From contig NZ_BBLY01000004.1 of NCBI RefSeq assembly GCF_000971175.1, positions 306,298-370,297 of the forward strand: a DNA stretch of 64,000 nt. Reading direction: 5' to 3'. Origin of the DNA: Demequina pelophila. GTDB taxonomy: Bacteria > Actinomycetota > Actinomycetes > Actinomycetales > Demequinaceae. The notes beneath the pieces were generated by a model. It had not been told where the DNA came from. It searched no databases and saw only the letters and a program-made list of their open reading frames with translations. Position 1 is the stretch's first letter; the number at the start of each line of letters is the position of its first letter. Positions 1 to 64,000 of this stretch are shown in pieces. The translations under genes were made by a program, and so were the position numbers.

Positions 1-1
1 G

Positions 2-967
<966 letters not shown>

Positions 968-1000
968 GACCGTCGGCCGCGCGAGCGGCCGCAGCGTCTG

Positions 1001-1034
1001 ACGGGCGCGTCTCCCCTCGGGGAGGCGCGCCCGT
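1001..1034 (+). terminator. hairpin after eno
   Basis: Arms 1001-1016 and 1019-1034 pair with one G-T. The stem begins ACGGGCGCG and has no T-tract. It lies 33 nt past the enolase stop and probably ends or protects that transcript. Confidence 0.6.
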
Positions 1035-1113
1035 TCCGCATTTCCGGGGGACGATGCGCGACTCGCGGCGGCGCCACCGGCCCGCCGGGACCTGGGGCCG
1101 GGACAATGGGCGC

Positions 1114-1968
1114 GTGCCCCGTGACTCCCGACCCTCGACGCCGCGCGCGTCCGGGGGACGGTCGCGCGCGAAGGCGGGCGCGAGCCGTGTGAAGCCGAGC
1201 GCGAGCCGCGCGAAGCCGGGGGCGACGCGCGACGCGCGGCCCGCCGGCGCATCGTCCCCGGGCAAGCCGGTCACGGGCTCCGCGAAGCCGGCCACCGGCT
1301 CCGCCGAGGCGCGCCGGCGCCGCGAGAGCACCCGCATCCCCAAGGGCCGGGGCTCGTCCCGTCCGGGCGGCGCGACCGCCCCTTCCCGGGTGCAGGCGCT
1401 GCGCAATCGCATCGAGCCCGTCGCGCCGGGCCGGTCCTGGATGACCACGTCGACGGTGCGGATGGTCGTGCTCGTCGTGGTGATCGCGCTCGCCACCGTG
1501 GTGGTGCTGCCGTCGCTGCGCGCGTACTTCCGCCAGCAGGAGGAGCTCGCCGAACTGCGGGCCGAGGCCGAGCAGGCGCGCGCCGAGGTCGAGGAGCTCG
1601 AGGCGGAGAAGGCGCGCTGGGAGGACCCGGCGTTCATCGTCGCGCAGGCGCGCGAGCGGCTCGCCTACGTGTTCCCGGGCGAGACGCCGTACCGCGTCAT
1701 CGACCCCGAGGTGGTCGAGGGCGCCGCGGAGGGCTCGCCGGCGGCCGCCGAGCAGCCCGACGTCCGGCGCGACGGCACCTGGTACACGCGCCTGTGGGAC
1801 ACCTTCGAGGAGGCCGGCGGGGTGCCGGAGGACGCGGAGGCCGAGGGCGCCGACGCGGAGGCGGGCGCGGATTCCGGCGCGGATTCCGGCACGGACGCCG
1901 CCTCTCCCGCCGCCTCTCCCGACGCCTCTCCCGACGCCGGTGGCCCGGCCGCCAGCCCGGCCCCGTAG
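1114..1968 (+). CDS. FtsB/DivIC-like septum formation initiator
   Basis: This is a bitopic divisome protein of the FtsB/DivIC family, expected to link FtsQ and FtsL at the division septum. It has a long basic, Pro/Ala/Ser-rich cytoplasmic tail, one membrane helix at about residues 114-136 (VRMVVLVVVIALATVVVLP), a coiled coil at about 138-170 rich in Glu/Ala, the family stretch WEDPAFIVAQARERLAYVFPG, and an acidic Ala/Ser/Pro tail. At 284 residues it is much longer than E. coli FtsB, as in other actinobacteria. I chose GTG 1114 because GACAAT lies 6 nt upstream, the leaderless pattern seen elsewhere here. The earlier ATG at 1054 lies inside a copy of the GGGACGATGC repeat and is probably not a start. 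Confidence 0.82.
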   Translation: MPRDSRPSTPRASGGRSRAKAGASRVKPSASRAKPGATRDARPAGASSPGKPVTGSAKPATGSAEARRRRESTRIPKGRGSSRPGGATAPSRVQALRNRIEPVAPGRSWMTTSTVRMVVLVVVIALATVVVLPSLRAYFRQQEELAELRAEAEQARAEVEELEAEKARWEDPAFIVAQARERLAYVFPGETPYRVIDPEVVEGAAEGSPAAAEQPDVRRDGTWYTRLWDTFEEAGGVPEDAEAEGADAEAGADSGADSGTDAASPAASPDASPDAGGPAASPAP

Positions 1969-1978
1969 ACTTCCCCGG

Positions 1979-2515
1979 GTGAACGACACCCCTGCCACCG
2001 AGCGCGACGTCGCCGTCCTGGCCGCCCAGCTGGGGCGCGAGCCGCGCGGCATCGTCGCGATCGCCGCCCGCTGCGCATGCGGCAACCCGACCGTGGTCCA
2101 CACCGCGCCGCGCCTGCCCGACGGCACGCCCTTCCCCACGCAGTACTACCTCACGCACCCGGACGCGGTCTCCGCCGTGTCCACGCTCGAGGCCAACGGC
2201 GTCATGAAGCAGATGCAGGACCGCCTGGCCGAGGAGCCCGAGCTCGCCGCCGCCTACCGCGCCGCGCACGAGCGCTACCTCGAGGAGCGCTACGCGCTGG
2301 GCGACGTGCCGGAGATCCACGGCATCAGCGCCGGCGGCATGCCCGACCGCGTCAAGTGCCTCCACGTGCTCGTGGGCCACGCGCTCGCCGCGGGGCCCGG
2401 AGTCAACCCGCTGGGGGACGAGGCGCTCGCGCTCATCAAGGACCGCTTCGACCCCGCGCGGTGCACGTGCGACGTCCTCGACGCCGACGCCGCGCCGGAG
2501 GAGCCCGCCCCGTGA
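1979..2515 (+). CDS. DUF501 protein
   Basis: A conserved actinobacterial protein of 178 residues with no established function. Recognisable family stretches are CACGNPTVVHTAPRLPDGTPFPT and YLTHPDAVSAVSTLEANGVM. Cysteines near both ends (CACG, CTCD) could bind a metal, which is inference. The start is GTG 1979, preceded by TAGACT at 1966-1971, which overlaps the stop of the upstream gene and suggests a leaderless promoter. Its own stop overlaps the ppx start as GTGA, so the two are translationally coupled. Its place between the FtsB-like gene and ppx is conserved in the phylum. Confidence 0.88.
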   Translation: MNDTPATERDVAVLAAQLGREPRGIVAIAARCACGNPTVVHTAPRLPDGTPFPTQYYLTHPDAVSAVSTLEANGVMKQMQDRLAEEPELAAAYRAAHERYLEERYALGDVPEIHGISAGGMPDRVKCLHVLVGHALAAGPGVNPLGDEALALIKDRFDPARCTCDVLDADAAPEEPAP

Positions 2516-3471
2516 CCCGGGTCGCCGGCATCGACTGCGGCACCAATTCCATCCGCCTGCTCATCGCGGACGTGCGCGACGGCGCGCTCACGGATGTGGT
2601 GCGCACCATGACCGTGGTGCGCCTGGGCGAGGGCGTGGACCGGACCGGGGAGTTCTCGGCCGCTGCGCTCGAGCGGACCCTCGCCGCGGTCGACGAGTAC
2701 GCCGCGCTGTGCCGGTCCCACGGCGTCGCGGCGATCCGCTTCGCCGCCACCTCCGCCACCCGCGACGCCCGCAATCGGGGCGCCTTCCTCGACGGCGTCC
2801 GCGCGCGCCTGGGCGTGACGCCCGAGGTCATCTCCGGCGAGGAGGAGGCCGCGCTGAGCTTCCGGGGCGCCACCGCGGTGCTCGACCGGGCGCACGACGC
2901 GCCCTTCCTCGTGGTCGATCTGGGCGGCGGCTCCACGGAGGTGGTGCTGGGATCCTCGCGCGTCGAGGCCGCGCACTCCATGGACGTGGGCTGCGTGCGC
3001 ATGACCGAGCGCCACCTCGCCGACGACCCGCCCACCGCCGCCCAGGTGGCGGCCGCGGAGGCGGACATCCACGCGGCCCTCGACGAGGCCTTCCGCGGAG
3101 TCCCGGTGGAGCGCACCCGCACCCTCGTGGGCCTGGCCGGCACCGTCACCACGGTCACCGCCCACGCGCTGGCCCTGCCCGAATACGACGCCGCACGCCT
3201 CGACGGCGCGGTCCTCACGGTGGACGATGCGCTGGCAGCCTGCGACTCCCTCCTGCGGGCGTCGCGGCGCGAGCGGGCGGCCCTGGGGTTCATGCATCCC
3301 GGGCGGGTGGACGTGATCGGGGCGGGCGCGCTGGTGTGGCGCACGGTCATCGCGCGCGTGCGCGACGCCGTGGCGGCCGCCGGGGGAGAGCTGCCCCACG
3401 TCGTGACGAGCGAGCACGACATCCTCGACGGACTCGCCTTATCCGCGGCGGAACGGGCCGCGCGCCCGTAG
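2512..3471 (+). CDS. ppx: Ppx/GppA exopolyphosphatase
   Basis: A phosphatase of the ASKHA fold that removes terminal phosphate from polyphosphate or from pppGpp. The 319 residues contain the first phosphate-binding loop GIDCGTNSIRLL, the catalytic stretch ISGEEEAALSFRGA, and the second loop VVDLGGGSTEVVLG, followed by VGLAGTVTT and GALVWR. It has only the two N-terminal Ppx lobes, like other short actinobacterial members. GTG 2512 overlaps the DUF501 stop. A TTA leucine codon, very rare in this G+C-rich window, sits at 3439-3441, shortly before the UAA tRNA gene downstream. Confidence 0.92.
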   Translation: MTRVAGIDCGTNSIRLLIADVRDGALTDVVRTMTVVRLGEGVDRTGEFSAAALERTLAAVDEYAALCRSHGVAAIRFAATSATRDARNRGAFLDGVRARLGVTPEVISGEEEAALSFRGATAVLDRAHDAPFLVVDLGGGSTEVVLGSSRVEAAHSMDVGCVRMTERHLADDPPTAAQVAAAEADIHAALDEAFRGVPVERTRTLVGLAGTVTTVTAHALALPEYDAARLDGAVLTVDDALAACDSLLRASRRERAALGFMHPGRVDVIGAGALVWRTVIARVRDAVAAAGGELPHVVTSEHDILDGLALSAAERAARP

Positions 3472-3498
3472 CCGCCGCATCGGCCCTCGAGGCCCGAC

Positions 3499-3572
3499 GC
3501 CCCCGTAGCCCAACTGGCAGAGGCAGCCGGCTTAAACCCGGCCCAGTGCGGGTTCGAACCCCGCCGGGGGCA
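3499..3572 (+). tRNA. tRNA, anticodon UAA (Leu), short variable loop
   Basis: A full cloverleaf of 74 nt can be folded by hand. The acceptor arms GCCCCCG/CGGGGGC match, the D arm is GCC...GGC, the anticodon stem GCCGG/CCGGC encloses CTTAAAC with anticodon TAA at 3533-3535, and the T arm is GCGGG-TTCGAAC-CCCGC. ACC follows in the genome, so most of the CCA end is encoded. A UAA anticodon reads UUA leucine, but the variable region is only 5 nt, while bacterial tRNA-Leu normally has a long variable arm. The gene itself is certain; the amino acid identity is less so. Confidence 0.9.
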
Positions 3573-3614
3573 CCGTTTCCAGCCGAGGGCGCCCCCTCCG
3601 TTGCGCGCGCGTAC

Positions 3615-3675
3615 GCGAATTCATGCGTGATGCACGGGCACCGCGGGCCGCCCCGTGCATCACGCATGAATTCGC
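3615..3675. repeat. perfect 24-bp inverted repeat
   Basis: Arms 3615-3638 and 3652-3675 are exact reverse complements around a 13-nt loop. Each arm contains GAATTCATGCGTGATGCACG. It lies between the tRNA and yaeQ, 50 nt before the yaeQ start. It may end the tRNA/ppx transcript, although no T-tract follows. Confidence 0.75.
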
Positions 3676-3725
3676 GGAGGGACGCGAACGAGACAGCCTC
3701 CTCCTCTCGTCTAGGCTGGTGCGCC

Positions 3726-4265
3726 ATGGCTGCCGGCGCGACGATCAACACCTTCGAGGTCCAGCTCGCGGACGTCGACCGCGGCGTCTACGAGGACTTC
3801 TCGCTGCGCGTCGCGCGCCACCCGTCCGAGACCGGGGCGTTCATGATGACCCGCGTGCTCGCGTACTGCCTCGAGCACGCGGAGGGCATCGGCTTCTCCG
3901 AGGGGATCTCCACCACCGAGGAGCCGGCGGTGCTGGTCCGCGACCTCACCGGCGCCGTGACGGCGTGGATCGAGGTGGGCCAGCCCGAGGCGGAGCGCCT
4001 CCACCGCGGCAGCCGGCTGGCGTCGCGGACGGTGGTCTACACGCAGCACGATCCGGCCAAGGTGCTGGCGCGGTGGGAGGGCAAGCGCATCCACCGCCGC
4101 GAGGACATCGCGCTGCGCAGCTTCGACCCCGGGCTCGTGGAGTCCGCCGCGGCGCTGGTGGAGCGGCGCAACGCGCTCGTCGTGTCCGTGACCGAGCGGC
4201 ACCTGTACCTCGAGCTCAACGGCACGTCGCTGGAGTCCGCTATTCACGAGGCCGCGCTGGGCTGA
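3726..4265 (+). CDS. yaeQ: YaeQ family protein
   Basis: YaeQ proteins adopt a PD-(D/E)XK nuclease-like fold, but their biochemical role is not settled. The 179 residues match the family along their length, with LRVARHPSETGAFMMTRVLAYCLEHAEGIGFSEG near the N-terminus and the conserved WIEVGQP strand and charged C-terminal half. The start ATG 3726 is preceded by TAGGCT at 3712-3717, suggesting a leaderless message. The gene stands alone between a long inverted repeat and a tandem-repeat block. Family assignment is firm; function is unknown. Confidence 0.9.
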   Translation: MAAGATINTFEVQLADVDRGVYEDFSLRVARHPSETGAFMMTRVLAYCLEHAEGIGFSEGISTTEEPAVLVRDLTGAVTAWIEVGQPEAERLHRGSRLASRTVVYTQHDPAKVLARWEGKRIHRREDIALRSFDPGLVESAAALVERRNALVVSVTERHLYLELNGTSLESAIHEAALG

Positions 4266-4309
4266 GCCGCGGCGCGTGCGGGCCCCGCGGTCAGCGGTCA
4301 GCGCGCCCT

Positions 4310-4413
4310 GCGCCCCGCGAGGTGCTCAGTGCCCGCCGCCGTGCCGAGTGCGCCCCGCGAGGTGCTCAGTGCCCGCCGCCGTGCCGAGTGCGCCCTGCGA
4401 GGTGCTCAGTGCT
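4310..4413. repeat. 40-bp tandem repeat, 2.6 copies
   Basis: Units begin at 4310, 4350 and 4390 (the last partial). Each contains CGAGGTGCTCAGTGCCCG. The units are contiguous with no spacers, so this is not a CRISPR array. The last unit forms the left arm of the hairpin that follows. Confidence 0.85.
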
Positions 4414-4444
4414 CAAAAGCAGGCATTTTGAGCACGGAGCACCT
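4400..4444. terminator. hairpin between convergent yaeQ and metF
   Basis: Arms 4400-4418 and 4426-4444 pair over 19 bp with one mismatch. The inner end is CTCAAAA/TTTTGAG around a 7-nt loop. It is placed to serve both converging genes. Confidence 0.65.
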
Positions 4445-4463
4445 CCCAGGACGCGGCCGGACG

Positions 4464-5291
4464 TTACTCCGCGCGGGTCACCCACGCGCTGGTCGCCGCG
4501 AGGTCGCCGAAGGCGAACACGTGCAGGCGCACCTCGCCGTGGACGGCCGGGTCGAGGTGGGCGGCGAGCTCGGCGACGAACCTGTCGGGGGTCGCCGTGC
4601 CGAGCAGGTTGCCCAGCGAGAAGCCGTACTTGAGGGCGATGCCCGCGCTCGTCGCGACGCCGCACCGGCGGGCGAAGCCCACGAGCCGCGCGACGCCCGC
4701 CGGGCCCGCGACGCCCACCCGGATGGGGGCGTCGATGGCGTGGTCGCGGACCTGCTCCACCCATCGCAGCACGGATTGCGCGTCGAACGAGAACTGGGTG
4801 GTGATCGAGGCCGCGAGGCCCTGGTCGGCGAGGGCGGCGGACTTGTCGCGCAGCGACTCCCACAGGACGTGGTCGGGGATCGCCGGGTGGCCGTCCGGGT
4901 AGCCGCCGATCCCCACGCGGGTGAAGCCGTGCTCGGCGAGCAGGCCCGACCGGATGAGGGCGAGCGAGTCCGCGTAGGGGCCGCGTGGCGCGCGGGGGTC
5001 GCCGGCCACGGCGAAGACCTGGGTCGCGCCGGTGGCGCGCAGGGCCGCGAGGTGCTCCGTGAGCGCCGCCTCGCCGGGCACCCGGCGCGCGGCCACGTGG
5101 ACCACCGGCTCGAGGCCGTGCCAGGCGAGGGCCGCGGCGGCGGCGACGCGGTCGTGCTCGGACTCCGAGCCCAGGTGGGTGACGGACACGGGCGTCGCGG
5201 CCGGCAGCTCGATGCCGTCGAGCGTGGCGCGGTCGCGGGCGGTCATCTCGACGGACACGCCCTCGAGCAGCGCGGGGGTCCGGGACGTCAC
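4464..5291 (-). CDS. metF: methylenetetrahydrofolate reductase
   Basis: The flavoenzyme reduces 5,10-methylene-THF to 5-methyl-THF for methionine synthesis. The 275-residue product shows the MetF barrel pattern: SVEMTARDR near the N-terminus, VSVTHLG, the VFAVAGDPRAPRGPYADSL segment, VGIGGYPDGHP, the substrate and flavin stretch ITTQFSFDAQSVLRWVEQVR, and VGVAGPAGV. It is slightly shorter than the usual 290-310 residues. GTG 5291 was chosen because CTGGAGG lies 7-8 nt upstream; the open frame continues further upstream but into low-complexity sequence without family similarity. It converges with yaeQ. Confidence 0.9.
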   Translation of the reverse strand: MTSRTPALLEGVSVEMTARDRATLDGIELPAATPVSVTHLGSESEHDRVAAAAALAWHGLEPVVHVAARRVPGEAALTEHLAALRATGATQVFAVAGDPRAPRGPYADSLALIRSGLLAEHGFTRVGIGGYPDGHPAIPDHVLWESLRDKSAALADQGLAASITTQFSFDAQSVLRWVEQVRDHAIDAPIRVGVAGPAGVARLVGFARRCGVATSAGIALKYGFSLGNLLGTATPDRFVAELAAHLDPAVHGEVRLHVFAFGDLAATSAWVTRAE

Positions 5292-5536
5292 GGGCGGCCT
5301 CCAGGCGGGTGAACAGACCCTGCGGGTGACAAGGCCCCGCGGGTGAGCGGGCCCGGACATCCTACGTGGGAGACCTCGCCATGCCGCGCGTCCGCCGGGC
5401 CCGCCCAGCGGGCGGCCGAGCGGGCGGGCGAGCGGGCGGCCGAGCGGGCGGGCGGAGGCGCCGGGGACGGCAGGGCGCGCGGAGGCACCGGGGAAGGCAG
5501 GGCAGCCGGCAAGCGCCGACCCCGCCCGCCCCCGGA
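5292..5536. other. low-complexity G+C-rich spacer
   Basis: No gene is seen here. The spacer holds an array of short GGGCGGNCGAGC-type units at about 5400-5460, and carries the metF ribosome site at its left edge. Confidence 0.6.
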
Positions 5537-7216
5537 TCACAACAGGTCGGTCACCTCGTTCTTGGCTCCGGCCTTGACCAGTTGGCGCGCGCGCTCGGCG
5601 GTGGGGGCGTCGAGCGCGGCCGACGCGAGCGACCTGCACTCGGCGAGCGTGTGACGCGACAGCGCGAACCGCACCGCGGGCACCTTCGACGGCGCCATCG
5701 ACAGGCTCGCCACGCCCAGGCCGGTGAGCACCAGGGCGAGGAACGGGTCGCCGGCGGACTCGCCGCACACCCCGACCGGCCGGTCGGAGCTGTGGCCGCC
5801 CTTGCAGGCCGCCTCGATCACCTGCAGCACCGCGGGCTGCCAGGGGTCTAGGAGCGAGGCCAGCTCGCCCTCGCCGCGGTCCGCCGCCATGGTGTACTGC
5901 GCCAGGTCGTTGGTGCCCAGCGACCCGAAGTCCACGTGGGACAGCACGTGATGCGCCCGCAGCGCCGCGGCCGGCACCTCGATCATCACACCCGCGGACG
6001 GCAGGCCCGCGGCGCGCACACGCGTGGCGAACCACTCCGCCTCGTCCGTGGTGGCGACCATGGGCGCCATCACCTTGACCTCCGCGCCGGTGTCCTTCGC
6101 CGCGAGCGCGATGGCCTCGAGCTGCGAGTCGAGCAGCTCGGGCCGGGCCTGGCACAGGCGCAGCCCGCGCCGCCCCAGCGCCGGGTTCTCCTCCTCGCCC
6201 AGGTCCGCGAACGCGAGCGGCTTGTCCGCGCCCGCGTCGAGCGTGCGGATGACCACGCGCCGGCCGGGGAAGGGCGCGAGCACCTGCCGGTACACGTCCG
6301 CCTGGTCCTCGACGCTCGGGAGCGTGGCCGCGGACAGGTACATGAACTCGGTCCGGAACAGCCCGACGCCCTCGAGGTCGGCGGCGCCGGCGGCCACCGC
6401 ATCGTCCACCCCGCCGATGTTCGCGAGCAGCGCGACCGCGTGCCCGTCCGCGGTCCGGCCGGGGCCGTGGAGCTCGTCGAGCGCGGCCGCGAGCTTCTCG
6501 CGGCGTGCCCGCTGGATCTCCAGCAGGCGCGTGTCGGGGTCGAGCACCACGTGGCCGGCGTCGCCGTCGACGGCGACGGTGGTCCCGGCGGGGATGCCGG
6601 TCGCGTCCGGCAGCTGCACCACGGCCGGGATGCCCATCTGGGCGGCCAGGATCGCGGTGTGGGACGTGCGGCCGCCGTGCTCGGTGACGATCGCGACCAC
6701 GTGCGAGCGGTCGAGCGCCGCGGTCTCCGCCGGGGCGAGGTCGAGGGCGACGATGACGGACGGCCCCGACAGTTCCGGCACGCCCGGCGTGGGCACGCCG
6801 AGCACGTGGGCGATGGCCCGCGAGCCCACGTCGCGCAGGTCCGTGACCCGCTCGGCGAAGTAGCCGCCCAGCGCCTCGAACTGCGCCGCGAACTCGTCCA
6901 CGGCCGCAGCGATGGCGGTCGCGGGCCCCTTGCCGGCCGCCACCTGCTTGGCCGCGGCCTTGGCGAGGCCCTTGTCCCGGGCGATCATCGCGGTCGCCTT
7001 GAGGATGGGCTGGGCGTGCTCGTCCGCGGCGGCGGCGCGCGCGTCGAGGTCCTCGCCCACGGCGCTCAGGGCGCCGCGCACGGACTCGGCGGCGGCCTCC
7101 GCATCGGCCGGGGCGGGCTCGTCCGCGGGTGCCTTCACCGGCGGCGCGACCTGCACCACCGGCCCGGCGGCGGTGCCGGGGGACACCCCGACACCGCTGC
7201 GCCGCTCGCCGGACAC
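5537..7216 (-). CDS. ptsI: PTS enzyme I
   Basis: Enzyme I takes phosphate from phosphoenolpyruvate and passes it to HPr. The 559 residues include the phospho-histidine stretch TEHGGRTSHTAILAAQMGIPAVV, the PEP-binding arginine region FRTEFMYL, and the C-terminal barrel motifs MIEVPAAAL, DFGSLGTNDLAQY and VCGESAGDP. The ptsH stop codon overlaps a GTG at 7222, but GGAGGA is best placed for the second GTG at 7216, so I used that one. It is the last gene of the fructose operon, so it is probably co-expressed with fruA and serves all PTS sugars. Confidence 0.94.
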   Translation of the reverse strand: MSGERRSGVGVSPGTAAGPVVQVAPPVKAPADEPAPADAEAAAESVRGALSAVGEDLDARAAAADEHAQPILKATAMIARDKGLAKAAAKQVAAGKGPATAIAAAVDEFAAQFEALGGYFAERVTDLRDVGSRAIAHVLGVPTPGVPELSGPSVIVALDLAPAETAALDRSHVVAIVTEHGGRTSHTAILAAQMGIPAVVQLPDATGIPAGTTVAVDGDAGHVVLDPDTRLLEIQRARREKLAAALDELHGPGRTADGHAVALLANIGGVDDAVAAGAADLEGVGLFRTEFMYLSAATLPSVEDQADVYRQVLAPFPGRRVVIRTLDAGADKPLAFADLGEEENPALGRRGLRLCQARPELLDSQLEAIALAAKDTGAEVKVMAPMVATTDEAEWFATRVRAAGLPSAGVMIEVPAAALRAHHVLSHVDFGSLGTNDLAQYTMAADRGEGELASLLDPWQPAVLQVIEAACKGGHSSDRPVGVCGESAGDPFLALVLTGLGVASLSMAPSKVPAVRFALSRHTLAECRSLASAALDAPTAERARQLVKAGAKNEVTDLL

Positions 7217-7218
7217 GG

Positions 7219-7491
7219 TCACTCCTCCGCGTCGAGGTCGCGGTTGAGCAGGTCGACGAGCCCGGCGAGCGCGGCGTCGGCGCCGTCGCCCTCGGCGGTC
7301 AGCACCACCTCCTCGCCGTGCTTGGCGCCCAGGGCCATGACGCCCAGGATGGAGGTCGCGTCGACCGGGTCCTCGCCCGGGCGGCCGATCTCGACGTCGA
7401 GGCCCGTGCCCTGCGCGGCCTCGACGAAGAGGGCGGCGGGGCGGGCGTGCAGGCCGACGGACGAGCCGATGGTGGCGGTGCGCTGTGGCAT
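7219..7491 (-). CDS. ptsH: HPr phosphocarrier protein
   Basis: HPr carries phosphate from enzyme I to sugar-specific enzymes IIA. The 90-residue protein has the active histidine at position 15 in GLHARPA and the regulatory serine region DATSILGVMAL near position 47. A leader of 23 nt separates it from fruA, with AGAAGGAGATC as the ribosome site. It lies between fruA and ptsI in a single operon, so fructose-responsive control would also set general PTS capacity. Identification is certain. Confidence 0.96.
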   Translation of the reverse strand: MPQRTATIGSSVGLHARPAALFVEAAQGTGLDVEIGRPGEDPVDATSILGVMALGAKHGEEVVLTAEGDGADAALAGLVDLLNRDLDAEE

Positions 7492-7514
7492 GGGGGATCT
7501 CCTTCTCTGGTGGT

Positions 7515-9584
7515 TCAGACGGTGGCGACGGCGTCGACCGTCGCGAGCTTGCTGTCGCGGGACTTGAGCGCGATGACGATGAGCGCCATGACGGCGACGC
7601 CGATCGCGAGCGCCAGGAGGAACAGCAGGAAGTTGCCGATGAGCGGCAGCACCCAGATTCCGCCGTGCGGCGCGCGCAGCGTGGTGCCGAACACCATCGC
7701 GAGGCCACCCGTGATCGAGGAGCCGACCACGGAGGAGACGATGATGCGGACCGGGTCCGCCGCGGCGAACGGGATCGCGCCCTCCGAGATGAACGAGGCG
7801 CCCAGCAGCCAGGCCGCCTTGCCGTTCTCCCGCTCGGGCTCGGAGAACAGCTTGGGCCGGACGGTGGTGGCCAGCGCCATCGCGAGCGGGGCGACCATGC
7901 CGGCCGCCATGACGGCGGCCATGATCTTGAGTTGCGGAGCGTCGGTCGCGGCGCCGGCGGCCGCGAGGCCCGTGGTCGCGAAGGTGTAGGCCACCTTGTT
8001 CACGGGGCCGCCCAGGTCGAAGCCCATCATCGCGCCCAGGATGAGGCCCAGGATCAGCGCGGACGACCCGGTGAGCCCGTTGAGCCAGTCGTTGAGGCCG
8101 TCGGACAGCCACACGATGGGCCGGCCCAGCAGGGTGATGAACAGGCCCGCGGTGATGAGCGTGGACAGCAACGGGATCACCACGACCGGCATGACGCCGC
8201 GCACGCCCTTGTGGACCTTCCACGAGGACACCCACTTCGCGGCGAATCCGCCCAGGAACCCGGTCGCGATGCCGCCCAGGAAGCCGGCGCCCATGGTCGC
8301 GGCGATCGAGCCGCCCACGATGCCGGGCACCAGACCGGGGCGGTCGGCGATTCCGAAGGCGATGAAGCCGGACAGGATGGGGACCAGGAACCCGAACGAC
8401 GCCCCGCCGATGACGAACAGCAGCGCGGCCCACTCGGTGAGGCTCGTGACGTCGAAGTTGGTGGTGACGTCGTACTCGCCGCCACCGCCGATCGTGTAGT
8501 TGACGATCTCGATCGCGCCGTCCTCGCCGATCGCGACCTGCGCGAGCATGAAGGACAGGGCGATCAGGATGCCGCCCGCCGCGACGAACGGGATCATGTA
8601 GCTCACGCCGGTCATCAGCCACTGGCGGATGCGGGTGCCGACCCCGGCCTCCTTGTCCACCTTGGTGGTGAGCCCGGACGCGGCGGCCGGGGTGGCGGAC
8701 GCGGCCTTCGAGGGGTCGGCCTTCCACTCGGCAGCGAGCCCGGCGGCCTGGGACACGAGCGCCGGGCCGTCCGAGATGGCCTTCTTCACGCCCACGTCGA
8801 CGATGGGCTTGCCCGCGAATCGCTCCGCGCCGCGGACCTCGACGTCGTGGGCGAAGATCACCGCGTCCGCGGCCGCGATCTGCGCGTCCGTGAGCGGCGT
8901 CGCGCCCGCCGAGCCCTGCGTCTCGACCGCGATCGTGTGGCCCGCGTCCTTCGCGGCCTTCTCGAGCGCCTCGGCCGCCATGTACGTGTGCGCGATGCCC
9001 GTGGGGCAGGAGGTCACGCCCACCAGGGTCAGGCCGGGGGACGATGCGGCGGCCGGGGACGATGCAGGGGTTGCGGGTGTCGCGGCGGCCGGGGTCGCCG
9101 GAGCGGCCGCCGGCGCGGGCGGGGGTGTCGCCGGGGTGACGTCGCCGACCTCGGCGTTGACGAGGTCCGCCACCTCCTGCTCGGAGGAGGCGTGGCGGAG
9201 CGCCTCCGTGAAGTCCTTCTTCATCAGCGCGCGGGCGAGCTTGGGCAGCACCTGCATGTGGGCGTCGCCGCCGCCCTCGGGCGCGGCGATGAGGAACACG
9301 AGCGTCGCGGGGCCGTCCTTGGCGCCCCAGTCGAGGCCCTCGGCGAGCCGCCCGAAGCCCAGCGTGGGCTCGGTGATCGCCGCCGACCTCGCGTGCGGGA
9401 TGGCGATGCCACCGGGCAGCCCCGTCGCGGTCTTCTCCTCCCTCGCACGGACGTCCGCGAGGAAGGCCTCGCGATCCGTGCATCGTCCCGAGGCGACCAG
9501 GCGATCCGCGAGCGCCGCGGTCGCCTCGTGCCGGTCCCCGGCGCTGAGGTCGAGCACCACCTGGGTGCTGTCGATGAGGGGCAT
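7515..9584 (-). CDS. fruA: fructose PTS enzyme IIABC
   Basis: A membrane permease that takes up fructose and phosphorylates it to fructose 1-phosphate. The 689 residues run EIIA (His64 in GIAIPHARS), an Ala/Pro/Ser linker at about 146-183, EIIB (Cys193 in SCPTGIAHTYMAAEAL), a second linker, and EIIC from about residue 310 with many membrane helices and the GGPVNKVAYTF stretch. The first linker carries two copies of the GGGACGATGC repeat, read as A-S-S-P. It follows fruK by 20 nt. The A-B-C order on one chain is common in actinobacteria. Confidence 0.95.
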   Translation of the reverse strand: MPLIDSTQVVLDLSAGDRHEATAALADRLVASGRCTDREAFLADVRAREEKTATGLPGGIAIPHARSAAITEPTLGFGRLAEGLDWGAKDGPATLVFLIAAPEGGGDAHMQVLPKLARALMKKDFTEALRHASSEQEVADLVNAEVGDVTPATPPPAPAAAPATPAAATPATPASSPAAASSPGLTLVGVTSCPTGIAHTYMAAEALEKAAKDAGHTIAVETQGSAGATPLTDAQIAAADAVIFAHDVEVRGAERFAGKPIVDVGVKKAISDGPALVSQAAGLAAEWKADPSKAASATPAAASGLTTKVDKEAGVGTRIRQWLMTGVSYMIPFVAAGGILIALSFMLAQVAIGEDGAIEIVNYTIGGGGEYDVTTNFDVTSLTEWAALLFVIGGASFGFLVPILSGFIAFGIADRPGLVPGIVGGSIAATMGAGFLGGIATGFLGGFAAKWVSSWKVHKGVRGVMPVVVIPLLSTLITAGLFITLLGRPIVWLSDGLNDWLNGLTGSSALILGLILGAMMGFDLGGPVNKVAYTFATTGLAAAGAATDAPQLKIMAAVMAAGMVAPLAMALATTVRPKLFSEPERENGKAAWLLGASFISEGAIPFAAADPVRIIVSSVVGSSITGGLAMVFGTTLRAPHGGIWVLPLIGNFLLFLLALAIGVAVMALIVIALKSRDSKLATVDAVATV

Positions 9585-9604
9585 GGGGGTGCTCCTTTCC
9601 TGGG

Positions 9605-10603
9605 TCAGCTGTGGCCCAGTTCCATGGTGAGGTCGGGGTTCTCGGTCAGGTCGACCGTGATGCGGGAGGTGTGGTCGGGGGAGGGGACGCGCGAGCCCGG
9701 CAGGGTCACCGCGGCCGCGCCCCACGCGACGCCCCGGGTGAGGGCGCCGTTGCCCTCGAGTCCGCCCGCGAAGCCGTCGAGCAGGCCGGCGAGCATGCAG
9801 TCGCCGGCGCCCACGGTCGAGCGGGGGCGGGCGATGGTCGCCCGCGCGTGCACCAGCAGGTCCGCGGTGACGAGCAGCGCGCCGTGGGAGCCCAGGCTCA
9901 CCGCGACGGTGGGGATGCCGTGGGCGACCAGGTCCCGCGCGGCGGCGCGCACGTCGTAGAGGCTGGGCAGCGCGTGGCCCACGAGCTCCGCGAGCTCCTC
10001 GTGGTTCGGCTTGATGAGGTCCGGCCGCGCGGCCACGGCCGCGGTGAACGCCGCGCCCGAGGAGTCGATCGCGACGCGGGCTCCCGCCGCGCGGCCGCGC
10101 TCCACCAGCGTCGCGTACAGGTCCACCGGCGCGCCGGGGGGCAGCGATCCGCACCCCACGATCCAGGTGGGCCGGGACGGGGAGGTGTCCGGCGCATCGT
10201 CCCCGGTCGGCCGGGCGGCGGGGCCGGAGGCGTCGAGCGTCGCCGCGAGGAGCGCCTCGACCTCGTCGCCGCTCAGCCGCGGGCCGGGCTCGTTGAGCTT
10301 GGTGGTGGTGCCGTCCGGCTCGAGGACGGAGACGTTCATGCGCGACGAGCCCGCGACCGGGACCGAGCGGCGCGCCACGCCCGCCGCGTCGAGCAGCTCC
10401 TCGAGCAGGTGGCCCTCGGGGCCGCCGGACGGCAGCACCGCGATCGCCTCGCCGCCCTGGGCCGTGATGGCACGGGCGACGTTGACGCCCTTGCCGCCGG
10501 CGTCCACGCGTACGTCGGTGGCGCGGAGCACCTCGCCTCGCTCGAGCGCCGGCACCGTGAGGGCGCGGTCGACGCTGGGGTTGGGGGTCAGCGTGACGAT
10601 CAT
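9605..10603 (-). CDS. fruK: 1-phosphofructokinase
   Basis: A PfkB-family kinase that converts fructose 1-phosphate to fructose 1,6-bisphosphate. The 332 residues open with MIVTLTPNPSVDRAL, typical of FruK, followed by the GGKGVNVARAI signature, and end with the ATP and base site STVGAGDCMLAGLLDG. A short insertion around PTGDDAPDTSPS coincides with a copy of the decamer repeat at 10194-10203 and is probably a surface loop. ATG 10603 overlaps the fruR stop as ATGA, showing translational coupling. Confidence 0.95.
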   Translation of the reverse strand: MIVTLTPNPSVDRALTVPALERGEVLRATDVRVDAGGKGVNVARAITAQGGEAIAVLPSGGPEGHLLEELLDAAGVARRSVPVAGSSRMNVSVLEPDGTTTKLNEPGPRLSGDEVEALLAATLDASGPAARPTGDDAPDTSPSRPTWIVGCGSLPPGAPVDLYATLVERGRAAGARVAIDSSGAAFTAAVAARPDLIKPNHEELAELVGHALPSLYDVRAAARDLVAHGIPTVAVSLGSHGALLVTADLLVHARATIARPRSTVGAGDCMLAGLLDGFAGGLEGNGALTRGVAWGAAAVTLPGSRVPSPDHTSRITVDLTENPDLTMELGHS

Positions 10604-11361
10604 GCGGTCGCCACCTCCGTTCCTGCGGCTCGCAGTTCGTCGGCGACGTCCTCGGCGAGCTCGTCGTCCGTGATGACCAGGTCCACGTCCGCGACGTGGG
10701 CGAAGCGGTGGAGGTGGTCGTCGCCCGCCTTGGAGGAGTCCGTGGCGACCACCACGCGGCGGGCGGCCTCGACCATGGCGCGCTTGACGCGAGCCTCCTC
10801 GAGGTCCGGCGTGGTGAGCCCGCGGCCGGCGGAGATGCCGTTCGTGCCCATGATCGCGACGTCGACCACGATCTGTCCGAGCGCCGCGACCGCCCAGTCG
10901 CCCACCGAGGCGGCGGTGGTGCCGCGGACGCGGCCGCCCAGCACGTACAGCGTGATCCCGGGGCGGTTGGCGAGCGCGGCGGCTGCCGGGATCGAGTCGG
11001 TGATGACCGTGAGGTCCGCGTCGACGGGCAGCAGTTCGACGAGCGCCTGGGTGGTCGAGCCCGCGTCGAGGAGCACGGTGCCGCCGTCGGGGAGCTCGTC
11101 CAGGGCGCGGGCCGCGATGCGCCGCTTGGCGTCCGTGCGGCGGACGCTGCGGGAGGCGAGTGTGGGCTCGAGCTCGAGGCGCTCGACCGGGATCGCGCCG
11201 CCATGGACCCGGCGCAGCGACCCGCGGCGCTCGAGCGCGGTGAGGTCGCGGCGGATGGTCTCGGGGGTGACGGCCAGCTGGTCGGCGAGCGCGGTCACCT
11301 CGACCCTGCCGGCCGTGCGCGCCTGCGTGAGGATGCGCTGCTGTCGCTCCGTCGCGTACAT
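10600..11361 (-). CDS. fruR: DeoR-family fructose operon repressor
   Basis: A DeoR regulator of 253 residues. It has an N-terminal winged helix-turn-helix (ERQQRILTQARTAGRVEVTALADQ, then TPETIRRDLTALERRGSLRRVHGGA) and a C-terminal sugar-phosphate sensing domain with LLDAGSTTQALVELL and MGTNGISAGRGLTT. Leading the fruR-fruK-fruA-ptsH-ptsI operon, it most likely represses it and responds to fructose 1-phosphate, which is inference from the family. A GAGGGAG ribosome site lies before ATG 11361. The symbol is a functional guess from context. Confidence 0.9.
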   Translation of the reverse strand: MYATERQQRILTQARTAGRVEVTALADQLAVTPETIRRDLTALERRGSLRRVHGGAIPVERLELEPTLASRSVRRTDAKRRIAARALDELPDGGTVLLDAGSTTQALVELLPVDADLTVITDSIPAAAALANRPGITLYVLGGRVRGTTAASVGDWAVAALGQIVVDVAIMGTNGISAGRGLTTPDLEEARVKRAMVEAARRVVVATDSSKAGDDHLHRFAHVADVDLVITDDELAEDVADELRAAGTEVATA

Positions 11362-11401
11362 CGGACTCCCTCGTCGCGGCCCGCTCGGGCCTGATTTCGC
11401 T

Positions 11402-11430
11402 AGATAACCACATTATCAAACACAAAGCAA
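11402..11430 (-). promoter_or_regulatory. fru operon promoter with palindromic operator
   Basis: Read on the minus strand, TTGCTT (11425-11430) and TTATCT (11402-11407) are 17 nt apart, a standard -35/-10 pair. The A+T-rich palindrome GATAA-CCACA-TTATC at 11403-11417 covers the -10 box and is a good candidate for the FruR operator. Confidence 0.6.
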
Positions 11431-11439
11431 CAGAAACGG

Positions 11440-11740
11440 GCCCAGGTTTGTCCCGATTGTGGGGGTGGCGAGGCCGTGGGGCGGGGCGGCGGCGGAGCGT
11501 CAAGTAGGGCGTCGGCAGAGCGTCGGGCGGGGCGGGGCGGCACTCTCGGGCGGAGCGGGGCGGCACTCTCGGGCGAGCCGGCCGCCCGGGTGCGCCGCGC
11601 ATCGTCCCGAGGGGCGGGCTGTGATCCTCGCAACACCTCGGCAACACCGGGCGCTGCCTGGGCGTTCACTGACCGACGACACCTGTGCCGCCGCACGGGC
11701 GCCCGCTACGATGAGTGCGGTCACCAATCGAGGAGGAACC
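11440..11740. other. spacer with short direct repeats
   Basis: No gene is seen. The spacer has two copies of GGGGCGGCACTCTCGGGCG near 11532 and 11557, a decamer copy at 11599-11608, and the leader of the next gene with an AGGAGGA site at 11731. Confidence 0.55.
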
Positions 11741-12562
11741 GTGGCAAGTCCCGTGTTCAGCAATGCCAAGGAGTTCAAGTCCGACCCGCTGCTCGCGCAG
11801 CCGAGCGCCGCGGACCTGCAGCGCCAGTACGAGCAGCCCGCGGGCACGCCCGGCTACGTCGCCGACGACCGGATGTCCTACTCCGGGGTGATCAACAAGA
11901 CCACCGGGCTGGGCATCGTCACGCTGGGCATGGGCGCCGTGGCGTACGTGCTCGTGGGCCAGATGGTCTCCGCGATGCTGCCGGCGCTCGGCGCGGGCAT
12001 CGCGGCCCTGGTGATCGGCCTCATCGCGTCGTTCCAGCGCACCCCCGGGCCGGTCCTGGTGGGCCTGTACGCGGTGCTCGAGGGCTTCTTCCTGGGCGCC
12101 ATCACCGTGCTCATCGAGACGCAGTTCAACGTGCCCGGCGCCGGCGTCCAGGCGCTGCTCGCGACCGGCATCACGCTCATGGTGTGCCTGTGGCTGTACC
12201 GCTCGGGCCGCGTGCGCTACACGTCGAAGCTGCGCAAGATCTTCATGATCGGCGCGATCTCCTACCTGGTGTTCGGCCTGGTGAACATCGGCTACATGAT
12301 CTTCTCCGACTCGAACTCGGGCTTCGGCCTGCGCACGGACGTGGAGATCTTCGGCATCCCGCTGGGCGCCGTCATCGGCGTCGTCGCGGTGCTGCTCGCG
12401 TGCATCTCGCTGATCGGCGACTTCGACTTCATCGATAACGGCGTGAAGAACGGCGCCGAGAAGAAGCTCGAGTGGAAGGCCTCGTTCGGCATCATCGTCA
12501 CGCTCGTGTGGCTCTACATCGAGTTCCTGCGCCTCATCGCGATCTTCAGCGGCCGCGACTAG
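11741..12562 (+). CDS. Bax inhibitor-1/YccA-like membrane protein
   Basis: A 273-residue protein with a hydrophilic N-terminus of about 60 residues and seven predicted membrane segments, ending IEFLRLIAIFSGRD, as in the YccA/BI-1 superfamily. Conserved features are YAVLEGFFLGAITV and the acidic stretch GDFDFIDNGVKNGAEKKLEWKASFGI. Members are thought to affect ion flux or membrane protein quality control; the bacterial role is unclear. GTG 11741 follows AGGAGGA by 4 nt. It is monocistronic, with a strong terminator behind it. Confidence 0.9.
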   Translation: MASPVFSNAKEFKSDPLLAQPSAADLQRQYEQPAGTPGYVADDRMSYSGVINKTTGLGIVTLGMGAVAYVLVGQMVSAMLPALGAGIAALVIGLIASFQRTPGPVLVGLYAVLEGFFLGAITVLIETQFNVPGAGVQALLATGITLMVCLWLYRSGRVRYTSKLRKIFMIGAISYLVFGLVNIGYMIFSDSNSGFGLRTDVEIFGIPLGAVIGVVAVLLACISLIGDFDFIDNGVKNGAEKKLEWKASFGIIVTLVWLYIEFLRLIAIFSGRD

Positions 12563-12573
12563 CGTCACCGCAC

Positions 12574-12607
12574 AGCGAGGCCCCCGCCACCCGGCGGGGG
12601 CCTCGCT
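12574..12607 (+). terminator. hairpin after Bax-inhibitor gene
   Basis: Arms 12574-12588 and 12593-12607 pair perfectly over 15 bp (AGCGAGGCCCCCGCC) around a 4-nt loop. It lies 11 nt after the stop codon. Confidence 0.85.
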
Positions 12608-12673
12608 GCGTTCCGGGGACTGGGGGCGCGTGCGTGGGCCTGCCGGGGTCGGTGGCGCGCTGCGTCCTCGGTC

Positions 12674-12857
12674 GAGCGGATTGTGTCGGTTTGGGGCTTC
12701 CCCTGCGTGCGGCAGAGCGAATCGTGACGGTGGGCCCCCGCAACCCCCATGGCCGGGCCTGGCCCTGAGCCCGGGTGTGAACCCGGGGCTCGGGCGGGCA
12801 CCGTCACGAATCGCTCTATGAGACGCAGCAGCGCCGCCAAAGCGACACAATTCGCTC
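12674..12857. repeat. nested imperfect inverted repeat of 184 nt
   Basis: The outer arms 12674-12694 and 12837-12857 pair 19 of 21 bases. The middle arms 12714-12732 and 12799-12817 pair 18 of 19. A small inner hairpin lies at 12767-12791. There is no coding capacity. A CTCTG pentamer repeats four times just beyond, near 12872. It lies between converging genes. Confidence 0.75.
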
Positions 12858-12927
12858 TGCGCGAGGCGACGCTCTGCTCTGCTCTGCTCTGCGCTGCGCG
12901 CCGGCGTCGCCTCTCGACGTCGTCGCC

Positions 12928-13572
12928 CTACTGGTAGCCCACCTGGCAGAAACCGTGGTTGCAGTAGCCGCCGGGGTTCTTGTGGAGATAGCCCTGGTGG
13001 TAGTCCTCCGCGAGGTAGAAGACCCCGTCGCCGGCCTCCTCGGCGGGGGCGATCTGGGTGGTGATCGCGCCGTAGCCCTGGGAGGCCAGCCGCTCCTGGT
13101 AGCGGTCGCGTGAGGCGAGCGCCGCCTCGAGCTGCGCGGGCGTGGTGGTGAAGATCGCCGACCGGTACTGCGTGCCCACGTCGTTGCCCTGGCGGTTGGC
13201 CGTGGTGGGGTCGTGGTTCTCCCAGAACGCCGCGAACAGGTCCTCGAGGGACGTCTGCGCCGGGTCGTACACCACCCGGACCGTCTCCGTGTGGCCGGTG
13301 AGCGACGTGCAGGTCTCCTGGTAGTTGGGGTGGCGCGTCCACCCGCCCATGTAGCCCACGGCGGTGACGTGCACCCCGGGGAGCCGCCAAAAGATGCGCT
13401 CGGCGCCCCAGAAGCACCCCATCGCGACGTACAGCACCTCCGAGTCCTCCGGCCACGGGCCGTGCAGCGAGGTCCCGAGCACCACGTGGCGGTCCGCGAC
13501 CTGCATGGGCGTGTCCCGTCCGGTGAGGGCCTGGTCGGCGGTGACCATGCGGGTCTTGTCGATTCCGAGCAT
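12928..13572 (-). CDS. msrA: peptide methionine sulfoxide reductase A
   Basis: The enzyme reduces the S-epimer of methionine sulfoxide in proteins and free methionine, repairing oxidative damage. The catalytic Cys53 sits in the signature MGCFWGAER. Further family stretches are [47 protein letters not shown] and [20 protein letters not shown], the last carrying the resolving cysteines. The 214-residue length suits the long MsrA class with an N-terminal extension. Start ATG 13572 has GGGAGT upstream. It converges with the Bax-inhibitor gene across the nested repeat. Confidence 0.96.
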
Positions 13573-13665
13573 GGGTGACTCCCTTCCGGTGGGCGAACGT
13601 CGCGAGGGCGCCGCGTGTTCCGCGTGGCGGGCCTCGCGCCCTCCGCCCCGGGATAGTCTCGCGCT

Positions 13666-14904
13666 ATGGCCGAACCTCGCACCACCGAGCTCCCGGGCGC
13701 CGCCGAGCCCGCGCCCGACTTCGAGACCGAGCACGTGCCGCTGTGGCTGCGCGTCACCGCGGCCTGGTCGTGGCGGCTCATCGTGGTCGGCATCGTCGTG
13801 TGGGTCTTCGCCACCGGCTTCACTCAGCTCGCCACCGTGGTGCTGCCGCTGGGCATCGCGCTGCTCATCGCGGCGCCGCTCGAGCGCCTGGTCGCCCGCA
13901 TGGAGGGCTGGGGCATCCACCGCACGCTCGGCTCCGCGCTGTCGCTCGTGGGCCTCGTCGTCGTCATCCTGGGGCTGTCCTTCGCGGCCGGCAGCTCGAT
14001 CGTCGCCGGCTTCGACGACCTGCGCGACGCGGCGGTGAGCGGCTTCAACCAGTTCCTCGACTGGCTGGTCGACGGCCCCATCCACATGTCGCGCGAGCAG
14101 ATCGACGAGGTCATCGCGAACGGCACCTCCGCCCTCCAGGACAACGCCTGGGGCCTGGCCACCGGCGCGTTCTCCGTGACCGGCACCATCGGCACCCTGT
14201 TCGCGGGCTCCGCGATCGCGCTGTTCGCGCTGTTCTTCTTCCTGCGCGACGGCCGCACGCTGTGGCTGTGGTTCGTCGGGCTCATGCCCAAGTCCCGCAA
14301 GGAGACCATCGACCGCGCCGGCTCCAACGCGTGGGTCACGCTCCGGCGCTACACCCAGACGAGCGTCTTCGTCGCGTTCATCGACGCGGTGGGCATCGGC
14401 CTCGCGGCGTGGATCATCGGCGTCCCGCTCGTCATCCCCATCGCGATCTTCGTCTTCCTGCTGTCCTTCATCCCGCTCATCGGCGCGACCCTGTCCGGCG
14501 CGATCGCGGTCGCGGTCGCGCTGTTCGACGGGGGCTGGGTGTCCGCGCTGCTCATGATGGGCGCGGTGCTGCTGGTCCAGCAGCTCGAGGGCAACATCCT
14601 CTACCCGTGGCTGTTCGGCAAGGCCGTGTCGCTGCACCCGCTCGCCATCCTGCTCACGGTCGCGACCGGAACGCTGCTGCTGGGCCTCGTGGGCGCCGTG
14701 ATCGCGGTGCCCATCCTGTCCTTCGGCTACGCCTTCGCCCGCAGCCTCCACAGCGACTGGCGCGCCGACAAGGACGACGATGCCGGGGCGCTCGGCGAGG
14801 GCCCCAAGGTCGCGCTCCAACGCGCGCGCGACGTCATCGCGAAGACCGGCGAGATCCGCATCCGCCGGCGCCCGCACCCCGAGGACTCCTCGCACGAGGA
14901 CTGA
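13666..14904 (+). CDS. AI-2E family transporter (PF01594)
   Basis: A 412-residue integral membrane protein with two N-terminal membrane segments, a soluble middle stretch, and the family core: [18 protein letters not shown], then [36 protein letters not shown] and [28 protein letters not shown]. Members include the AI-2 exporter TqsA and Na+/H+ antiporters, so the substrate cannot be told. TAGTCT at 13654-13659 lies 6 nt before ATG, indicating a leaderless message. A perfect decamer-repeat hairpin follows the stop. Confidence 0.88.
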
Positions 14905-14907
14905 CCC

Positions 14908-14942
14908 GGGACGATGCACGGGCCCGGCCCGTGCATCGTCCC
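14908..14942. terminator. hairpin made of paired GGGACGATGC repeats
   Basis: Arms 14908-14922 and 14928-14942 are perfect 15-bp complements beginning GGGACGATGCACGGG, with a 5-nt loop. It starts 3 nt after the upstream stop codon. It is two inverted copies of the window-wide repeat in terminator position. Confidence 0.75.
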
Positions 14943-14998
14943 CCGTCAGGACGGGGGTCGCCCGGGTGGGCGACCTGCCGCTGACCTAGACTCGCCGG

Positions 14999-16123
14999 GT
15001 GCGCTGCGCCTACTACGAGTCCGGGACGTGCCGCTCGTGCACCCTGCTCGAGGTGCCGCACGCGCGCCAGGTGGCGGATAAGCAGGCGGCGCTCGAGCGC
15101 CTCGTCGCCGGCGCCGCGCCCGCGGCGGACGTCGACTGGCTCGCGCCGCTCGTGAGCGCGGAGCAGGGCTTCCGCGCCAAGGCCAAGATGGTCGTGGGCG
15201 GCACGGTCGACGCGCCCACGCTGGGCATCCTCGACGATGCCGGCCGCGGCGTCGACCTGCGCGGGTGCCCGCTCTATCCGGCGCCCATCACCGACGCGCT
15301 GCCGGTGCTCGCGGAATTCATCGCCCGCGCGCGGCTCGAGCCCTACGACGTGCCCGCCCGCCGCGGCGAGCTCAAGCACGTGCTCGTGACCGCCGCGCCC
15401 GACGGCGCGCTCATGGTCCGCCTGGTGCTGCGCTCGACCGAGGCGCACACGCGCATCGTCAAGCACCTGCCGTGGCTCCAGGAGCGGCTGCCCGCGCTCG
15501 CGGTCGCGTCGCTCAACATCCTGCCGGCGCACGCCGCGGTGCTCGAGGGCGACCGCGAGATCGTGCTCACCGAGCGCGCCTCCCTGCCGCTGGACCTGGG
15601 CGAGGTCATCCTCCACGCGCGGCCGCGCAGCTTCCTCCAGACCAACACCGCGATCGCCCGCGAGCTCTACGCCCAGGTCGCGCAGTGGGTGGGGGAGTCC
15701 GCGCCGCGGACCGTGTGGGACCTCTACTGCGGCGTGGGCGGCTTCGCGCTGCACTGCCGCGCGCCCGGGCGGACGGTCGTGGGCGTCGAGTCGAGCGCGG
15801 AGGCCGTCGAGTCCGCGCGGCTGAGTGCGGGGGACGATGCGTCGGTCGCCTTCGTCGCCGACGACGCCTTCCGGTGGGCGCGCGGCCAGGAGGCGGTCGC
15901 GGACGCGATCGTGGTGAACCCGCCGCGGCGGGGGATCGGCGACCTGGCGCCGTGGCTCGAGGCGACGGACGCGCGCCACGTGGTCTATTCGAGCTGCAAC
16001 GCGCTGAGCCTCGCGCACGACCTGGCGGCGATGCCGTCGCTGGTGCCCGTGCGCGGCCGGCTGCTCGACATGTTCCCGCACACGACGCACTACGAGGCCG
16101 TGGTCCTGCTCGAGCGGCGCTGA
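14999..16123 (+). CDS. rlmC: 23S rRNA (uracil-C5)-methyltransferase, RlmC type
   Basis: A TrmA/RumA-superfamily enzyme that methylates a uracil at C5 in 23S rRNA using SAM. The N-terminus MRCAYYESGTCRSCTLLE has the cysteine spacing typical of RlmC, probably for a 4Fe-4S cluster, and a TRAM domain is lacking. Later motifs are FLQTNTAIA, the SAM loop VWDLYCGVGGFALHC, VVNPPRRGI, and the catalytic cysteine in VYSSCNALSL. The 374 residues match RlmC length. TAGACT at 14987-14992 lies 6 nt before GTG, so the message is likely leaderless. A decamer copy at 15831 encodes GDDA in a loop. Confidence 0.88.
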   Translation: MRCAYYESGTCRSCTLLEVPHARQVADKQAALERLVAGAAPAADVDWLAPLVSAEQGFRAKAKMVVGGTVDAPTLGILDDAGRGVDLRGCPLYPAPITDALPVLAEFIARARLEPYDVPARRGELKHVLVTAAPDGALMVRLVLRSTEAHTRIVKHLPWLQERLPALAVASLNILPAHAAVLEGDREIVLTERASLPLDLGEVILHARPRSFLQTNTAIARELYAQVAQWVGESAPRTVWDLYCGVGGFALHCRAPGRTVVGVESSAEAVESARLSAGDDASVAFVADDAFRWARGQEAVADAIVVNPPRRGIGDLAPWLEATDARHVVYSSCNALSLAHDLAAMPSLVPVRGRLLDMFPHTTHYEAVVLLERR

Positions 16124-16194
16124 CGGCGCGCCGCGGCTTCCGGTCCCGGGCGCGCGGTGCCAGGATGGGAGTCCAGCCTGAGGAGGTCTCCCGC

Positions 16195-17769
16195 GTGCGT
16201 CTCGCCGCCCCGTCGATCGCTCTCGCGGTGCTCGTCCTGGCGGCCTGCACCGGCAACGCGGACGTCCCGGTCGCGTCGACCACGGAGGCCGTCGCCACGG
16301 CGGACAGCGAGCCCGCCGTGACCGCGCCACCCGCGCCGGAGCCCGAGTTCGTGGCGCCGGAGCTGCTGACCGTGGATCCGGCGCTCATTGCGGACCTGGA
16401 CGTCGCCGTCGAGGAGAGCCTCGACGAGGACCTGTACACCTACGTGGCCTTCCCGGTGCTGCCGAATGGCGAGGAGCTGACGGATCTGCTGCGCGAGGCG
16501 GCCGACTACCGGCTCACGCGGTTTCGCGAGGTCGAGACCAGCGCATCGGGCGACACCCGCCCCGAGCTCACCATGTCGTGGGACCTCGTGGGCGCGTCGA
16601 CCCGGGCGCTCGGCGTGAGGCTCGCGAGCTCGGAGGTGGGCGGCGAGGCCTTCGACGGCAAGTCCGAGACGGTGTGGCTCGACGTGGACGCCCGCGAGCG
16701 GGTGTGGACGGACGGGCTGTTCGAGCCCGAGCGCGTGCCCGCCCTGCTCGACCGCATCCTGGACGCCGCGCTCGCGGACCCGCGCATCGACGAGCAGATG
16801 CTGTACGCGCAGATGGACGGCGAGCTCGAGGCGTTCGACTCCGTGGGCTTCACGCCGTCGGGGGACCTGTGGGTCGAGTTCGACCGCGCCCAGGTGTCGA
16901 CGTCGACCACGCCCATCGGTGTGGCCGTCGACCCCGAGGACGCGCTGTCCGAGTTCGGCCTGCTCGCCCAGGAGTCCGCACTGAATCCGGAGGATCCCGC
17001 CTTGCAGCCCGTTGTCGCCACGCCGACCCCCTCGCCCGGCGAGACTCCCGACCCCGCCGCGACCAACGACCCCGGCGGGGACCCCGCCGTGCCGGTGCCC
17101 GCCCCGACCGACACGGCCGCGCCCAACCCCGCGCCGCCCACGGTCCAGGACCTGCCGGCCGACACCGACTGCTCGCAGGAGCGCTGCCTCGCGCTGACCT
17201 TCGACGACGGCCCGGTCGCCGGCACCCACGAGCTGCTCGACGTGCTCGCCGACCGCGGCGTCAAGGCCACCTTCTTCCTGGTGGGCAAGAACGCGTCCGC
17301 GCACCCGGACGTGGTACGGCGCATCGTCGCCGACGGGCACGCGATCGGCAACCACACGTGGGATCACCCGCAGCTCACGCGCCTCGACGAGGACTCGATC
17401 CGCTCCGAGATCGAGCGCGCCGCGGACGCGATCGAGGACGCCGGGGGCGTGCGGCCCACGCTCCTGCGCCCGCCGTACGGGGCGACCAACGACACGGTCG
17501 CCGAGGTCGCGGCCGAGCTGGGCCTCCCGCAGGTGCTGTGGGACGTGGACCCCGAGGACTGGCGCGACAAGAACACGCCCATCGTGACCGAGCGCGTCAT
17601 CGACGACTCCCACCGCGGCGCAATCGTGCTCTCGCACGACGTCCACGCGACCACCCGCGCCGCCTACGCGGCGATCATCGACACGCTGCTCGCGGACGGC
17701 TACACGCTCGTCACGGTGCCGGACCTGATCGACGACATGACCCCGGGGGAGCGGTACTTCCACGGGTAG
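16195..17769 (+). CDS. polysaccharide deacetylase lipoprotein with RsiV-like domain
   Basis: A secreted 524-residue lipoprotein that probably trims N-acetyl groups from peptidoglycan or another wall glycan. The N-terminus is a signal peptide with lipobox LAAC. Residues of about 55-265 resemble the DUF3298/RsiV-type region, a Pro/Thr-rich linker follows, and the NodB domain starts near 330 with TFDDGP, the zinc motif HTWDHP, and RPPYGATN. The two-domain layout is like that of Gram-positive PdaC-type deacetylases. GTG 16195 follows GAGGAGG by 7 nt. Confidence 0.9.
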   Translation: MRLAAPSIALAVLVLAACTGNADVPVASTTEAVATADSEPAVTAPPAPEPEFVAPELLTVDPALIADLDVAVEESLDEDLYTYVAFPVLPNGEELTDLLREAADYRLTRFREVETSASGDTRPELTMSWDLVGASTRALGVRLASSEVGGEAFDGKSETVWLDVDARERVWTDGLFEPERVPALLDRILDAALADPRIDEQMLYAQMDGELEAFDSVGFTPSGDLWVEFDRAQVSTSTTPIGVAVDPEDALSEFGLLAQESALNPEDPALQPVVATPTPSPGETPDPAATNDPGGDPAVPVPAPTDTAAPNPAPPTVQDLPADTDCSQERCLALTFDDGPVAGTHELLDVLADRGVKATFFLVGKNASAHPDVVRRIVADGHAIGNHTWDHPQLTRLDEDSIRSEIERAADAIEDAGGVRPTLLRPPYGATNDTVAEVAAELGLPQVLWDVDPEDWRDKNTPIVTERVIDDSHRGAIVLSHDVHATTRAAYAAIIDTLLADGYTLVTVPDLIDDMTPGERYFHG

Positions 17770-17856
17770 CCGGCCCGCGCATCGGCCCGTGTCCCGCGGT
17801 CGTCGCCGTCCCCGCCGTCCCCGCCGTCGTCACCGCCCCCACCGTCCCCACCGTCC

Positions 17857-17987
17857 GGGACAGTAGGGACCGCTGATCGCGACGATCCGCGCACTTCGGG
17901 ACAGTGAGGACCGGTGGGACCAGGGTCGAGCGGTCCTCACCGTCCCGAAGGATGCGAAATGCTCCCCGGGGCGGTCCTCAGTGTCCC
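17857..17987. repeat. four copies of GGGACAGTGAGGACCG, hairpin-forming
   Basis: Copies lie at 17857-17872 and 17898-17913 on the plus strand and at 17931-17946 and 17972-17987 on the minus strand, with one or two changes. Extended arms 17894-17913 and 17931-17950 pair 19 of 20 bases. The block sits between the converging deacetylase and greA genes. The rest of this 300-nt spacer shows nothing. Confidence 0.75.
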
Positions 17988-18068
17988 GGACCCAGGAAGG
18001 GCGCCTGGACCCACGGGGGCGCCCAGAAGGCGGAGCGCAGAAGGGGCGCGCCGGGAAAGCAGCAGGCG

Positions 18069-18551
18069 TCAGCCGGTGAACGGCTCCGCGGCGAGCACCT
18101 TGACGGTGATCTCCTTGCCGTTGGGGGCGGTGTAGGCGGTCTCCTCGCCGGCCTTGCGGCCCATGAGCGCGGCGCCCAGCGGCGACTGCGCGGAGAACAC
18201 GTCGATGTCGGTGCCGCCGGCGACCTCGCGCGAGCCCACCAGGAAGCGCATCTCGCGGCCCATGACCTCGGCGGTCACGACGGTGCCGGAGCCGATGGTG
18301 CCGTCGTCGGCGGACTCGCCCACGGTCGCGGTGCGCAGCATGTGGCGCAGCTGCTCGATGCGCGCCTCCATCTTCGCCTGCTCCTCGCGCGCGGCGTGGT
18401 AGCCGCCGTTCTCCTTGAGGTCGCCCTCGGAGCGGCGCTCGTCGATCTCCTTGGCGATCTCGACGCGGCCCACGTTGACCAGCTGGTCGTACTCGGCCTG
18501 CAGGCGGTCGAAGGCCTCCTGGGTCAGCCAGGTTCCGGTGCTCTCGGTCAC
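18069..18551 (-). CDS. greA: transcription elongation factor GreA
   Basis: GreA enters the RNA polymerase secondary channel and stimulates cleavage of backtracked RNA. The 160 residues show the N-terminal coiled coil with the acidic tip (NVGRVEIAKEIDERRSEGDLKENGGYHAAREEQAKMEARI) and the C-terminal FKBP-like domain ending in SPLGAALMGRKAGEETAYTAPNGK. Start GTG 18551 is preceded by GAGGAGTGAC. Next to DUF4307 it keeps the order seen in mycobacteria. Confidence 0.95.
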   Translation of the reverse strand: MTESTGTWLTQEAFDRLQAEYDQLVNVGRVEIAKEIDERRSEGDLKENGGYHAAREEQAKMEARIEQLRHMLRTATVGESADDGTIGSGTVVTAEVMGREMRFLVGSREVAGGTDIDVFSAQSPLGAALMGRKAGEETAYTAPNGKEITVKVLAAEPFTG

Positions 18552-18614
18552 GTGTCACTCCTCATTGACGGAAGGAAAAGGGTAGCAAGGGCGGGGCCGC
18601 GACCCCAAAACGCG

Positions 18615-19010
18615 TCAGCGCGCGACGCAGCCCTGGACGGTGACGGAGGTGGCCTCCTCCGTGGTGCGGATCGTGGCGGTGACGCGCTGCTCGGCGCCGT
18701 CCGCGCGGTCGACCTCGACGGTCGCCACGCCCACCTCCCCGTAGCGCACGTCGAGCGCCCGCACCGTGCACGTCGCGCCCGCCTCGGAATAGAGGAACAC
18801 GTCGAACGTCGCGGTGGCCTCCGTGGGGGAGACGATGGCGAAGCCCACGTCGCGCCAGCGGACCGGCTCGTCCGCGAGCGTGAAGGCGAACCAGGCGACC
18901 ACCGCGGTGAGCGCGGCGAGCCCCAGCCCCACGAGGGTCCAGCTCCTGCGGCTGAGGCGCGGGAGCGCCGGGGAGGCCAGCTCGTCGTGTCCGGGATTCG
19001 GGGTGCCCAT
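18615..19010 (-). CDS. DUF4307 membrane protein
   Basis: A 131-residue actinobacterial protein with one membrane segment at about 25-47 (WTLVGLGLAALTAVVAWFAF) and an external beta-rich domain that contains WRDVGFAIVSPTEATATFDV and two cysteines (TCTV, GCVAR) that could form a disulfide. The function is unknown. ATG 19010 is preceded on the minus strand by TATCCT 8 nt upstream, overlapping the divergent promoter region of the next gene. Upstream of greA this is the expected actinobacterial neighbour. Confidence 0.85.
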   Translation of the reverse strand: MGTPNPGHDELASPALPRLSRRSWTLVGLGLAALTAVVAWFAFTLADEPVRWRDVGFAIVSPTEATATFDVFLYSEAGATCTVRALDVRYGEVGVATVEVDRADGAEQRVTATIRTTEEATSVTVQGCVAR

Positions 19011-19044
19011 AATGCGGCAGGATAGTCCCGACAGAGAGGTGGAG

Positions 19045-19320
19045 ATGTCCCAGGATTTTCTCGGCGGCCCCGGGTTCCTCGCATTCGTGGTGACGTTCGC
19101 GGTGGTGGTGGCGACGGTGCTGCTGTCCCGCTCGCTCAGCAGGCACCTGCGCAAGGTCCGCGCCAAGGAGGCCGCGGAACGCGCGGCACGGGACGATGCC
19201 CGGGCCGGGGGCGCGTCGAAGCGCCCCGGCGACGCGTCTCCCGAGGGGGCGTCAGGCCCCGCGGAAGGCGGCGAGCGAGGCGGCGACGAAGTGGCAGACG
19301 AAGCCGGCGATCGTCAGTGA
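19045..19320 (+). CDS. small membrane protein, unknown function
   Basis: A 91-residue protein with one N-terminal membrane segment (FLAFVVTFAVVVATVLLS) followed by a basic stretch (RSLSRHLRKVRAKEAAERAARDDA) and a disordered Gly/Glu-rich tail. A GAGGTGGAG site precedes ATG 19045 and GATAGT at 19021-19026 could be its -10 box. The last 69 nt overlap the 3' end of the opposing hemolysin III gene, so the tail may be longer than is useful. A small gene occupies the same place in mycobacteria. A decamer copy at 19190 encodes the DDA part. Confidence 0.65.
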   Translation: MSQDFLGGPGFLAFVVTFAVVVATVLLSRSLSRHLRKVRAKEAAERAARDDARAGGASKRPGDASPEGASGPAEGGERGGDEVADEAGDRQ

Positions 19321-19908
19321 GTGGAAGATCTCGTGGAACCCGAAGTACCGGGTCGATCCACGAGGCCACTTGGTGCCGTAGATGATCGCGCCCACGGTGT
19401 AGCACAGGCCGCCCACGATGACGAGGGCGACGACCGCCGCGCCGCCGGCCTCGTAGAACGGGCCGATGAACCCGATCGCGACCCAGCCGAGCGCCACGTA
19501 GATGGGCGTGTACATCCACCGCGGCGCGCCCAGCCACACCACGCGGAAGATCAGCCCCAGCAGCGCGCCGCCCCACACGATCGACAGCACCCACACGTTG
19601 GTCGGGTGGTCGAGCAGCATCACCGTGAGCGGCGTGTACGTGCCCGCGATGATGAGGAAGATGTTCGCGTGGTCCATGCGGCGCAGCACTGCGCGGGTCT
19701 GCTCCGACCAGTTGCCGCGGTGATACACCGCGGAGGTGCCGAACAGCAGCACGGCGGTCAGGGTGAAGATCGCGAAGGAGATGCGGCCGGCGAGCGTCGG
19801 TGCGACCGCCGTGAGGACGAGCCCAGCGATGAGCGCGACGGGCGCGGCACCCAGGTGCAACCAGCCGCGGAGGAGGGGCTTTCCCGGCTCCGGAAGGTTC
19901 TCAGCCAT
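19252..19908 (-). CDS. trhA: hemolysin III (TrhA/PAQR) family protein
   Basis: A seven-helix membrane protein of 218 residues in the PAQR/HlyIII superfamily, whose bacterial members influence membrane energetics and fluidity. Zinc-site motifs are visible: FGTSAVYHRGNW, RRMDHANIFLIIAGTYTP, and FGFHEIFHSLTIAGFVCHF, giving the expected histidine and aspartate set. The N-terminus PLLRGWLHLGAAPVALIAGLVL is standard. A TAACGT box lies 6 nt before ATG on the minus strand. It is divergent from uppS, the usual pairing in actinobacteria. Confidence 0.92.
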   Translation of the reverse strand: MAENLPEPGKPLLRGWLHLGAAPVALIAGLVLTAVAPTLAGRISFAIFTLTAVLLFGTSAVYHRGNWSEQTRAVLRRMDHANIFLIIAGTYTPLTVMLLDHPTNVWVLSIVWGGALLGLIFRVVWLGAPRWMYTPIYVALGWVAIGFIGPFYEAGGAAVVALVIVGGLCYTVGAIIYGTKWPRGSTRYFGFHEIFHSLTIAGFVCHFVAASLAAFRGA

Positions 19909-19984
19909 GGACCTACGTTACCGTAGGTTAGCGGCGCGGAGTACGGTGGTGACACGGCCGCCACCCCGTGAGACAGGAGCTCCG

Positions 19985-20746
19985 ATGCGACTCAGTTCGC
20001 TCTTGTACGGACTGTACGAGCAGCGGCTGGCGCGCTCCCTCGCCAAGGCCGCCGTCCCGCGCCACGTGGGCGTCATCCTGGACGGCAACCGGCGCTGGGC
20101 CAAGCAGATGGGCGCGAGCGCCTCCGACGGCCACCAGCGCGGCGCGGACAAGATCACCCACCTGCTCGAGTGGTCGCAGGACGCGGGCGTCGAGGTGGTG
20201 ACGCTGTGGCTGCTGTCCACCGACAACCTCGAGCGCGACCCCGAGGAGCTCGCGCCCCTGCTCGAGATCATCGCCGGCGCCGTCGAGACCCTCGCCGACG
20301 ACGGCCGCTGGCGCCTGCGCCACGTGGGCGACATGCGGCTCCTGCCCGAGGAGACCGCGACCCGGCTGTCCGCCGCGGTCGCGCGGACGGTCGAGGCGAC
20401 CGGGCTCCACGTCAACGTCGCGGTGGGCTACGGCGGCCGCCACGAGATCGCGGAGGCCGTGCGCTCCTTCCTGCGCTCGGAGGCCGACGCGGGCCTGTCC
20501 CTCGACCAGGTCGCGCAGGACTTCTCCGTCGAGCACATCGCCGAGCACCTCTACACCAAGGGCCAGCCCGACCCCGACCTGGTGATCCGCACCTCGGGCG
20601 AGCAGCGCCTGGGCGGCTTCCTGCTGTGGCAGTCCGCACACTCGGAGTTCTACTTCTGCGAGGCCTACTGGCCCGACTTCCGCCGCACCGACTTCCTGCG
20701 CGCGCTGCGCGACTTCAGCCAGCGCGAGAGGCGACTGGGCCGCTGA
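19985..20746 (+). CDS. uppS: cis-isoprenyl diphosphate synthase
   Basis: A cis-prenyltransferase that extends allylic diphosphates with isopentenyl diphosphate to make short or long polyprenyl carriers for wall synthesis. The 253 residues contain the active aspartate in HVGVILDGNRRWAKQMG, the SDGHQRGADK helix, LSTDNLERDPEEL, and the closing RTSGEQRLGGFLLWQSAHSEFYF. Its place opposite hemolysin III is like the mycobacterial short-chain Z-FPP synthase, so it could make Z-farnesyl rather than undecaprenyl diphosphate. ATG 19985 has CAGGAGC upstream. Confidence 0.92.
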   Translation: MRLSSLLYGLYEQRLARSLAKAAVPRHVGVILDGNRRWAKQMGASASDGHQRGADKITHLLEWSQDAGVEVVTLWLLSTDNLERDPEELAPLLEIIAGAVETLADDGRWRLRHVGDMRLLPEETATRLSAAVARTVEATGLHVNVAVGYGGRHEIAEAVRSFLRSEADAGLSLDQVAQDFSVEHIAEHLYTKGQPDPDLVIRTSGEQRLGGFLLWQSAHSEFYFCEAYWPDFRRTDFLRALRDFSQRERRLGR

Positions 20747-20755
20747 GGCGGCCCC

Positions 20756-20781
20756 GTGCATCGTCCCCGGGGACGATGCAC
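20756..20781. terminator. 26-bp perfect palindrome of abutted decamer repeats
   Basis: A minus-strand copy (20758-20767) and a plus-strand copy (20770-20779) of the GGGACGATGC repeat meet tail to tail, 9 nt after the uppS stop. The palindrome has no loop, so it would form a cruciform or short hairpin. Confidence 0.6.
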
Positions 20782-20959
20782 CGGTCGCCCGGGCGGCGCC
20801 CCGCGCCCGCCGCTCGGGGGACACGCCCGGCCGCGGGGGCAGAGTTACATTCGTGTGAATTCCTGCACTCGCTACTGTCGATCGGCTCCCGAGGGGCGTA
20901 GCGTCGGTGACGTGGGATCAACACACCGTCGGACCGGAACCGGACTGACGTAGCCGACC

Positions 20960-20986
20960 GCCGCGGGGCGGCTGGCGCCCCGCGGC
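20960..20986 (+). other. hairpin in phoH leader
   Basis: Arms GCCGCGGGGCG (20960-20970) and CGCCCCGCGGC (20976-20986) pair over 11 bp with a 5-nt loop. It ends 19 nt before the phoH start, so it could affect translation or termination. No known riboswitch was recognised in the 250-nt leader. Confidence 0.5.
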
Positions 20987-21005
20987 CAAACCGCTGGGAG
21001 CACCG

Positions 21006-22367
21006 TTGACCGTCGAGCCGAGCACCCTCCACACCACCGAGTCCGACCAGGACACCGCACTGCGCACGTTCGTGCTGGATACGTCCGTCCTGCTGTCGGA
21101 TCCGCGCGCGATCAAGCGCTTCGCGGAGCACGCGGTGGTCCTGCCCGTGGTCGTCATCACAGAGCTCGAGGCCAAACGACACCACCCGGAGCTGGGCTAC
21201 TTCGCCCGGTCCGCGCTGCGCGCGCTCGACGAGCTGCGCGTCCACCACGGCAAGCTCGACGAGCCCGTCTCCATCAACGAGGTGGGCGGCACCATCCGGG
21301 TCGAGTTGAACCACACGAACACGGACGTGCTGCCCTCGGGCTTCCGCCTGGGGGACAACGACACGCGCATCCTCGCGGTCGCGGCGAACCTGAGCGCCGA
21401 GGGCCACCACGTGACGGTGGTGTCGAAGGACCTGCCGATGCGCGTCAAGGCGTCCGCGCTGGGCCTCGAGGCGGAGGAGTATCGCGCCGAGCTCGCGGTC
21501 GACTCCGGCTGGACCGGCATGCGCGAGATCCAGATGGGCGACGAGGAGATGGCGGCGCTGTGGGAGCACGGCCGCTCCGCCGCGCCGGACCCCGCGCTCG
21601 CGGGCGAGGACCTGGCGAAGCTGCCCGTGCACACGGGCCTGGTGATCCACTCCTCGCGCGGCTCGGCGCTGGGGCGCGTGACCGAGGACGGCGCGGTGCG
21701 CCTGGTCCGCGGCGACCAGGAGGTGTTCGGCATCCACGGCCGCTCGGCCGAGCAGCGCATCGCGATCGACCTGCTCCTGGACGAGTCCGTGGGCATCGTG
21801 TCGATGGGCGGCCGCGCGGGCACCGGCAAGTCGGCGCTCGCGCTGTGCGCCGGCCTCGAGGCCGTCATGGAGCGCCGCCAGCACAAGAAGATCATGGTGT
21901 TCCGCCCGCTGTACGCGGTCGGCGGGCAGGACCTGGGCTACCTGCCCGGCTCCGAGTCGGAGAAGATGAACCCCTGGGCGCAGGCGGTCTTCGACACCCT
22001 GGGCGCGATGGTGTCCGGCGAGGTGGTCGAGGAGGTGATGGCGCGCGGCATGCTCGAGGTGCTGCCGCTCACGCACATCCGCGGCCGCTCGCTGCACGAC
22101 GCGTTCGTCATCGTCGACGAGGCCCAGTCGCTCGAGCGCAACGTGCTGCTCACCATGCTGTCGCGCATCGGCCAGTCCTCGCGCGTGATCCTCACCCACG
22201 ACGTCGCCCAGCGCGACAACCTGCGCGTGGGCCGTCACGACGGCGTCGCCGCGGTGATCGAGGCGCTCAAGGGCCACCCGCTGTTCGCGCACGTGACCCT
22301 GGAGCGCTCGGAGCGCTCCGCGGTCGCCGCGCTCGTCACCGACATGCTCGAGCGGCTCGACCTGTAG
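21006..22367 (+). CDS. phoH2: PhoH2 PIN-domain RNA helicase/ribonuclease
   Basis: A two-domain RNA-handling enzyme of 453 residues. The N-terminal PIN nuclease domain shows [12 protein letters not shown] and acidic residues in [14 protein letters not shown] and [11 protein letters not shown]. The C-terminal PhoH ATPase has Walker [13 protein letters not shown] near residue 269 and Walker [14 protein letters not shown]. Actinobacterial PhoH2 proteins unwind and cut RNA and are sometimes preceded by an antitoxin-like PhoAT gene; none is seen here. The start is TTG 21006, after GGGAG. Confidence 0.9.
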
Positions 22368-22437
22368 GTGCTTCCGGGCGGGCCGGCCAGCCTGTATGTC
22401 GGACCGATCCGCGCATCGTCCTGCAGAGGTGCAGAAA

Positions 22438-22486
22438 CGGGCCCGTATGTCGGATGGATCCGGAGATCGTCCGACATACGGGCCCG
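22438..22486. terminator. 17-bp inverted repeat between phoH2 and iron transporter
   Basis: Arms 22438-22454 and 22470-22486 pair perfectly (CGGGCCCGTATGTCGGA) around a 15-nt loop. A third copy of GTATGTCGGA lies at 22394-22403. It can serve both converging genes. Confidence 0.8.
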
Positions 22487-22529
22487 TGGCGCGCGCGGGT
22501 GGTGAGGCGCGGGGGTGAGGGGTGAGGCG

Positions 22530-23621
22530 TCAGCCCTCGGAGGAGAACTCCACCACCTCGGTGGCGGGGTCGCCGTCGAGCGCGGCCTCCAGCATGGGCA
22601 CGAACGCGTCGATCGCGTAGCGGATCGACGACGGCGAGTTGGCGAAGAACGCGCCCTCGAGGATCGGGTCGGACAGCCAGATGGCGCCGCCGTTCTCCGC
22701 GAGCTTCAGCGACGGGTACAGGGGCAGCGCCTCGAGTTCGCCGCGGGCGTCGGGCGTGGTCGCGACCTGCCACACGACGGAGTCAAGGTCGCCCAGGATG
22801 TCGAGCTGCTCGGCGCTCAGCTGCATCCAGGCCTCGCCGGTGCCGTCGATCGAGGCGACGTCGAGGCCCACGTTGGCGAGGAACTGGTTGCGGGTGTCGT
22901 TGGCCGCGTAGACGAACGCCTGGCCCTCGTACATGCCGCCCACCTGCGAGGTGAGACCCTCCCACTCGGGGTGCGCGTCGCGGACCTCGGCGAACAGCGC
23001 GTCGATCTCCGCGATGACCTCCTCGGCCTTCTCGGTGGTGCCGGTGGCCTGCGCCAGCAGCATGAGCTCGTCCTCGAGGGAGACGTTCCACTCGGCGGTC
23101 TCGTTGCCGTCGGCGTCGGTCGCCGGGCGCGTCACCACGGGGGCGATGCCGGAGAGCAGGTCGAACTCCTCCTGCGTCATCGTGTGGTTGGGGTAGGTGG
23201 CGACGATGAGGTCGGGCTCGAAGGACGCGATGACCTCCGCGTCGTAGGTGGTGGAGCCGGGCTCGAACAGCTCGGGCTCGGCGCCCACGGCCAGGCGGGC
23301 CTCGTCGGCCCACGGGCCGGTGCCGTTGTCGTAGCCCTGCCAGCTGACCGGCACCGCGACCGGGGCGACGCCCAGCGAGTAGAGGTACTCGTGCTCGTGC
23401 GAGCCGAGCGTCACGACGCGCTGCGGCTCGGACTCGACCACGACCTCGCCCATGACGGTGTCGAGGGTGACGGGGAAGGCGCCGGTGGTCTCGGCCGGGG
23501 CATCCGACGAGCCCGCCTCGGGCGTGGACGATGCGGTGGTGCCGGAGTCGGCCGAGCAGGCCGCGAGCGACAGCGCCGCGACGGCGGCGAGCGCGAGGGC
23601 CTGCGTGGAGCGGAGGGACAT
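22530..23621 (-). CDS. iron-siderophore ABC substrate-binding lipoprotein
   Basis: A periplasmic-binding-type lipoprotein (363 residues) that should capture ferric siderophore or haem outside the membrane. The signal peptide ends with lipobox LAAC, followed by a Ser/Thr linker holding A-S-S-P. The fold resembles FecB/FhuD: RVVTLGSHEHEYLYSLGVAPVAVP, FEPDLIVATYPNHTMTQEEF and LLSGIAPVV. Start ATG 23621 has AAAGGAA upstream. It is the last gene of a permease-permease-ATPase-binding protein operon on the minus strand. The ligand cannot be told from sequence. Confidence 0.9.
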   Translation of the reverse strand: MSLRSTQALALAAVAALSLAACSADSGTTASSTPEAGSSDAPAETTGAFPVTLDTVMGEVVVESEPQRVVTLGSHEHEYLYSLGVAPVAVPVSWQGYDNGTGPWADEARLAVGAEPELFEPGSTTYDAEVIASFEPDLIVATYPNHTMTQEEFDLLSGIAPVVTRPATDADGNETAEWNVSLEDELMLLAQATGTTEKAEEVIAEIDALFAEVRDAHPEWEGLTSQVGGMYEGQAFVYAANDTRNQFLANVGLDVASIDGTGEAWMQLSAEQLDILGDLDSVVWQVATTPDARGELEALPLYPSLKLAENGGAIWLSDPILEGAFFANSPSSIRYAIDAFVPMLEAALDGDPATEVVEFSSEG

Positions 23622-23641
23622 GAGAGTTCCTTTCGGTGGGG

Positions 23642-24451
23642 TCAGCGGGAGGGCTGGGTGTGGATGCCGCCGGGAGGGGCGGCCGGGACGATGACGGGCG
23701 TGCCGGTGACCGGGTCCGCGAGCACGCGGGCCTCGAGGGAGAACACGTCGCGGACGAGCTCCGCGGTGAGGACCTCCGCGGGGGCGCCGGCGGCGGCCAC
23801 CGTGCCCTCGTGCATGGCGATCAGGTGGTGCGCGTAGCGGGCGGCCTGGTGGAGGTCGTGCACCACCATGACGATGGTGCGGCCCTGGCGCTCGTTGAGC
23901 CGGTGGAGCAGGTCGAGCACCTCGTACTGGTGCGCGATGTCCAGGAACGTGGTGGGCTCGTCGAGGAGCATGAGCGGCGTGTCCTGCGCGAGCGTCATCG
24001 CGATCCACGCGCGCTGGCGCTGGCCGCCCGAGAGCTCGTCGACCACGGAGTCCTGGATGTCCGTCAACGCCGTCGAGTGCAGCGCGGACATCACGGCCGT
24101 CTCGTCGGCCGCGGTCCACGGCCGCAGCACCTTCTGATGCGGGGTGCGCCCGCGCGCCACCAGCTCCTTGACGGTGATGCCGGCGGGCGCGAGGGGCGCC
24201 TGGGGCAGCAGGCCGATGCGCCGGGCCACCTCGCGGGTGGGCACCCGGTGGATGTCCTCGCCGTCGAGCGTGACGGTGCCCTCTGAGGGGTTCAGCAGGC
24301 GCACGAGCGCGCGCAGCAGGGTGGACTTGCCGCAGCCGTTGGGGCCCACGATCGCGGTGATCCGCCCGTCCGGGATGGCGACGTCGACGCCGCGGACGAT
24401 GGGCGGGCCGCCGTAGCCGATCACGGCGCCCTGGGTCTGGAGACGGGTCAT
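23642..24451 (-). CDS. iron-siderophore ABC ATP-binding protein
   Basis: The 269-residue ATPase of the importer. It has Walker A VGPNGCGKSTLLRAL, the Q-loop in LLPQAPLAPAG, signature [18 protein letters not shown], Walker B LMLLDEPTTFLD and the H-loop VVHDLHQAARY, all in the FepC/FecE style. The C-terminal tail of about 40 residues (TGTPVIVPAAPPGG) is common in this subfamily. ATG 24451 overlaps the upstream permease stop as ATGA. Confidence 0.94.
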   Translation of the reverse strand: MTRLQTQGAVIGYGGPPIVRGVDVAIPDGRITAIVGPNGCGKSTLLRALVRLLNPSEGTVTLDGEDIHRVPTREVARRIGLLPQAPLAPAGITVKELVARGRTPHQKVLRPWTAADETAVMSALHSTALTDIQDSVVDELSGGQRQRAWIAMTLAQDTPLMLLDEPTTFLDIAHQYEVLDLLHRLNERQGRTIVMVVHDLHQAARYAHHLIAMHEGTVAAAGAPAEVLTAELVRDVFSLEARVLADPVTGTPVIVPAAPPGGIHTQPSR

Positions 24452-25479
24452 GACGGACCTCCTCGGGATGCGCGCCACACGAGCCACAGCAGGTACGGGG
24501 CGCCCACGGCGGCGGTGAAGATGCCGACCGGGAACTGCAGGGTGGACGGCATCAGCTGGGCGACCTGGTCGGCCGTCAGCAGCAGCAGCGCGCCCATGAG
24601 CGCGGACGGGATGAGCGTGACGCCGGCGGAGCGGGTGAGTCGCAGCGCGAGCGCGGGGGAGACCAGCGCGATGAAGCCGATCGGCCCGGTCACGGCGACG
24701 GCGCCCGCGGCGAGCACGACCGCCGCGACGGCCAGGACGCCCCGCGCGGAGGCGACGGGGATGCCCAGGGCGCGCGCCGCATCGTCCCCCATCTCCATGG
24801 TGCGCAGCGACCGGGCGTGCCACAGGATCAGCGGCAGCAGGACGGCGAGCATCGCGGCGGCGACGGTGACGTGGGTCCACGTGCGGCCGGTGACGGCGCC
24901 CACGAGCCAGCCCAGCGCGTTGCCGGCGTCGTGCACGTCCATGCGGGTGAGCGCGTACTGGGTGGCGGCCTGGGCGACGAAGCCCATGGCGATGCCCGCG
25001 AGGATGAGCCGTAGCGGCACCACGCCGCGCCGCCACGACAGCGCGAGGATGAGCCCGGCCGTGAGGAGCGCGCCGGTGATCGCGCCGGCGGCGGTCACCC
25101 ACAGCGAGGTGGCGCCGATGAGCCAGATGGTGAGCACGGCGCCCGTGCCCGCGCCGGCGCTGATGCCGATGAAGTCGGGGGAGGCCAGCGGGTTGCGGGT
25201 GAGCGACTGGAGGACGGCGCCGGAGAGCCCGAGCATGGCGCCCACGAGGATCGCGGTGAGCGCGCGGGGAGCGCGGACGTGGCCCACGATGAAGTCCGCG
25301 GGGGCGCCCACGGGGATGCCCACGGCCGCCCTGAGCGCGTCGGCGACGGTGACGTTCGACTGGCCCGAGGTGAGGGCGAAGATCGCGACCGCGGCGAGCG
25401 CCGCGAGCAGCACGAGCCCCACGGCGAGGGTGCGCCGGTGCGTGGTGATGCCCAGGGGGCCCAGGCGCAGCGTCCTCAC
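24448..25479 (-). CDS. iron-siderophore ABC permease (FecCD family), second
   Basis: One of two FecCD-type permease subunits, 343 residues with about ten membrane helices. Typical stretches are VGHVRAPRALTAILVGAMLGLSGAVLQSLTRNPLASPDFIGISAGAGTGAV, GDDAARALGIPV, and GPIGFIALVSPALALRLT. GTG 25479 overlaps the stop of the other permease (GTGA), and its own stop overlaps the ATPase start, so the subunits are made in step. Confidence 0.93.
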   Translation of the reverse strand: MRTLRLGPLGITTHRRTLAVGLVLLAALAAVAIFALTSGQSNVTVADALRAAVGIPVGAPADFIVGHVRAPRALTAILVGAMLGLSGAVLQSLTRNPLASPDFIGISAGAGTGAVLTIWLIGATSLWVTAAGAITGALLTAGLILALSWRRGVVPLRLILAGIAMGFVAQAATQYALTRMDVHDAGNALGWLVGAVTGRTWTHVTVAAAMLAVLLPLILWHARSLRTMEMGDDAARALGIPVASARGVLAVAAVVLAAGAVAVTGPIGFIALVSPALALRLTRSAGVTLIPSALMGALLLLTADQVAQLMPSTLQFPVGIFTAAVGAPYLLWLVWRASRGGPS

Positions 25480-26471
25480 AGCTCCACCACCTTCATGCGG
25501 CGGGCCATGAGCGCGAACACGATGCCGCCCAGGAAGGCGGTGGTGATGCCGACGCCCACCTCGCCTGGCGGGGCGATGACGCGTCCGAGCACGTCGCACG
25601 CGAGCACGAGCGCCGCGCCGCCCAGGGCGCTCACGGCGAGCAGCCAGGGCAGCGACGCGCCCACGAGCGCGCGGGCCAGGTGGGGCACGGCGAGGCCCAC
25701 GAAGACGATGGGTCCGGCCGCGGCGGTGGCCGCGGCGGCGAGCAGGGTGACCAGGACGATGACGAGCACGCGGACGGTGCCGATGCGCACGCCCAGCGCG
25801 CGGGCGGCGTCCTCGCCGAGCGCGACGGCCTCGAGCTGGCGGGAGGAGACCAGCGCGGCCGCGATCGCGACGAGCACGAGCGGCACGAGCGCGGTGACGT
25901 CCTCGAGGCGGCGGCCGGTGAGCGAGCCGGCGACCCACTGGCGGTACTGGTCGAGCGTCGAGTCGTTGACCAGCAGGATCGCGTAGGTGACCGAGGAGAT
26001 CAGGGCGGTGAGCGCGACGCCGGCGAGGGCGAGGCGCACGGGCGTGCCGGCGGCGGCGCCGCGCGCGCCGATCGCGTAGACCAGCACCGCGGCCAGGCCC
26101 GCGCCCACGAACGCGAGCGGCACCTGCGCGGCGAAGCCGGTCGCGATCCCCGTGGACAGCGCGATCACCACGGCGAGCGAGGCGCCCGCGTTGACGCCCA
26201 GCAGGCCGGGGTCCGCGAACGGGTTGCGGGTGAGCGACTGCATGAGCGCACCCGCGACGCCCAGCGCCGCGCCGGCGAGCGCGCCGATGACGGTGCGGGA
26301 CACGCGCGACGTGCTGACGATGAGCTGCTCGGGGTCGGCCGGGTCGAGGTCCGTGAGCGCCTGCCACACCGTGCCCAGGTCGATCGCGCGGGCGCCGATG
26401 GCGAGCGACGCCGCGACCGCGAGCACCAGCACGATCGCGGCGGCGATCGCGACGAGGGCGCGCTGGCGCAT
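25476..26471 (-). CDS. iron-siderophore ABC permease (FecCD family), first
   Basis: The first gene of the importer operon, 331 residues. It carries RVSRTVIGALAGAALGVAGALMQSLTRNPFADPGLLGVNAGASLAVV, GEDAARALGVRIG and GPIVFVGLAVPHLARALVG, the FecCD landmarks. It pairs with the following permease to form the membrane channel. A near-palindromic DtxR/IdeR-like site lies about 40 nt before its start, suggesting iron repression. It is adjacent to hemA. Confidence 0.93.
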   Translation of the reverse strand: MRQRALVAIAAAIVLVLAVAASLAIGARAIDLGTVWQALTDLDPADPEQLIVSTSRVSRTVIGALAGAALGVAGALMQSLTRNPFADPGLLGVNAGASLAVVIALSTGIATGFAAQVPLAFVGAGLAAVLVYAIGARGAAAGTPVRLALAGVALTALISSVTYAILLVNDSTLDQYRQWVAGSLTGRRLEDVTALVPLVLVAIAAALVSSRQLEAVALGEDAARALGVRIGTVRVLVIVLVTLLAAAATAAAGPIVFVGLAVPHLARALVGASLPWLLAVSALGGAALVLACDVLGRVIAPPGEVGVGITTAFLGGIVFALMARRMKVVEL

Positions 26472-26511
26472 CGGGCTCCTTCAGCAGGCGGTGACCACCC
26501 CCGGCCGAGGG

Positions 26512-26525
26512 TCAGGCCTGCCTAA
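26512..26525 (-). promoter_or_regulatory. possible DtxR/IdeR iron box
   Basis: On the minus strand the site reads TTAGGCAGGCCTGA within ACGTTAGGCAGGCCTGACC, similar in layout to the TTAGGTTAGGCTAACCTAA consensus. It is 41 nt before the first permease start. Several consensus positions differ, so this is only a candidate. Confidence 0.5.
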
Positions 26526-26565
26526 CGTAGCCCAGCGGACGCGATTATGGCAATGCGCGCGTTCG

Positions 26566-27876
26566 CTAAATGGTGCGCCCCGGGTGCGACGCGATCTGCT
26601 CCGCCGGGCACGCGTCGAGCGGCACGTCGAGGTCGATGCCGTAGAGGGCGCGGATCGCGTCGAGGTAGCGGTCCGAGTCGCCCGCGGCGGCGTGCTCGCG
26701 GGCGCGCACGGTCGGGGTGTGGAGCAGGGTGCGGGCGAACCGCCGCAGCGCCTGCTCGATCGCGTCGGCCTGCGCGACCGCCTCCGGGGAGGCGCCGGCG
26801 GCGGGCGCGACGCGCGCGATCTCCCGCTCGAGCAGGCCGAACACGTGCTCGCGCAGCGCGACCACGGCCGGATCGAGCGAGCGCTCCGCCTCGTGCGACT
26901 CGAAGCGGGCGACCGCGTGCGCGACGATCGCGCGGGCGGCCTCGATCGCGTGCACCGACTCGTGCGGCGCGCGGGCGCCCACCTCGTCGAGGTCGATGAC
27001 CGTGACGCCCGGCAGCTCCCGGGCCGCGGGGTCGATGTCGCGGTGGAGGGCCAGGTCGATGAGGGTGATGGGGTGCGACTCGGCGCCGTGGCGCGCGGTC
27101 GCGAGCAGGTCCGCGGTGAGCGCCACCTCCTCGCGGCCGGACGCGGCGAGCACCACGTCCGCCTCGCGCAGCGCGAGCGGGAGCGCGTCGTGGTCGACGG
27201 CCTCCGTGCGGTGACGCAGCGCGAACTCCCGCGCGCGGCCCGACGGCGAGTGCACGCCCATGACGTGCGCGCCGCGCCCCTGGAGGGCGCCCACGGAGGT
27301 CTCGGCGAGCGCGCCGGTGCCCACGAGGAGCACGCGCGCGCCCTCCCAGTCGACGCCCGTGCCGGCCAGGTCGAGCGCCACGGACACGACGGAGCGTCCC
27401 GAGGTCCCCAGGCCGGTGGACGATGCGACCACCCGGGAGGTGCGCAGCGCGGACTGGAAGAGCCGGTCCAGGCGCGGGGTGAGGTGGTCGAGGCGCTGCG
27501 CCTCGAGGTGCGCGCGGCGCACCTGGCCGGAGATCTCGCGCTCGCCCACCACCATCGAGTCCAGCCCGGAGGCGACGGACAGCAGGTGCTGGACCGCGTC
27601 GTCGTCCTCGTACGGGGTGAGCGCGGCCTCGACGTCCGCGGGCGCGGCGCCCGAGGCGCGCGCGATCGTGGCGACGACGTCGCGGCGGGCGACCGTCGCA
27701 TCGTCCGCCTCGACGTAGACCTCGAAGCGGTTGCAGGTGGGAAGGACGACGGCGCCGGCCACCGCATCGGATCCATCGACGAGCGCCCGGCCCAGTCCGT
27801 CGGCGCCGACGGAGAGCTGGTCGAGCACGGACAGGTCGCGGTTGCGGTGGCTGGCAATCAGGGACAGGAGAGCCAT
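26566..27876 (-). CDS. hemA: glutamyl-tRNA reductase
   Basis: This enzyme reduces Glu-tRNA to glutamate-1-semialdehyde, the first committed step of C5-pathway tetrapyrrole synthesis. The catalytic Cys48 lies in VVLPTCNRFEVYVEA. Further landmarks are LLSVASGLDSMVVGEREISGQVR, the NADPH-binding VLLVGTGALAETSVGALQGRG, and the C-terminal dimer helix. The 436 residues fit the family. It is divergent from hemE by 44 nt. No hemB, hemC or hemL is in this window. Confidence 0.95.
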   Translation of the reverse strand: MALLSLIASHRNRDLSVLDQLSVGADGLGRALVDGSDAVAGAVVLPTCNRFEVYVEADDATVARRDVVATIARASGAAPADVEAALTPYEDDDAVQHLLSVASGLDSMVVGEREISGQVRRAHLEAQRLDHLTPRLDRLFQSALRTSRVVASSTGLGTSGRSVVSVALDLAGTGVDWEGARVLLVGTGALAETSVGALQGRGAHVMGVHSPSGRAREFALRHRTEAVDHDALPLALREADVVLAASGREEVALTADLLATARHGAESHPITLIDLALHRDIDPAARELPGVTVIDLDEVGARAPHESVHAIEAARAIVAHAVARFESHEAERSLDPAVVALREHVFGLLEREIARVAPAAGASPEAVAQADAIEQALRRFARTLLHTPTVRAREHAAAGDSDRYLDAIRALYGIDLDVPLDACPAEQIASHPGRTI

Positions 27877-27920
27877 GACGCGATTCTTCCACGGGTCGCG
27901 GACACGGCAGAATCATGGTT

Positions 27921-29015
27921 ATGCCAGTCCCTGCCACTGTTCTCGATCCCGCCCACCCGGCCGCCGACGGCCGCCTGGCCGACGCCCCGCTCCTGGCGGC
28001 GCTGCGCGGGGAGCCTCCCGCGCATCGTCCCGTGTGGTTCATGCGCCAGGCCGGCCGGTCGCTGCCCGAATACGTCGAGGCGCGGCGCGGCACCTCGATG
28101 CTCGAGGCGTGCCTCACCCCGGCGCTCGCGGCGGAGATCACCCTCCAGCCGGTGCGCCGCTACGGGGTGGACGCGGGCATCTTCTTCTCCGACATCGTGG
28201 TGCCCATGAAGGTGGCCGGCGTGGCCGTCGAGATCGCGCCCGGCGTGGGCCCGGTGTTCGCGCGGCCGGTGCGCACCCTGGCGGACGTCGCCGCGCTGCC
28301 CGAACTGGGCGAGCCCGGCGACGGCGGCGCGTTCGACCGCGGGCTCGAGCCCATCCGCGAGGCGGTGCGGCTCACCGTGGCGGAGCTGGGCGGCACGCCC
28401 CTGATCGGGTTCGCCGGCGCGCCCTTCACGCTCGCCGCGTACATGGTCGACGGCCGGCCCTCGCGCGACCACCTGGGTGCGCGCCGCCTCATGGTCGAGG
28501 CGCCGGACGTGTGGGACGCGCTCGCGGACTGGACCGCGCGGGCCGCCGGGCTGTTCCTGCGCGCGCAGGTGCTCGCGGGCGCCTCCGCGGTGCAGCTGTT
28601 CGACTCGTGGGCCGGCTCGCTCGCGCCCGCCGACTACGTCGCGCACTGCCTGCCCGGCTCCGCCGCGGCGCTCGCCGCCGTGGCCGACCTGCCCGTGCCG
28701 CGGATCCACTTCGCCGCGCACGGCTCGCACCTGCTGCGCCCCATGGCGGAGGCGGGCGCGACGGCGATGGGCGTCGACTACCGGCTGCCGCTCGACGAGG
28801 CCGCGCGCATCGTCCCCGGCCTGCCCCTCCAAGGCAACATCGACCCGGCCCGCCTGGCCGCGCCCGCGGACGTGCTCGCGCGCCATGTGCGCGACGTGCT
28901 CGCGCGCGGCGCCGCGGCCCCCGGCCACGTGGTCAACCTGGGCCACGGGGTGCCGCCGGACACGGACCCCGCGGCGCTGCAGCGCATCGTCGACGTGGTC
29001 CACGCGGATGGCTGA
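27921..29015 (+). CDS. hemE: uroporphyrinogen decarboxylase
   Basis: It decarboxylates uroporphyrinogen III to coproporphyrinogen III in the cytosol. The 364 residues carry PVWFMRQAGRSLPEY, the substrate aspartate in GIFFSDIVVPMK, LIGFAGAPFTLAAYMVDG, VQLFDSWAGSL and NLGHGV near the C-terminus. I prefer ATG 27921 because CAGAAT ends 7 nt before it; an in-frame ATG at 27915 is possible. The stop overlaps the hemY start by 8 nt. Confidence 0.95.
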   Translation: MPVPATVLDPAHPAADGRLADAPLLAALRGEPPAHRPVWFMRQAGRSLPEYVEARRGTSMLEACLTPALAAEITLQPVRRYGVDAGIFFSDIVVPMKVAGVAVEIAPGVGPVFARPVRTLADVAALPELGEPGDGGAFDRGLEPIREAVRLTVAELGGTPLIGFAGAPFTLAAYMVDGRPSRDHLGARRLMVEAPDVWDALADWTARAAGLFLRAQVLAGASAVQLFDSWAGSLAPADYVAHCLPGSAAALAAVADLPVPRIHFAAHGSHLLRPMAEAGATAMGVDYRLPLDEAARIVPGLPLQGNIDPARLAAPADVLARHVRDVLARGAAAPGHVVNLGHGVPPDTDPAALQRIVDVVHADG

Positions 29016-30294
29016 GCGCGTCCTGGTCCTGGGCGGCGGCGTCGCCGGGCTGCTCGCGGCCCGCCGCCACGCCCGCCGCGGCGCGCTGGTCACCGTGCTC
29101 GAGCCGGGCCGCCGGTGGGGAGGGCGCGTGAGCCCGCACGAACTCGCCGGGCTCACGCTCGACGCCGGCGCCGAGTCCTTCGCCACCCGCGGCGGGATCG
29201 TGCTCGACGTGGCGCGCGAGCTGGGGCTCGAGGCGGACGTGGTCGCGCCCGAGCCGCGTCCCGCCTGGGTGGTGGCCCCCGACGCCGCGTACCCGCTGCC
29301 CCGCACCGGCTGGCTGGGCATCCCCACCCGGCCCCTCGATCCCGAGGTGCGCCGCGTGATCGGGCTCGGCCCGGCCGTCGCGGCCGCGCTCGAGCGCTCC
29401 AAGGGCCTCGACGACGTGCCCGACGACGTCACCGTGGGCGCGCTGGTGCGCTCCCGGCTGGGCGCGGCCGTCGCGGACCGGCTGGTCGCGCCCGTCCTCC
29501 AGGGCGTCTACTCGCGCCCGCTCGACGATCTCCCCCTCGCCGCGATCGACCCGTCGCTGCCTGCGCAGCTGCGCGACGCCGGCAGCCTCACCGCGCTCGC
29601 CGAGCGCCGGCGCCGCCTCGCCCCCGCGGGCAGCGCGGTGCTGGGCATCCGGGGAGGCATCTGGAGACTCACCGCCGCGCTCGCGGAGGCCGCCGCCGGC
29701 GCCGGCGCGCGCCTGGTCCCGGGGACCGGGGCCGATGCGGTGGCCCGGGTGGACGGGGCATGGCACGTGAGCGCCGGGGGAGGGACGCTCGTGGCGGACA
29801 CCCTCGTGGTGGCCCTGCCCCAGCCCGCCGCGCACGCGCTGCTGCCGGGGCTGCCGGAGCCTCCCGGCGGCGTCGACCGGCGGGTCGCGCTGGTGACCCT
29901 GGTGCTCGACGCGCCCGAGCTCGACGAGGCGCCGCGCGGCACCGGCGTGCTCGCGATCGGCGGCGTCACGCGCGCGAAGGCGCTCACCCACGCCACCGCC
30001 AAGTGGGCCTGGCTGCGCGAGGCCGCCCACGGCCGCCACGTGGTCCGGCTGTCCTACGCGGTGACGCCGGGCGAGGACGTCTCGGGCTTCGCGCTGGCCG
30101 ACGCGTCCCGGCTGCTCGGGGTGCCGCTCCACGCCGGCCAGGTGGTCGCGACCCACGCGGTCGAGTGGGCCGATGCGGCGCCCGCCAGGGTCGCGGACAC
30201 CCGCCCCGAGGAGGGGCTCGAGCTGGTCGGATCCGCGGCCGGGCTGACGGGCCTGGCGGCGATCGTGGGCGCCGAGGCGCGGGCGGAGGCCTGA
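29008..30294 (+). CDS. hemY: coproporphyrinogen III oxidase, HemY/CgoX type
   Basis: An FAD enzyme that oxidises coproporphyrinogen III to coproporphyrin III in the coproporphyrin-dependent haem pathway of Gram-positives; the family was formerly named protoporphyrinogen oxidase. The 428 residues begin with the dinucleotide loop VLVLGGGVAGLLAARRHARRG and GGRVSPHELAGLTLDAGAESF, and end with LVGSAAGLTGLAAIVGAEA. The HemQ gene downstream supports the coproporphyrin assignment. It is coupled to hemE by overlap. Confidence 0.92.
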   Translation: MAERVLVLGGGVAGLLAARRHARRGALVTVLEPGRRWGGRVSPHELAGLTLDAGAESFATRGGIVLDVARELGLEADVVAPEPRPAWVVAPDAAYPLPRTGWLGIPTRPLDPEVRRVIGLGPAVAAALERSKGLDDVPDDVTVGALVRSRLGAAVADRLVAPVLQGVYSRPLDDLPLAAIDPSLPAQLRDAGSLTALAERRRRLAPAGSAVLGIRGGIWRLTAALAEAAAGAGARLVPGTGADAVARVDGAWHVSAGGGTLVADTLVVALPQPAAHALLPGLPEPPGGVDRRVALVTLVLDAPELDEAPRGTGVLAIGGVTRAKALTHATAKWAWLREAAHGRHVVRLSYAVTPGEDVSGFALADASRLLGVPLHAGQVVATHAVEWADAAPARVADTRPEEGLELVGSAAGLTGLAAIVGAEARAEA

Positions 30295-30410
30295 CCGAGG
30301 GCGGGGCCGAGGCGCGGGTCGGGGATGTGGGGCGTGTCCAGCGATCTCGCCCGCCGCGCCAGGGGCCGGCGGGGGAAATCGGGCCCCTTCGGATGCGGTT
30401 GGATGGTGTC

Positions 30411-31085
30411 ATGACCGATTCCACCGTTGGATTCACGCTGTTCTCCGTTCTCGACGGACTCCTCGAGGCTCCCGACGAGGAGCTGGGCGAGATCGTCGAG
30501 CACTTCGACGCCGCCGTCGAGGAGCTCGCCGACCACGACGTCACCCTGCGCGGCATCTACGACGTGTCCGGCCTGCGCGCCGACGGCACCGTGATGCTGT
30601 GGCTCCACGGCCCCGTGCTCGAGGACCTCCAGCTCGCGCTGCGCGAGCTGCACGCCACCGAGCTGCTCGCCGACACCCGGCTCACCTGGTCCGCGGCCGG
30701 CGTCCACCGCGACGCCGAGTTCAACAAGCGCCACGTGCCGGGCTTCCTGCGCGGCGAGCGCCCGCGCGACTGGCTCACCGTCTACCCCTTCGTGCGCTCG
30801 TACGAGTGGTACCTGCTGCCCGAGGAGGAGCGCTCGGCGATGCTGCGCGACCACGGCATGATGGGCGCCAAGTACACGGGCGTGGTCGCCAACACCGTCG
30901 CGGCCTTCGCGCTGGGCGACTACGAGTGGCTGCTGCCCATGGAGGCCGACGAGGTCACGGACCTGGTCGACATGATGCGCGACCTGCGCTACACCGAGGC
31001 TCGCCGGCACGTCCGCCACGAGCTCCCCTTCTACACCGGTCGCCGCGTGACGACCGCCGAGGCCCTGGAGGTCCTCGCGTCATGA
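30411..31085 (+). CDS. hemQ: coproheme decarboxylase
   Basis: A chlorite-dismutase-fold protein that decarboxylates coproheme to haem b, the last step of the coproporphyrin pathway. The 224 residues show FTLFSVLDGLLEAP, the catalytic tyrosine region YPFVRSYEWYLLPEEERSAML, DHGMMGAKY, and the proximal histidine area MMRDLRYTEARRHVRHELPFYTGRR. TTGGAT lies about 6 nt before ATG 30411, so the message may be leaderless. The stop overlaps the ferrochelatase start (ATGA). Confidence 0.93.
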   Translation: MTDSTVGFTLFSVLDGLLEAPDEELGEIVEHFDAAVEELADHDVTLRGIYDVSGLRADGTVMLWLHGPVLEDLQLALRELHATELLADTRLTWSAAGVHRDAEFNKRHVPGFLRGERPRDWLTVYPFVRSYEWYLLPEEERSAMLRDHGMMGAKYTGVVANTVAAFALGDYEWLLPMEADEVTDLVDMMRDLRYTEARRHVRHELPFYTGRRVTTAEALEVLAS

Positions 31086-32356
31086 CCCACCCGCAGTCCC
31101 CGCTGCCGTCCCCGTCCCCCGTCGCCACCGCATCGTCCCCCGAGGCGACGCCGGCGCCCCTCGCCGCATCGTCCCGCGTGGCCCCGCCGGCCACGTACGA
31201 CTGCATCCTGCTCGCCGGCTTCGGCGGGCCCGAGGGGCAGGACGACGTGATCCCGTACCTGCGCAACGTCACGCGCGGCCGCGGCATCCCGGACGAGCGG
31301 CTCGAGGAGGTGGCGCACCACTACCGGCACTTCGGCGGCATCAGCCCCATCAACGAGCAGAACCGCGAGCTCAAGGCGGCGCTCGAGGGCGAGATCGCGC
31401 GACGCGGGCTGGGCCTGCCCGTCTACTGGGGCAACCGGTTCTGGGCGCCGTACTTCGCCGAGGCGCTCCAGGAGCTGCACGCCGACGGCCACCGGCGCGT
31501 GCTGGTCCTCGTGACCACCGCGTTCTCCTCGTACTCGGGCTGCCGGGCGTACCGCGAGGACCTCGCGGCCGCGCTCGCGGAGGCCGGCCTCGAGGGCGAG
31601 GTCGAGCTGCACAAGGTGCGCCAGTACTTCGATCACCCGGGCTTCGTCGAGCCCAACGTCTCCGCGGTGCGCGACGGGCTGCGGTCGCTGGCCGCCCAGG
31701 GCGCGGGCGAGGCGCCGCACGTCATGTTCGCGACCCACTCGATCCCCACCGCCGCGGCCGACGCGTCGGGCCCGCGCGAGGCGCTGCCCTCGGGCGAGGC
31801 CGTGCCCACCGGCGGCGCGAACGAGTGGTACGCGGGTGGCGGCTGGTACGTCGCCCAGCAGCGGGCCGTCGCCGCGCTGGTGATGGACCGCGTCGCCGAC
31901 GAGTTCCCCGGCGTCGAGTGGTCGCTGGTGTTCCAGTCGCGCTCGGGATCCCCCGAGGTGCCGTGGCTCGAGCCCGACATCAACGACGCGATCGAGGCGC
32001 TGCCCGGGAGCGTGTCGGGGCTGGTGATCTCGCCCATCGGCTTCGTGTCCGACCACATGGAGGTCGCCTGGGACCTCGACAACGAGGCGCTCGAGACGTG
32101 CGAGGGCCGGTCGCTGCCGGCGGTGCGCGTGCCGACCGTGGGCGTCGATCCGCGCTTCGTGGCCGGGCTCGTCGACCTGGTGGAGGAGCGGCACGTGGGT
32201 GACGGTGCTGGTGCCGGTGCTGCGGGCGTCGGCGGTGCCGGCGCGGGCTCGCCGCGCGAGCGCGTGGCGCTCACCGACCTGGGCCCGTGGCAGGACGTCT
32301 GCCCGACCGACTGCTGCAAGGGCCGGGCGCCGAAGCCGACGATCGCATCGGCCTGA
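31082..32356 (+). CDS. cpfC: coproporphyrin ferrochelatase
   Basis: It inserts Fe2+ into coproporphyrin III. The 424 residues include AGFGGPEGQDDVIPYLRNVTRGRGIP, YWGNRFWAPYFAEALQEL, the catalytic histidine in MFATHSIPTAA, LVFQSRSGSPEVPWLEPD and SPIGFVSDHMEVAWDLD. Near residue 406 is VCPTDCC, the C-terminal part of the 2Fe-2S cluster site of actinobacterial ferrochelatases. The N-terminal 35 residues and a Gly/Ala-rich segment near 380-395 are low complexity; the first holds two decamer copies. It is also known as hemH. Confidence 0.93.
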   Translation: MTHPQSPLPSPSPVATASSPEATPAPLAASSRVAPPATYDCILLAGFGGPEGQDDVIPYLRNVTRGRGIPDERLEEVAHHYRHFGGISPINEQNRELKAALEGEIARRGLGLPVYWGNRFWAPYFAEALQELHADGHRRVLVLVTTAFSSYSGCRAYREDLAAALAEAGLEGEVELHKVRQYFDHPGFVEPNVSAVRDGLRSLAAQGAGEAPHVMFATHSIPTAAADASGPREALPSGEAVPTGGANEWYAGGGWYVAQQRAVAALVMDRVADEFPGVEWSLVFQSRSGSPEVPWLEPDINDAIEALPGSVSGLVISPIGFVSDHMEVAWDLDNEALETCEGRSLPAVRVPTVGVDPRFVAGLVDLVEERHVGDGAGAGAAGVGGAGAGSPRERVALTDLGPWQDVCPTDCCKGRAPKPTIASA

Positions 32357-32361
32357 CCCGC

Positions 32362-32487
32362 CCCCGTCACCCCTCCACACACTTTTGACACTCCTCCACA
32401 CACGCCTCGGCGTGTCGGCGGCGTGTCGCGCGGATATCAGCGATTTCGCGGCGATTCCGGGCCGGCGTGTGTGGAGGGGTGACGGGG
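32362..32487. repeat. 21-bp inverted repeat with alternative left arm
   Basis: Arms 32362-32382 and 32467-32487 are perfect complements (CCCCGTCACCCCTCCACACAC). A second partial left arm, CCTCCACACACGC at 32393-32405, can pair with 32465-32477 instead. The two pairings exclude each other. It lies between cpfC and the next gene; no gene is seen in the spacer. Confidence 0.75.
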
Positions 32488-32555
32488 TGCCGGTGAGAGA
32501 AATAACGCAATGAGGGTGTTGCGCTAATCGCGGGTCCGGGCCTAACCTGTCCGGC

Positions 32556-33035
32556 ATGACACTGTCCCGTGACGCACTCACGCAGGCGGCCGCCATCGCC
32601 GGCGCGGCCCCGCACCTGCCGATCCGGCTCGGCACCCCCGACGGCCGCACGGTCACGGTGGGGGAGCACGGCCAGGGCGCGATGTGCGCGGACGGATTCC
32701 GCCGGCTGGTCGCCGCCTGGACCGACGGCTGTGCGCCGTCCGTCTCTGCCGTCGAGTTCGAGGACGCGCGCTTCGAGGCCGGGCTGCTCGCGGAGGACGG
32801 CTCGCGCTACTTCGTGACGGCCCTGTCGGCCACCCGCGTCGCGGCCTGCCTGCGCGCCCGCGCCGACTGGCCCGAGGAGGCGCACGCCACGGTCCGCGAG
32901 GACGTCCTCCTGGGCGTCTCGGTGGTGCAGGTGTGGTCGTTCGAGCTCGGCGCGGAGGCCCTCGACGACGTCGCCCGCGACGCGCAGGCCGCCTGCCTGG
33001 TCGAGGAGCTGCTGGGAGACGTCGCCGGCGTCTGA
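32556..33035 (+). CDS. protein of unknown function
   Basis: A 159-residue soluble, acidic protein that I do not recognise. It has a weakly hydrophobic N-terminal half with LPIRLGTPDGRTVTVGEHGQGAM, a middle strand-rich segment AEDGSRYFVTALSATRVAACL and an acidic C-terminal helix. There is no signal peptide or membrane segment. TAACCT at 32543-32548 lies 7 nt before ATG, which supports a real leaderless gene, and codon use matches its neighbours. It stands alone between two inverted repeats. Confidence 0.7.
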   Translation: MTLSRDALTQAAAIAGAAPHLPIRLGTPDGRTVTVGEHGQGAMCADGFRRLVAAWTDGCAPSVSAVEFEDARFEAGLLAEDGSRYFVTALSATRVAACLRARADWPEEAHATVREDVLLGVSVVQVWSFELGAEALDDVARDAQAACLVEELLGDVAGV

Positions 33036-33068
33036 CCCCGCCGAAGCGACCCCGGCCCCCACACGGCC

Positions 33069-33165
33069 GGACACTCCGCACGGATTCGAGCCCGACGCGC
33101 CGCGCGCGGGGCCACGATCGCGCCCCGAGACCGGCGTGTCGTCGGCCAATCCGTGCGCAGTGTCC
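33069..33165. repeat. 18-bp inverted repeat between convergent genes
   Basis: Arms 33069-33086 (GGACACTCCGCACGGATT) and 33148-33165 pair 17 of 18 bases, with 61 nt between them. It probably forms a bidirectional termination structure for the unknown gene and ndh. Confidence 0.65.
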
Positions 33166-33183
33166 AAGGACGGGACGGCGCGG

Positions 33184-34497
33184 TCAGCTGCGCGCCGCCT
33201 CCTGGAAGGCCCGGCGCGGCTCGTGCAGCCGGCCCATCGAGACCAGGTCGCGCCGGAAGAACACCGCCGCCGTCCAGTCGAGCGCCACGCGCGCCTTGCG
33301 GTTGAAGGTGGGGATCGCGAGCAGGTGGTACGTGCGGTGCATGACCCACGCGGGCCAGCCACGCAGCTTCACCCCCATCACGGACGCGACACCCTTGTTG
33401 AGCCCCAGCGACGCGACCAGCCCGAGGTGCCGGTGGCGGTACTCCGCGAGCGGCGCCCCCGACAGGTGCGCCGCGAGGTTGCGGCCCAGGTGCTTGGCCT
33501 GACGCACCGCGTGCTGCGCGGACGGGGCGCACCAGTCGCCCTCGCCCTCGACCAGGTTGGGCACCTGCGCGCAGTCGCCCGCGGCCCACGCGCCCGGCAC
33601 CGGCACGCCGTCCGCGTCGACCACCTGCAGCGTCGCCGCCGCGCTCACGTGACCGCGCGGACCCAGCGGCAGATCGGACGCCGCGAGCACCGGCGAGGGC
33701 TTGACCCCGGCCGTCCACACCACCGTGTCCGCCTCGAAGCGCTCGCCGTTCGACAGCTCGATGCGCCCGTCGACGCAGCCCTCGAGCCGCGTCTCGAGCA
33801 GCACCCGCATGCCGCGCCGCTCGAGCTCGACCCGGGTGTACTCGCCCATCTCCGGACCCATCTCCGGCAGGATCCGCGGCGCCGCCTCCACCATCACGAA
33901 GTTGAGGTCCTCACCGGACAGCTCCGGGTAGTAGCGCAGCGCGGCCTTGGCCATGTCCTCGGTCTCCGCGAAGGCCTCGCAGCCGGCGAAGCCGCCGCCC
34001 ACGAATACGAAGGTGAGCAGCCGGCGGCGCTGCGCCGGGTCCGTCGTGGTCGCGGCGCGCGCGATGCGGCCCAGGACCCGGTTGCGCAGCGAGATGGCCT
34101 CCTCGACGTACTTGAAGCCCATGCCGAACTCCGCGAGGCCGGGGATGGGCAGCGTGCGCGACACCGCGCCGAGCGCCACCACCACCTCGTCGTACTCGAC
34201 CGTGAACTCCTCGCCCAGGTCCGTCGCCGCGGTGACGGTGCGGCCGGCGTGATCGATCGCGGTCGCGCGGCCCTGCAGGATGCGCGCGCCCTCGAGCTCG
34301 CGTCGCAGCGGCACCACGGCGTGCCGAGGCTCGATGGACCCGGCGGCGGCCTCGGGCAGGAAGGGGGCGTAGGTCATGTAGGGGCGCCGGTCGAGCACGG
34401 TGACCTCGACGCGGTCGCGCGCCTTCCTCAGCAGGGTGAGGGCGGTGTACAGGCCGACGTAGCCGCCGCCAAGAATCAGGACTCGCGTGCGCGCCAT
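33184..34497 (-). CDS. ndh: type II NADH dehydrogenase
   Basis: A single-subunit, non-proton-pumping NADH:menaquinone oxidoreductase at the inner face of the membrane. The 437 residues contain the FAD loop ILGGGYVGLYTALTL, the NADH loop FVFVGGGFAGCEAFAE, the AAGDCAQVP motif, and a C-terminal amphipathic region (LRGWPAWVMHRTYHLLAIPTFNRKARVALDW) that should anchor it to the membrane. AGGAGG precedes ATG 34497, so this gene has a normal leader, unlike many neighbours. Confidence 0.94.
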   Translation of the reverse strand: MARTRVLILGGGYVGLYTALTLLRKARDRVEVTVLDRRPYMTYAPFLPEAAAGSIEPRHAVVPLRRELEGARILQGRATAIDHAGRTVTAATDLGEEFTVEYDEVVVALGAVSRTLPIPGLAEFGMGFKYVEEAISLRNRVLGRIARAATTTDPAQRRRLLTFVFVGGGFAGCEAFAETEDMAKAALRYYPELSGEDLNFVMVEAAPRILPEMGPEMGEYTRVELERRGMRVLLETRLEGCVDGRIELSNGERFEADTVVWTAGVKPSPVLAASDLPLGPRGHVSAAATLQVVDADGVPVPGAWAAGDCAQVPNLVEGEGDWCAPSAQHAVRQAKHLGRNLAAHLSGAPLAEYRHRHLGLVASLGLNKGVASVMGVKLRGWPAWVMHRTYHLLAIPTFNRKARVALDWTAAVFFRRDLVSMGRLHEPRRAFQEAARS

Positions 34498-34686
34498 GGG
34501 GAACCTCCTGCAGGGGGCAACCGCGGGCGGCGGCGAGACGTTCCCGGCATCGCCGCCCCCGCGGCGATGCTGATGGGGACGGTCCGGGAGTCTACCCGCT
34601 CACCCGGGACTCAGGTCCCGGAGGGGGTGGTGCGGTGGCGGTGGCCGATGCGCCGGCCGGGGACGATGCCCCGGGTCGCCTTCGCC

Positions 34687-36075
34687 TCAGCGCCCCAGCA
34701 TGGTGGTGACGTCGAGCAGCTCGTCGAGCAGGGCCTCGGTGATCTCGCCGCGCTCGACGAAGCCGAGGGCGATCGTGGCCTCGCGGACGGTGAGCCCCTC
34801 CTTGACCGCGTGCTTGGCGATCGTGGCGGCGTTCTCGTACCCGATCACGCGGTTGAGCGGCGTCACCACGGAGGGGCTGGCCTCGGCGAAGCGGCGCGCG
34901 CGGTCCTCGTTCGCCTCGATGCCCTCCACGGTGCGGGTCGCGAGCACGCGCGAGGCGTTGCCCAGCAGGCGGGCCGATTCGAGCACGCCCAGCGCCATCA
35001 CCGGGATCTGCACGTTGAGCTCGAAGGCCCCGGAGGCGCCGGCCCAGGCGACCGTCGCATCGTTCCCCACCACCCGGGCGCAGACCATGAGGACCGCCTC
35101 GGGGACCACGGGGTTGACCTTGCCGGGCATGATCGAGGAGCCGGGCTGGAGGTCCGGCAGGCGGATCTCCGCGAGGCCGGTGTTGGGGCCCGAGCCCATC
35201 CATCGCAGGTCGTTGCACACCTTGGTGAGGGACACGGCGATGGTGCGCATCGCGCCCGAGGCCTCGACCAGGCCGTCGCGCGCGGACTGCGCCTCGAAGT
35301 GGTTGCGGGCCTCCGTGATGGGCAGGCCCGTGTCCTCCGCGAGGAGGGCGATGACGCGCTGGGGGAAGCCGGCCGGGGTGTTGATGCCGGTGCCCACGGC
35401 GGTGCCGCCCAGGGGCACCTCGGCGACGCGGGGCAGGGCGACGATCAGCCGCTCGATGCCGTGGCGCACCGCGGCCGCGTAGCCGGAGAACTCCTGACCC
35501 AGCGTCACCGGGGTGGCGTCCATGAGGTGCGTGCGGCCGGACTTCACGACGTCCGCGAACTGCTCGGCCTTGGCCTCGAGCGCGCGCGCGAGCTGCTCGA
35601 GCGCGGGGACCAGGTCGCCCACGATCGCGGCGGTCGCGGCCACGTGCACGGACGTGGGGAACACGTCGTTGGACGACTGCGACGCGTTGACGTGGTCGTT
35701 CGGGTGAACGTCGCGGCCCAGACGCGCGGTCGCGAGGGAGGCGAGCACCTCGTTCGTGTTCATGTTGGAGGACGTGCCGGAGCCGGTCTGGAAGACGTCG
35801 ACGGGGAAGTGCGCGTCGTGGTCGCCCCGGGCCACCTCGTCCGCGGCGGCGACGATCGCGTCGGCGATGTCCGCGTCGAGGACCCCCAGTTCGGCGTTGG
35901 CGCGCGCGGCGGCCTTCTTCACCCGCGCGAGCGCCTCGATGTGGCGCCGCTCGAGCGTGATGCCCGAGATGGGGAAGTTCTCCACCGCCCGCTGCGTCTG
36001 GGCCCGGAAGAGGGCGTCGGCCGGGACCCGGACCTCGCCCATGGTGTCGTGCTCGATGCGGAACTCCGTCGTCAT
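34687..36075 (-). CDS. fumC: class II fumarate hydratase
   Basis: It converts fumarate to L-malate in the TCA cycle. The 462 residues carry [52 protein letters not shown] and the superfamily signature [11 protein letters not shown]. On the minus strand CAGACT ends 7 nt before ATG 36075, suggesting a leaderless message. It lies next to exonuclease VII genes, an order similar to that in mycobacteria, but without glpX. A decamer copy precedes the stop-side spacer at 34660. Confidence 0.96.
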
Positions 36076-36130
36076 GGCGCCCAGTCTGGCACGTCCGGGC
36101 GGGACCTCGGTCCCACCCCGCGCGGGCGTG

Positions 36131-36436
36131 TCAGCCCTGGTCCGGGACGATTCCGACGACTCCCGCATCCGCCTCGTCCCCGGCCGCAGCGGCGCCCGCG
36201 GCATCCCCGCCGACCCGAGCATCGTCCGCCGCCCGTGCCGCGTCGATCCGGTCCTGCGCGCCGTCGAGCAGCTCCTGGCAGCGCGCCGCGAGGGCCTCGC
36301 CGCGCTCCCACAGCGTCACCGACTCGTCGAGGGTCGCGGCGCCGGCCTCGAGCCGGGCGACGATCGCCACGAGCTCGTCGCGCGCCTCCTCGTAGGACAG
36401 GGTCTCGAGGGGGCGGGTGAAGGGGGAGTCGGGCAT
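36131..36436 (-). CDS. xseB: exodeoxyribonuclease VII small subunit
   Basis: The small subunit of exonuclease VII, which degrades single-stranded DNA from both ends. The 101 residues have the conserved helical core [52 protein letters not shown], followed by an Ala/Asp-rich tail that includes a decamer copy at 36219-36227. It follows xseA by 23 nt on the minus strand. The core is unmistakable; the tail is extra. Confidence 0.93.
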
Positions 36437-36459
36437 GGGGCTACGGTACCGGGCGCCGT

Positions 36460-37713
36460 TCAGCGCGCCTGCGCCGCGATCTCCCCACCTGCGACTCGCA
36501 CGCGCAGCGCGGTGCCTGTGGGCGCCGCGGCCGGGTCGCGGACGATCACCCCGTCCTCCGTGCGCACGACGGCGAAGCCGCGGTCGAGCGTCGCCTGCGG
36601 GCTCAGCGCCCGCACGGATGCGGCGAGCTCGCGGACGCGGGAGCGCTCGGCGTCCAGGCGCGCCGCGACCGCGCGGGCAGACGCGTCGCGCCACCGCAGC
36701 GCCTCGTCGACGAAGGGCGCGAGCATGGCCTCCGGGCGCGCGAGCACCGGCCGGGTGCGCAGCTGGGCCAGGTGCTGGCGTTCGCGGGCCGTGCCCGCGG
36801 CGAGTGCGGTGCGCAGGGCGGCGCGAGCACGGGCGATCCCGGTCGCCTCGGCCTGGGCATCGGGGACGATGCGTTTGCCGGCGTCCGTGGGGGTGGACGC
36901 CCGGTAGTCGGCGACCAGGTCGAGCAGGGGCGAGTCCTTCTCGTGCCCGATCGCGCTGACGACCGGGGTCGCGCACGCGGCCGCCGCGCGGATCAGGCGC
37001 TCGTCGCTGAAGGCCACGAGGTCCTCGAAGGACCCGCCGCCGCGTGCGACCACGATGACGTCGATGTCCGGGCGCGCGTCGAGCTCGGCAAGCGCCGCGG
37101 TGGTCTCGGGCACGGCGCGGGCGCCCTGCACCGTGACCCGGCGGATCTCGAAGCGCACGGCGGGCCAGCGGCGGGTGGCGTTCTCGACCACATCGTGCTC
37201 GGCGTCGCCCTGGGTGGCGCACACGAGCCCCACCGTGCGCGGGATGAAGGGCAGCGGGCGCTTGCGGTCCGCATCGAAGAGGCCCTCTGCGGCGAGCGAC
37301 TCCTTGAGCGCCTCGATCCGTGCGAGCAGGTCGCCCACGCCCACCTGGCGCACGGCGTCGCCGCCCAGCTGCAGCGAGCCGCCCTTGACCCACCATTCGG
37401 GCTTGGCGTGGATGACCACGCGCGTGCCGTCGACCAGGTCGACGCCCAGCGCGCGCACGGCGGACTCGGGCAGCGTCGCCCGGATCGACATGTCCGCTTC
37501 CGTGTCGCGCAGCGTGAGGAACACCAGGTGGCGCCATGTCTTGACGTTGAGGACCTGGCCCTCGACCCACACGGCAGGAAGCCTCGCCACGTAGTCGCGG
37601 ATCTTGGGGGAGAGGTGGCGCACCGGCCACGGCCGCTCGGGCGTGGTGTCCGTGGAACGCTCGGGGAGCGTGGCGGGCGCCCGGTCGTTGGTGGGGAAGG
37701 GGGCGTCTGTCAC
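36460..37713 (-). CDS. xseA: exodeoxyribonuclease VII large subunit
   Basis: The catalytic subunit, 417 residues. An N-terminal OB-fold ([33 protein letters not shown]) is followed by the nuclease domain with [42 protein letters not shown] and [30 protein letters not shown], then a coiled-coil region. I chose GTG 37713, which has CAGGCT 7 nt upstream on the minus strand; upstream methionines have no family similarity. It is divergent from ispH. The RIVPDAQ stretch covers a decamer copy at 36863. Confidence 0.93.
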
Positions 37714-37744
37714 GCCCCACAGCCTGCCACGTAGGATGGAGCCC

Positions 37745-38728
37745 ATGCCTGAGACGAGTGCCAAGCGTGTCCTGCTCGCCGCCCCGCGAGGCTACTGCGC
37801 CGGCGTGGACCGCGCCGTCATCGCGGTGGAGAAGGCGCTCGAGCTGCACGGCGCACCTATCTATGTGCGCAAGGAGATCGTCCACAACAAGTACGTGGTC
37901 GAGACCCTGTCCGAGCGCGGCGCGATCTTCGTGGACGAGACCGACGAGGTGCCCGAGGGTGCACGCGTGGTCTTCTCCGCGCACGGTGTCGCTCCTGCGG
38001 TGCGCGACGCGGCCGCGGCACGCAGCCTGCTCACCATCGACGCGACGTGCCCCCTGGTGACCAAGGTGCACAAGGAGGCCATCCGCTTCGCGCGCGACGA
38101 GCGCACCATCCTGTTGATCGGCCACACCGGCCACGAGGAGGTCGAGGGCACGGCGGGCGAGGCCCCCGAGCACACGATCGTGGTCAACTCGCCCGAGGAC
38201 GTGGCCGACCTCGAGGTGCCGGACCCCGAGAACGTCGTGTGGCTGTCCCAGACCACGCTGTCCGTCGACGAGACGATGGAGACCGTGCGCCGCCTGCGCG
38301 AGCGTTTCCCCGCGCTCCAGGACCCGCCCAGCGACGACATCTGCTACGCCACCCAGAACCGCCAGGTGGCGGTGAAGAAGCTCGCGCCCGAGTGCGACCT
38401 GGTGATCGTGGTGGGCTCCGCGAACTCGTCGAACTCGGTCCGCCTGGTCGAGGTGGCGCTGCAGGCCGGCGCGACCACGGCCTACCGGATCGACCGCGCG
38501 AGCGAGCTCGACGAGTCCTGGCTCGACGGCGTGGAGACCGTGGGCGTGACCTCGGGCGCGTCCGTGCCGGAGATCCTGGTGCGCGGCGTCCTCGACGCGC
38601 TCGCCGGGCGCGGCTTCGAGACCGTGCAGGAGGTCCGCACCGCGACGGAGGACCTCATGTTCTCCCTCCCGCGCGAGATCCGCGCGGACCTCAAGGCTCA
38701 GGAGGCCGCGCGCGCCGTCACGGCGTGA
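37745..38728 (+). CDS. ispH: 4-hydroxy-3-methylbut-2-enyl diphosphate reductase
   Basis: The iron-sulfur enzyme that makes IPP and DMAPP at the end of the MEP pathway. The 327 residues contain the three cluster cysteines in [24 protein letters not shown] and CYATQNRQ, with [12 protein letters not shown] and [17 protein letters not shown] at 37732-37737 lies 7 nt before ATG 37745, so I prefer this start to ATG 37736. Its 3' end overlaps rmuC by 11 nt on the other strand. IPP feeds the uppS product upstream. Confidence 0.96.
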
Positions 38729-40091
38729 TGGGCTCGGTCTTCGCCTCCTCCTGGTCGGAGCCGGCCCCCTCCCGTGCCTCGTCGTCGACCAGTTCCGCCG
38801 CGGTGAGGGCGCGCACGTCGCCCGAGACGGGCTCCACAGACTCGAGCCGCGCCTCGAGGTGCTGCATGTTCCCGAACCGCCGCGCGCTGACCATGACGCG
38901 CGACTCCAGCGAGCCGACGGCCGCGTTGTAGTGCTTGGCGGCCTGCTCGAGCGAGCGGCCCAGCCGCCCCACGTGGGTGCCCAGGGTGCCCAGGCGCTCG
39001 TACAGCTCGCGGCCGTTCTCCAGCACCGCGCGGGCGTTGGCGGCGAGGGACTCCTCGCGCCACGCGAGCGCGGCGGTGCGCAGCAGCGCCACGAGCGTGG
39101 TGGGGGTCGCGATGAGCACCTGGTGCGCGTATGCGTATTCCTGCAGCGCCGGGTCCTGCTCGAGCGCCGCCTGGTAGAACGCCTCCGACGGCACGAACAT
39201 GACCACGAACTCGGGCGCCGAGTCGAACTGCGCCCAGTAGCGCTTGGCCGCGAGCGAGTCCACGTGCCTCTTCATATGGGTGGCGTGCGCGCGCAGGCGC
39301 TCCGCGCGCACCGCCTCGTCGTCCGTCTCGAACGCCTCGAGCAGCGCGACGAGCGCGACCTTCGAGTCGACCACGATGCTCCGGCCGCCGGCCAGGCGGA
39401 CGGTGAGGTCGGGACGCAGGACGGCGCCGTTCTCGTCGCGCACGGTGTCCTGCTCCGTGAAGTCGACGTGCTGGACCATGCCGGCGAGCTCCACCACGCG
39501 GCGCAGCTGCACCTCGCCCCAGTTGCCGCGGACGTCGGACCGGCGCAGCGTGTTGATGAAGTCGTCCGCCTTGCGCCCCACCTTCTCCGTGGCCTCGAGC
39601 ATCTGGCGCACCTGCTCGGCGAGGCGCGCCTGGCCCGCCTCCCGGGCCTGCGCCGCCTCGACCGTCTGCGCGCGCACCGCATCGAGCGTCTTCGCGAGCG
39701 GCTCGACCATGCGGCGCACCGACTCCTCCCGCTTGGCGAGCTCGGCTGCGCCGGCCTCCCGCTCGCGCGTCAGGCGCTCCTGCGCCATGGCGACGAGCTG
39801 CTCCTGGTTGGCGCGCAGCACGTCGGCGCTCACGGCGCCGAACTGCTCGCGCAGGCGCGCCTCGTCGGCGCGCACCTGGGCGACGTAGCGCTCGTGCTCC
39901 GCGCGCAGCTCCGCCTCGCGCCGGCGCGAGGCCTCCTTGTGCTCGGTGAGCGCCCCCTCCAGGGCGCCGATGCGCGCCCGGGCCACCGCAGCATCGGCCA
40001 TCGAGGAGGAGGCGCGCCGGGAGGCGAGGACGTAGCCGAGGGCCGCGCCGCAGGCGAGGGACAGGAGGGCGATGAGCAGCTCGAGAGGCAT
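38718..40091 (-). CDS. rmuC: RmuC family DNA recombination protein
   Basis: RmuC proteins limit recombination at inverted repeats and carry a PD-(D/E)XK-type domain. The 457-residue product has an N-terminal membrane helix ([21 protein letters not shown]), a coiled coil of about 150 residues, and the core domain with [49 protein letters not shown] and [22 protein letters not shown] lies 6 nt before ATG 40091. It is interesting beside so many inverted repeats, but no link can be shown. Confidence 0.93.
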
Positions 40092-40223
40092 GCCCACAGC
40101 CTGACAGGGGGGTCCGACACCGGGCCGCCCCGGCGCTGGGGCCCGGGCGCCGCCCACGCGCCGCCCCGGCCCGCATATACGCACACTCCGTGTTGCGTTG
40201 CTCGCCCCTGACGCCGTGATGCG

Positions 40224-40239
40224 TGTGAAAAACGTCACA
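40224..40239. promoter_or_regulatory. Crp-like (GlxR-type) operator
   Basis: TGTGAAAAACGTCACA is an exact TGTGA-N6-TCACA palindrome, the consensus of cAMP-receptor proteins. It is 168 nt before the peptide transporter start. A TTGTTA element follows near 40280. It suggests cAMP-dependent control of the operon. Confidence 0.7.
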
Positions 40240-40340
40240 TCGATGCCGGGCGTCCCCACGACCATGCCGGTCGAAACCTGTTTGTTACCGATTCTTTCCT
40301 ACTCTTGACCGCGTCGCGGGGAACCACCCCCGGCACATCA

Positions 40341-40384
40341 CGCGTCGTCGTTTTCCCGAAACCCCGGGTCGGTCCGACGACGCG
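40341..40384 (+). other. hairpin in the leader of the peptide transporter
   Basis: CGCGTCGTCG (40341-40350) pairs with CGACGACGCG (40375-40384). It lies just before the GAGAGGAAA ribosome site and may stabilise or regulate the message. No gene is seen in 40092-40406. Confidence 0.5.
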
Positions 40385-40406
40385 TCTGATGCGAGAGGAA
40401 ACCACA

Positions 40407-42197
40407 ATGAAGTTCGGCAAGTTCGGTAGGGGAGCCGCAGTCGTCGCCGTCGCGACGCTCGCCCTCGCCGCCTGCACCTCGACCAGCGACACGTCCGACG
40501 AGGACGCGACGTCGGCCGATCCGACCACGGGCGCCACGGAGGCCTCGGGTTCGAACACCGACACGATCTTCTACTCGGCCGGCGAGGTCGAGTGGAACGG
40601 GTACAACGACCTCACGGCCGCCACGTACTCGACCTACAACTCGGTCATCAACGAGCGCGTGCGCTCGAGCTTCGTCTACTACGACGAGAACGCGCAGATC
40701 CACGTCAACGAGGACTTCGGCAACGTCGAGCTGATCAGCGACGACCCGATGGTCGTCAAGTACACGATCGCCGACGACGCGGTGTGGTCCGACGGCACCC
40801 CGATCACCTACGAGGACGCGCTCCTGACCTGGGCCGCGCAGTCGACCGCCGACGGCGAGGACGAGAACGGCAACCCCATCCCGCTGTTCGACCACGTCTC
40901 CGGTCTGGACCTCATGGAGCGCATCCCCGCCGGCCCGCAGGGCGAGGCCGGCGGCAAGGAGTTCACCGTCGAGTACGCGAACCCGTACCCCGACTACATG
41001 CTCACGACCGTGCTCGACTTCCCGTCGCACATCGTGGCCGAGCAGGCCGACATGACGATGGACGAGCTCGTCGCCGCCATCGAGGCCAAGGACGTCGAGG
41101 CGCTGCGCCCGGCGGCCGAGTTCTGGAACAACGGCTGGATCTCCTCCACCCCGGGCCAGCTGCCCGACCCGGCGATCGCCCTGTCCTCCGGCCCGTACAC
41201 GTACGGCTCGTGGGAGGCCGGCCAGTCGCTGACCCTGGTCCCGAACGAGATGTGGTGGGGCGAGGCCCCGAAGACCGGCAACCTGGTCTTCCGCTTCGCG
41301 TCCGCTGACACGCACGTCCAGGCGCTCCAGAACGGCGACCTCAACGTCATCGAGCCGCAGGCCACCGTCGACACCATCGACCAGGTCAGCGCGATCGGCG
41401 ACTCGGTCACGCTCGCGACCTTCCAGACCCTGATCTGGGAGCACCTCGACATCAACCGCGCCGAGGGCGCCTCGCTCGCGGACTCGGCCGAGGCCCGTGA
41501 GGCGTTCGCCATGTGCGTGCCCCGTCAGCTCATCGTCGACAACCTGATCAAGCCGATCAACCCCGACGCGGTCGTCATGAACGCCCGCGAGGTGTTCCCG
41601 TTCCAGGACGAGTACCAGGAGGTCGTGGACGCGGCCTACGACGGCCGCTACGACGAGGTCGACATCGAGGGTGCGAAGGCCAAGCTCGAGGAGGCCGGCA
41701 TCACCGAGCCCCTGCGCGTGCGCATCGGCTACTCGGCGCCCAACCCGCGCCGTACCGACGAGGTCGCCCTGATCAAGGACTCCTGCGACCAGGCGGGCTT
41801 CGAGATCGTCGACTCCGGCGACTCGTCCTTCTTCGCCGCGGGCGGCGCCCTCGACACCGGTGACTTCGACGTCGCGCTCTTCGCGTGGTCGGGCTCCGGC
41901 CAGATCACCTCGGGTCAGAACATCTACTCGACCACGGGCACGCAGAACTACTACGGCTACTCGAACGAGGCCGTGGACACCGCGTGGGACGTCCTGACGG
42001 CGACCCTCGACCGTGCCGAGCAGCTCGCCGAGATCAAGACGATCGAGAAGGAGCTGTGGGACGACCTCTACGGCATCCCGCTGTTCGCGCACCCCGGTGT
42101 CGCGGCCTGGGACTCGTCGATCGACGCCATCGCCCCGACCTCCGCTCAGTCCGGCATCGTCTGGAACGCGGAGAACTGGGTCCGCGCGGCGCAGTAG
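40407..42197 (+). CDS. peptide ABC substrate-binding lipoprotein (family 5)
   Basis: An extracellular lipoprotein of 596 residues that should bind oligopeptides or another family 5 ligand. The signal peptide ends in lipobox LAAC near residue 23. Family 5 features are VVKYTIADDAVWSDGTPITYEDALLTW, GPYTYGSWEAGQSLTLVPNEMWWG and the late ELWDDLYGIPLFAHPGVAAW. ATG 40407 follows GAGAGGAAACC. It leads an operon with two permeases and a fused double ATPase. An intergenic hairpin after its stop could raise its level over the permeases. Confidence 0.92.
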   Translation: MKFGKFGRGAAVVAVATLALAACTSTSDTSDEDATSADPTTGATEASGSNTDTIFYSAGEVEWNGYNDLTAATYSTYNSVINERVRSSFVYYDENAQIHVNEDFGNVELISDDPMVVKYTIADDAVWSDGTPITYEDALLTWAAQSTADGEDENGNPIPLFDHVSGLDLMERIPAGPQGEAGGKEFTVEYANPYPDYMLTTVLDFPSHIVAEQADMTMDELVAAIEAKDVEALRPAAEFWNNGWISSTPGQLPDPAIALSSGPYTYGSWEAGQSLTLVPNEMWWGEAPKTGNLVFRFASADTHVQALQNGDLNVIEPQATVDTIDQVSAIGDSVTLATFQTLIWEHLDINRAEGASLADSAEAREAFAMCVPRQLIVDNLIKPINPDAVVMNAREVFPFQDEYQEVVDAAYDGRYDEVDIEGAKAKLEEAGITEPLRVRIGYSAPNPRRTDEVALIKDSCDQAGFEIVDSGDSSFFAAGGALDTGDFDVALFAWSGSGQITSGQNIYSTTGTQNYYGYSNEAVDTAWDVLTATLDRAEQLAEIKTIEKELWDDLYGIPLFAHPGVAAWDSSIDAIAPTSAQSGIVWNAENWVRAAQ

Positions 42198-42218
42198 AAT
42201 AGCGCGTCATGCACCAAT

Positions 42219-42252
42219 CCGATGGGGTGGGGCTTAGGCCCCACCCCATCGG
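42219..42252 (+). terminator. hairpin between binding protein and permease genes
   Basis: Arms 42219-42233 and 42238-42252 pair perfectly over 15 bp (CCGATGGGGTGGGGC) with loop TTAG. There is no T-tract. It is placed to let the binding-protein message outnumber the distal part. Confidence 0.85.
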
Positions 42253-42333
42253 CCATGTGTGGACCACGGGCCGACGGCGCCCCCAGCGGCCGGCTCCTGA
42301 CACGGGATTCCACACCCAACAGAAAGTCTCTTC

Positions 42334-43851
42334 ATGACCAGGTTTGTCCTTAGACGACTGGCGGTCTCGAGCCTGATCCTGCTGGTCGGTTCGCTGCTGA
42401 TGTTCGTCCTTACGATCAACTCCGGCGACCCGCTCGAGGATCTCCGCGAGTCGACGGCGTCGAATCGTGACCAGCTGATGCAGTCGCGCATCACCAACAT
42501 GGGCCTCGATCAGCCGTGGTACGTCCGTTACTTCACGTGGCTGAGCGGCGCCGCCGGCTGCCTCATCGGCAAGTGCGACCTCGGCACCGACCGCGCGGGA
42601 TCCGACGTGACGGCGCTGCTCGCGCAGGCCGCCGGCTCCACGCTGCGTCTGGTGACGATCGCGACGTTCGCCGCGATCATCGTCGGCGTGATCATCGGAA
42701 TCATCACCGCGATCCGCCAGTACTCCGGCTTCGACTACGTGGTCACGTTCATCAGCTTCCTGTTCTTCTCGCTGCCCGTCTTCTGGGCCGCGGTGCTGCT
42801 CAAGGAGTTCGGCGCGATCCGCTTCAACGACTGGATCGCCGACCCACAGATATCCCTGTTGCAGGCGATCGTCACCGGCCTCGTGCTCGCCGTCATCCTG
42901 TCCTCGATCATGGGTGGCGACTGGAAGCGCAGGCTCCTCACCGGCGCGATCACGGGCGTGTTCGTGGTCGCCGCGCTCATGTACTTCACCGCGGTGGGCT
43001 GGTGGCGCAACCCGGCGCTGGGCGTCGGCCTGGTCGCCCTCGTGTCGCTCGGCTTCGCCGTGGGCCTGGTCGCCCTCATCACGGGCCTGGGCAACCGCCG
43101 CGTGCTCTACTCGACCCTCACCACGGTCGGCGTCGGCATCGTCGTGTACTTCGCCGTCGCGCCGCTGCTCGACGAGCCCAACTGGCTCCTGCTGGCCGGC
43201 CTCTTCGTCTCCTCGCTTGTGATCGGCCTCCTCATCGGCCGGCTCTGGGGCGGGTACTCGAAGGGCACCGCGATGGCGCTGTCCGCCGTCACCGCGACCT
43301 TCATGGCCGCCATGACCTTCCTCGACCACCTGGTCTACGCGTGGGCGGGCTTCCTCCAGCTCAAGCCGCGCCCCATCTCGACCATCGGCTCGCAGACGCC
43401 CAACTTCCCGGGCGACTTCTGGGAGACCACGCTCGACTGGGGCACGCAGCTGCTGCTGCCCACCGCGCTGCTCACCCTCGTGTCGGTCGCGAGCTACCAG
43501 CGCTACACCCGCGCCTCGATGCTCGAGACGCTCAACCAGGACTACGTGCGCACCGCCCGGTCGAAGGGCCTGGGCGAGCGCACCGTCATCGTCAAGCACG
43601 CGTTCCGCAACGCGCTCATCCCCATCACCACCATCGTCGCCTTCAACTTCGCCGGCCTCATCTCCGGCGCGGTCATCACGGAGACGGTGTTCGGCTGGAA
43701 GGGCATGGGCGAGCTGTTCAAGTCCGGCCTCAACAACGTGGACCCGGCGCCGGTCATGGCGTTCTTCCTCGTCACGGCCATCGCGGCGATCGTGATGAAC
43801 ATGATCGCGGACATCGCGTACGCGTTCCTCGACCCCCGGATCAGGAGGTAG
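42334..43851 (+). CDS. peptide ABC permease with a long membrane insertion
   Basis: A DppB/OppB-type permease. The N-terminus (MTRFVLRRLAVSSLILLVGSLLMFVL) and the C-terminal half with RASMLETLNQDYVRTARSKGLGERTVIVKHAFRNALIP (the EAA loop) and ETVFGWKGMGELF are standard. At 505 residues it is about 180 longer than usual. The extra part, at about residues 160-345, holds roughly five to seven extra membrane segments. It is followed by a 15-codon reading frame and the partner permease. Confidence 0.92.
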   Translation: MTRFVLRRLAVSSLILLVGSLLMFVLTINSGDPLEDLRESTASNRDQLMQSRITNMGLDQPWYVRYFTWLSGAAGCLIGKCDLGTDRAGSDVTALLAQAAGSTLRLVTIATFAAIIVGVIIGIITAIRQYSGFDYVVTFISFLFFSLPVFWAAVLLKEFGAIRFNDWIADPQISLLQAIVTGLVLAVILSSIMGGDWKRRLLTGAITGVFVVAALMYFTAVGWWRNPALGVGLVALVSLGFAVGLVALITGLGNRRVLYSTLTTVGVGIVVYFAVAPLLDEPNWLLLAGLFVSSLVIGLLIGRLWGGYSKGTAMALSAVTATFMAAMTFLDHLVYAWAGFLQLKPRPISTIGSQTPNFPGDFWETTLDWGTQLLLPTALLTLVSVASYQRYTRASMLETLNQDYVRTARSKGLGERTVIVKHAFRNALIPITTIVAFNFAGLISGAVITETVFGWKGMGELFKSGLNNVDPAPVMAFFLVTAIAAIVMNMIADIAYAFLDPRIRR

Positions 43852-43856
43852 GGAGC

Positions 43857-43904
43857 ATGAGCACCACGATTCCCACCCCGTCCGCAGATCGGAGCCAGTC
43901 ATGA
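43857..43904 (+). CDS. 15-residue reading frame between permease genes
   Basis: An AGGAGGTAGGGAGC site precedes ATG 43857. The frame encodes MSTTIPTPSADRSQS and stops at 43902-43904, overlapping the next ATG as ATGA. It probably serves translational coupling of the second permease rather than making a useful peptide. Confidence 0.5.
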   Translation: MSTTIPTPSADRSQS

Positions 43905-44869
43905 GCGATCCTCGTCCCGAGGACCAGCAGCCGGGCACGCCCGCTGCCACGTCGGTCGAGCCGGCGCTCGAGGAGAAGTCCTACAGCCAGGGCCAGCTGG
44001 TCCGCCGCCGCTTCTTCCACCACAAGGGCGCGATCATCGCGGTCGTCATCCTCGCCCTGATCACGCTCGTCGCGTTCACGTCGATCGGCTTCGGACCCAT
44101 TCCGGGCTGGTGGGGCAAGAGCTTCTCCACCACCGGCGCGGTCCTCGACGGCGGCCGTCCCACCATCAGCTGGACCGGCCTGGGCGAGCACCCGTTCGGC
44201 CAGGACACCACCGGCCGCGACTACTTCGCGCTGGTGATGCGCGGCACCCAGATCTCGCTCACCATCGCGTTCATCGTGGGCATCGTGTCGACCATCATCG
44301 GCACGATCATCGGCGCCATCGCGGGCTACTTCCGCGGCTGGGTCGAGACGCTCCTGATGCGCATGACGGATCTGTTCATCATCATCCCGCTGCTGGTCCT
44401 CGCGGCCGTGCTCGGTCAGATCGCCTCCGGCGGCGGCATCGTCGTCCTGGCGCTGGTGCTCGCGCTCGTCACCTGGACGTCGCTCGCACGACTGGTCCGC
44501 GGCGAGGTGCTGTCCCTGCGCGAGCGCGAGTTCGTCTCCGCGGCGCGTGCGATCGGCACCGGCCCGTGGCGCATCATCTTCCGCCACATCCTGCCGAACA
44601 CCGTGGGCGTCATCATCGTGTCGACCACGTTCGCCATCGCATCGGCCATCCTGCTCGAGACCGCGCTCAGCTACCTGGGCTTCGGTGTCCAGGCGCCGGA
44701 CGTGTCGCTCGGCTCGCTCATCAGCCAGTACCAGACGGCGTTCACCACGCGCCCGTGGCTGTTCTGGTTCCCCGGCATCTTCATCCTCGCGATCGCGCTG
44801 TGCGTCAACTTCATCGGTGACGGCCTGCGCGACGCGTTCGACCCGCGTCAGAAGAAGGACGGTGCCTGA
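43901..44869 (+). CDS. peptide ABC permease (DppC type)
   Basis: The second permease, 322 residues. An acidic cytoplasmic N-terminus precedes the OppC-N segment RRRFFHHKGAIIAVVILALITLVAF, followed by LGEHPFGQDTTGRDYFALVMRGTQISL, membrane helices, the EAA loop REFVSAARAIGTGPWRIIFRHILPNT and LSYLGFGVQAPDVSLGSLI. Its start overlaps the 15-codon frame and its stop overlaps the ATPase start (TGATG), so the operon is tightly coupled. Confidence 0.94.
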   Translation: MSDPRPEDQQPGTPAATSVEPALEEKSYSQGQLVRRRFFHHKGAIIAVVILALITLVAFTSIGFGPIPGWWGKSFSTTGAVLDGGRPTISWTGLGEHPFGQDTTGRDYFALVMRGTQISLTIAFIVGIVSTIIGTIIGAIAGYFRGWVETLLMRMTDLFIIIPLLVLAAVLGQIASGGGIVVLALVLALVTWTSLARLVRGEVLSLREREFVSAARAIGTGPWRIIFRHILPNTVGVIIVSTTFAIASAILLETALSYLGFGVQAPDVSLGSLISQYQTAFTTRPWLFWFPGIFILAIALCVNFIGDGLRDAFDPRQKKDGA

Positions 44870-46587
44870 TGACCGCGACGCCTGAGACGACGCAGCAGCC
44901 CGCCGCCGGCGAGCCGGTGCTCTCGTTCGACAACCTCGACATCAAGTTCGGTACCGAGTTCGGCACCGTCCACGCCGTCAAGGGGATCTCCATCGACGTG
45001 CGCCCCGGCGAGGTGCTCGCGCTGGTGGGCGAGTCCGGGTCCGGCAAGTCCGTGACCTCGACCTCCGCGCTGGGCCTGCTGCCCGGCAACGCGACCATCA
45101 AGGGCGACATCTCCGTCGCCGGCCAGAACGTGGGCGACCTGGGCGACAAGGGCCTGCGCCGCATGCGCGGCAACGACGTGGCCATGGTGTTCCAGGAGCC
45201 CATGACCGCGCTCAACCCCGTGCTCACCATCCGCACGCAGATGACCGAGGCGCTCGAGCTCCACGGCATCGCGTACGGCAAGGAGGCGGACGAGCGCGCC
45301 ATCGAGCTCCTGCGCATGGTCGGCATCCCCGAGCCGGAGCGCCGCCTGTACCAGTACCCGCACGAGTTCTCGGGCGGCATGCGTCAGCGCGTGGTCATCG
45401 CCATGGCGATCTCCTGCGACCCCAAGGTCATCATCGCGGACGAGCCGACCACGGCCCTCGACGTCACCGTCCAGGCCGAGATCCTCGACCTGCTGCGCGA
45501 CCTCAAGGACAAGCTCAACACCGGCATCCTGCTCATCACCCACAACATGGGCGTGGTGGCGGACATGGCGGACCGCGTCGCCGTGATGTTCCGCGGCGAC
45601 CTGGTCGAGCAGGGCACCGCCCACGACGTGCTCAACAACCCCCAGCACGACTACACCAAGCGCCTGCTCGCCGCCGTGCCCCACCTGGGCCGCCGCGGCG
45701 CGACCCCGCCGGTCAAGGCCGGCGACGGCCCGCCGGCGCTCGAGGTGAAGGACCTGGTGGTCGAGTACCACCAGGTGGGCAAGCCGTCCTTCCGCGCGGT
45801 CAAGGAGGTCTCCCTCCACGTCAACCACGGCGAGATCGTGGGCCTGGTGGGCGAGTCCGGCTCGGGCAAGTCGACCATCGCGCGCACCGCGCTGGGGCTC
45901 ATCCCGGCCGAGTCGGGCGCGATCCGCATCCTGGGCCAGGACATCACCCAGATGAAGCGCAAGGACCTCAAGGAGCTCCGCAAGCGCATCGGCGTGGTGT
46001 TCCAGGACCCCGCGAGCTCGCTCAACCCGCGCCTTCCCGTGGGTGACTGCATCGCGGAGCCCATGGAGGTCCACAAAGTGGGCGACCGGGCCTCGCGCCG
46101 CGAGAAGGTCGCCGAGCTGCTCGACGCCGTCGAGCTGCCCCGCTCCGTGGCCAACCGCTACCCGCACGAGCTGTCCGGCGGCCAGCGCCAGCGCGTGAGC
46201 ATCGCCCGCGCGCTGTCGCTCGACCCGGAGCTGCTGGTCGCGGACGAGCCGACCTCCGCGCTCGACGTGTCCGTCCAGGCCTCCGTGCTCGACATGTTCA
46301 CGGCCCTGCAGGACCGCTACGAGTTCGGCTGCCTGTTCGTCAGCCACGACCTCGCGGTCATCGACACGCTCGCGGACCGCGTCGTGGTCCTCAAGGACGG
46401 GCGCATCGTCGAGCAGGGCGAGCGCCAGCAGGTGCTCGCCAACCCCCAGGAGGAGTACACGCGCCGCCTGCTCATGGCCGCGCCCGTGCCCAACCCGGAG
46501 GAGCAGCTCGCACGCCGCCACGCGCGCTACGCGTTCATGAAGGAGGTGGGCGAGGAGGGCCACGGCCTCCACGTCGACCAGGACTGA
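44869..46587 (+). CDS. peptide ABC transporter, fused DppD-DppF ATPase
   Basis: One 572-residue chain with two complete nucleotide-binding domains. The first has Walker [12 protein letters not shown] near residue 54, [25 protein letters not shown] and [11 protein letters not shown]. The second has [13 protein letters not shown] near 328, [28 protein letters not shown] and [11 protein letters not shown]. Each ends with the oligopeptide-type tail ([13 protein letters not shown]). Such D-F fusions are common in actinobacteria. It is the last gene of the importer operon, with a 13-bp hairpin behind it. Confidence 0.95.
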
Positions 46588-46601
46588 CGCGCCTTTCGCG
46601 A

Positions 46602-46631
46602 GGGGCCGGCGGGGGAGACCCCGCCGGCCCC
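46602..46631 (+). terminator. hairpin after the peptide transporter operon
   Basis: Arms GGGGCCGGCGGGG (46602-46614) and CCCCGCCGGCCCC (46619-46631) pair over 13 bp with loop GAGA. CTTCGTCTTT follows, a weak T-rich tail. Confidence 0.85.
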
Positions 46632-46643
46632 TTCGTCTTTCCC

Positions 46644-46697
46644 GGGACGATGCACGGGCTGGGGACGATGCACGGGCCCGGCCCCGTGCATCGTCCC
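46644..46697. repeat. three decamer repeats forming a hairpin
   Basis: Plus-strand copies start at 46644 and 46662 and a minus-strand copy ends at 46697. The last two form perfect 15-bp arms (46662-46676 and 46683-46697) with a 6-nt loop. It lies directly behind the operon terminator. Confidence 0.8.
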
Positions 46698-46738
46698 TCC
46701 GCAGGCCCCGGGACCGTCCGCGGCTAGACTGTCTCCCC

Positions 46739-47824
46739 GTGGCTCTCACTATCGGAATCGTCGGTCTCCCCAACGTCGGCAAGTCGACCCTGTTCAACGC
46801 CCTGACCCGCGCGGAGGTGCTCGCGGCGAACTACCCGTTCGCGACGATCGAGCCCAACGTGGGCGTGGTGCCGCTGCCGGACGAGCGGCTCGGGAGGCTC
46901 GCCGAGGTGTTCGGCTCCGAGCGCCTGGTGCCCGCGACCGTGTCCTTCGTGGACATCGCCGGCATCGTCAAGGGCGCGTCCGAGGGCGAGGGCCTGGGCA
47001 ACGCGTTCCTCGCGAACATCCGCGAGGCGGACGCGATCTGCCAGGTGACCCGCGCGTTCGAGGACCCGGACGTCATCCACGTCGACGGCAAGGTCGACGC
47101 GGCGAACGACATCGAGACCATCACCACCGAGCTGATCCTCGCGGACCTGCAGACCATCGAGAAGGTGATCCCGCGCCTCGAGAAGGAGGTGCGCGCCAAG
47201 AAGGCGTCGCCGGCCTACCTGGCCGCGGTGCAGGCCGCCAAGGAGATCCTCGAGGGCGGCAAGACGCTGAGCGCCGATGCGCCCATCGAGGGACTCGACC
47301 TCGCGGAGCTGAGCGAGCTCAACCTGCTCACCGCGAAGCCCTTCATCTACGTGTTCAACCTCGACGAGGACGGCCTCGCGAACGAGGACCTGCGCGCGCA
47401 GCTCGAGTCCGCCGTCGCGCCCGCCAAGGCCGTGTTCCTCGACGCCAAGTTCGAGTCCGAGCTGGTGGACCTGAGCGAGGACGAGGCCCGCGAGATGCTC
47501 GAGGAGGCCGGCCAGGCCGAGTCGGGCCTCGACCAGCTCGCGCGCGTGGGCTTCGACACCCTGGGCCTGCAGACGTACCTCACCGCGGGCCCCAAGGAGG
47601 CGCGCGCGTGGACCATCCACAAGGGCTGGACCGCGCCGCAGGCCGCGGGCGTCATCCACACCGACTTCGAGCGCGGCTTCATCAAGGCCGAGGTGGTCTC
47701 CTTCCACGACCTCATGGAGTACGGCTCCGTGAACGAGGCGAAGTCCGCCGGCAAGGTGCGCATGGAGGGCAAGGACTACGTCATGGTCGACGGCGACGTC
47801 GTGGAGTTCAGGTTCAACGTGTAG
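46739..47824 (+). CDS. ychF: redox-regulated ATPase YchF
   Basis: A universally conserved Obg-family ATPase that binds ribosomes and influences translation and stress responses. The 361 residues show G1 GLPNVGKSTLFNALTRAEV, FVDIAGIVKGASEGEGLGN, the altered G4 region VFNLDEDGL, and the TGS domain ending in DYVMVDGDVVEFRFNV. TAGACT at 46725-46730 lies 8 nt before GTG 46739. The last 24 bases recur at 49057-49080 with three changes, pointing to an insertion at the 3' end. Codon choice at the extreme 3' end (AGG, GTG) differs slightly from the far copy. Confidence 0.96.
   Translation: MALTIGIVGLPNVGKSTLFNALTRAEVLAANYPFATIEPNVGVVPLPDERLGRLAEVFGSERLVPATVSFVDIAGIVKGASEGEGLGNAFLANIREADAICQVTRAFEDPDVIHVDGKVDAANDIETITTELILADLQTIEKVIPRLEKEVRAKKASPAYLAAVQAAKEILEGGKTLSADAPIEGLDLAELSELNLLTAKPFIYVFNLDEDGLANEDLRAQLESAVAPAKAVFLDAKFESELVDLSEDEAREMLEEAGQAESGLDQLARVGFDTLGLQTYLTAGPKEARAWTIHKGWTAPQAAGVIHTDFERGFIKAEVVSFHDLMEYGSVNEAKSAGKVRMEGKDYVMVDGDVVEFRFNV
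47801..47824. repeat. left copy of ychF 3'-end repeat (possible attachment site)
   Basis: The last 24 bases of ychF, encoding VEFRFNV and the stop, match 49057-49080 at 21 of 24 positions. The lower-G+C islet lies between the copies. Confidence 0.65.
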
Positions 47825-47937
47825 CCGCCGTCCTACATCTGGCGGCTCGATAGGGCGTCCGCAAACCCTGGTAGCTGAAGGTCGGCTGACGTCTCTCCAT
47901 CCTCGACCCGCGGAGAGACGCCCTCTATCCTGGGGCT

Positions 47938-48267
47938 ATGTCTGCCACCGATGTGACTCCTGAGAGCCTTGCGCTCCGCGATCTCATCGACGCGCGTCGG
48001 CAGGAGTTCGACGTGCTTCTGGCAAAGTATGCGGCGACTCGTCCGCGACTGTTCGGTTCTGTCGCTCGAGGCACGGCTCACGAGGACAGTGACATCGACA
48101 TCCTTGTGGAGATGGACCCCTCCGATGGCAACCTTCTCATGCGGGCTTCGGGGCTGATGGAGGAGGTCAGGGCGCTGTTTGGTCGTGACGACATCGACGT
48201 CTTCCCGGCGCAGTTGCTCAAGCGGCAGGTCTCGCAGTCGGCCATCGAGGATGCGGTCGCTCTGTGA
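47938..48267 (+). CDS. mntA: MntA-type nucleotidyltransferase antitoxin
   Basis: A minimal nucleotidyltransferase of 109 residues. The active-site pattern GS (40-41, FGSVARG) followed by DID at 52-54 (SDIDILVEM) is intact, with a third acidic residue in DDIDVF. In the type VII MntA-HepT systems this protein AMPylates the HEPN toxin and silences it. ATG 47938 is preceded by CTATCCTGGGG. The stop overlaps the toxin start (GTGA). T-ending codons and lower G+C than the surroundings suggest transfer. Confidence 0.88.
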   Translation: MSATDVTPESLALRDLIDARRQEFDVLLAKYAATRPRLFGSVARGTAHEDSDIDILVEMDPSDGNLLMRASGLMEEVRALFGRDDIDVFPAQLLKRQVSQSAIEDAVAL

Positions 48268-48614
48268 GTCGCAGCGTCGAGCAGCGAATCGAGGACATCC
48301 TTGACGCGGTCGAGCGGTGCCGTCGGTATGTCGCTGTTCTTGATGGTGGCGATTCCGACGTCATCGACATGGCTGAGGACGCGATCGAACGCAACCTGCA
48401 GATCATCGGTGAGGCCGCAAACCACCTGACCTCCGAGGTTGTCGAGGCGCACCCCGAGATCGCCTGGCCGCAGATCCGCGGGTTCCGCAACATCCTTGTT
48501 CACCAGTACTTCGGCGTCGACATCGACGTGATCCGGGACGTGGTGGAGAACTATCTTCCGCCGCTCGCTGACGCCGTGCGCCAGCATGTCGAGTCCGGCG
48601 AGGACATGCCGTAG
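48264..48614 (+). CDS. hepT: HepT-type HEPN ribonuclease toxin (DUF86)
   Basis: A 116-residue HEPN protein. The ribonuclease motif R-X4-H-X-Y is present as RNILVHQYF (Arg75, His80, Tyr82), so it looks active. Preceding helices (DILDAVERCRRYV, ERNLQIIGEAANHL) are typical of DUF86. With mntA it forms a toxin-antitoxin pair that may act in plasmid or island stability or phage defence. GTG 48264 overlaps the antitoxin stop. Codon use is unlike that of the neighbouring core genes. Confidence 0.9.
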   Translation: MSRSVEQRIEDILDAVERCRRYVAVLDGGDSDVIDMAEDAIERNLQIIGEAANHLTSEVVEAHPEIAWPQIRGFRNILVHQYFGVDIDVIRDVVENYLPPLADAVRQHVESGEDMP

Positions 48615-48642
48615 GTCGCTGCGTTCGCGGGTCCTTCCGGCG

Positions 48643-48945
48643 CTATCCGCTGATCCTCACGCGCCTGCTGCGCACCGCGACGAAGATCTTGCTGAAGACC
48701 CATCGCACGGCCCACCCGGTGATCCAACCGGCGGCCGCTCCAACGGCTGCGTTGGCGGCACCGATCCCGAATGCTGAAGGTATGAGCTGCCAGTAGGTCA
48801 GCGTTCCCGTGTCTTTGATCTCCGGGATGAAGAAGGTCGAGACCCACAGGAGCCCGCCTGCGATCGCAACGGTGAGGAAGAACTGCCATCGTGGCGGCAG
48901 GAGCGCCATCACGAAGAATCCCATCAACAGCATCCCGAGAATCAT
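48643..48945 (-). CDS. small membrane protein in the islet
   Basis: A 100-residue protein that I do not recognise. It has three hydrophobic stretches (MILGMLLMGFFVMALL, FFLTVAIAGGLLWVSTFFIP and AFGIGAANAAVGAAAGWITG) and a basic C-terminus. ATG 48945 has a GAGGGGG stretch 8 nt upstream; ATG 48933 is an alternative. It converges with hepT, 28 nt apart, and shares the lower G+C of the islet. It is probably cargo. Confidence 0.6.
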   Translation of the reverse strand: MILGMLLMGFFVMALLPPRWQFFLTVAIAGGLLWVSTFFIPEIKDTGTLTYWQLIPSAFGIGAANAAVGAAAGWITGWAVRWVFSKIFVAVRSRRVRISG

Positions 48946-48992
48946 CCTCTGCCCCCTCGCACAGGTGGAACGGAAAGCTGATACAACAACCG

Positions 48993-49033
48993 CTTGCTGT
49001 CCAGTCAAGCAGTACGACCCCGTGGACAGCAAG
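48993..49033. repeat. 11-bp perfect inverted repeat near islet edge
   Basis: CTTGCTGTCCA (48993-49003) and TGGACAGCAAG (49023-49033) are exact complements with a 19-nt loop. It ends 23 nt before the second ychF-end copy and may belong to the recombination site. Confidence 0.6.
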
Positions 49034-49056
49034 AGGTTATTCGGCTACGGAACGCG

Positions 49057-49080
49057 GTGGAGTTCCGCTTCAACGTCTAG
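49057..49080. repeat. right copy of ychF 3'-end repeat
   Basis: GTGGAGTTCCGCTTCAACGTC followed by TAG encodes the same VEFRFNV end as ychF, with codons more usual for this genome. It looks like the displaced original ychF terminus. Nothing else is seen in 48946-49256 apart from the inverted repeat upstream. Confidence 0.65.
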
Positions 49081-49256
49081 AGACGACGCGCTCGGCCGCG
49101 CGGGCCGTCGTGGCGGCTCGCCGCGGGCGTCGCGGTAGATCTGCGCACGTCTCGGCGCCGGTTCGTGCCGAGATCTGCCACCACGGCCGTGGGACGCGGG
49201 CGGACAGCGGCCCGACGCCGCCCGGGATGGTCGCGGCGGGTCAGGGGGGGCGACGG

Positions 49257-50162
49257 CTACACGACTTCGCGCCCGCTGACCCAGTCCCGCTCGACCCCGT
49301 CCAGCGGATCCGTGAACCGCAGCCGCCGCGCCACGAGCTGCAGCGGCGTCGAGAAGTCGTCCGCCGCCACCTCCCGCACCACCGGATAGAGCGGGTCGCC
49401 CACCAGGGCCAGCCCCGCATCGGCCATCTGCAGGCGCAGCTGATGCGTCTTTCCGGTCACGGGGGAGAGCCGGTACCGAGCGAACCCGCCGCGCACCTCG
49501 ACCACCTCGACCAGGGTCTCGGCATTCGCCGGCCCCGGCACCTGGACCGCCTGCAGGCTCCCGCGGGGCTTCTCGATGCGGCCCACGAGCCGCAGCGGAA
49601 ACGACAGCGAAGGATCGAACCGCCCGATCGCCTCGTAGGTCTTGGACGCGCCTCCGCCCTGGAAGACCCCAGCGTAGGCGCCGCGGCACGCGCGGTGCGT
49701 GGTGAACACCAGCACCCCCGCGGTGAGCCGGTCCAGACGATGCGCGGGCGCCAGGTCCGGCAGGCCCAAGGCCAGCCGCAGCCTCACCAGCGCCGTCTCC
49801 CGCACGTGCGCGCCGCGGGGCGTCGTCGCGAGGAAGTGCGGCTTGTCGACGACGACCAGGTTGTCGGTGCGGTCGAGCACCGGCATCGGGAACGGCACGG
49901 GCACCTCGGCCGGGAGCGGCCGGTGGAACCACACGAACGTCGCGGGCCGGTACGCCTCGTCGCCGGTGAGCGCCCGGCCCGCATCGTCCACGAACTCGCC
50001 GGCCGCCAGCCGCGCGACGACCTCGGCGTGCGCCGGCAGCCGCTCCACCAGGAACTCCCGCATCGTTTCCCACGGCGGCGCCTCGCCGCGCACGGGCGAC
50101 GGCGTGCGCACCCAGGACGCGTCGAGCCCGTCGCGCTGCGGCAGAGGCGAGCGGCGCGCCAT
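49257..50162 (-). CDS. RluA-family pseudouridine synthase
   Basis: A 301-residue pseudouridine synthase that isomerises uridine in rRNA or tRNA. It has DNLVVVDKPHFLATTPRGAHVRET, the catalytic aspartate in LAPAHRLDRLTAGVLVFT, and the closing GKTHQLRLQMADAGLALVGDPLYP. There is no S4 domain. I chose ATG 50162; the frame is open further upstream but that part overlaps a repeat-bearing spacer. It is divergent from the exporter cassette. The target site cannot be told. Confidence 0.88.
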   Translation of the reverse strand: MARRSPLPQRDGLDASWVRTPSPVRGEAPPWETMREFLVERLPAHAEVVARLAAGEFVDDAGRALTGDEAYRPATFVWFHRPLPAEVPVPFPMPVLDRTDNLVVVDKPHFLATTPRGAHVRETALVRLRLALGLPDLAPAHRLDRLTAGVLVFTTHRACRGAYAGVFQGGGASKTYEAIGRFDPSLSFPLRLVGRIEKPRGSLQAVQVPGPANAETLVEVVEVRGGFARYRLSPVTGKTHQLRLQMADAGLALVGDPLYPVVREVAADDFSTPLQLVARRLRFTDPLDGVERDWVSGREVV

Positions 50163-50296
50163 CAGGCCGATGCGGGGCAGGCGGAGCGGGTCACGGAAAG
50201 CATCGTACGGAGGGACGATGCGAGGCGGCCCGGGCAGGCCACCGCCAGTTCCTTGGGAGAGTACAAGGGCCCGGATTTTGGCTGGATGCAAGTGTT

Positions 50297-50313
50297 ACGT
50301 TGTTCGGCAACGT
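50297..50313. promoter_or_regulatory. small palindrome in the exporter cassette leader
   Basis: ACGTTG-TTCGG-CAACGT forms 6-bp arms around a 5-nt centre. It is a possible operator in the divergent spacer between the pseudouridine synthase and the ABC exporter. Confidence 0.35.
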
Positions 50314-50455
50314 TCGCCGCTGTGTCCCCCTGGGGCGCGACGCCGGTCCGAGCGTACGAGCACCGCCCAGGCGGTGCATCGTCTCCCGGCAAGAGGCGCG
50401 GTGCCTCTCCGTCGTGAACTCAGGTGCGCTGATGAGGCGCCTCATGGAGGTATGT

Positions 50456-52279
50456 GTGCAGGGTCGAGCAACCGGCTCCTCGAGCCAAACCCGCGAAGAG
50501 CGGCGCCGCGGACGCGGTGCCCCCACCACCGGACCCGTCCCCGAGGACACCACGGTGGTCCCCGAGGTCACGCAGAAGCGCGGCTGGAGCCGCTTCTTCC
50601 TGCTGGTGCGCCGCTCGCGCGCCCCGTGGCTCCGGATCCTCGTCGCCGTCGGCGTCATCTACTGGATGACCAGGTTCTCGGTGAGCGCCACCGAGCCGGC
50701 CAGCCAGCTGCTGACCGGCGACGTGAGCGTCGAGAACGTGACCCTGTTCATCGAGCTCACGCTCGCGGCGACGCTGCTGATGCTCGTCAGCGGGGTCCTC
50801 ACCGACTACCTCACGGCCGTCACCAACCGGAACCTGCGCACCTCGCTGTGGAAGCACATGCTGCGCCTGCCGCTGTCGTCGTTTGACAGGACGCCGCCCA
50901 CCGAGCTGCTGTCGCGCCTCACCAACGACGTCGCCAACATCGGCGGCTGGCTGGTCCAGACCCTGGTGACCGCCACCACCATCATCATGGCCGTGTCGAT
51001 GGCGGGGCAGAGGCTCATGGCCGCCAACCTCGACCCCATCCTGATCTGGGTGGCCGTCGCGGGCCTCCCCATCCAGTGGTTCATCGGGTGGGCGTTCGGC
51101 CGCCTCATGTACGTCTTCAGCCGCAACCTCACCACCGAGGGTGCACGCACCACCGTGTCGCTCGCCGAGCGCCTGGTGAACATCCCGCTCATCAAGTCCT
51201 TCTCTGCGATGGACCGCGAGACCGAGCGCGTCAACGGCGCGCTCGACAAGCTCTACAAGGCCAACACCCGGATGGGCTTCGGCATCACCGCCATGACGCC
51301 GATCAAGACCCTCGGATCTCTCGCCATGGACCTGCCGGTCCTGATCCTCGGTATCAGCCTCGTGGGCGCCGACTCCATGGACGTCCAGGGCTGGGTGTCG
51401 TACTGGATGCTCTCCTCCGTGATCCAGGCCGCGGGCTCGCCCGTGCTGAGCCTGTGGGTGGGCGCCAAGTCCGTCCAGGGTGGCACCGCCCGCCTGGGCG
51501 CCATCTTCGAGACGGAGATCGAGACCGGCGGCGACGTGGCCCCGGTGACGGCCGCCCCCGAGGTCGCCTTCTCCGACGTGCACTTCGCCTACGGCGACAA
51601 CCCCGCGCTGCGCGGCCTCACCCACACCTTCCGCCCGGGCACGTGCACCGCGATCGTGGGCCCCAGCGGCGGCGGCAAGTCGACGCTCATCGCGCTCGCG
51701 CAGCGCCTGTACGTCCCGACCGCCGGCGAGCTGACCGTCGACGGCGTCGAGGTCTCCCAGTACCGCCTCGAGGAGTACCGGCGCGGCACGGGCAGCGTGC
51801 CCCAGGGCGCGACCGCGCTCGAGGGCACGGTCCGCGAGAACCTGCTCTACGGCCTGCGCTCGACCGTCGGCGACGACGAGCTCTCGGCCATGATGGACCG
51901 CGTCTGCGGCCCCGACCTCCTGGCGAACCTGCCCGACGGCCTCGACACGGTCGTGGGCGACACCGGGGTGCAGCTCTCGCCCGGGCAGCAGCAGCACCTG
52001 CTGCTCACCCGCATGCTCCTCGAGCCGCACCCGGTGCTCCTGCTCGACGAGCCCACCGCGAGCCTCGACCCGGTCGCCGCGCAGCGCGCGATGACCGCGG
52101 TGCGCGAGGTCGCGAGCGACGCCACGGTGCTGATCGTGGCGCACACGCCGGCCGCCGTGGCGGTGGCCGATGCGGTGGTCGTCGTCGAGGAGGGCCGCGT
52201 CACCGCCGCGGGCGCCGTCCGCGACCTCGCGCAGACCAACCCCTACGTCCGCAGCCTTGTCGAGGGAGACCACGCATGA
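50456..52279 (+). CDS. ABC exporter subunit with degenerate signature motif
   Basis: A half-transporter of 607 residues with six predicted membrane helices and one ATPase domain. Walker A is GPSGGGKSTLIAL, Walker B LLLLDEPTASLD and the H-loop LIVAHTP. The signature is changed to LSPGQQQHLLL, as expected for the degenerate half of a heterodimeric exporter. GTG 50456 follows GGAGG by 5 nt; ATG 50432 and 50444 are possible. Its stop overlaps the partner start (ATGA). The substrate is unknown, possibly a peptide. Confidence 0.9.
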   Translation: MQGRATGSSSQTREERRRGRGAPTTGPVPEDTTVVPEVTQKRGWSRFFLLVRRSRAPWLRILVAVGVIYWMTRFSVSATEPASQLLTGDVSVENVTLFIELTLAATLLMLVSGVLTDYLTAVTNRNLRTSLWKHMLRLPLSSFDRTPPTELLSRLTNDVANIGGWLVQTLVTATTIIMAVSMAGQRLMAANLDPILIWVAVAGLPIQWFIGWAFGRLMYVFSRNLTTEGARTTVSLAERLVNIPLIKSFSAMDRETERVNGALDKLYKANTRMGFGITAMTPIKTLGSLAMDLPVLILGISLVGADSMDVQGWVSYWMLSSVIQAAGSPVLSLWVGAKSVQGGTARLGAIFETEIETGGDVAPVTAAPEVAFSDVHFAYGDNPALRGLTHTFRPGTCTAIVGPSGGGKSTLIALAQRLYVPTAGELTVDGVEVSQYRLEEYRRGTGSVPQGATALEGTVRENLLYGLRSTVGDDELSAMMDRVCGPDLLANLPDGLDTVVGDTGVQLSPGQQQHLLLTRMLLEPHPVLLLDEPTASLDPVAAQRAMTAVREVASDATVLIVAHTPAAVAVADAVVVVEEGRVTAAGAVRDLAQTNPYVRSLVEGDHA

Positions 52280-54060
52280 CCACGCTGACTCCGGCCGCGC
52301 GTACCGCGCGTCCCCCGCGCAAGGGCGCCTGGAAGCGCTTCTTCCGTATCTTCCGCCTGGTGCGCTTCCCCTGGATGCTCTTCCTGATCGGCACCGGAGC
52401 CTCGCTCGCGGTTGTCCCCGTCACCATCTTCGCGGCCTCCGTCAAGGCGAAGGTCCGCATGGGTGACATCCTGGGCGACAACTTCGTCTGGCTGTACGTC
52501 GCCGTCATCTTCATCCCCATCCTCGTCAGCACCGGCGCCGCCATCGCGATGGTCTTCATGGGGGCCAAGGTCCAGCGCTCGGCGCAGGGCGTCGCATGGC
52601 GCAAGCTCTCGAGCGCCTCCATCGAGGACCTCGAGGCGTTCGACAAGCGCGAGCAGGTCTCGCGCGTGACCAACGACACGTCCGGCATCTCGCAGATTCC
52701 CGGCGAGGTCATCAACCTGGTCACGGGCCTGTACTCGATCGGGGCCGCCGTGGTCGCCATCGCGACCGGCCAGAACGTCACCCTCGCGCTGTGGTTCCTC
52801 ACTCTCATCCCGCTGACCCTGGCGGTCACGTGGTTCCGCGGCTGGCTCTCGCAGCTCGTGGGCCGCCGTCACCAGGACGCGTACGGACTGGCGACCAGCT
52901 ACTTCGCCAACCGCCTCCAGCGCGTGCGCGTGCTCAAGCCGCTGGGCCTCAACGCGGAGCACGAGGCCGAGGGCACCGTGCCCAACGACACGCTCTTCCG
53001 CGCGGAGATGTGGGCCACCCTGCGCACGTTCGTCGGGTCCATCTCCAACTCCACCATCACCACCATCGCGGCGCTCATCGTCTACCTGGTGGGCGCCCAG
53101 CTGGTGCGCGATGGGGAGATGGGAGTCGAGGGCATCGCGCTCGGCGTCGAGATCGCGGGCGTGCTCACCGCGGCGATCATGACCTCGATCTCCAGCTATG
53201 CCGAGGTCAAGGACGTCCAGGGCGCCACCGAGAAGCTCGCCGTGGTCCTCAACCTCCCCGACGAGCAGTCGGCCGAGGGCGACGCCATCCCCGAGTCGCC
53301 CCGCGACATCCACCTGCGCGACGTCCGCCTGGAGCGCGGCGGCTGCCCGGTGCTGCACGACGTCTCGCTGGACTTCCCGGCCGGCTCGGTCACCGCGATC
53401 GTGGGCCCCCGCGGCAGCGGCAAGTCCACGCTCCTGCGCGTGCTCGACCGCAGCCTCGCGCCCACGAGCGGCGAGCTGCTCCTGGACCACGAGCCCGCCC
53501 GGCGCTACTCGCTCGACTCCTGGCGCGAGGGCACTGCCCTGGTCCCGCAGGACTCGGCGATGCTGTCCGGCACCATCGCGGACACCATCCGCTTCGGCGA
53601 CCTCGAGATGGGCGACGAGGAGCTGCGCGAGGCCGCGAAGACGGCCGCCGTGGACGAGTTCGTGGACCGTCACCCCGACGGCTATGGCCGCGCCATCGGC
53701 CCCGACGGCGCCGGCCTCTCCGGCGGTCAGCGCCAGCGCGTGGCCATCGCCCGCGCGGTGGCGACCCGCCCGCAGTACCTGCTGCTCGACGAGGCCGCCA
53801 GCGCCCTCGATGCGGTCACCCACGAGCGCGTCGCGGCCAACCTGCGCGAGGTCTTCGACGGCCGCACGGTCGTCATGACCTCGCACCACCTCGAGACCGT
53901 CCGCGACGCCGACCAGATCGTCGTCATGAACGACGGCACCGTCGAGGCCGTCGGCACCCACGGCGACCTGCTCGCCGCATCGGCCACCTACCGATCCCTG
54001 GTGACCGCCGCCTCCACCACCCACCCGACCGCCAACCAGGAGGGCATGCGCCGTGATTGA
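52276..54060 (+). CDS. ABC exporter subunit, canonical partner
   Basis: The 594-residue partner half-transporter. It shares the N-terminal pattern KGAWKRFFRIFRLVRFPWMLFLIG with the first subunit (KRGWSRFFLLVRRSRAPWLRILV), showing duplication. The ATPase domain has Walker A GPRGSGKSTLLRVL, intact signature [17 protein letters not shown], Walker B YLLLDEAASALD and H-loop VMTSHHLE. The last 8 nt overlap the start of the first M16 peptidase gene, so the exporter and peptidases form one translational unit. Confidence 0.92.
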   Translation: MTTLTPAARTARPPRKGAWKRFFRIFRLVRFPWMLFLIGTGASLAVVPVTIFAASVKAKVRMGDILGDNFVWLYVAVIFIPILVSTGAAIAMVFMGAKVQRSAQGVAWRKLSSASIEDLEAFDKREQVSRVTNDTSGISQIPGEVINLVTGLYSIGAAVVAIATGQNVTLALWFLTLIPLTLAVTWFRGWLSQLVGRRHQDAYGLATSYFANRLQRVRVLKPLGLNAEHEAEGTVPNDTLFRAEMWATLRTFVGSISNSTITTIAALIVYLVGAQLVRDGEMGVEGIALGVEIAGVLTAAIMTSISSYAEVKDVQGATEKLAVVLNLPDEQSAEGDAIPESPRDIHLRDVRLERGGCPVLHDVSLDFPAGSVTAIVGPRGSGKSTLLRVLDRSLAPTSGELLLDHEPARRYSLDSWREGTALVPQDSAMLSGTIADTIRFGDLEMGDEELREAAKTAAVDEFVDRHPDGYGRAIGPDGAGLSGGQRQRVAIARAVATRPQYLLLDEAASALDAVTHERVAANLREVFDGRTVVMTSHHLETVRDADQIVVMNDGTVEAVGTHGDLLAASATYRSLVTAASTTHPTANQEGMRRD

Positions 54061-55366
54061 CGCATCGAACATCCGCCGGCTCGACAACGGGATGACCGTG
54101 ATCGTCGAGGACCGTCCCACGGTTCCCGTCGTCACCGTCGACCTCACCTTCGACATCGGCTCCAAGCACGAGGTCGACGGCCAGCGCGGCGTCGCCCACC
54201 TCTTCGAGCACCTCATGTTCTACGGCTCCAAGAACGTGCCGTCGGGCGAGCACATGAGCACCATCAACTCGGTGGGCGGCGTGGTCAACGCGAGCACCGG
54301 CCTGGCGCGCACCCGCTACTTCGAGACCATCCCCACGCGGGCCCTGCGCCGCGCGCTGTGGCTCGAGGCGGACCGCGTCGCGACCCTCGCCGAGGGAATC
54401 AACGCGGAGGCGCTGCGCACCCAGATCGACGTGGTGCGCAACGAGGCGAAGCAGCGCTACGCGCGCCCCTACGGCGGCATCTTCGAGCGTGCGCTCGAGG
54501 AACTGTTCCCGGTGGGGCACCCCTACCGCATCGGCCCCATCGGCCTCATGGAGGACCTCGAGGCCAGCACCGTCGAGGACATGGTCGCGTTCTTCCGCCG
54601 CTACTACACGCCCGCCAACGCGGTGCTCACCCTCGTGGGCGACGTCCGCGTCGAGGAGGGCTTCGCGCTCGCGCAGGAGTACTTCGGCGGCATCGTCGGT
54701 GCGCCCAAGCCCGAGCCGCTGGTGATCGACACCCTGCCGCCGCTCGCGAACGTCCCCACCCTCGCGGTCACGGACACGGTGCCCAACCCCGCCACGTACT
54801 ACATGTGGCGCACGCCCTCGATCGTCGACGACGCGGTGCCCGCGCTCGACATCGCGTTCGCGACGCTGTGGGGCGGCGCGAGCCGACTCCAGTCGCGCCT
54901 GGTCCGCGACACCGGCCTCGCGCTGCGCGTGCAGCCCATGTCCGAGCGCATGCTGGGCAACGGCTTCCAGTGGGGCGGGATCTTCCTCAAGGACGAGAGC
55001 GCGCGGCCCGAGGTACGCGCGATCGTGACGGAGGAGCTCACGCGCCTCGCCGAGTCCGGACCCGACGAGGTCGAGTTCGAGATCGCCGGCGCGCTGATCG
55101 AGCGCGCCGAGGCGCGCTCCACCACCGACGTGGGCGAACGCGCCGCGGCCCTGTCCGATGCGCACCTCGCGTTCGGCGACGCGACCGCCGCCGATCGCGC
55201 GGTCGACCGGCTGCGCGCCGTGACGCCCGAGCAGGTCGCCGCGGCCGTGGGCGAGTGGCTGCGACCCGAGTCCGCGATCGTCATCGACTGGAACCCGGCG
55301 GAGTCCGCCGCGACGGCGGGGAAGTCCGCAGACAGGGCCGCCGCCGCGGTCGAGGGGAGCAACTGA
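54053..55366 (+). CDS. M16 zinc peptidase, catalytic subunit
   Basis: A 437-residue insulinase-family protein with an intact inverted zinc site HLFEH (His49, Glu52, His53) and the distal glutamate in VVRNEAKQRYARPYGG. It would supply catalysis in a heterodimer with the following subunit. There is no signal peptide, so it acts in the cytoplasm or at the membrane, unless carried otherwise. GTG 54053 overlaps the exporter stop. Such pairs process peptides, for example in some bacteriocin loci; the substrate here is unknown. Confidence 0.9.
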   Translation: MIDASNIRRLDNGMTVIVEDRPTVPVVTVDLTFDIGSKHEVDGQRGVAHLFEHLMFYGSKNVPSGEHMSTINSVGGVVNASTGLARTRYFETIPTRALRRALWLEADRVATLAEGINAEALRTQIDVVRNEAKQRYARPYGGIFERALEELFPVGHPYRIGPIGLMEDLEASTVEDMVAFFRRYYTPANAVLTLVGDVRVEEGFALAQEYFGGIVGAPKPEPLVIDTLPPLANVPTLAVTDTVPNPATYYMWRTPSIVDDAVPALDIAFATLWGGASRLQSRLVRDTGLALRVQPMSERMLGNGFQWGGIFLKDESARPEVRAIVTEELTRLAESGPDEVEFEIAGALIERAEARSTTDVGERAAALSDAHLAFGDATAADRAVDRLRAVTPEQVAAAVGEWLRPESAIVIDWNPAESAATAGKSADRAAAAVEGSN

Positions 55367-55367
55367 C

Positions 55368-56714
55368 ATGACCGTTCTCGCGCCCAAGCCCGAGCTCCCC
55401 GAGTTCACCCCGTGGTCCGTGCCCGTCCTGGAGGAGTGGGTGACGTCCGCCGGCACGCGCGGCCGCCACCTCGAGTCCGAGGGCACCATGCTGCACGTCT
55501 TCATGAACTTCCGTCAGCCCCGCGACGCCGAGCCCCGCGCGATCGAGGGAGTCACCTCGCTCATGGGCCGGCTGTGGAACGAGGGCCCGGTGGGCCTCGA
55601 CGCCCAGCAGTTCGCCACCGAGTGCGCGCGCCAGGGCCTGCAGATGCAGCTCTCCGGCGGCATGCGCGGCGCCGGCATCGGCCTCAACGTGCCGATGGCG
55701 CGCGTGGAGGGGGCGCTCGCCCTGCTCGCCCGCGTGCTGCTCGAGCCCCGCTTCTCCGAGACGGACCTCGAGCGCGTCCGCGCGAACGTGATCGCCGAGC
55801 GCAAGGAATCGCGGTCGACCCCCTCGACCGTCGCGGAGGAGACGCTGAACTCGGTGCTGTTCGCCGAGCACGAGCGCCAGTCCCGGCCGGGCGAGGGCAC
55901 CGAGGCGGAGATCGCGCGCATCACGCGCGAGGACATCGTCGAGCGCTTCGAGACGCTGCTGCGCCCGCAGGCGCTGACCGTCGTCTCCTCGGGCCCGCTG
56001 TCCACGGAGGAGTTCCAGGCGCTGCTCGAGGGGAGCCTGGCCGCGTGGTTCGCGCGCGAGGGACGCCCCGCGGACGAGGACGGCGAGCCCGCCGAGCTGC
56101 GCGAGCCCGGCCGCCTCGTCTTCGTGGACATGCCCGGTCGCCCGCAGACCACCCTCAAGCTGGCCACGCCCACCGTGCCGGCCTCGGACCCGCGCAACGG
56201 GTCGCTGAGCCTGGCGGCGAAGATCCTGGGCCAGGGCCTCGAGTCGCGCATCAACTCCGAGCTGCGCGACCAGAAGGGCTACACCTACGGCCTGAGCGCG
56301 TACGGCAACATGGGCAAGGACCGCGGCGCGTTCGCCGTCATGGGCAACGTCGAGGCGAAGAGCACGGGCCCGGCGATCGCCGACCTGCTGCGCATCATCG
56401 CCGACTTCCGGGCCGAGGGCCCCACCGCCGACGAGCACCGCCGCGCGGTCGAGTCCAAGGTGGCCAGCCTGCCCATCCGCAACCAGGACCCGGCCGCGAT
56501 CGCGCGCGACACGGCGGGCGCGCTCATGCGCGGCCTGGGCGGCGACTGGTCGGCGCGCCAGGTCGAGCAGTACATGGCGTCCACCCCGGAGTCCATCCGG
56601 GAGCACTTCGCCGCGATCATCCCCGAGCGCATGTCGCTCGTGCTGGTGGGCGACGCGGAGACCTGCCTGCCGCAGCTCGAGGCCGCCGGCGTAACGGTCG
56701 ACGAGGTGCGCTGA
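55368..56714 (+). CDS. M16 peptidase, non-catalytic subunit
   Basis: A 448-residue M16 homologue without the HxxEH zinc site. It keeps the Arg/Tyr substrate-binding stretch [28 protein letters not shown], the mark of the partner subunit in two-chain M16 peptidases. ATG 55368 starts 1 nt after the previous stop, so the two are made together. A strong hairpin ends the cassette behind it. No precursor peptide gene is evident nearby. Confidence 0.9.
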
Positions 56715-56739
56715 CCCCTCTCGCGCACGCACGAACGCC

Positions 56740-56786
56740 CGGGGCCCGGGCGCCGGAACGCCACTGTTCCCGGCGCCCGGGCCCCG
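56740..56786 (+). terminator. strong hairpin after M16 genes
   Basis: Arms 56740-56759 and 56766-56786 pair over 20 bp with one bulged G; the left arm starts CGGGGCCCGGGCGCCGG. It lies 25 nt after the stop and closes the exporter-peptidase operon. Confidence 0.85.
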
Positions 56787-56851
56787 TCGCATACGGACCC
56801 GGCCCGTGCATCGGCCCCGGTCCCGGGCGTCCCGGGGTTAGGGTGCGAACT

Positions 56852-57214
56852 ATGAGCGACAGCCTGCCCCCCTGCCCCGAGTGCGCCGAAGAGTACGCCT
56901 ACGAGATGGGCGCGCTGCTCGTGTGCCCCATGTGCGGCCACGAGTGGTCCGCCCAGGCGCCGGCCGCCGGGGGAGAGGCGGACGCGGACGCGCCGCGCGT
57001 CATCAAGGACGCCGTGGGCAACGTCCTCGCCGACGGCGACACGGTCACCGTGATCAAGGACCTCAAGGTCAAGGGATCGTCCGCGCCCATCAAGGTGGGC
57101 ACCAAGGTCCGCGGCATCCGCCTGGTCGACGGCGTGGGCGACCACGACATCGACTGCACCGTGCCCGGCTTCGGGGCCATGCAGCTCAAGTCCTCGGTGG
57201 TCAAGAAGTCCTGA
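56852..57214 (+). CDS. YjdM/PhnA-like zinc-ribbon protein
   Basis: A 120-residue protein with an N-terminal zinc ribbon ([27 protein letters not shown]) and the PhnA domain [43 protein letters not shown]. The alkylphosphonate-uptake name is historical and the function is not established. TAGGGT at 56839-56844 lies 7 nt before ATG, so it is likely leaderless. A decamer copy follows 4 nt after the stop codon. Confidence 0.92.
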
Positions 57215-57278
57215 CCGGGGGACGATGCGCGGGCCGGCGCCCCTGTCGCGTCGCCCGTCCGCTCACTACGCTGGAGGC

Positions 57279-58112
57279 GTGACCTCGGGCACCTCCTTCG
57301 GCCGCGTCGCGGCGGAGTACGCGCGCGGCCGGCCCGACTATCCGGCCGATGCGGTGGCGTGGATGCTCGAGGGCGTCGAGGGGCAGGTGCTCGACGTGGG
57401 CGCGGGCACCGGCAAGCTCACCATCGCGCTGCTGCACCAGCATCATCGGGTCATCGCCGTCGACCCCGACCCCGTCATGCTCGCGACGCTCGAGATCCAC
57501 GCGCCCGGCGTCATGACGGTGCGCGGGTCCGCCGAGTCGCTGCCCTTCGCGGACGGCTCCGTGGCCGCCGTGGTGATGGGGCAGGCCTGGCACTGGGTCG
57601 ACGTCGAGGCCGCGAGCGCGGAGATCGCGCGGGTGCTCAGGCCCGGCGGCACGCTGGGCATGATCTGGAACATCCGCGACGAGTACTCGCCGTGGGTCGA
57701 GGCGCTCACCCGGATCATCGGCTACTCGCACGCGGAGCGGCTGCTCGACGGGCCTGGGCCCCGCGTGGGCGCGCCGTTCGGCGAGCTCGAGGCCTACGAG
57801 ACCACGTGGAAGGCGGAGGTCACCGCGGCGGAGGTGCGGGCGCTCGTGCACTCGCGCAGCACCTACTTCTCGGCGCGGGACGAGGCGGCGCACGACGTGG
57901 ACCTCGCGCTCGAGCAGCTGTTCGCGAGCATCGGCCTGACCGGGGATGCGACCGCGACCATGCCGTACGCGACATTCGCGTTCCGTGCGAGGACGCCGGG
58001 CGCGAGCGAGGACACGGCGGACGCGGCGGGCGCGGCGGACGCGGCGGACGCGGCGGACGCGGCGGATGCGAGCGAGGACGCGGCGGGCGCGCCCGCTCCC
58101 GACGACGCTTGA
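57279..58112 (+). CDS. class I SAM-dependent methyltransferase
   Basis: A 277-residue methyltransferase (methyltransf_11/25 type) with VLDVGAGTGKLTIALL, VIAVDPDPVMLATLE, and the late GQAWHWVDVEAASAEIARVLRPGGTLGMIWN. The substrate cannot be told. The N-terminus FGRVAAEYARGRPDYPADAVAWM is typical of this group. TACGCT at 57267-57272 precedes GTG by 6 nt. The C-terminal 35 residues are ADA repeats encoded by 9-bp tandem units and are probably disordered. Confidence 0.9.
   Translation: MTSGTSFGRVAAEYARGRPDYPADAVAWMLEGVEGQVLDVGAGTGKLTIALLHQHHRVIAVDPDPVMLATLEIHAPGVMTVRGSAESLPFADGSVAAVVMGQAWHWVDVEAASAEIARVLRPGGTLGMIWNIRDEYSPWVEALTRIIGYSHAERLLDGPGPRVGAPFGELEAYETTWKAEVTAAEVRALVHSRSTYFSARDEAAHDVDLALEQLFASIGLTGDATATMPYATFAFRARTPGASEDTADAAGAADAADAADAADASEDAAGAPAPDDA
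58023..58067. repeat. 9-bp tandem repeat in methyltransferase tail
   Basis: Five contiguous GCGGCGGAC-type units lie at 58023-58067 (first and last units vary by one base). The unit length is a multiple of three, so copy-number change would alter length but not frame. Confidence 0.8.
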
Positions 58113-58127
58113 GCCGCCCCGCCCGCC

Positions 58128-58829
58128 TCAGTCCGCGTCGTGGATCTCGCGGTGCAGCCGCTCCATCCGCGCGTCGAGTTCGGCGGCGAGGCCGGCCGCC
58201 TCGGTGAGCTCGGCCGTGAGCCGCGCCGGCACGGCCTGGTCGTACTTGTAGTAGATCTTGTGCTCGAGCGAGGCCCAGAAGTCCATCGCGACGGTGCGGA
58301 ACTGCAGCTCGACGGGCACGTGCACCGTGCCCGAGGACAGGAACACCGGCACCGTCACCACCGCGTGCAGGCTCTGGTAGCCGCTGGGCTTGGGGCGCGC
58401 GATGTAGTCCTTGACGCGCACCACCGTGACGTCGTCCTGCGCGGTGAGCAGGTCGAACAGCCGGTAGACGTCCGCGGTGAAGGCGCACGTGATGCGCACG
58501 CCCGCGATGTCGTGGATGTGGCGGCGGACGGTCGCGAAGCCGCCGTCCAGGCCCTTGCGGCGCACCTTCGCCGCGATCGAGTCGAACGACTTCACCCGGC
58601 TGTTGACGTGCTCGATCGGGTTGTAGTCGTGCATGTGCTGGAACTCGTCGGACAGGATCGAGATCTTGGTCTCGATCTCGCGCAGCCCGAACTCGTACTC
58701 GAGCAGGAAACGCTGGAAGCCGTCGCGCAGCTCGAGGAGCTGCCGCGACGTGGGCGCCATGACGGGGGACGATGCAGGGGCGGGGTTCGCCGCGCCCGGC
58801 ACGGGCACGGGCGGGAGCGGGTGGGTCAC
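58128..58829 (-). CDS. small alarmone synthetase (RelA/SpoT domain)
   Basis: A single-domain (p)ppGpp synthetase of 233 residues without hydrolase or TGS domains. The synthetase landmarks are SRVKSFDSIAAKVRRKG, DIAGVRITCAFTADVYRL, VVRVKDYIARPKPSGYQSLHAVV and VELQFRTVAMDFWASLEHKIYYK. It would make alarmone from GTP or GDP and ATP under stress. GTG 58829 has GGAGG upstream. The first 25 residues are a Pro/Ala-rich tail with an A-S-S-P decamer imprint at 58766. Confidence 0.93.
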   Translation of the reverse strand: MTHPLPPVPVPGAANPAPASSPVMAPTSRQLLELRDGFQRFLLEYEFGLREIETKISILSDEFQHMHDYNPIEHVNSRVKSFDSIAAKVRRKGLDGGFATVRRHIHDIAGVRITCAFTADVYRLFDLLTAQDDVTVVRVKDYIARPKPSGYQSLHAVVTVPVFLSSGTVHVPVELQFRTVAMDFWASLEHKIYYKYDQAVPARLTAELTEAAGLAAELDARMERLHREIHDAD

Positions 58830-58905
58830 GGAGCCTCCGTCGGTTGCTCTGGGGCCAACGAACAGGGCGGGCCGTCGGTGCCCGCCGCCCGCGCATCGGT
58901 CCCCC

Positions 58906-59322
58906 TCACGTGACCGCCCGCGTCACCAGGTCGACGATCCGCGCCGCGACCTCGTCGGTCACCTCGACGAGGGCGAAGGACGTGGCCCACATCGCGCCGT
59001 CGTCGAGGGCGGCCACGTCCTGGAACCCGAAGGTCGCGTAGCGCGAGGAGAACTTCGCGCCCGACTGGAAGAAGCACACCACCTTGCCGTCCTTGGCGTA
59101 GGCGGGCATGCCGTACCAGGTCTTGGGCGCCAGCTCGGGAGCCGTCGAGGTGACCAGGTCGTGCACCCGCCGCGCGAGCTCGCGGTCCGCGGGCTCCATC
59201 TCCGCGATCTTCTCCGCGCACGCCTCCGCGTCCGCCTGGGCGCCCTGGGCCCGCTTCGCCTCGCGCGCCCGCTCGCGCATGGCCGCGCGCTCCTCCTTGG
59301 TCCATCCCGCCGTGTCGCTCAC
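58906..59322 (-). CDS. DUF1801 (YdhG-like) protein
   Basis: A 138-residue protein with an N-terminal charged helix (WTKEERAAMRERAREAKRAQG) and the DUF1801 core ELAPKTWYGMPAYAKDGKVVCFFQSGAKFSSRYATFGF. The fold is related to frataxin-like iron chaperones, but the role is not known. GTG 59322 follows AGGAGC. It lies between the alarmone synthetase and aquaporin genes without evident co-regulation. Confidence 0.88.
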   Translation of the reverse strand: MSDTAGWTKEERAAMRERAREAKRAQGAQADAEACAEKIAEMEPADRELARRVHDLVTSTAPELAPKTWYGMPAYAKDGKVVCFFQSGAKFSSRYATFGFQDVAALDDGAMWATSFALVEVTDEVAARIVDLVTRAVT

Positions 59323-59405
59323 GCCGTGCTCCTTCCGTGCGGACGCCCCCCGGGGGGGACGTGCATCGTTCCCACGCTATCCCCGCCCCTGGCACGATGG
59401 GCGGC

Positions 59406-60131
59406 ATGCAGAGCACTCCGCACCTCGCCCGCAAGGTCGTCGCCGAGCTGGTGGGCACCGCCTTCCTGCTCATGGCCGTCGTGGGCTCCGGCATCATGGC
59501 CACCCGCCTGTCGCCCGACGACGTGGGCCTCCAGTTGCTCCAGAACTCCGTCGCCACCGGCGCCGCGCTCGTCGCGCTCATCCTCGCGCTCCAGCCCGTG
59601 TCCGCGGCGTTCAACCCCGTGGTGACCCTGGTGGAGCGCGCGCTGGGCCTCATTCGCACGCTCGACGCGGCGGTGCTCATCGCCGCGCAGGTCGTGGGCG
59701 GCACGGTCGGCGTCATGCTCGCGAACCTCATGTTCGACCTCGACGCGGTCACCCTGTCCACCAAGGAGCGCGCCGGCACCGGGCTGTGGATCGCGGAGGT
59801 GATCGCGACGCTGGGCCTGGTCCTCATCATCTTCGGCTCGGTGCGCGCGGACCGCTCCCGCACCGTCGCCTTCGCCGTGGGCGGCTACATCACCGCCGCG
59901 TACTGGTTCACCTCGAGCACCAGCTTCGCCAACCCGGCCGTCACCATCGCGCGCATGTTCTCCGACACGTTCGCGGGCATCGCGCCCGCGAACGTCGCGA
60001 TGTTCATCGCCATGCAGCTCCTGGGCGGCGCGATCGCCGTCGTGCTGGTGCGGGTCCTCTACCCGGAGCGCCAGCGCGCGCTCGTCGCGGCGGGGGACGA
60101 TGCGCCGGCCGGGGACGGCGCGCGCCCGTAG
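59406..60131 (+). CDS. MIP-family aquaporin
   Basis: A 241-residue channel with six membrane helices. The two half-helix motifs are AAFNPVVTLVERAL (NPV in place of NPA) and FANPAVTIARMFSDTFAGI (NPA with its arginine). Such NPV/NPA channels are often annotated as aquaporin Z-like or arsenical-linked; no ars genes are near. CACGAT ends 7 nt before ATG 59406, matching the leaderless pattern. The C-terminal tail AGDDAPAGDGARP covers a decamer copy at 60095. Confidence 0.9.
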   Translation: MQSTPHLARKVVAELVGTAFLLMAVVGSGIMATRLSPDDVGLQLLQNSVATGAALVALILALQPVSAAFNPVVTLVERALGLIRTLDAAVLIAAQVVGGTVGVMLANLMFDLDAVTLSTKERAGTGLWIAEVIATLGLVLIIFGSVRADRSRTVAFAVGGYITAAYWFTSSTSFANPAVTIARMFSDTFAGIAPANVAMFIAMQLLGGAIAVVLVRVLYPERQRALVAAGDDAPAGDGARP

Positions 60132-60194
60132 GGCGCGGGTCCCGGTAGGGCGCGCATCCGGCCGCGACGGGACGCCCCTGCCGCACACGACAAC

Positions 60195-60224
60195 GCGGGG
60201 ACGGGCCTCCCGGCCCGCCCCCGC
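60195..60224. terminator. bidirectional hairpin between aquaporin and pckG
   Basis: GCGGGGACGGGCC (60195-60207) pairs with 60212-60224 over 13 bp with one mismatch and loop TCCC. The right arm runs into a decamer copy at 60223-60232. Confidence 0.7.
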
Positions 60225-60255
60225 ATCGTCCCCCCTCAGGGACTGTGCGAGCTCG

Positions 60256-62091
60256 TCAGTCGAGCTCCGCGATCCGCTCCTTCATCTGCGCGAGCTGCGC
60301 CTTGACCGGGACCGGCACCTTGGCGCCGTAGCCGCGCAGGAAGGCCTCCGCGTCGGCGGCCTCCGCCTCGAGCGACGCCTTGTCGAGCGCGAACAGCTCG
60401 GCCCACGCCGCGTCGTCGACCCCGGCGCGGTCGTGGTCGATCGCGCCCTCCGCGGGCGTGTACCCGAACGGGCCGTCCTGGGTCTCGCCCTGGCCGTCGA
60501 GGCGCTCGAGGATCCACTTGAGGACGTGGATGTTCTCGCCGAAGCCGGGCCAGATGAACTTGCCGTCCGAGCCCTTGCGGAACCAGTTGACCTGGAAGAT
60601 CTTCGGGGCCCCGCCGGCGGCCTCCGCCGCGGCGCCCACGTCGAGCCACTTGCGCCAGTGGTCGGCCATGTGGAGGCCGGCGAACGGGAGCATCGCGAAG
60701 GGGTCGCGACGCAGTTCGCCCACGGTGCCCTCGGCCGCGGCGGTGCGCTCGGAGGCGAGCGTCGCGCCCATGAACACGCCGTGCTGCCAGCTGCGGGCCT
60801 GTGCGACGAGCGGCACGTTGGTGGCGCGGCGGCCGCCGAAGATGATCGCGTCGACCACCACCCCGTCCGTGTCCTCCCAGTCGTCGGAGATGGTGGGGCA
60901 CTGCGCCGCGGAGACGGTGAAGCGGGCGTTGGGGTGCGCGGCCGGCTCGTCGGAGTCCGGCGTCCAGTCGCGGCCGCGCCAGTCGATCAGGTGCGCCGGC
61001 GGCTCGGGCGTCTGGCCCTCCCACCACACGTCACCGTCGTCGGTGAGCGCCACGTTGGTGAAGATGGTGTCGCGCTCCATGGTGTCCATCGCGACCGGGT
61101 TGGTGTCGCGGCCGGTGCCGGGGGCGACGCCGAAGAAGCCGGCCTCGGGGTTGATGGCGCGCAGGCGGCCGTCGGGGCCGGGCGCGATCCAGGAGATGTC
61201 GTCGCCCAGGGTCTCGACCTTCCAACCGGGCAGCGTGGGCTGGAGCATCGCGAAGTTGGTCTTGCCGCACGCACTGGGGAAGCCGGCGGCGATGTGCCGG
61301 ACCTCGCCGCGCGGGCTGGTCACCTTGAGCAGCAGCATGTGTGCGGCCAGCCAGCCCTCGTCCTGGCCGATCACGGAGGCGATGCGCAGCGCGAACGCCT
61401 TCTTCGCGAGGATCGCGTTGCCGCCGTACGCGGAGCCGTACGACCAGATCTCGCGGGTCTCGGGGAAGTGGGTGATGTACTTGATGCGGTTGCACGGCCA
61501 CACGACGTCCTGCTCGCCCGGCTGGAGCGGCGCGCCCACGGTGTGCGCGCACTTGACCCACTCGGTCTCGGGGCCGATCTGCGCGAGCGCCGCCGATCCC
61601 ATGCGGGTCATGGTGCCGGTCGACAGCACCACGTAGGGGGAGTCCGTGACCTGGACGCCGTAGCGGGTGAGCGGTCCGCCCACGGGGCCCATCGCGAACG
61701 GCATCACGTACATGGTGCGGCCGCGCATCGCGCCGCGGAACAGCCCGTCGAGCGTCTCGCGCATCTGCGACGGCGGCACCCAGTTGTTCGTGGGGCCGGC
61801 GTCCTCCTCCTTGGCCGAGCAGATGAACGTCCGCCCCTCGACGCGTGCCACGTCGTCCGGGTTCGAGCGCGCCAGGTAGGAGTTGGGGCGCTTCTTGTCG
61901 TTCAGCGGGAGCAGCGTGCCCGCGTCGACCATGCCGGCGATGAGGCCGCGGCGCTCCGCGGGGGAGCCGTCGCACCAGACCACCTCGTCCGGCTGCGCGT
62001 GGGCGACCAGCTTGTCGACCCACGCGACCACGCGGGGGTCGGCGTCGGCGGGGGTGTTCACGGTGCGGGGCTCGTGCTCGGTGATGGTCAT
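60256..62091 (-). CDS. pckG: phosphoenolpyruvate carboxykinase (GTP)
   Basis: It converts oxaloacetate and GTP to PEP and CO2, the entry to gluconeogenesis. The 611 residues carry the kinase loop [71 protein letters not shown] and [30 protein letters not shown] 62091 is followed by the usual N-terminal extension. It is divergent from a RamB-like regulator, which suggests control by acetate or gluconeogenic carbon, by analogy with corynebacteria. Confidence 0.96.
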
Positions 62092-62210
62092 CGCTGCTCC
62101 CTGATGGTTGGGGACTTCTGCTGCTCTGGAGAGGGCGGCGGTTCGGGAAGGGACCGCCTGGTTTCGACGCTAGAGGGGACGATGCGGGGATTGCGCGGGT
62201 CTTTCGCGTG

Positions 62211-62220
62211 AAGTTTGGCG
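62211..62220 (+). promoter_or_regulatory. possible RamB-type box in the divergent spacer
   Basis: AAGTTTGGCG resembles the AAAGTTTGCAAA box of corynebacterial RamB. It lies 23 nt before the regulator start and 120 nt from pckG. The match is partial and the call is tentative. Confidence 0.3.
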
Positions 62221-62242
62221 ATTCTTTCCGTAGGGTGAAGCC

Positions 62243-63682
62243 ATGCCGGATCTCGCCACGCTCGGGCGCCGCGTGCGCCACTTCCGGCTCGAGGCCGGGC
62301 TCACCCTCGAGCAGCTGGGGCGCGACCTCGACGTCGCCCAGAGCCAGCTCTCGCTCATCGAGAACGGCCACCGGGAGCCCCGCCTCACGCTGCTGAGCGC
62401 GCTGGCCGAGCGGCTGGGCGTGGGCGTGGGGGACCTGCTCGACGCGACGCCCCCGAGCCCGCGGGCCGCCCTGGAGATCGAGCTCGAGAAGGCCCAGGCG
62501 AGCGCCGCGTACCGCGAGCTGGGGCTGCCCGAGCTCCGCGCCGGCCGGGCGCTGTCCGACGACGTGCTGGCCGCGCTGGTGGGCCTGCACCGCGAGCTCG
62601 ACCGGCGCGCGCGGCTCGCGATCGCGACGCCGGAGGAGGCGCGCCGCGCCAACACCCGCCAGCGCATGCGCATGCAGAAGCGCGACAACCACCTGCCCGA
62701 GATCGAGGCGCTCGCGAGCGAGGACGTGGCCGCCGCGGGGCACGAGGGCGGCGCGCTCACCCACCGCACGGTCACGCTCATGGGCGAGCGGCTGGGGCTG
62801 TCCATCGTCCACGTCGACGACCTCCCGCACTCGGCCCGCTGCGTGCTCGACCTCGAGAGCGGCCGCATCTACATCCCCCCGGCCTCGATCCCCGGCGGGC
62901 ACGGGCTGCGCTCGCTCGCGCTCCAGGCCATGGCGCACGTGCGCCTGGGCCACGGCGAGCCGCGCGACTACGCCGACTTCCTCGCGCAGCGCCAGGACGC
63001 GAGCTACTACGCCGCGGCGTGCCTCATGCCGACGGACGCGGCCGTCGCGTTCCTCGAGCGGGCCAAGCGCGATCGTGACATCGCGATCGAGGACTTCCGG
63101 GACGCGTTTGGCGTCACCCACGAGGCGGCCGCGCTGCGCTTCACCAACCTCGCGACCACGCACCTGGACATGACGCTGCACTTCCTGCGCGTCGCCGGCG
63201 ACGGCACCGTGGTGCGCGCCTACGAGAACGACGGCCTGCCGCTCCCGGTGGACGCCACGCGTGCCACGGAGGGTCAGGTGGTGTGCCGCGAGTGGAGCGC
63301 GCGGCGCGCGTTCGCCCGGACCACCCGCACCACCGAGTACTACCAGTACACCGACACCCCGGCGGGCACGTTCTTCGAGGCCACCCAGACGGGCGTCGCC
63401 GAGTCCGAGGAGTTCTCCATCACGCTGGGCGTGCCGTACCGGGAGTCCAAGTGGTTCCGCGGGCGCGACACCACCAACCGCGCGCAGTCGCGCTGCCCGG
63501 ACCTGAGCTGCTGCCGCCGGCCCGACGAGGAGGCGTCGCAGCGGTGGCGGGGGAGGGCGTGGGCGAGCGCCCGCGTCCACGCGCACATCTTCTCGCCCCT
63601 GCCGCAGGGCACGTATCCGGGGGTCGATGACCGCGAGCTGTACGCGTTCCTCGACTCCCACGCCGCCGACGGCGAGGAGTGA
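62243..63682 (+). CDS. XRE-family regulator of the RamB/ScfR type
   Basis: A 479-residue regulator with an N-terminal helix-turn-helix (LGRRVRHFRLEAGLTLEQLGRDLDVAQSQLSLIENGHREP), a middle ImmA/IrrE-like region whose zinc-protease motif is degenerate (LQAMAHVRLGHGE), and the C-terminal short-chain-acyl-CoA-linked domain with a CPDLSCCRRP cysteine cluster. RamB in Corynebacterium controls acetate and glyoxylate genes. TAGGGT at 62231-62236 precedes ATG by 6 nt. The divergent pckG is the likely target. Confidence 0.88.
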   Translation: MPDLATLGRRVRHFRLEAGLTLEQLGRDLDVAQSQLSLIENGHREPRLTLLSALAERLGVGVGDLLDATPPSPRAALEIELEKAQASAAYRELGLPELRAGRALSDDVLAALVGLHRELDRRARLAIATPEEARRANTRQRMRMQKRDNHLPEIEALASEDVAAAGHEGGALTHRTVTLMGERLGLSIVHVDDLPHSARCVLDLESGRIYIPPASIPGGHGLRSLALQAMAHVRLGHGEPRDYADFLAQRQDASYYAAACLMPTDAAVAFLERAKRDRDIAIEDFRDAFGVTHEAAALRFTNLATTHLDMTLHFLRVAGDGTVVRAYENDGLPLPVDATRATEGQVVCREWSARRAFARTTRTTEYYQYTDTPAGTFFEATQTGVAESEEFSITLGVPYRESKWFRGRDTTNRAQSRCPDLSCCRRPDEEASQRWRGRAWASARVHAHIFSPLPQGTYPGVDDRELYAFLDSHAADGEE

Positions 63683-63686
63683 GCGG

Positions 63687-64000
63687 CTAGTCCTCCGCGG
63701 CCTGGCGCGCCCGGTAGGCGTGCACCGCCGCGCGGTTGGTGCACGTCGGGGAGCAGTACTTGCGCGACCGGTTGCGGGACATGTCGAGCACCACGCCCTC
63801 GCAGTCGTCCATGGCGCAGCGGTCCAGCCGGGTCATCTCGTCCGCGCGGATCACGTCGATCATCGCCATCGCTGTCTCGACCAGGATGCGCGCGTGCAGC
63901 GGGGCGTCGTCGCTCGTGCCGTGGATGTGCCAGTCGCGGCCGTCGTGGCGCACCAGCCGGGGGAGGGCGTGCTGCTCCGCGAGGATCGCGTTGACCAGCG
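63687..64000 (-). CDS. CGNR zinc-finger protein, partial
   Basis: The frame runs off the right edge, so the N-terminus is missing. The visible part shows the ABATE-type domain (LVNAILAEQHALPRLVRHDGRDWHIHG) and the C-terminal zinc finger with CAMDDCEGVVLDMSRNRSRKYCSPTCTNRAAVHAYRAR, the CGNR pattern with Cys-Thr-Asn-Arg. Such proteins are presumed DNA-binding regulators. It converges with the RamB-like gene, only 4 nt apart. Confidence 0.9.
   Translation of the reverse strand, partial: LVNAILAEQHALPRLVRHDGRDWHIHGTSDDAPLHARILVETAMAMIDVIRADEMTRLDRCAMDDCEGVVLDMSRNRSRKYCSPTCTNRAAVHAYRARQAAED

Follow-up and report, generated by a model that had tools for sequence, protein, structure and literature searches.

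Does the placing of an ABC exporter and a two-subunit M16 peptidase in one operon mean that both act on a single peptide, cutting it and then exporting it, or are the two merely neighbours with no shared substrate? The question is raised by a locus of Demequina pelophila (genome of 2.68 Mb, 99.99% complete, 73% GC) that lies within the 64,000-nucleotide stretch of DNA analysed here, referred to as the window. The locus comprises the following features.

50456-52279, plus strand: ABCa, ABC exporter half, 607 aa, GTG start (Pfam PF00664 4.7e-26, PF00005 9.4e-25)
52276-54060, plus strand: ABCb, ABC exporter half, 594 aa (Pfam PF00005 5.2e-29, PF00664 1.2e-13)
54053-55366, plus strand: catalytic M16B subunit, 437 aa (Pfam PF00675 5.1e-17, PF05193 9.3e-20)
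55368-56714, plus strand: non-catalytic M16B subunit, 448 aa (Pfam PF05193 4.5e-25)
50206-50455, plus strand: divergent intergenic leader between the start of a pseudouridine synthase gene (about 50205, minus strand) and ABCa
56740-56786, plus strand: 17-bp perfect inverted repeat 3' of the operon, from a repeat scan, without a T-run

Gene organization of the locus

The Pfam domains found above cut-off are ABC_membrane and ABC_tran in each exporter half and Peptidase_M16 and M16_C in each M16 half. ABCa and ABCb overlap by 4 nt (ATGA), ABCb and the catalytic M16 gene overlap by 8 nt, and a 1-nt gap separates the two M16 genes. These overlaps imply co-transcription and translational coupling of the four genes. 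The gene order of exporter pair followed by M16 pair is thus as originally predicted, and the phrase ‘fused in one operon’ used in that prediction holds in the sense of a single operon, a gene fusion not being meant. The 17-bp inverted repeat downstream is a probable transcription terminator. The operon lies between the pseudouridine synthase gene and a plus-strand PhnA/YjdM-like gene. Further upstream, two small overlapping genes at 47938-48614 encode an MntA-like nucleotidyltransferase domain and a HepT-like RNase, and are likely to be a toxin–antitoxin pair.

In-frame ATG codons are also present ahead of the GTG start of ABCa, at 50432 and 50444. A promoter scan of the leader (50206-50455) found no sigma-70-like site, an RNA scan gave no match to RNA families, and the predicted fold was not significant (z = -1.6, with 14 of 200 shuffles equally good). 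A repeat scan identified several short inverted repeats in the leader of ABCa. Within 50290-50455 these include a 14-bp palindrome, ATGAGGCGCCTCAT, at 50432-50445, and the pair GCACCGCC/GGCGGTGC at 50360-50377, each a possible operator.

The M16B peptidase pair

The two M16 subunits carry complementary residues, in keeping with the earlier assignment of one as catalytic (HLFEH) and the other as non-catalytic (R/Y). The zinc site of the catalytic subunit consists of HLFEH at residues 49-53 (H49, E52, H53) together with E131, while its own R/Y loop has no tyrosine; the non-catalytic subunit lacks HxxEH and presents the R/Y pair as R300/Y307. Comparison with 60 homologous pairs revealed no substitution among the aligned key M16 residues, and R300/Y307 is present in 61/61 sequences. 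As judged from these residues, both subunits keep everything required of an active M16B heterodimer, which they would be expected to form. The closest solved relatives are the active subunit of 3ami/3amj for the catalytic subunit (3.5e-37) and the inactive subunit of 3amj for its partner (1.2e-21), the two chains of 3amj constituting one heterodimer, SPH2681/SPH2682 of Sphingomonas sp. A1. This enzyme shares the M16B design, with HxxEH on one subunit and R/Y on the other; unlike in the D. pelophila operon, no accompanying exporter is described for it in the M16B literature found, and only non-physiological substrates are given (PMC12731061). A crude scan detected no hydrophobic (signal or transmembrane) segment in either M16 subunit, and the pair is therefore taken to be cytosolic.

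The ABC exporter halves

ABCa and ABCb, which are 29% identical, are adjacent half transporters each containing a TMD and an NBD, the layout of a heterodimeric ABCB-type exporter. ABCb has the canonical LSGGQ signature and keeps Walker A, the catalytic glutamate and the switch histidine, as expected of the half originally described as canonical. ABCa, described in the same prediction as degenerate, has an LSPGQ signature in place of LSGGQ as its sole deviating motif; its Walker A, Q-loop, Walker B glutamate and switch histidine are all intact, and LLLDE is found in both halves. Loss of the Walker B glutamate is given as the hallmark of a degenerate ATP site in PMC7544095, and since neither half shows this loss, ‘degenerate’ is too strong a term for ABCa. 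The sequences point instead to a mild asymmetry between the halves. BmrCD and TM287/288 are likewise heterodimeric exporters of two non-identical half transporters encoded in tandem, from which ABCa differs in retaining the Walker B glutamate and switch histidine and deviating in the signature only. No C39 peptidase domain is present in ABCa or ABCb according to Pfam, and among the matches listed neither half reaches the cut-off of a curated NCBIfam export family. In a search for defence systems the ABC halves gave only weak matches of a generic ATPase type and the M16 subunits gave none, and this assignment was rejected.

Distribution of the M16 pair and of the four-gene cassette

Among 47 genomes of the Demequinaceae the cassette occurs in D. 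pelophila only; the 46 others match only with an M16 protein, about 25% identical, presumably of the single-gene type that is widespread and lies near pnp. In the order (396 genomes) the M16 pair was found in 31 further genomes, all of one family and at most 31% identical to the non-catalytic subunit. In the class (395 genomes) 72 match, D. pelophila included, and among the matches listed 39 belong to one large-genome genus (g127), which is probably Streptomyces, as an M16 pair of this kind is also found on a named Streptomyces plasmid. The M16 pair is common in Actinomycetes.

We read 60 related M16 loci together with their surroundings, to a distance of about 7-8 kb in either direction or less where contigs end. 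The order catalytic to non-catalytic is kept in all 60, and these stand-alone pairs, 27-44% (catalytic) and 23-33% (non-catalytic) identical to the window subunits, possess all key residues, but none has an exporter-like match beside it within that range. The sensitivity of the ABCa query was judged adequate, since it recovers generic exporters with which it shares 27-32% identity across some 500 residues. Frequent separation of the two gene pairs in relatives, which the original prediction had named as counting against it, is largely what these loci reveal. The neighbours of the stand-alone pairs vary. In the annotated locus L114 a gene for topoisomerase IV/gyrase A adjoins the pair, as does one for an M23 peptidase. 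Genes for inositol monophosphatase and for an oligopeptide-binding protein lie next to it in L068 (family f17), which may point to the recycling of peptides, and elsewhere the pair has other neighbours. For the stand-alone M16B pair of the large-genome actinomycetes, probably Streptomyces (L113-L116, L178-L184), no described role was found in the literature.

Searches with ABCa, ABCb or the non-catalytic M16 subunit as query found no second four-gene cassette in the family, the sampled order, class and phylum, the GTDB contigs or plasmids. Outside D. pelophila there was no ABCa match at or below 1e-90 in 297 class genomes or at or below 1e-65 in 376 phylum genomes, and no ABCb match at or below 1e-72 in 386 order genomes, three to four candidates being scored per genome, such that misses are possible. 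The scan of GTDB contigs, by a short-peptide-pattern method that would miss divergent cassettes, gave two remote M16 relatives only. Among the sampled genomes the linkage of exporter and M16B pair is a single-genome event.

A tree built from both subunits jointly places the window proteins at matching positions, both on long branches. They branch outside nearly all of the stand-alone pairs: outside the main actinobacterial ones, and also separately from L117, L132 and L128, the most remote actinobacterial pairs, which lie nearer to relatives from Planctomycetes and Gemmatimonadota. The matching positions indicate that the two subunits stayed together, and the tree suggests that they travelled as a pair and diverged from the stand-alone pairs.

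These observations bear on the possibility that the two gene pairs are chance neighbours, a general cytosolic peptide-degrading M16 pair, as such pairs may be in other Actinomycetes too, and an unrelated drug or lipid pump, brought under a common promoter by a rearrangement but acting on different substrates. The solitary occurrence of M16 pairs beside varied genes and the lack of a second genome preserving the linkage both fit such an origin, as does the fact that the best solved matches of the exporter halves are general ABCB-type pumps. Against it, the three junctions are tighter than recent random juxtaposition usually gives, and the long M16 branches suggest a changed function. Because linkage in one genome leaves the coupling without comparative support, chance proximity retains appreciable weight as the chief alternative, a real if somewhat doubtful possibility.

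The empty site and the history of the operon

In a sister species (G019) no cassette lies between the genes for the pseudouridine synthase and the PhnA-like protein, which are divergently oriented and separated by about 70 bp, and the wider gene order is shared with the D. pelophila locus; six more sister loci likewise have no cassette. The insert in D. pelophila spans roughly 50214-56840. As the cassette is absent from all 46 other family members, gain here is favoured over loss in the relatives. The codon usage of the cassette is normal (0.81-0.88 against a genome mean of 0.82), which gives no support to a foreign origin on this measure and, together with the intact genes, argues that the operon is not recent debris. 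An 11-bp direct repeat, AGGTGCGCTGA, brackets the four genes at 50422-50432 and 56704-56714, and its second copy closes with the final stop codon of the operon. No other candidate for transposon ends was found, and with a chance of occurrence of about 0.1 by hand estimate this repeat was rejected as such.

Sporadic presence at a site that is empty in sister species also fits an accessory function such as peptide resistance, in which the exporter would expel antimicrobial peptides and any that entered the cytosol would be destroyed by the M16 pair. M16 enzymes of other bacteria do degrade host or foreign peptides, as exemplified by HrrP in Sinorhizobium (PMC12731061). The insert, however, encodes neither a regulator nor a sensor kinase of the sort usual in peptide-resistance operons, and we consider this role improbable.

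Precursor and substrate class

Neither flank of the cassette contains a credible ORF of at least 12 aa. Profile searches of the D. pelophila genome detected no LanC-like (PF05147), SPASM radical-SAM (PF13186) or YcaO (PF02624) protein, whereas the same searches were positive in control genomes. The earlier remark that no modifying enzyme or obvious precursor is nearby is thereby upheld, and extends for these enzymes to the whole genome. This makes lanthipeptides of classes I-IV unlikely, as it does products of the subtilosin and YcaO types; the candidates left are class V lanthipeptides, lasso peptides and unmodified peptides.

AlbE/AlbF of the subtilosin A cluster is likewise a two-gene M16B peptidase tied to peptide maturation, and that cluster includes a radical-SAM SPASM enzyme. 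The analogy with subtilosin, drawn in the original prediction, therefore extends to the design of the M16B pair but not to the modifying enzyme, for which no counterpart was detected in the D. pelophila genome. An M16B pair is involved in subtilosin maturation according to a review (PMC12731061), and experiments have established M16B pairs as leader peptidases of class III lanthipeptides (PMC8960859). These latter enzymes, Bcn-gP1/gP2 and PttP1/PttP2, have the same two-subunit design, trim peptides and are encoded outside their biosynthetic clusters (PMC8960859); their cleavage needs modified lanthipeptide precursors, in contrast to D. pelophila with no LanC-like protein detected. These precedents speak for a role of the operon in maturing and exporting a bacteriocin of the lanthipeptide or sactipeptide type produced from another locus, but the negative searches in an almost complete genome make that very improbable.

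A possible route of cleavage followed by export

The reading we prefer, and hold tentatively at a little short of an even chance, is that in this lineage specifically a standard M16B peptidase became joined to a heterodimeric exporter, for the trimming of a peptide in the cytosol and its subsequent export. Of the proposal that cleavage is joined to export, the physical joining of the exporter to the two-subunit M16B peptidase stands, while its conservation in relatives does not. The four-gene operon would have been acquired or assembled in the D. pelophila lineage. The chamber of the M16B heterodimer would enclose a short peptide in the cytosol. Held by the R/Y pair of the non-catalytic subunit, the peptide would be cut at the zinc site of the catalytic one, and the heterodimeric ABC exporter would move the trimmed peptide outward in an ATP-driven step. 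The peptide would be encoded elsewhere in the genome and is probably unmodified, since enzymes of three main families of RiPP modification went undetected. Functional coupling of the M16 pair to the exporter, the peptide nature of the substrate and the direction of transport are what we infer from this arrangement.

In yeast, the M16 enzyme Axl1 and the ABC exporter Ste6 serve a-factor. By analogy, the operon might be dedicated to cutting an unmodified peptide and then exporting it, which would make it a bacterial counterpart of the a-factor system; we regard this as rather unlikely. The component parts are familiar; the linkage of exporter and M16B pair was found nowhere else searched, and its restriction to one genome limits the value of the operon. 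For bacterial M16B pairs few physiological substrates have been identified (PMC12731061, PMC8960859), and an operon tying such a pair to an exporter offers a concrete place to seek one.
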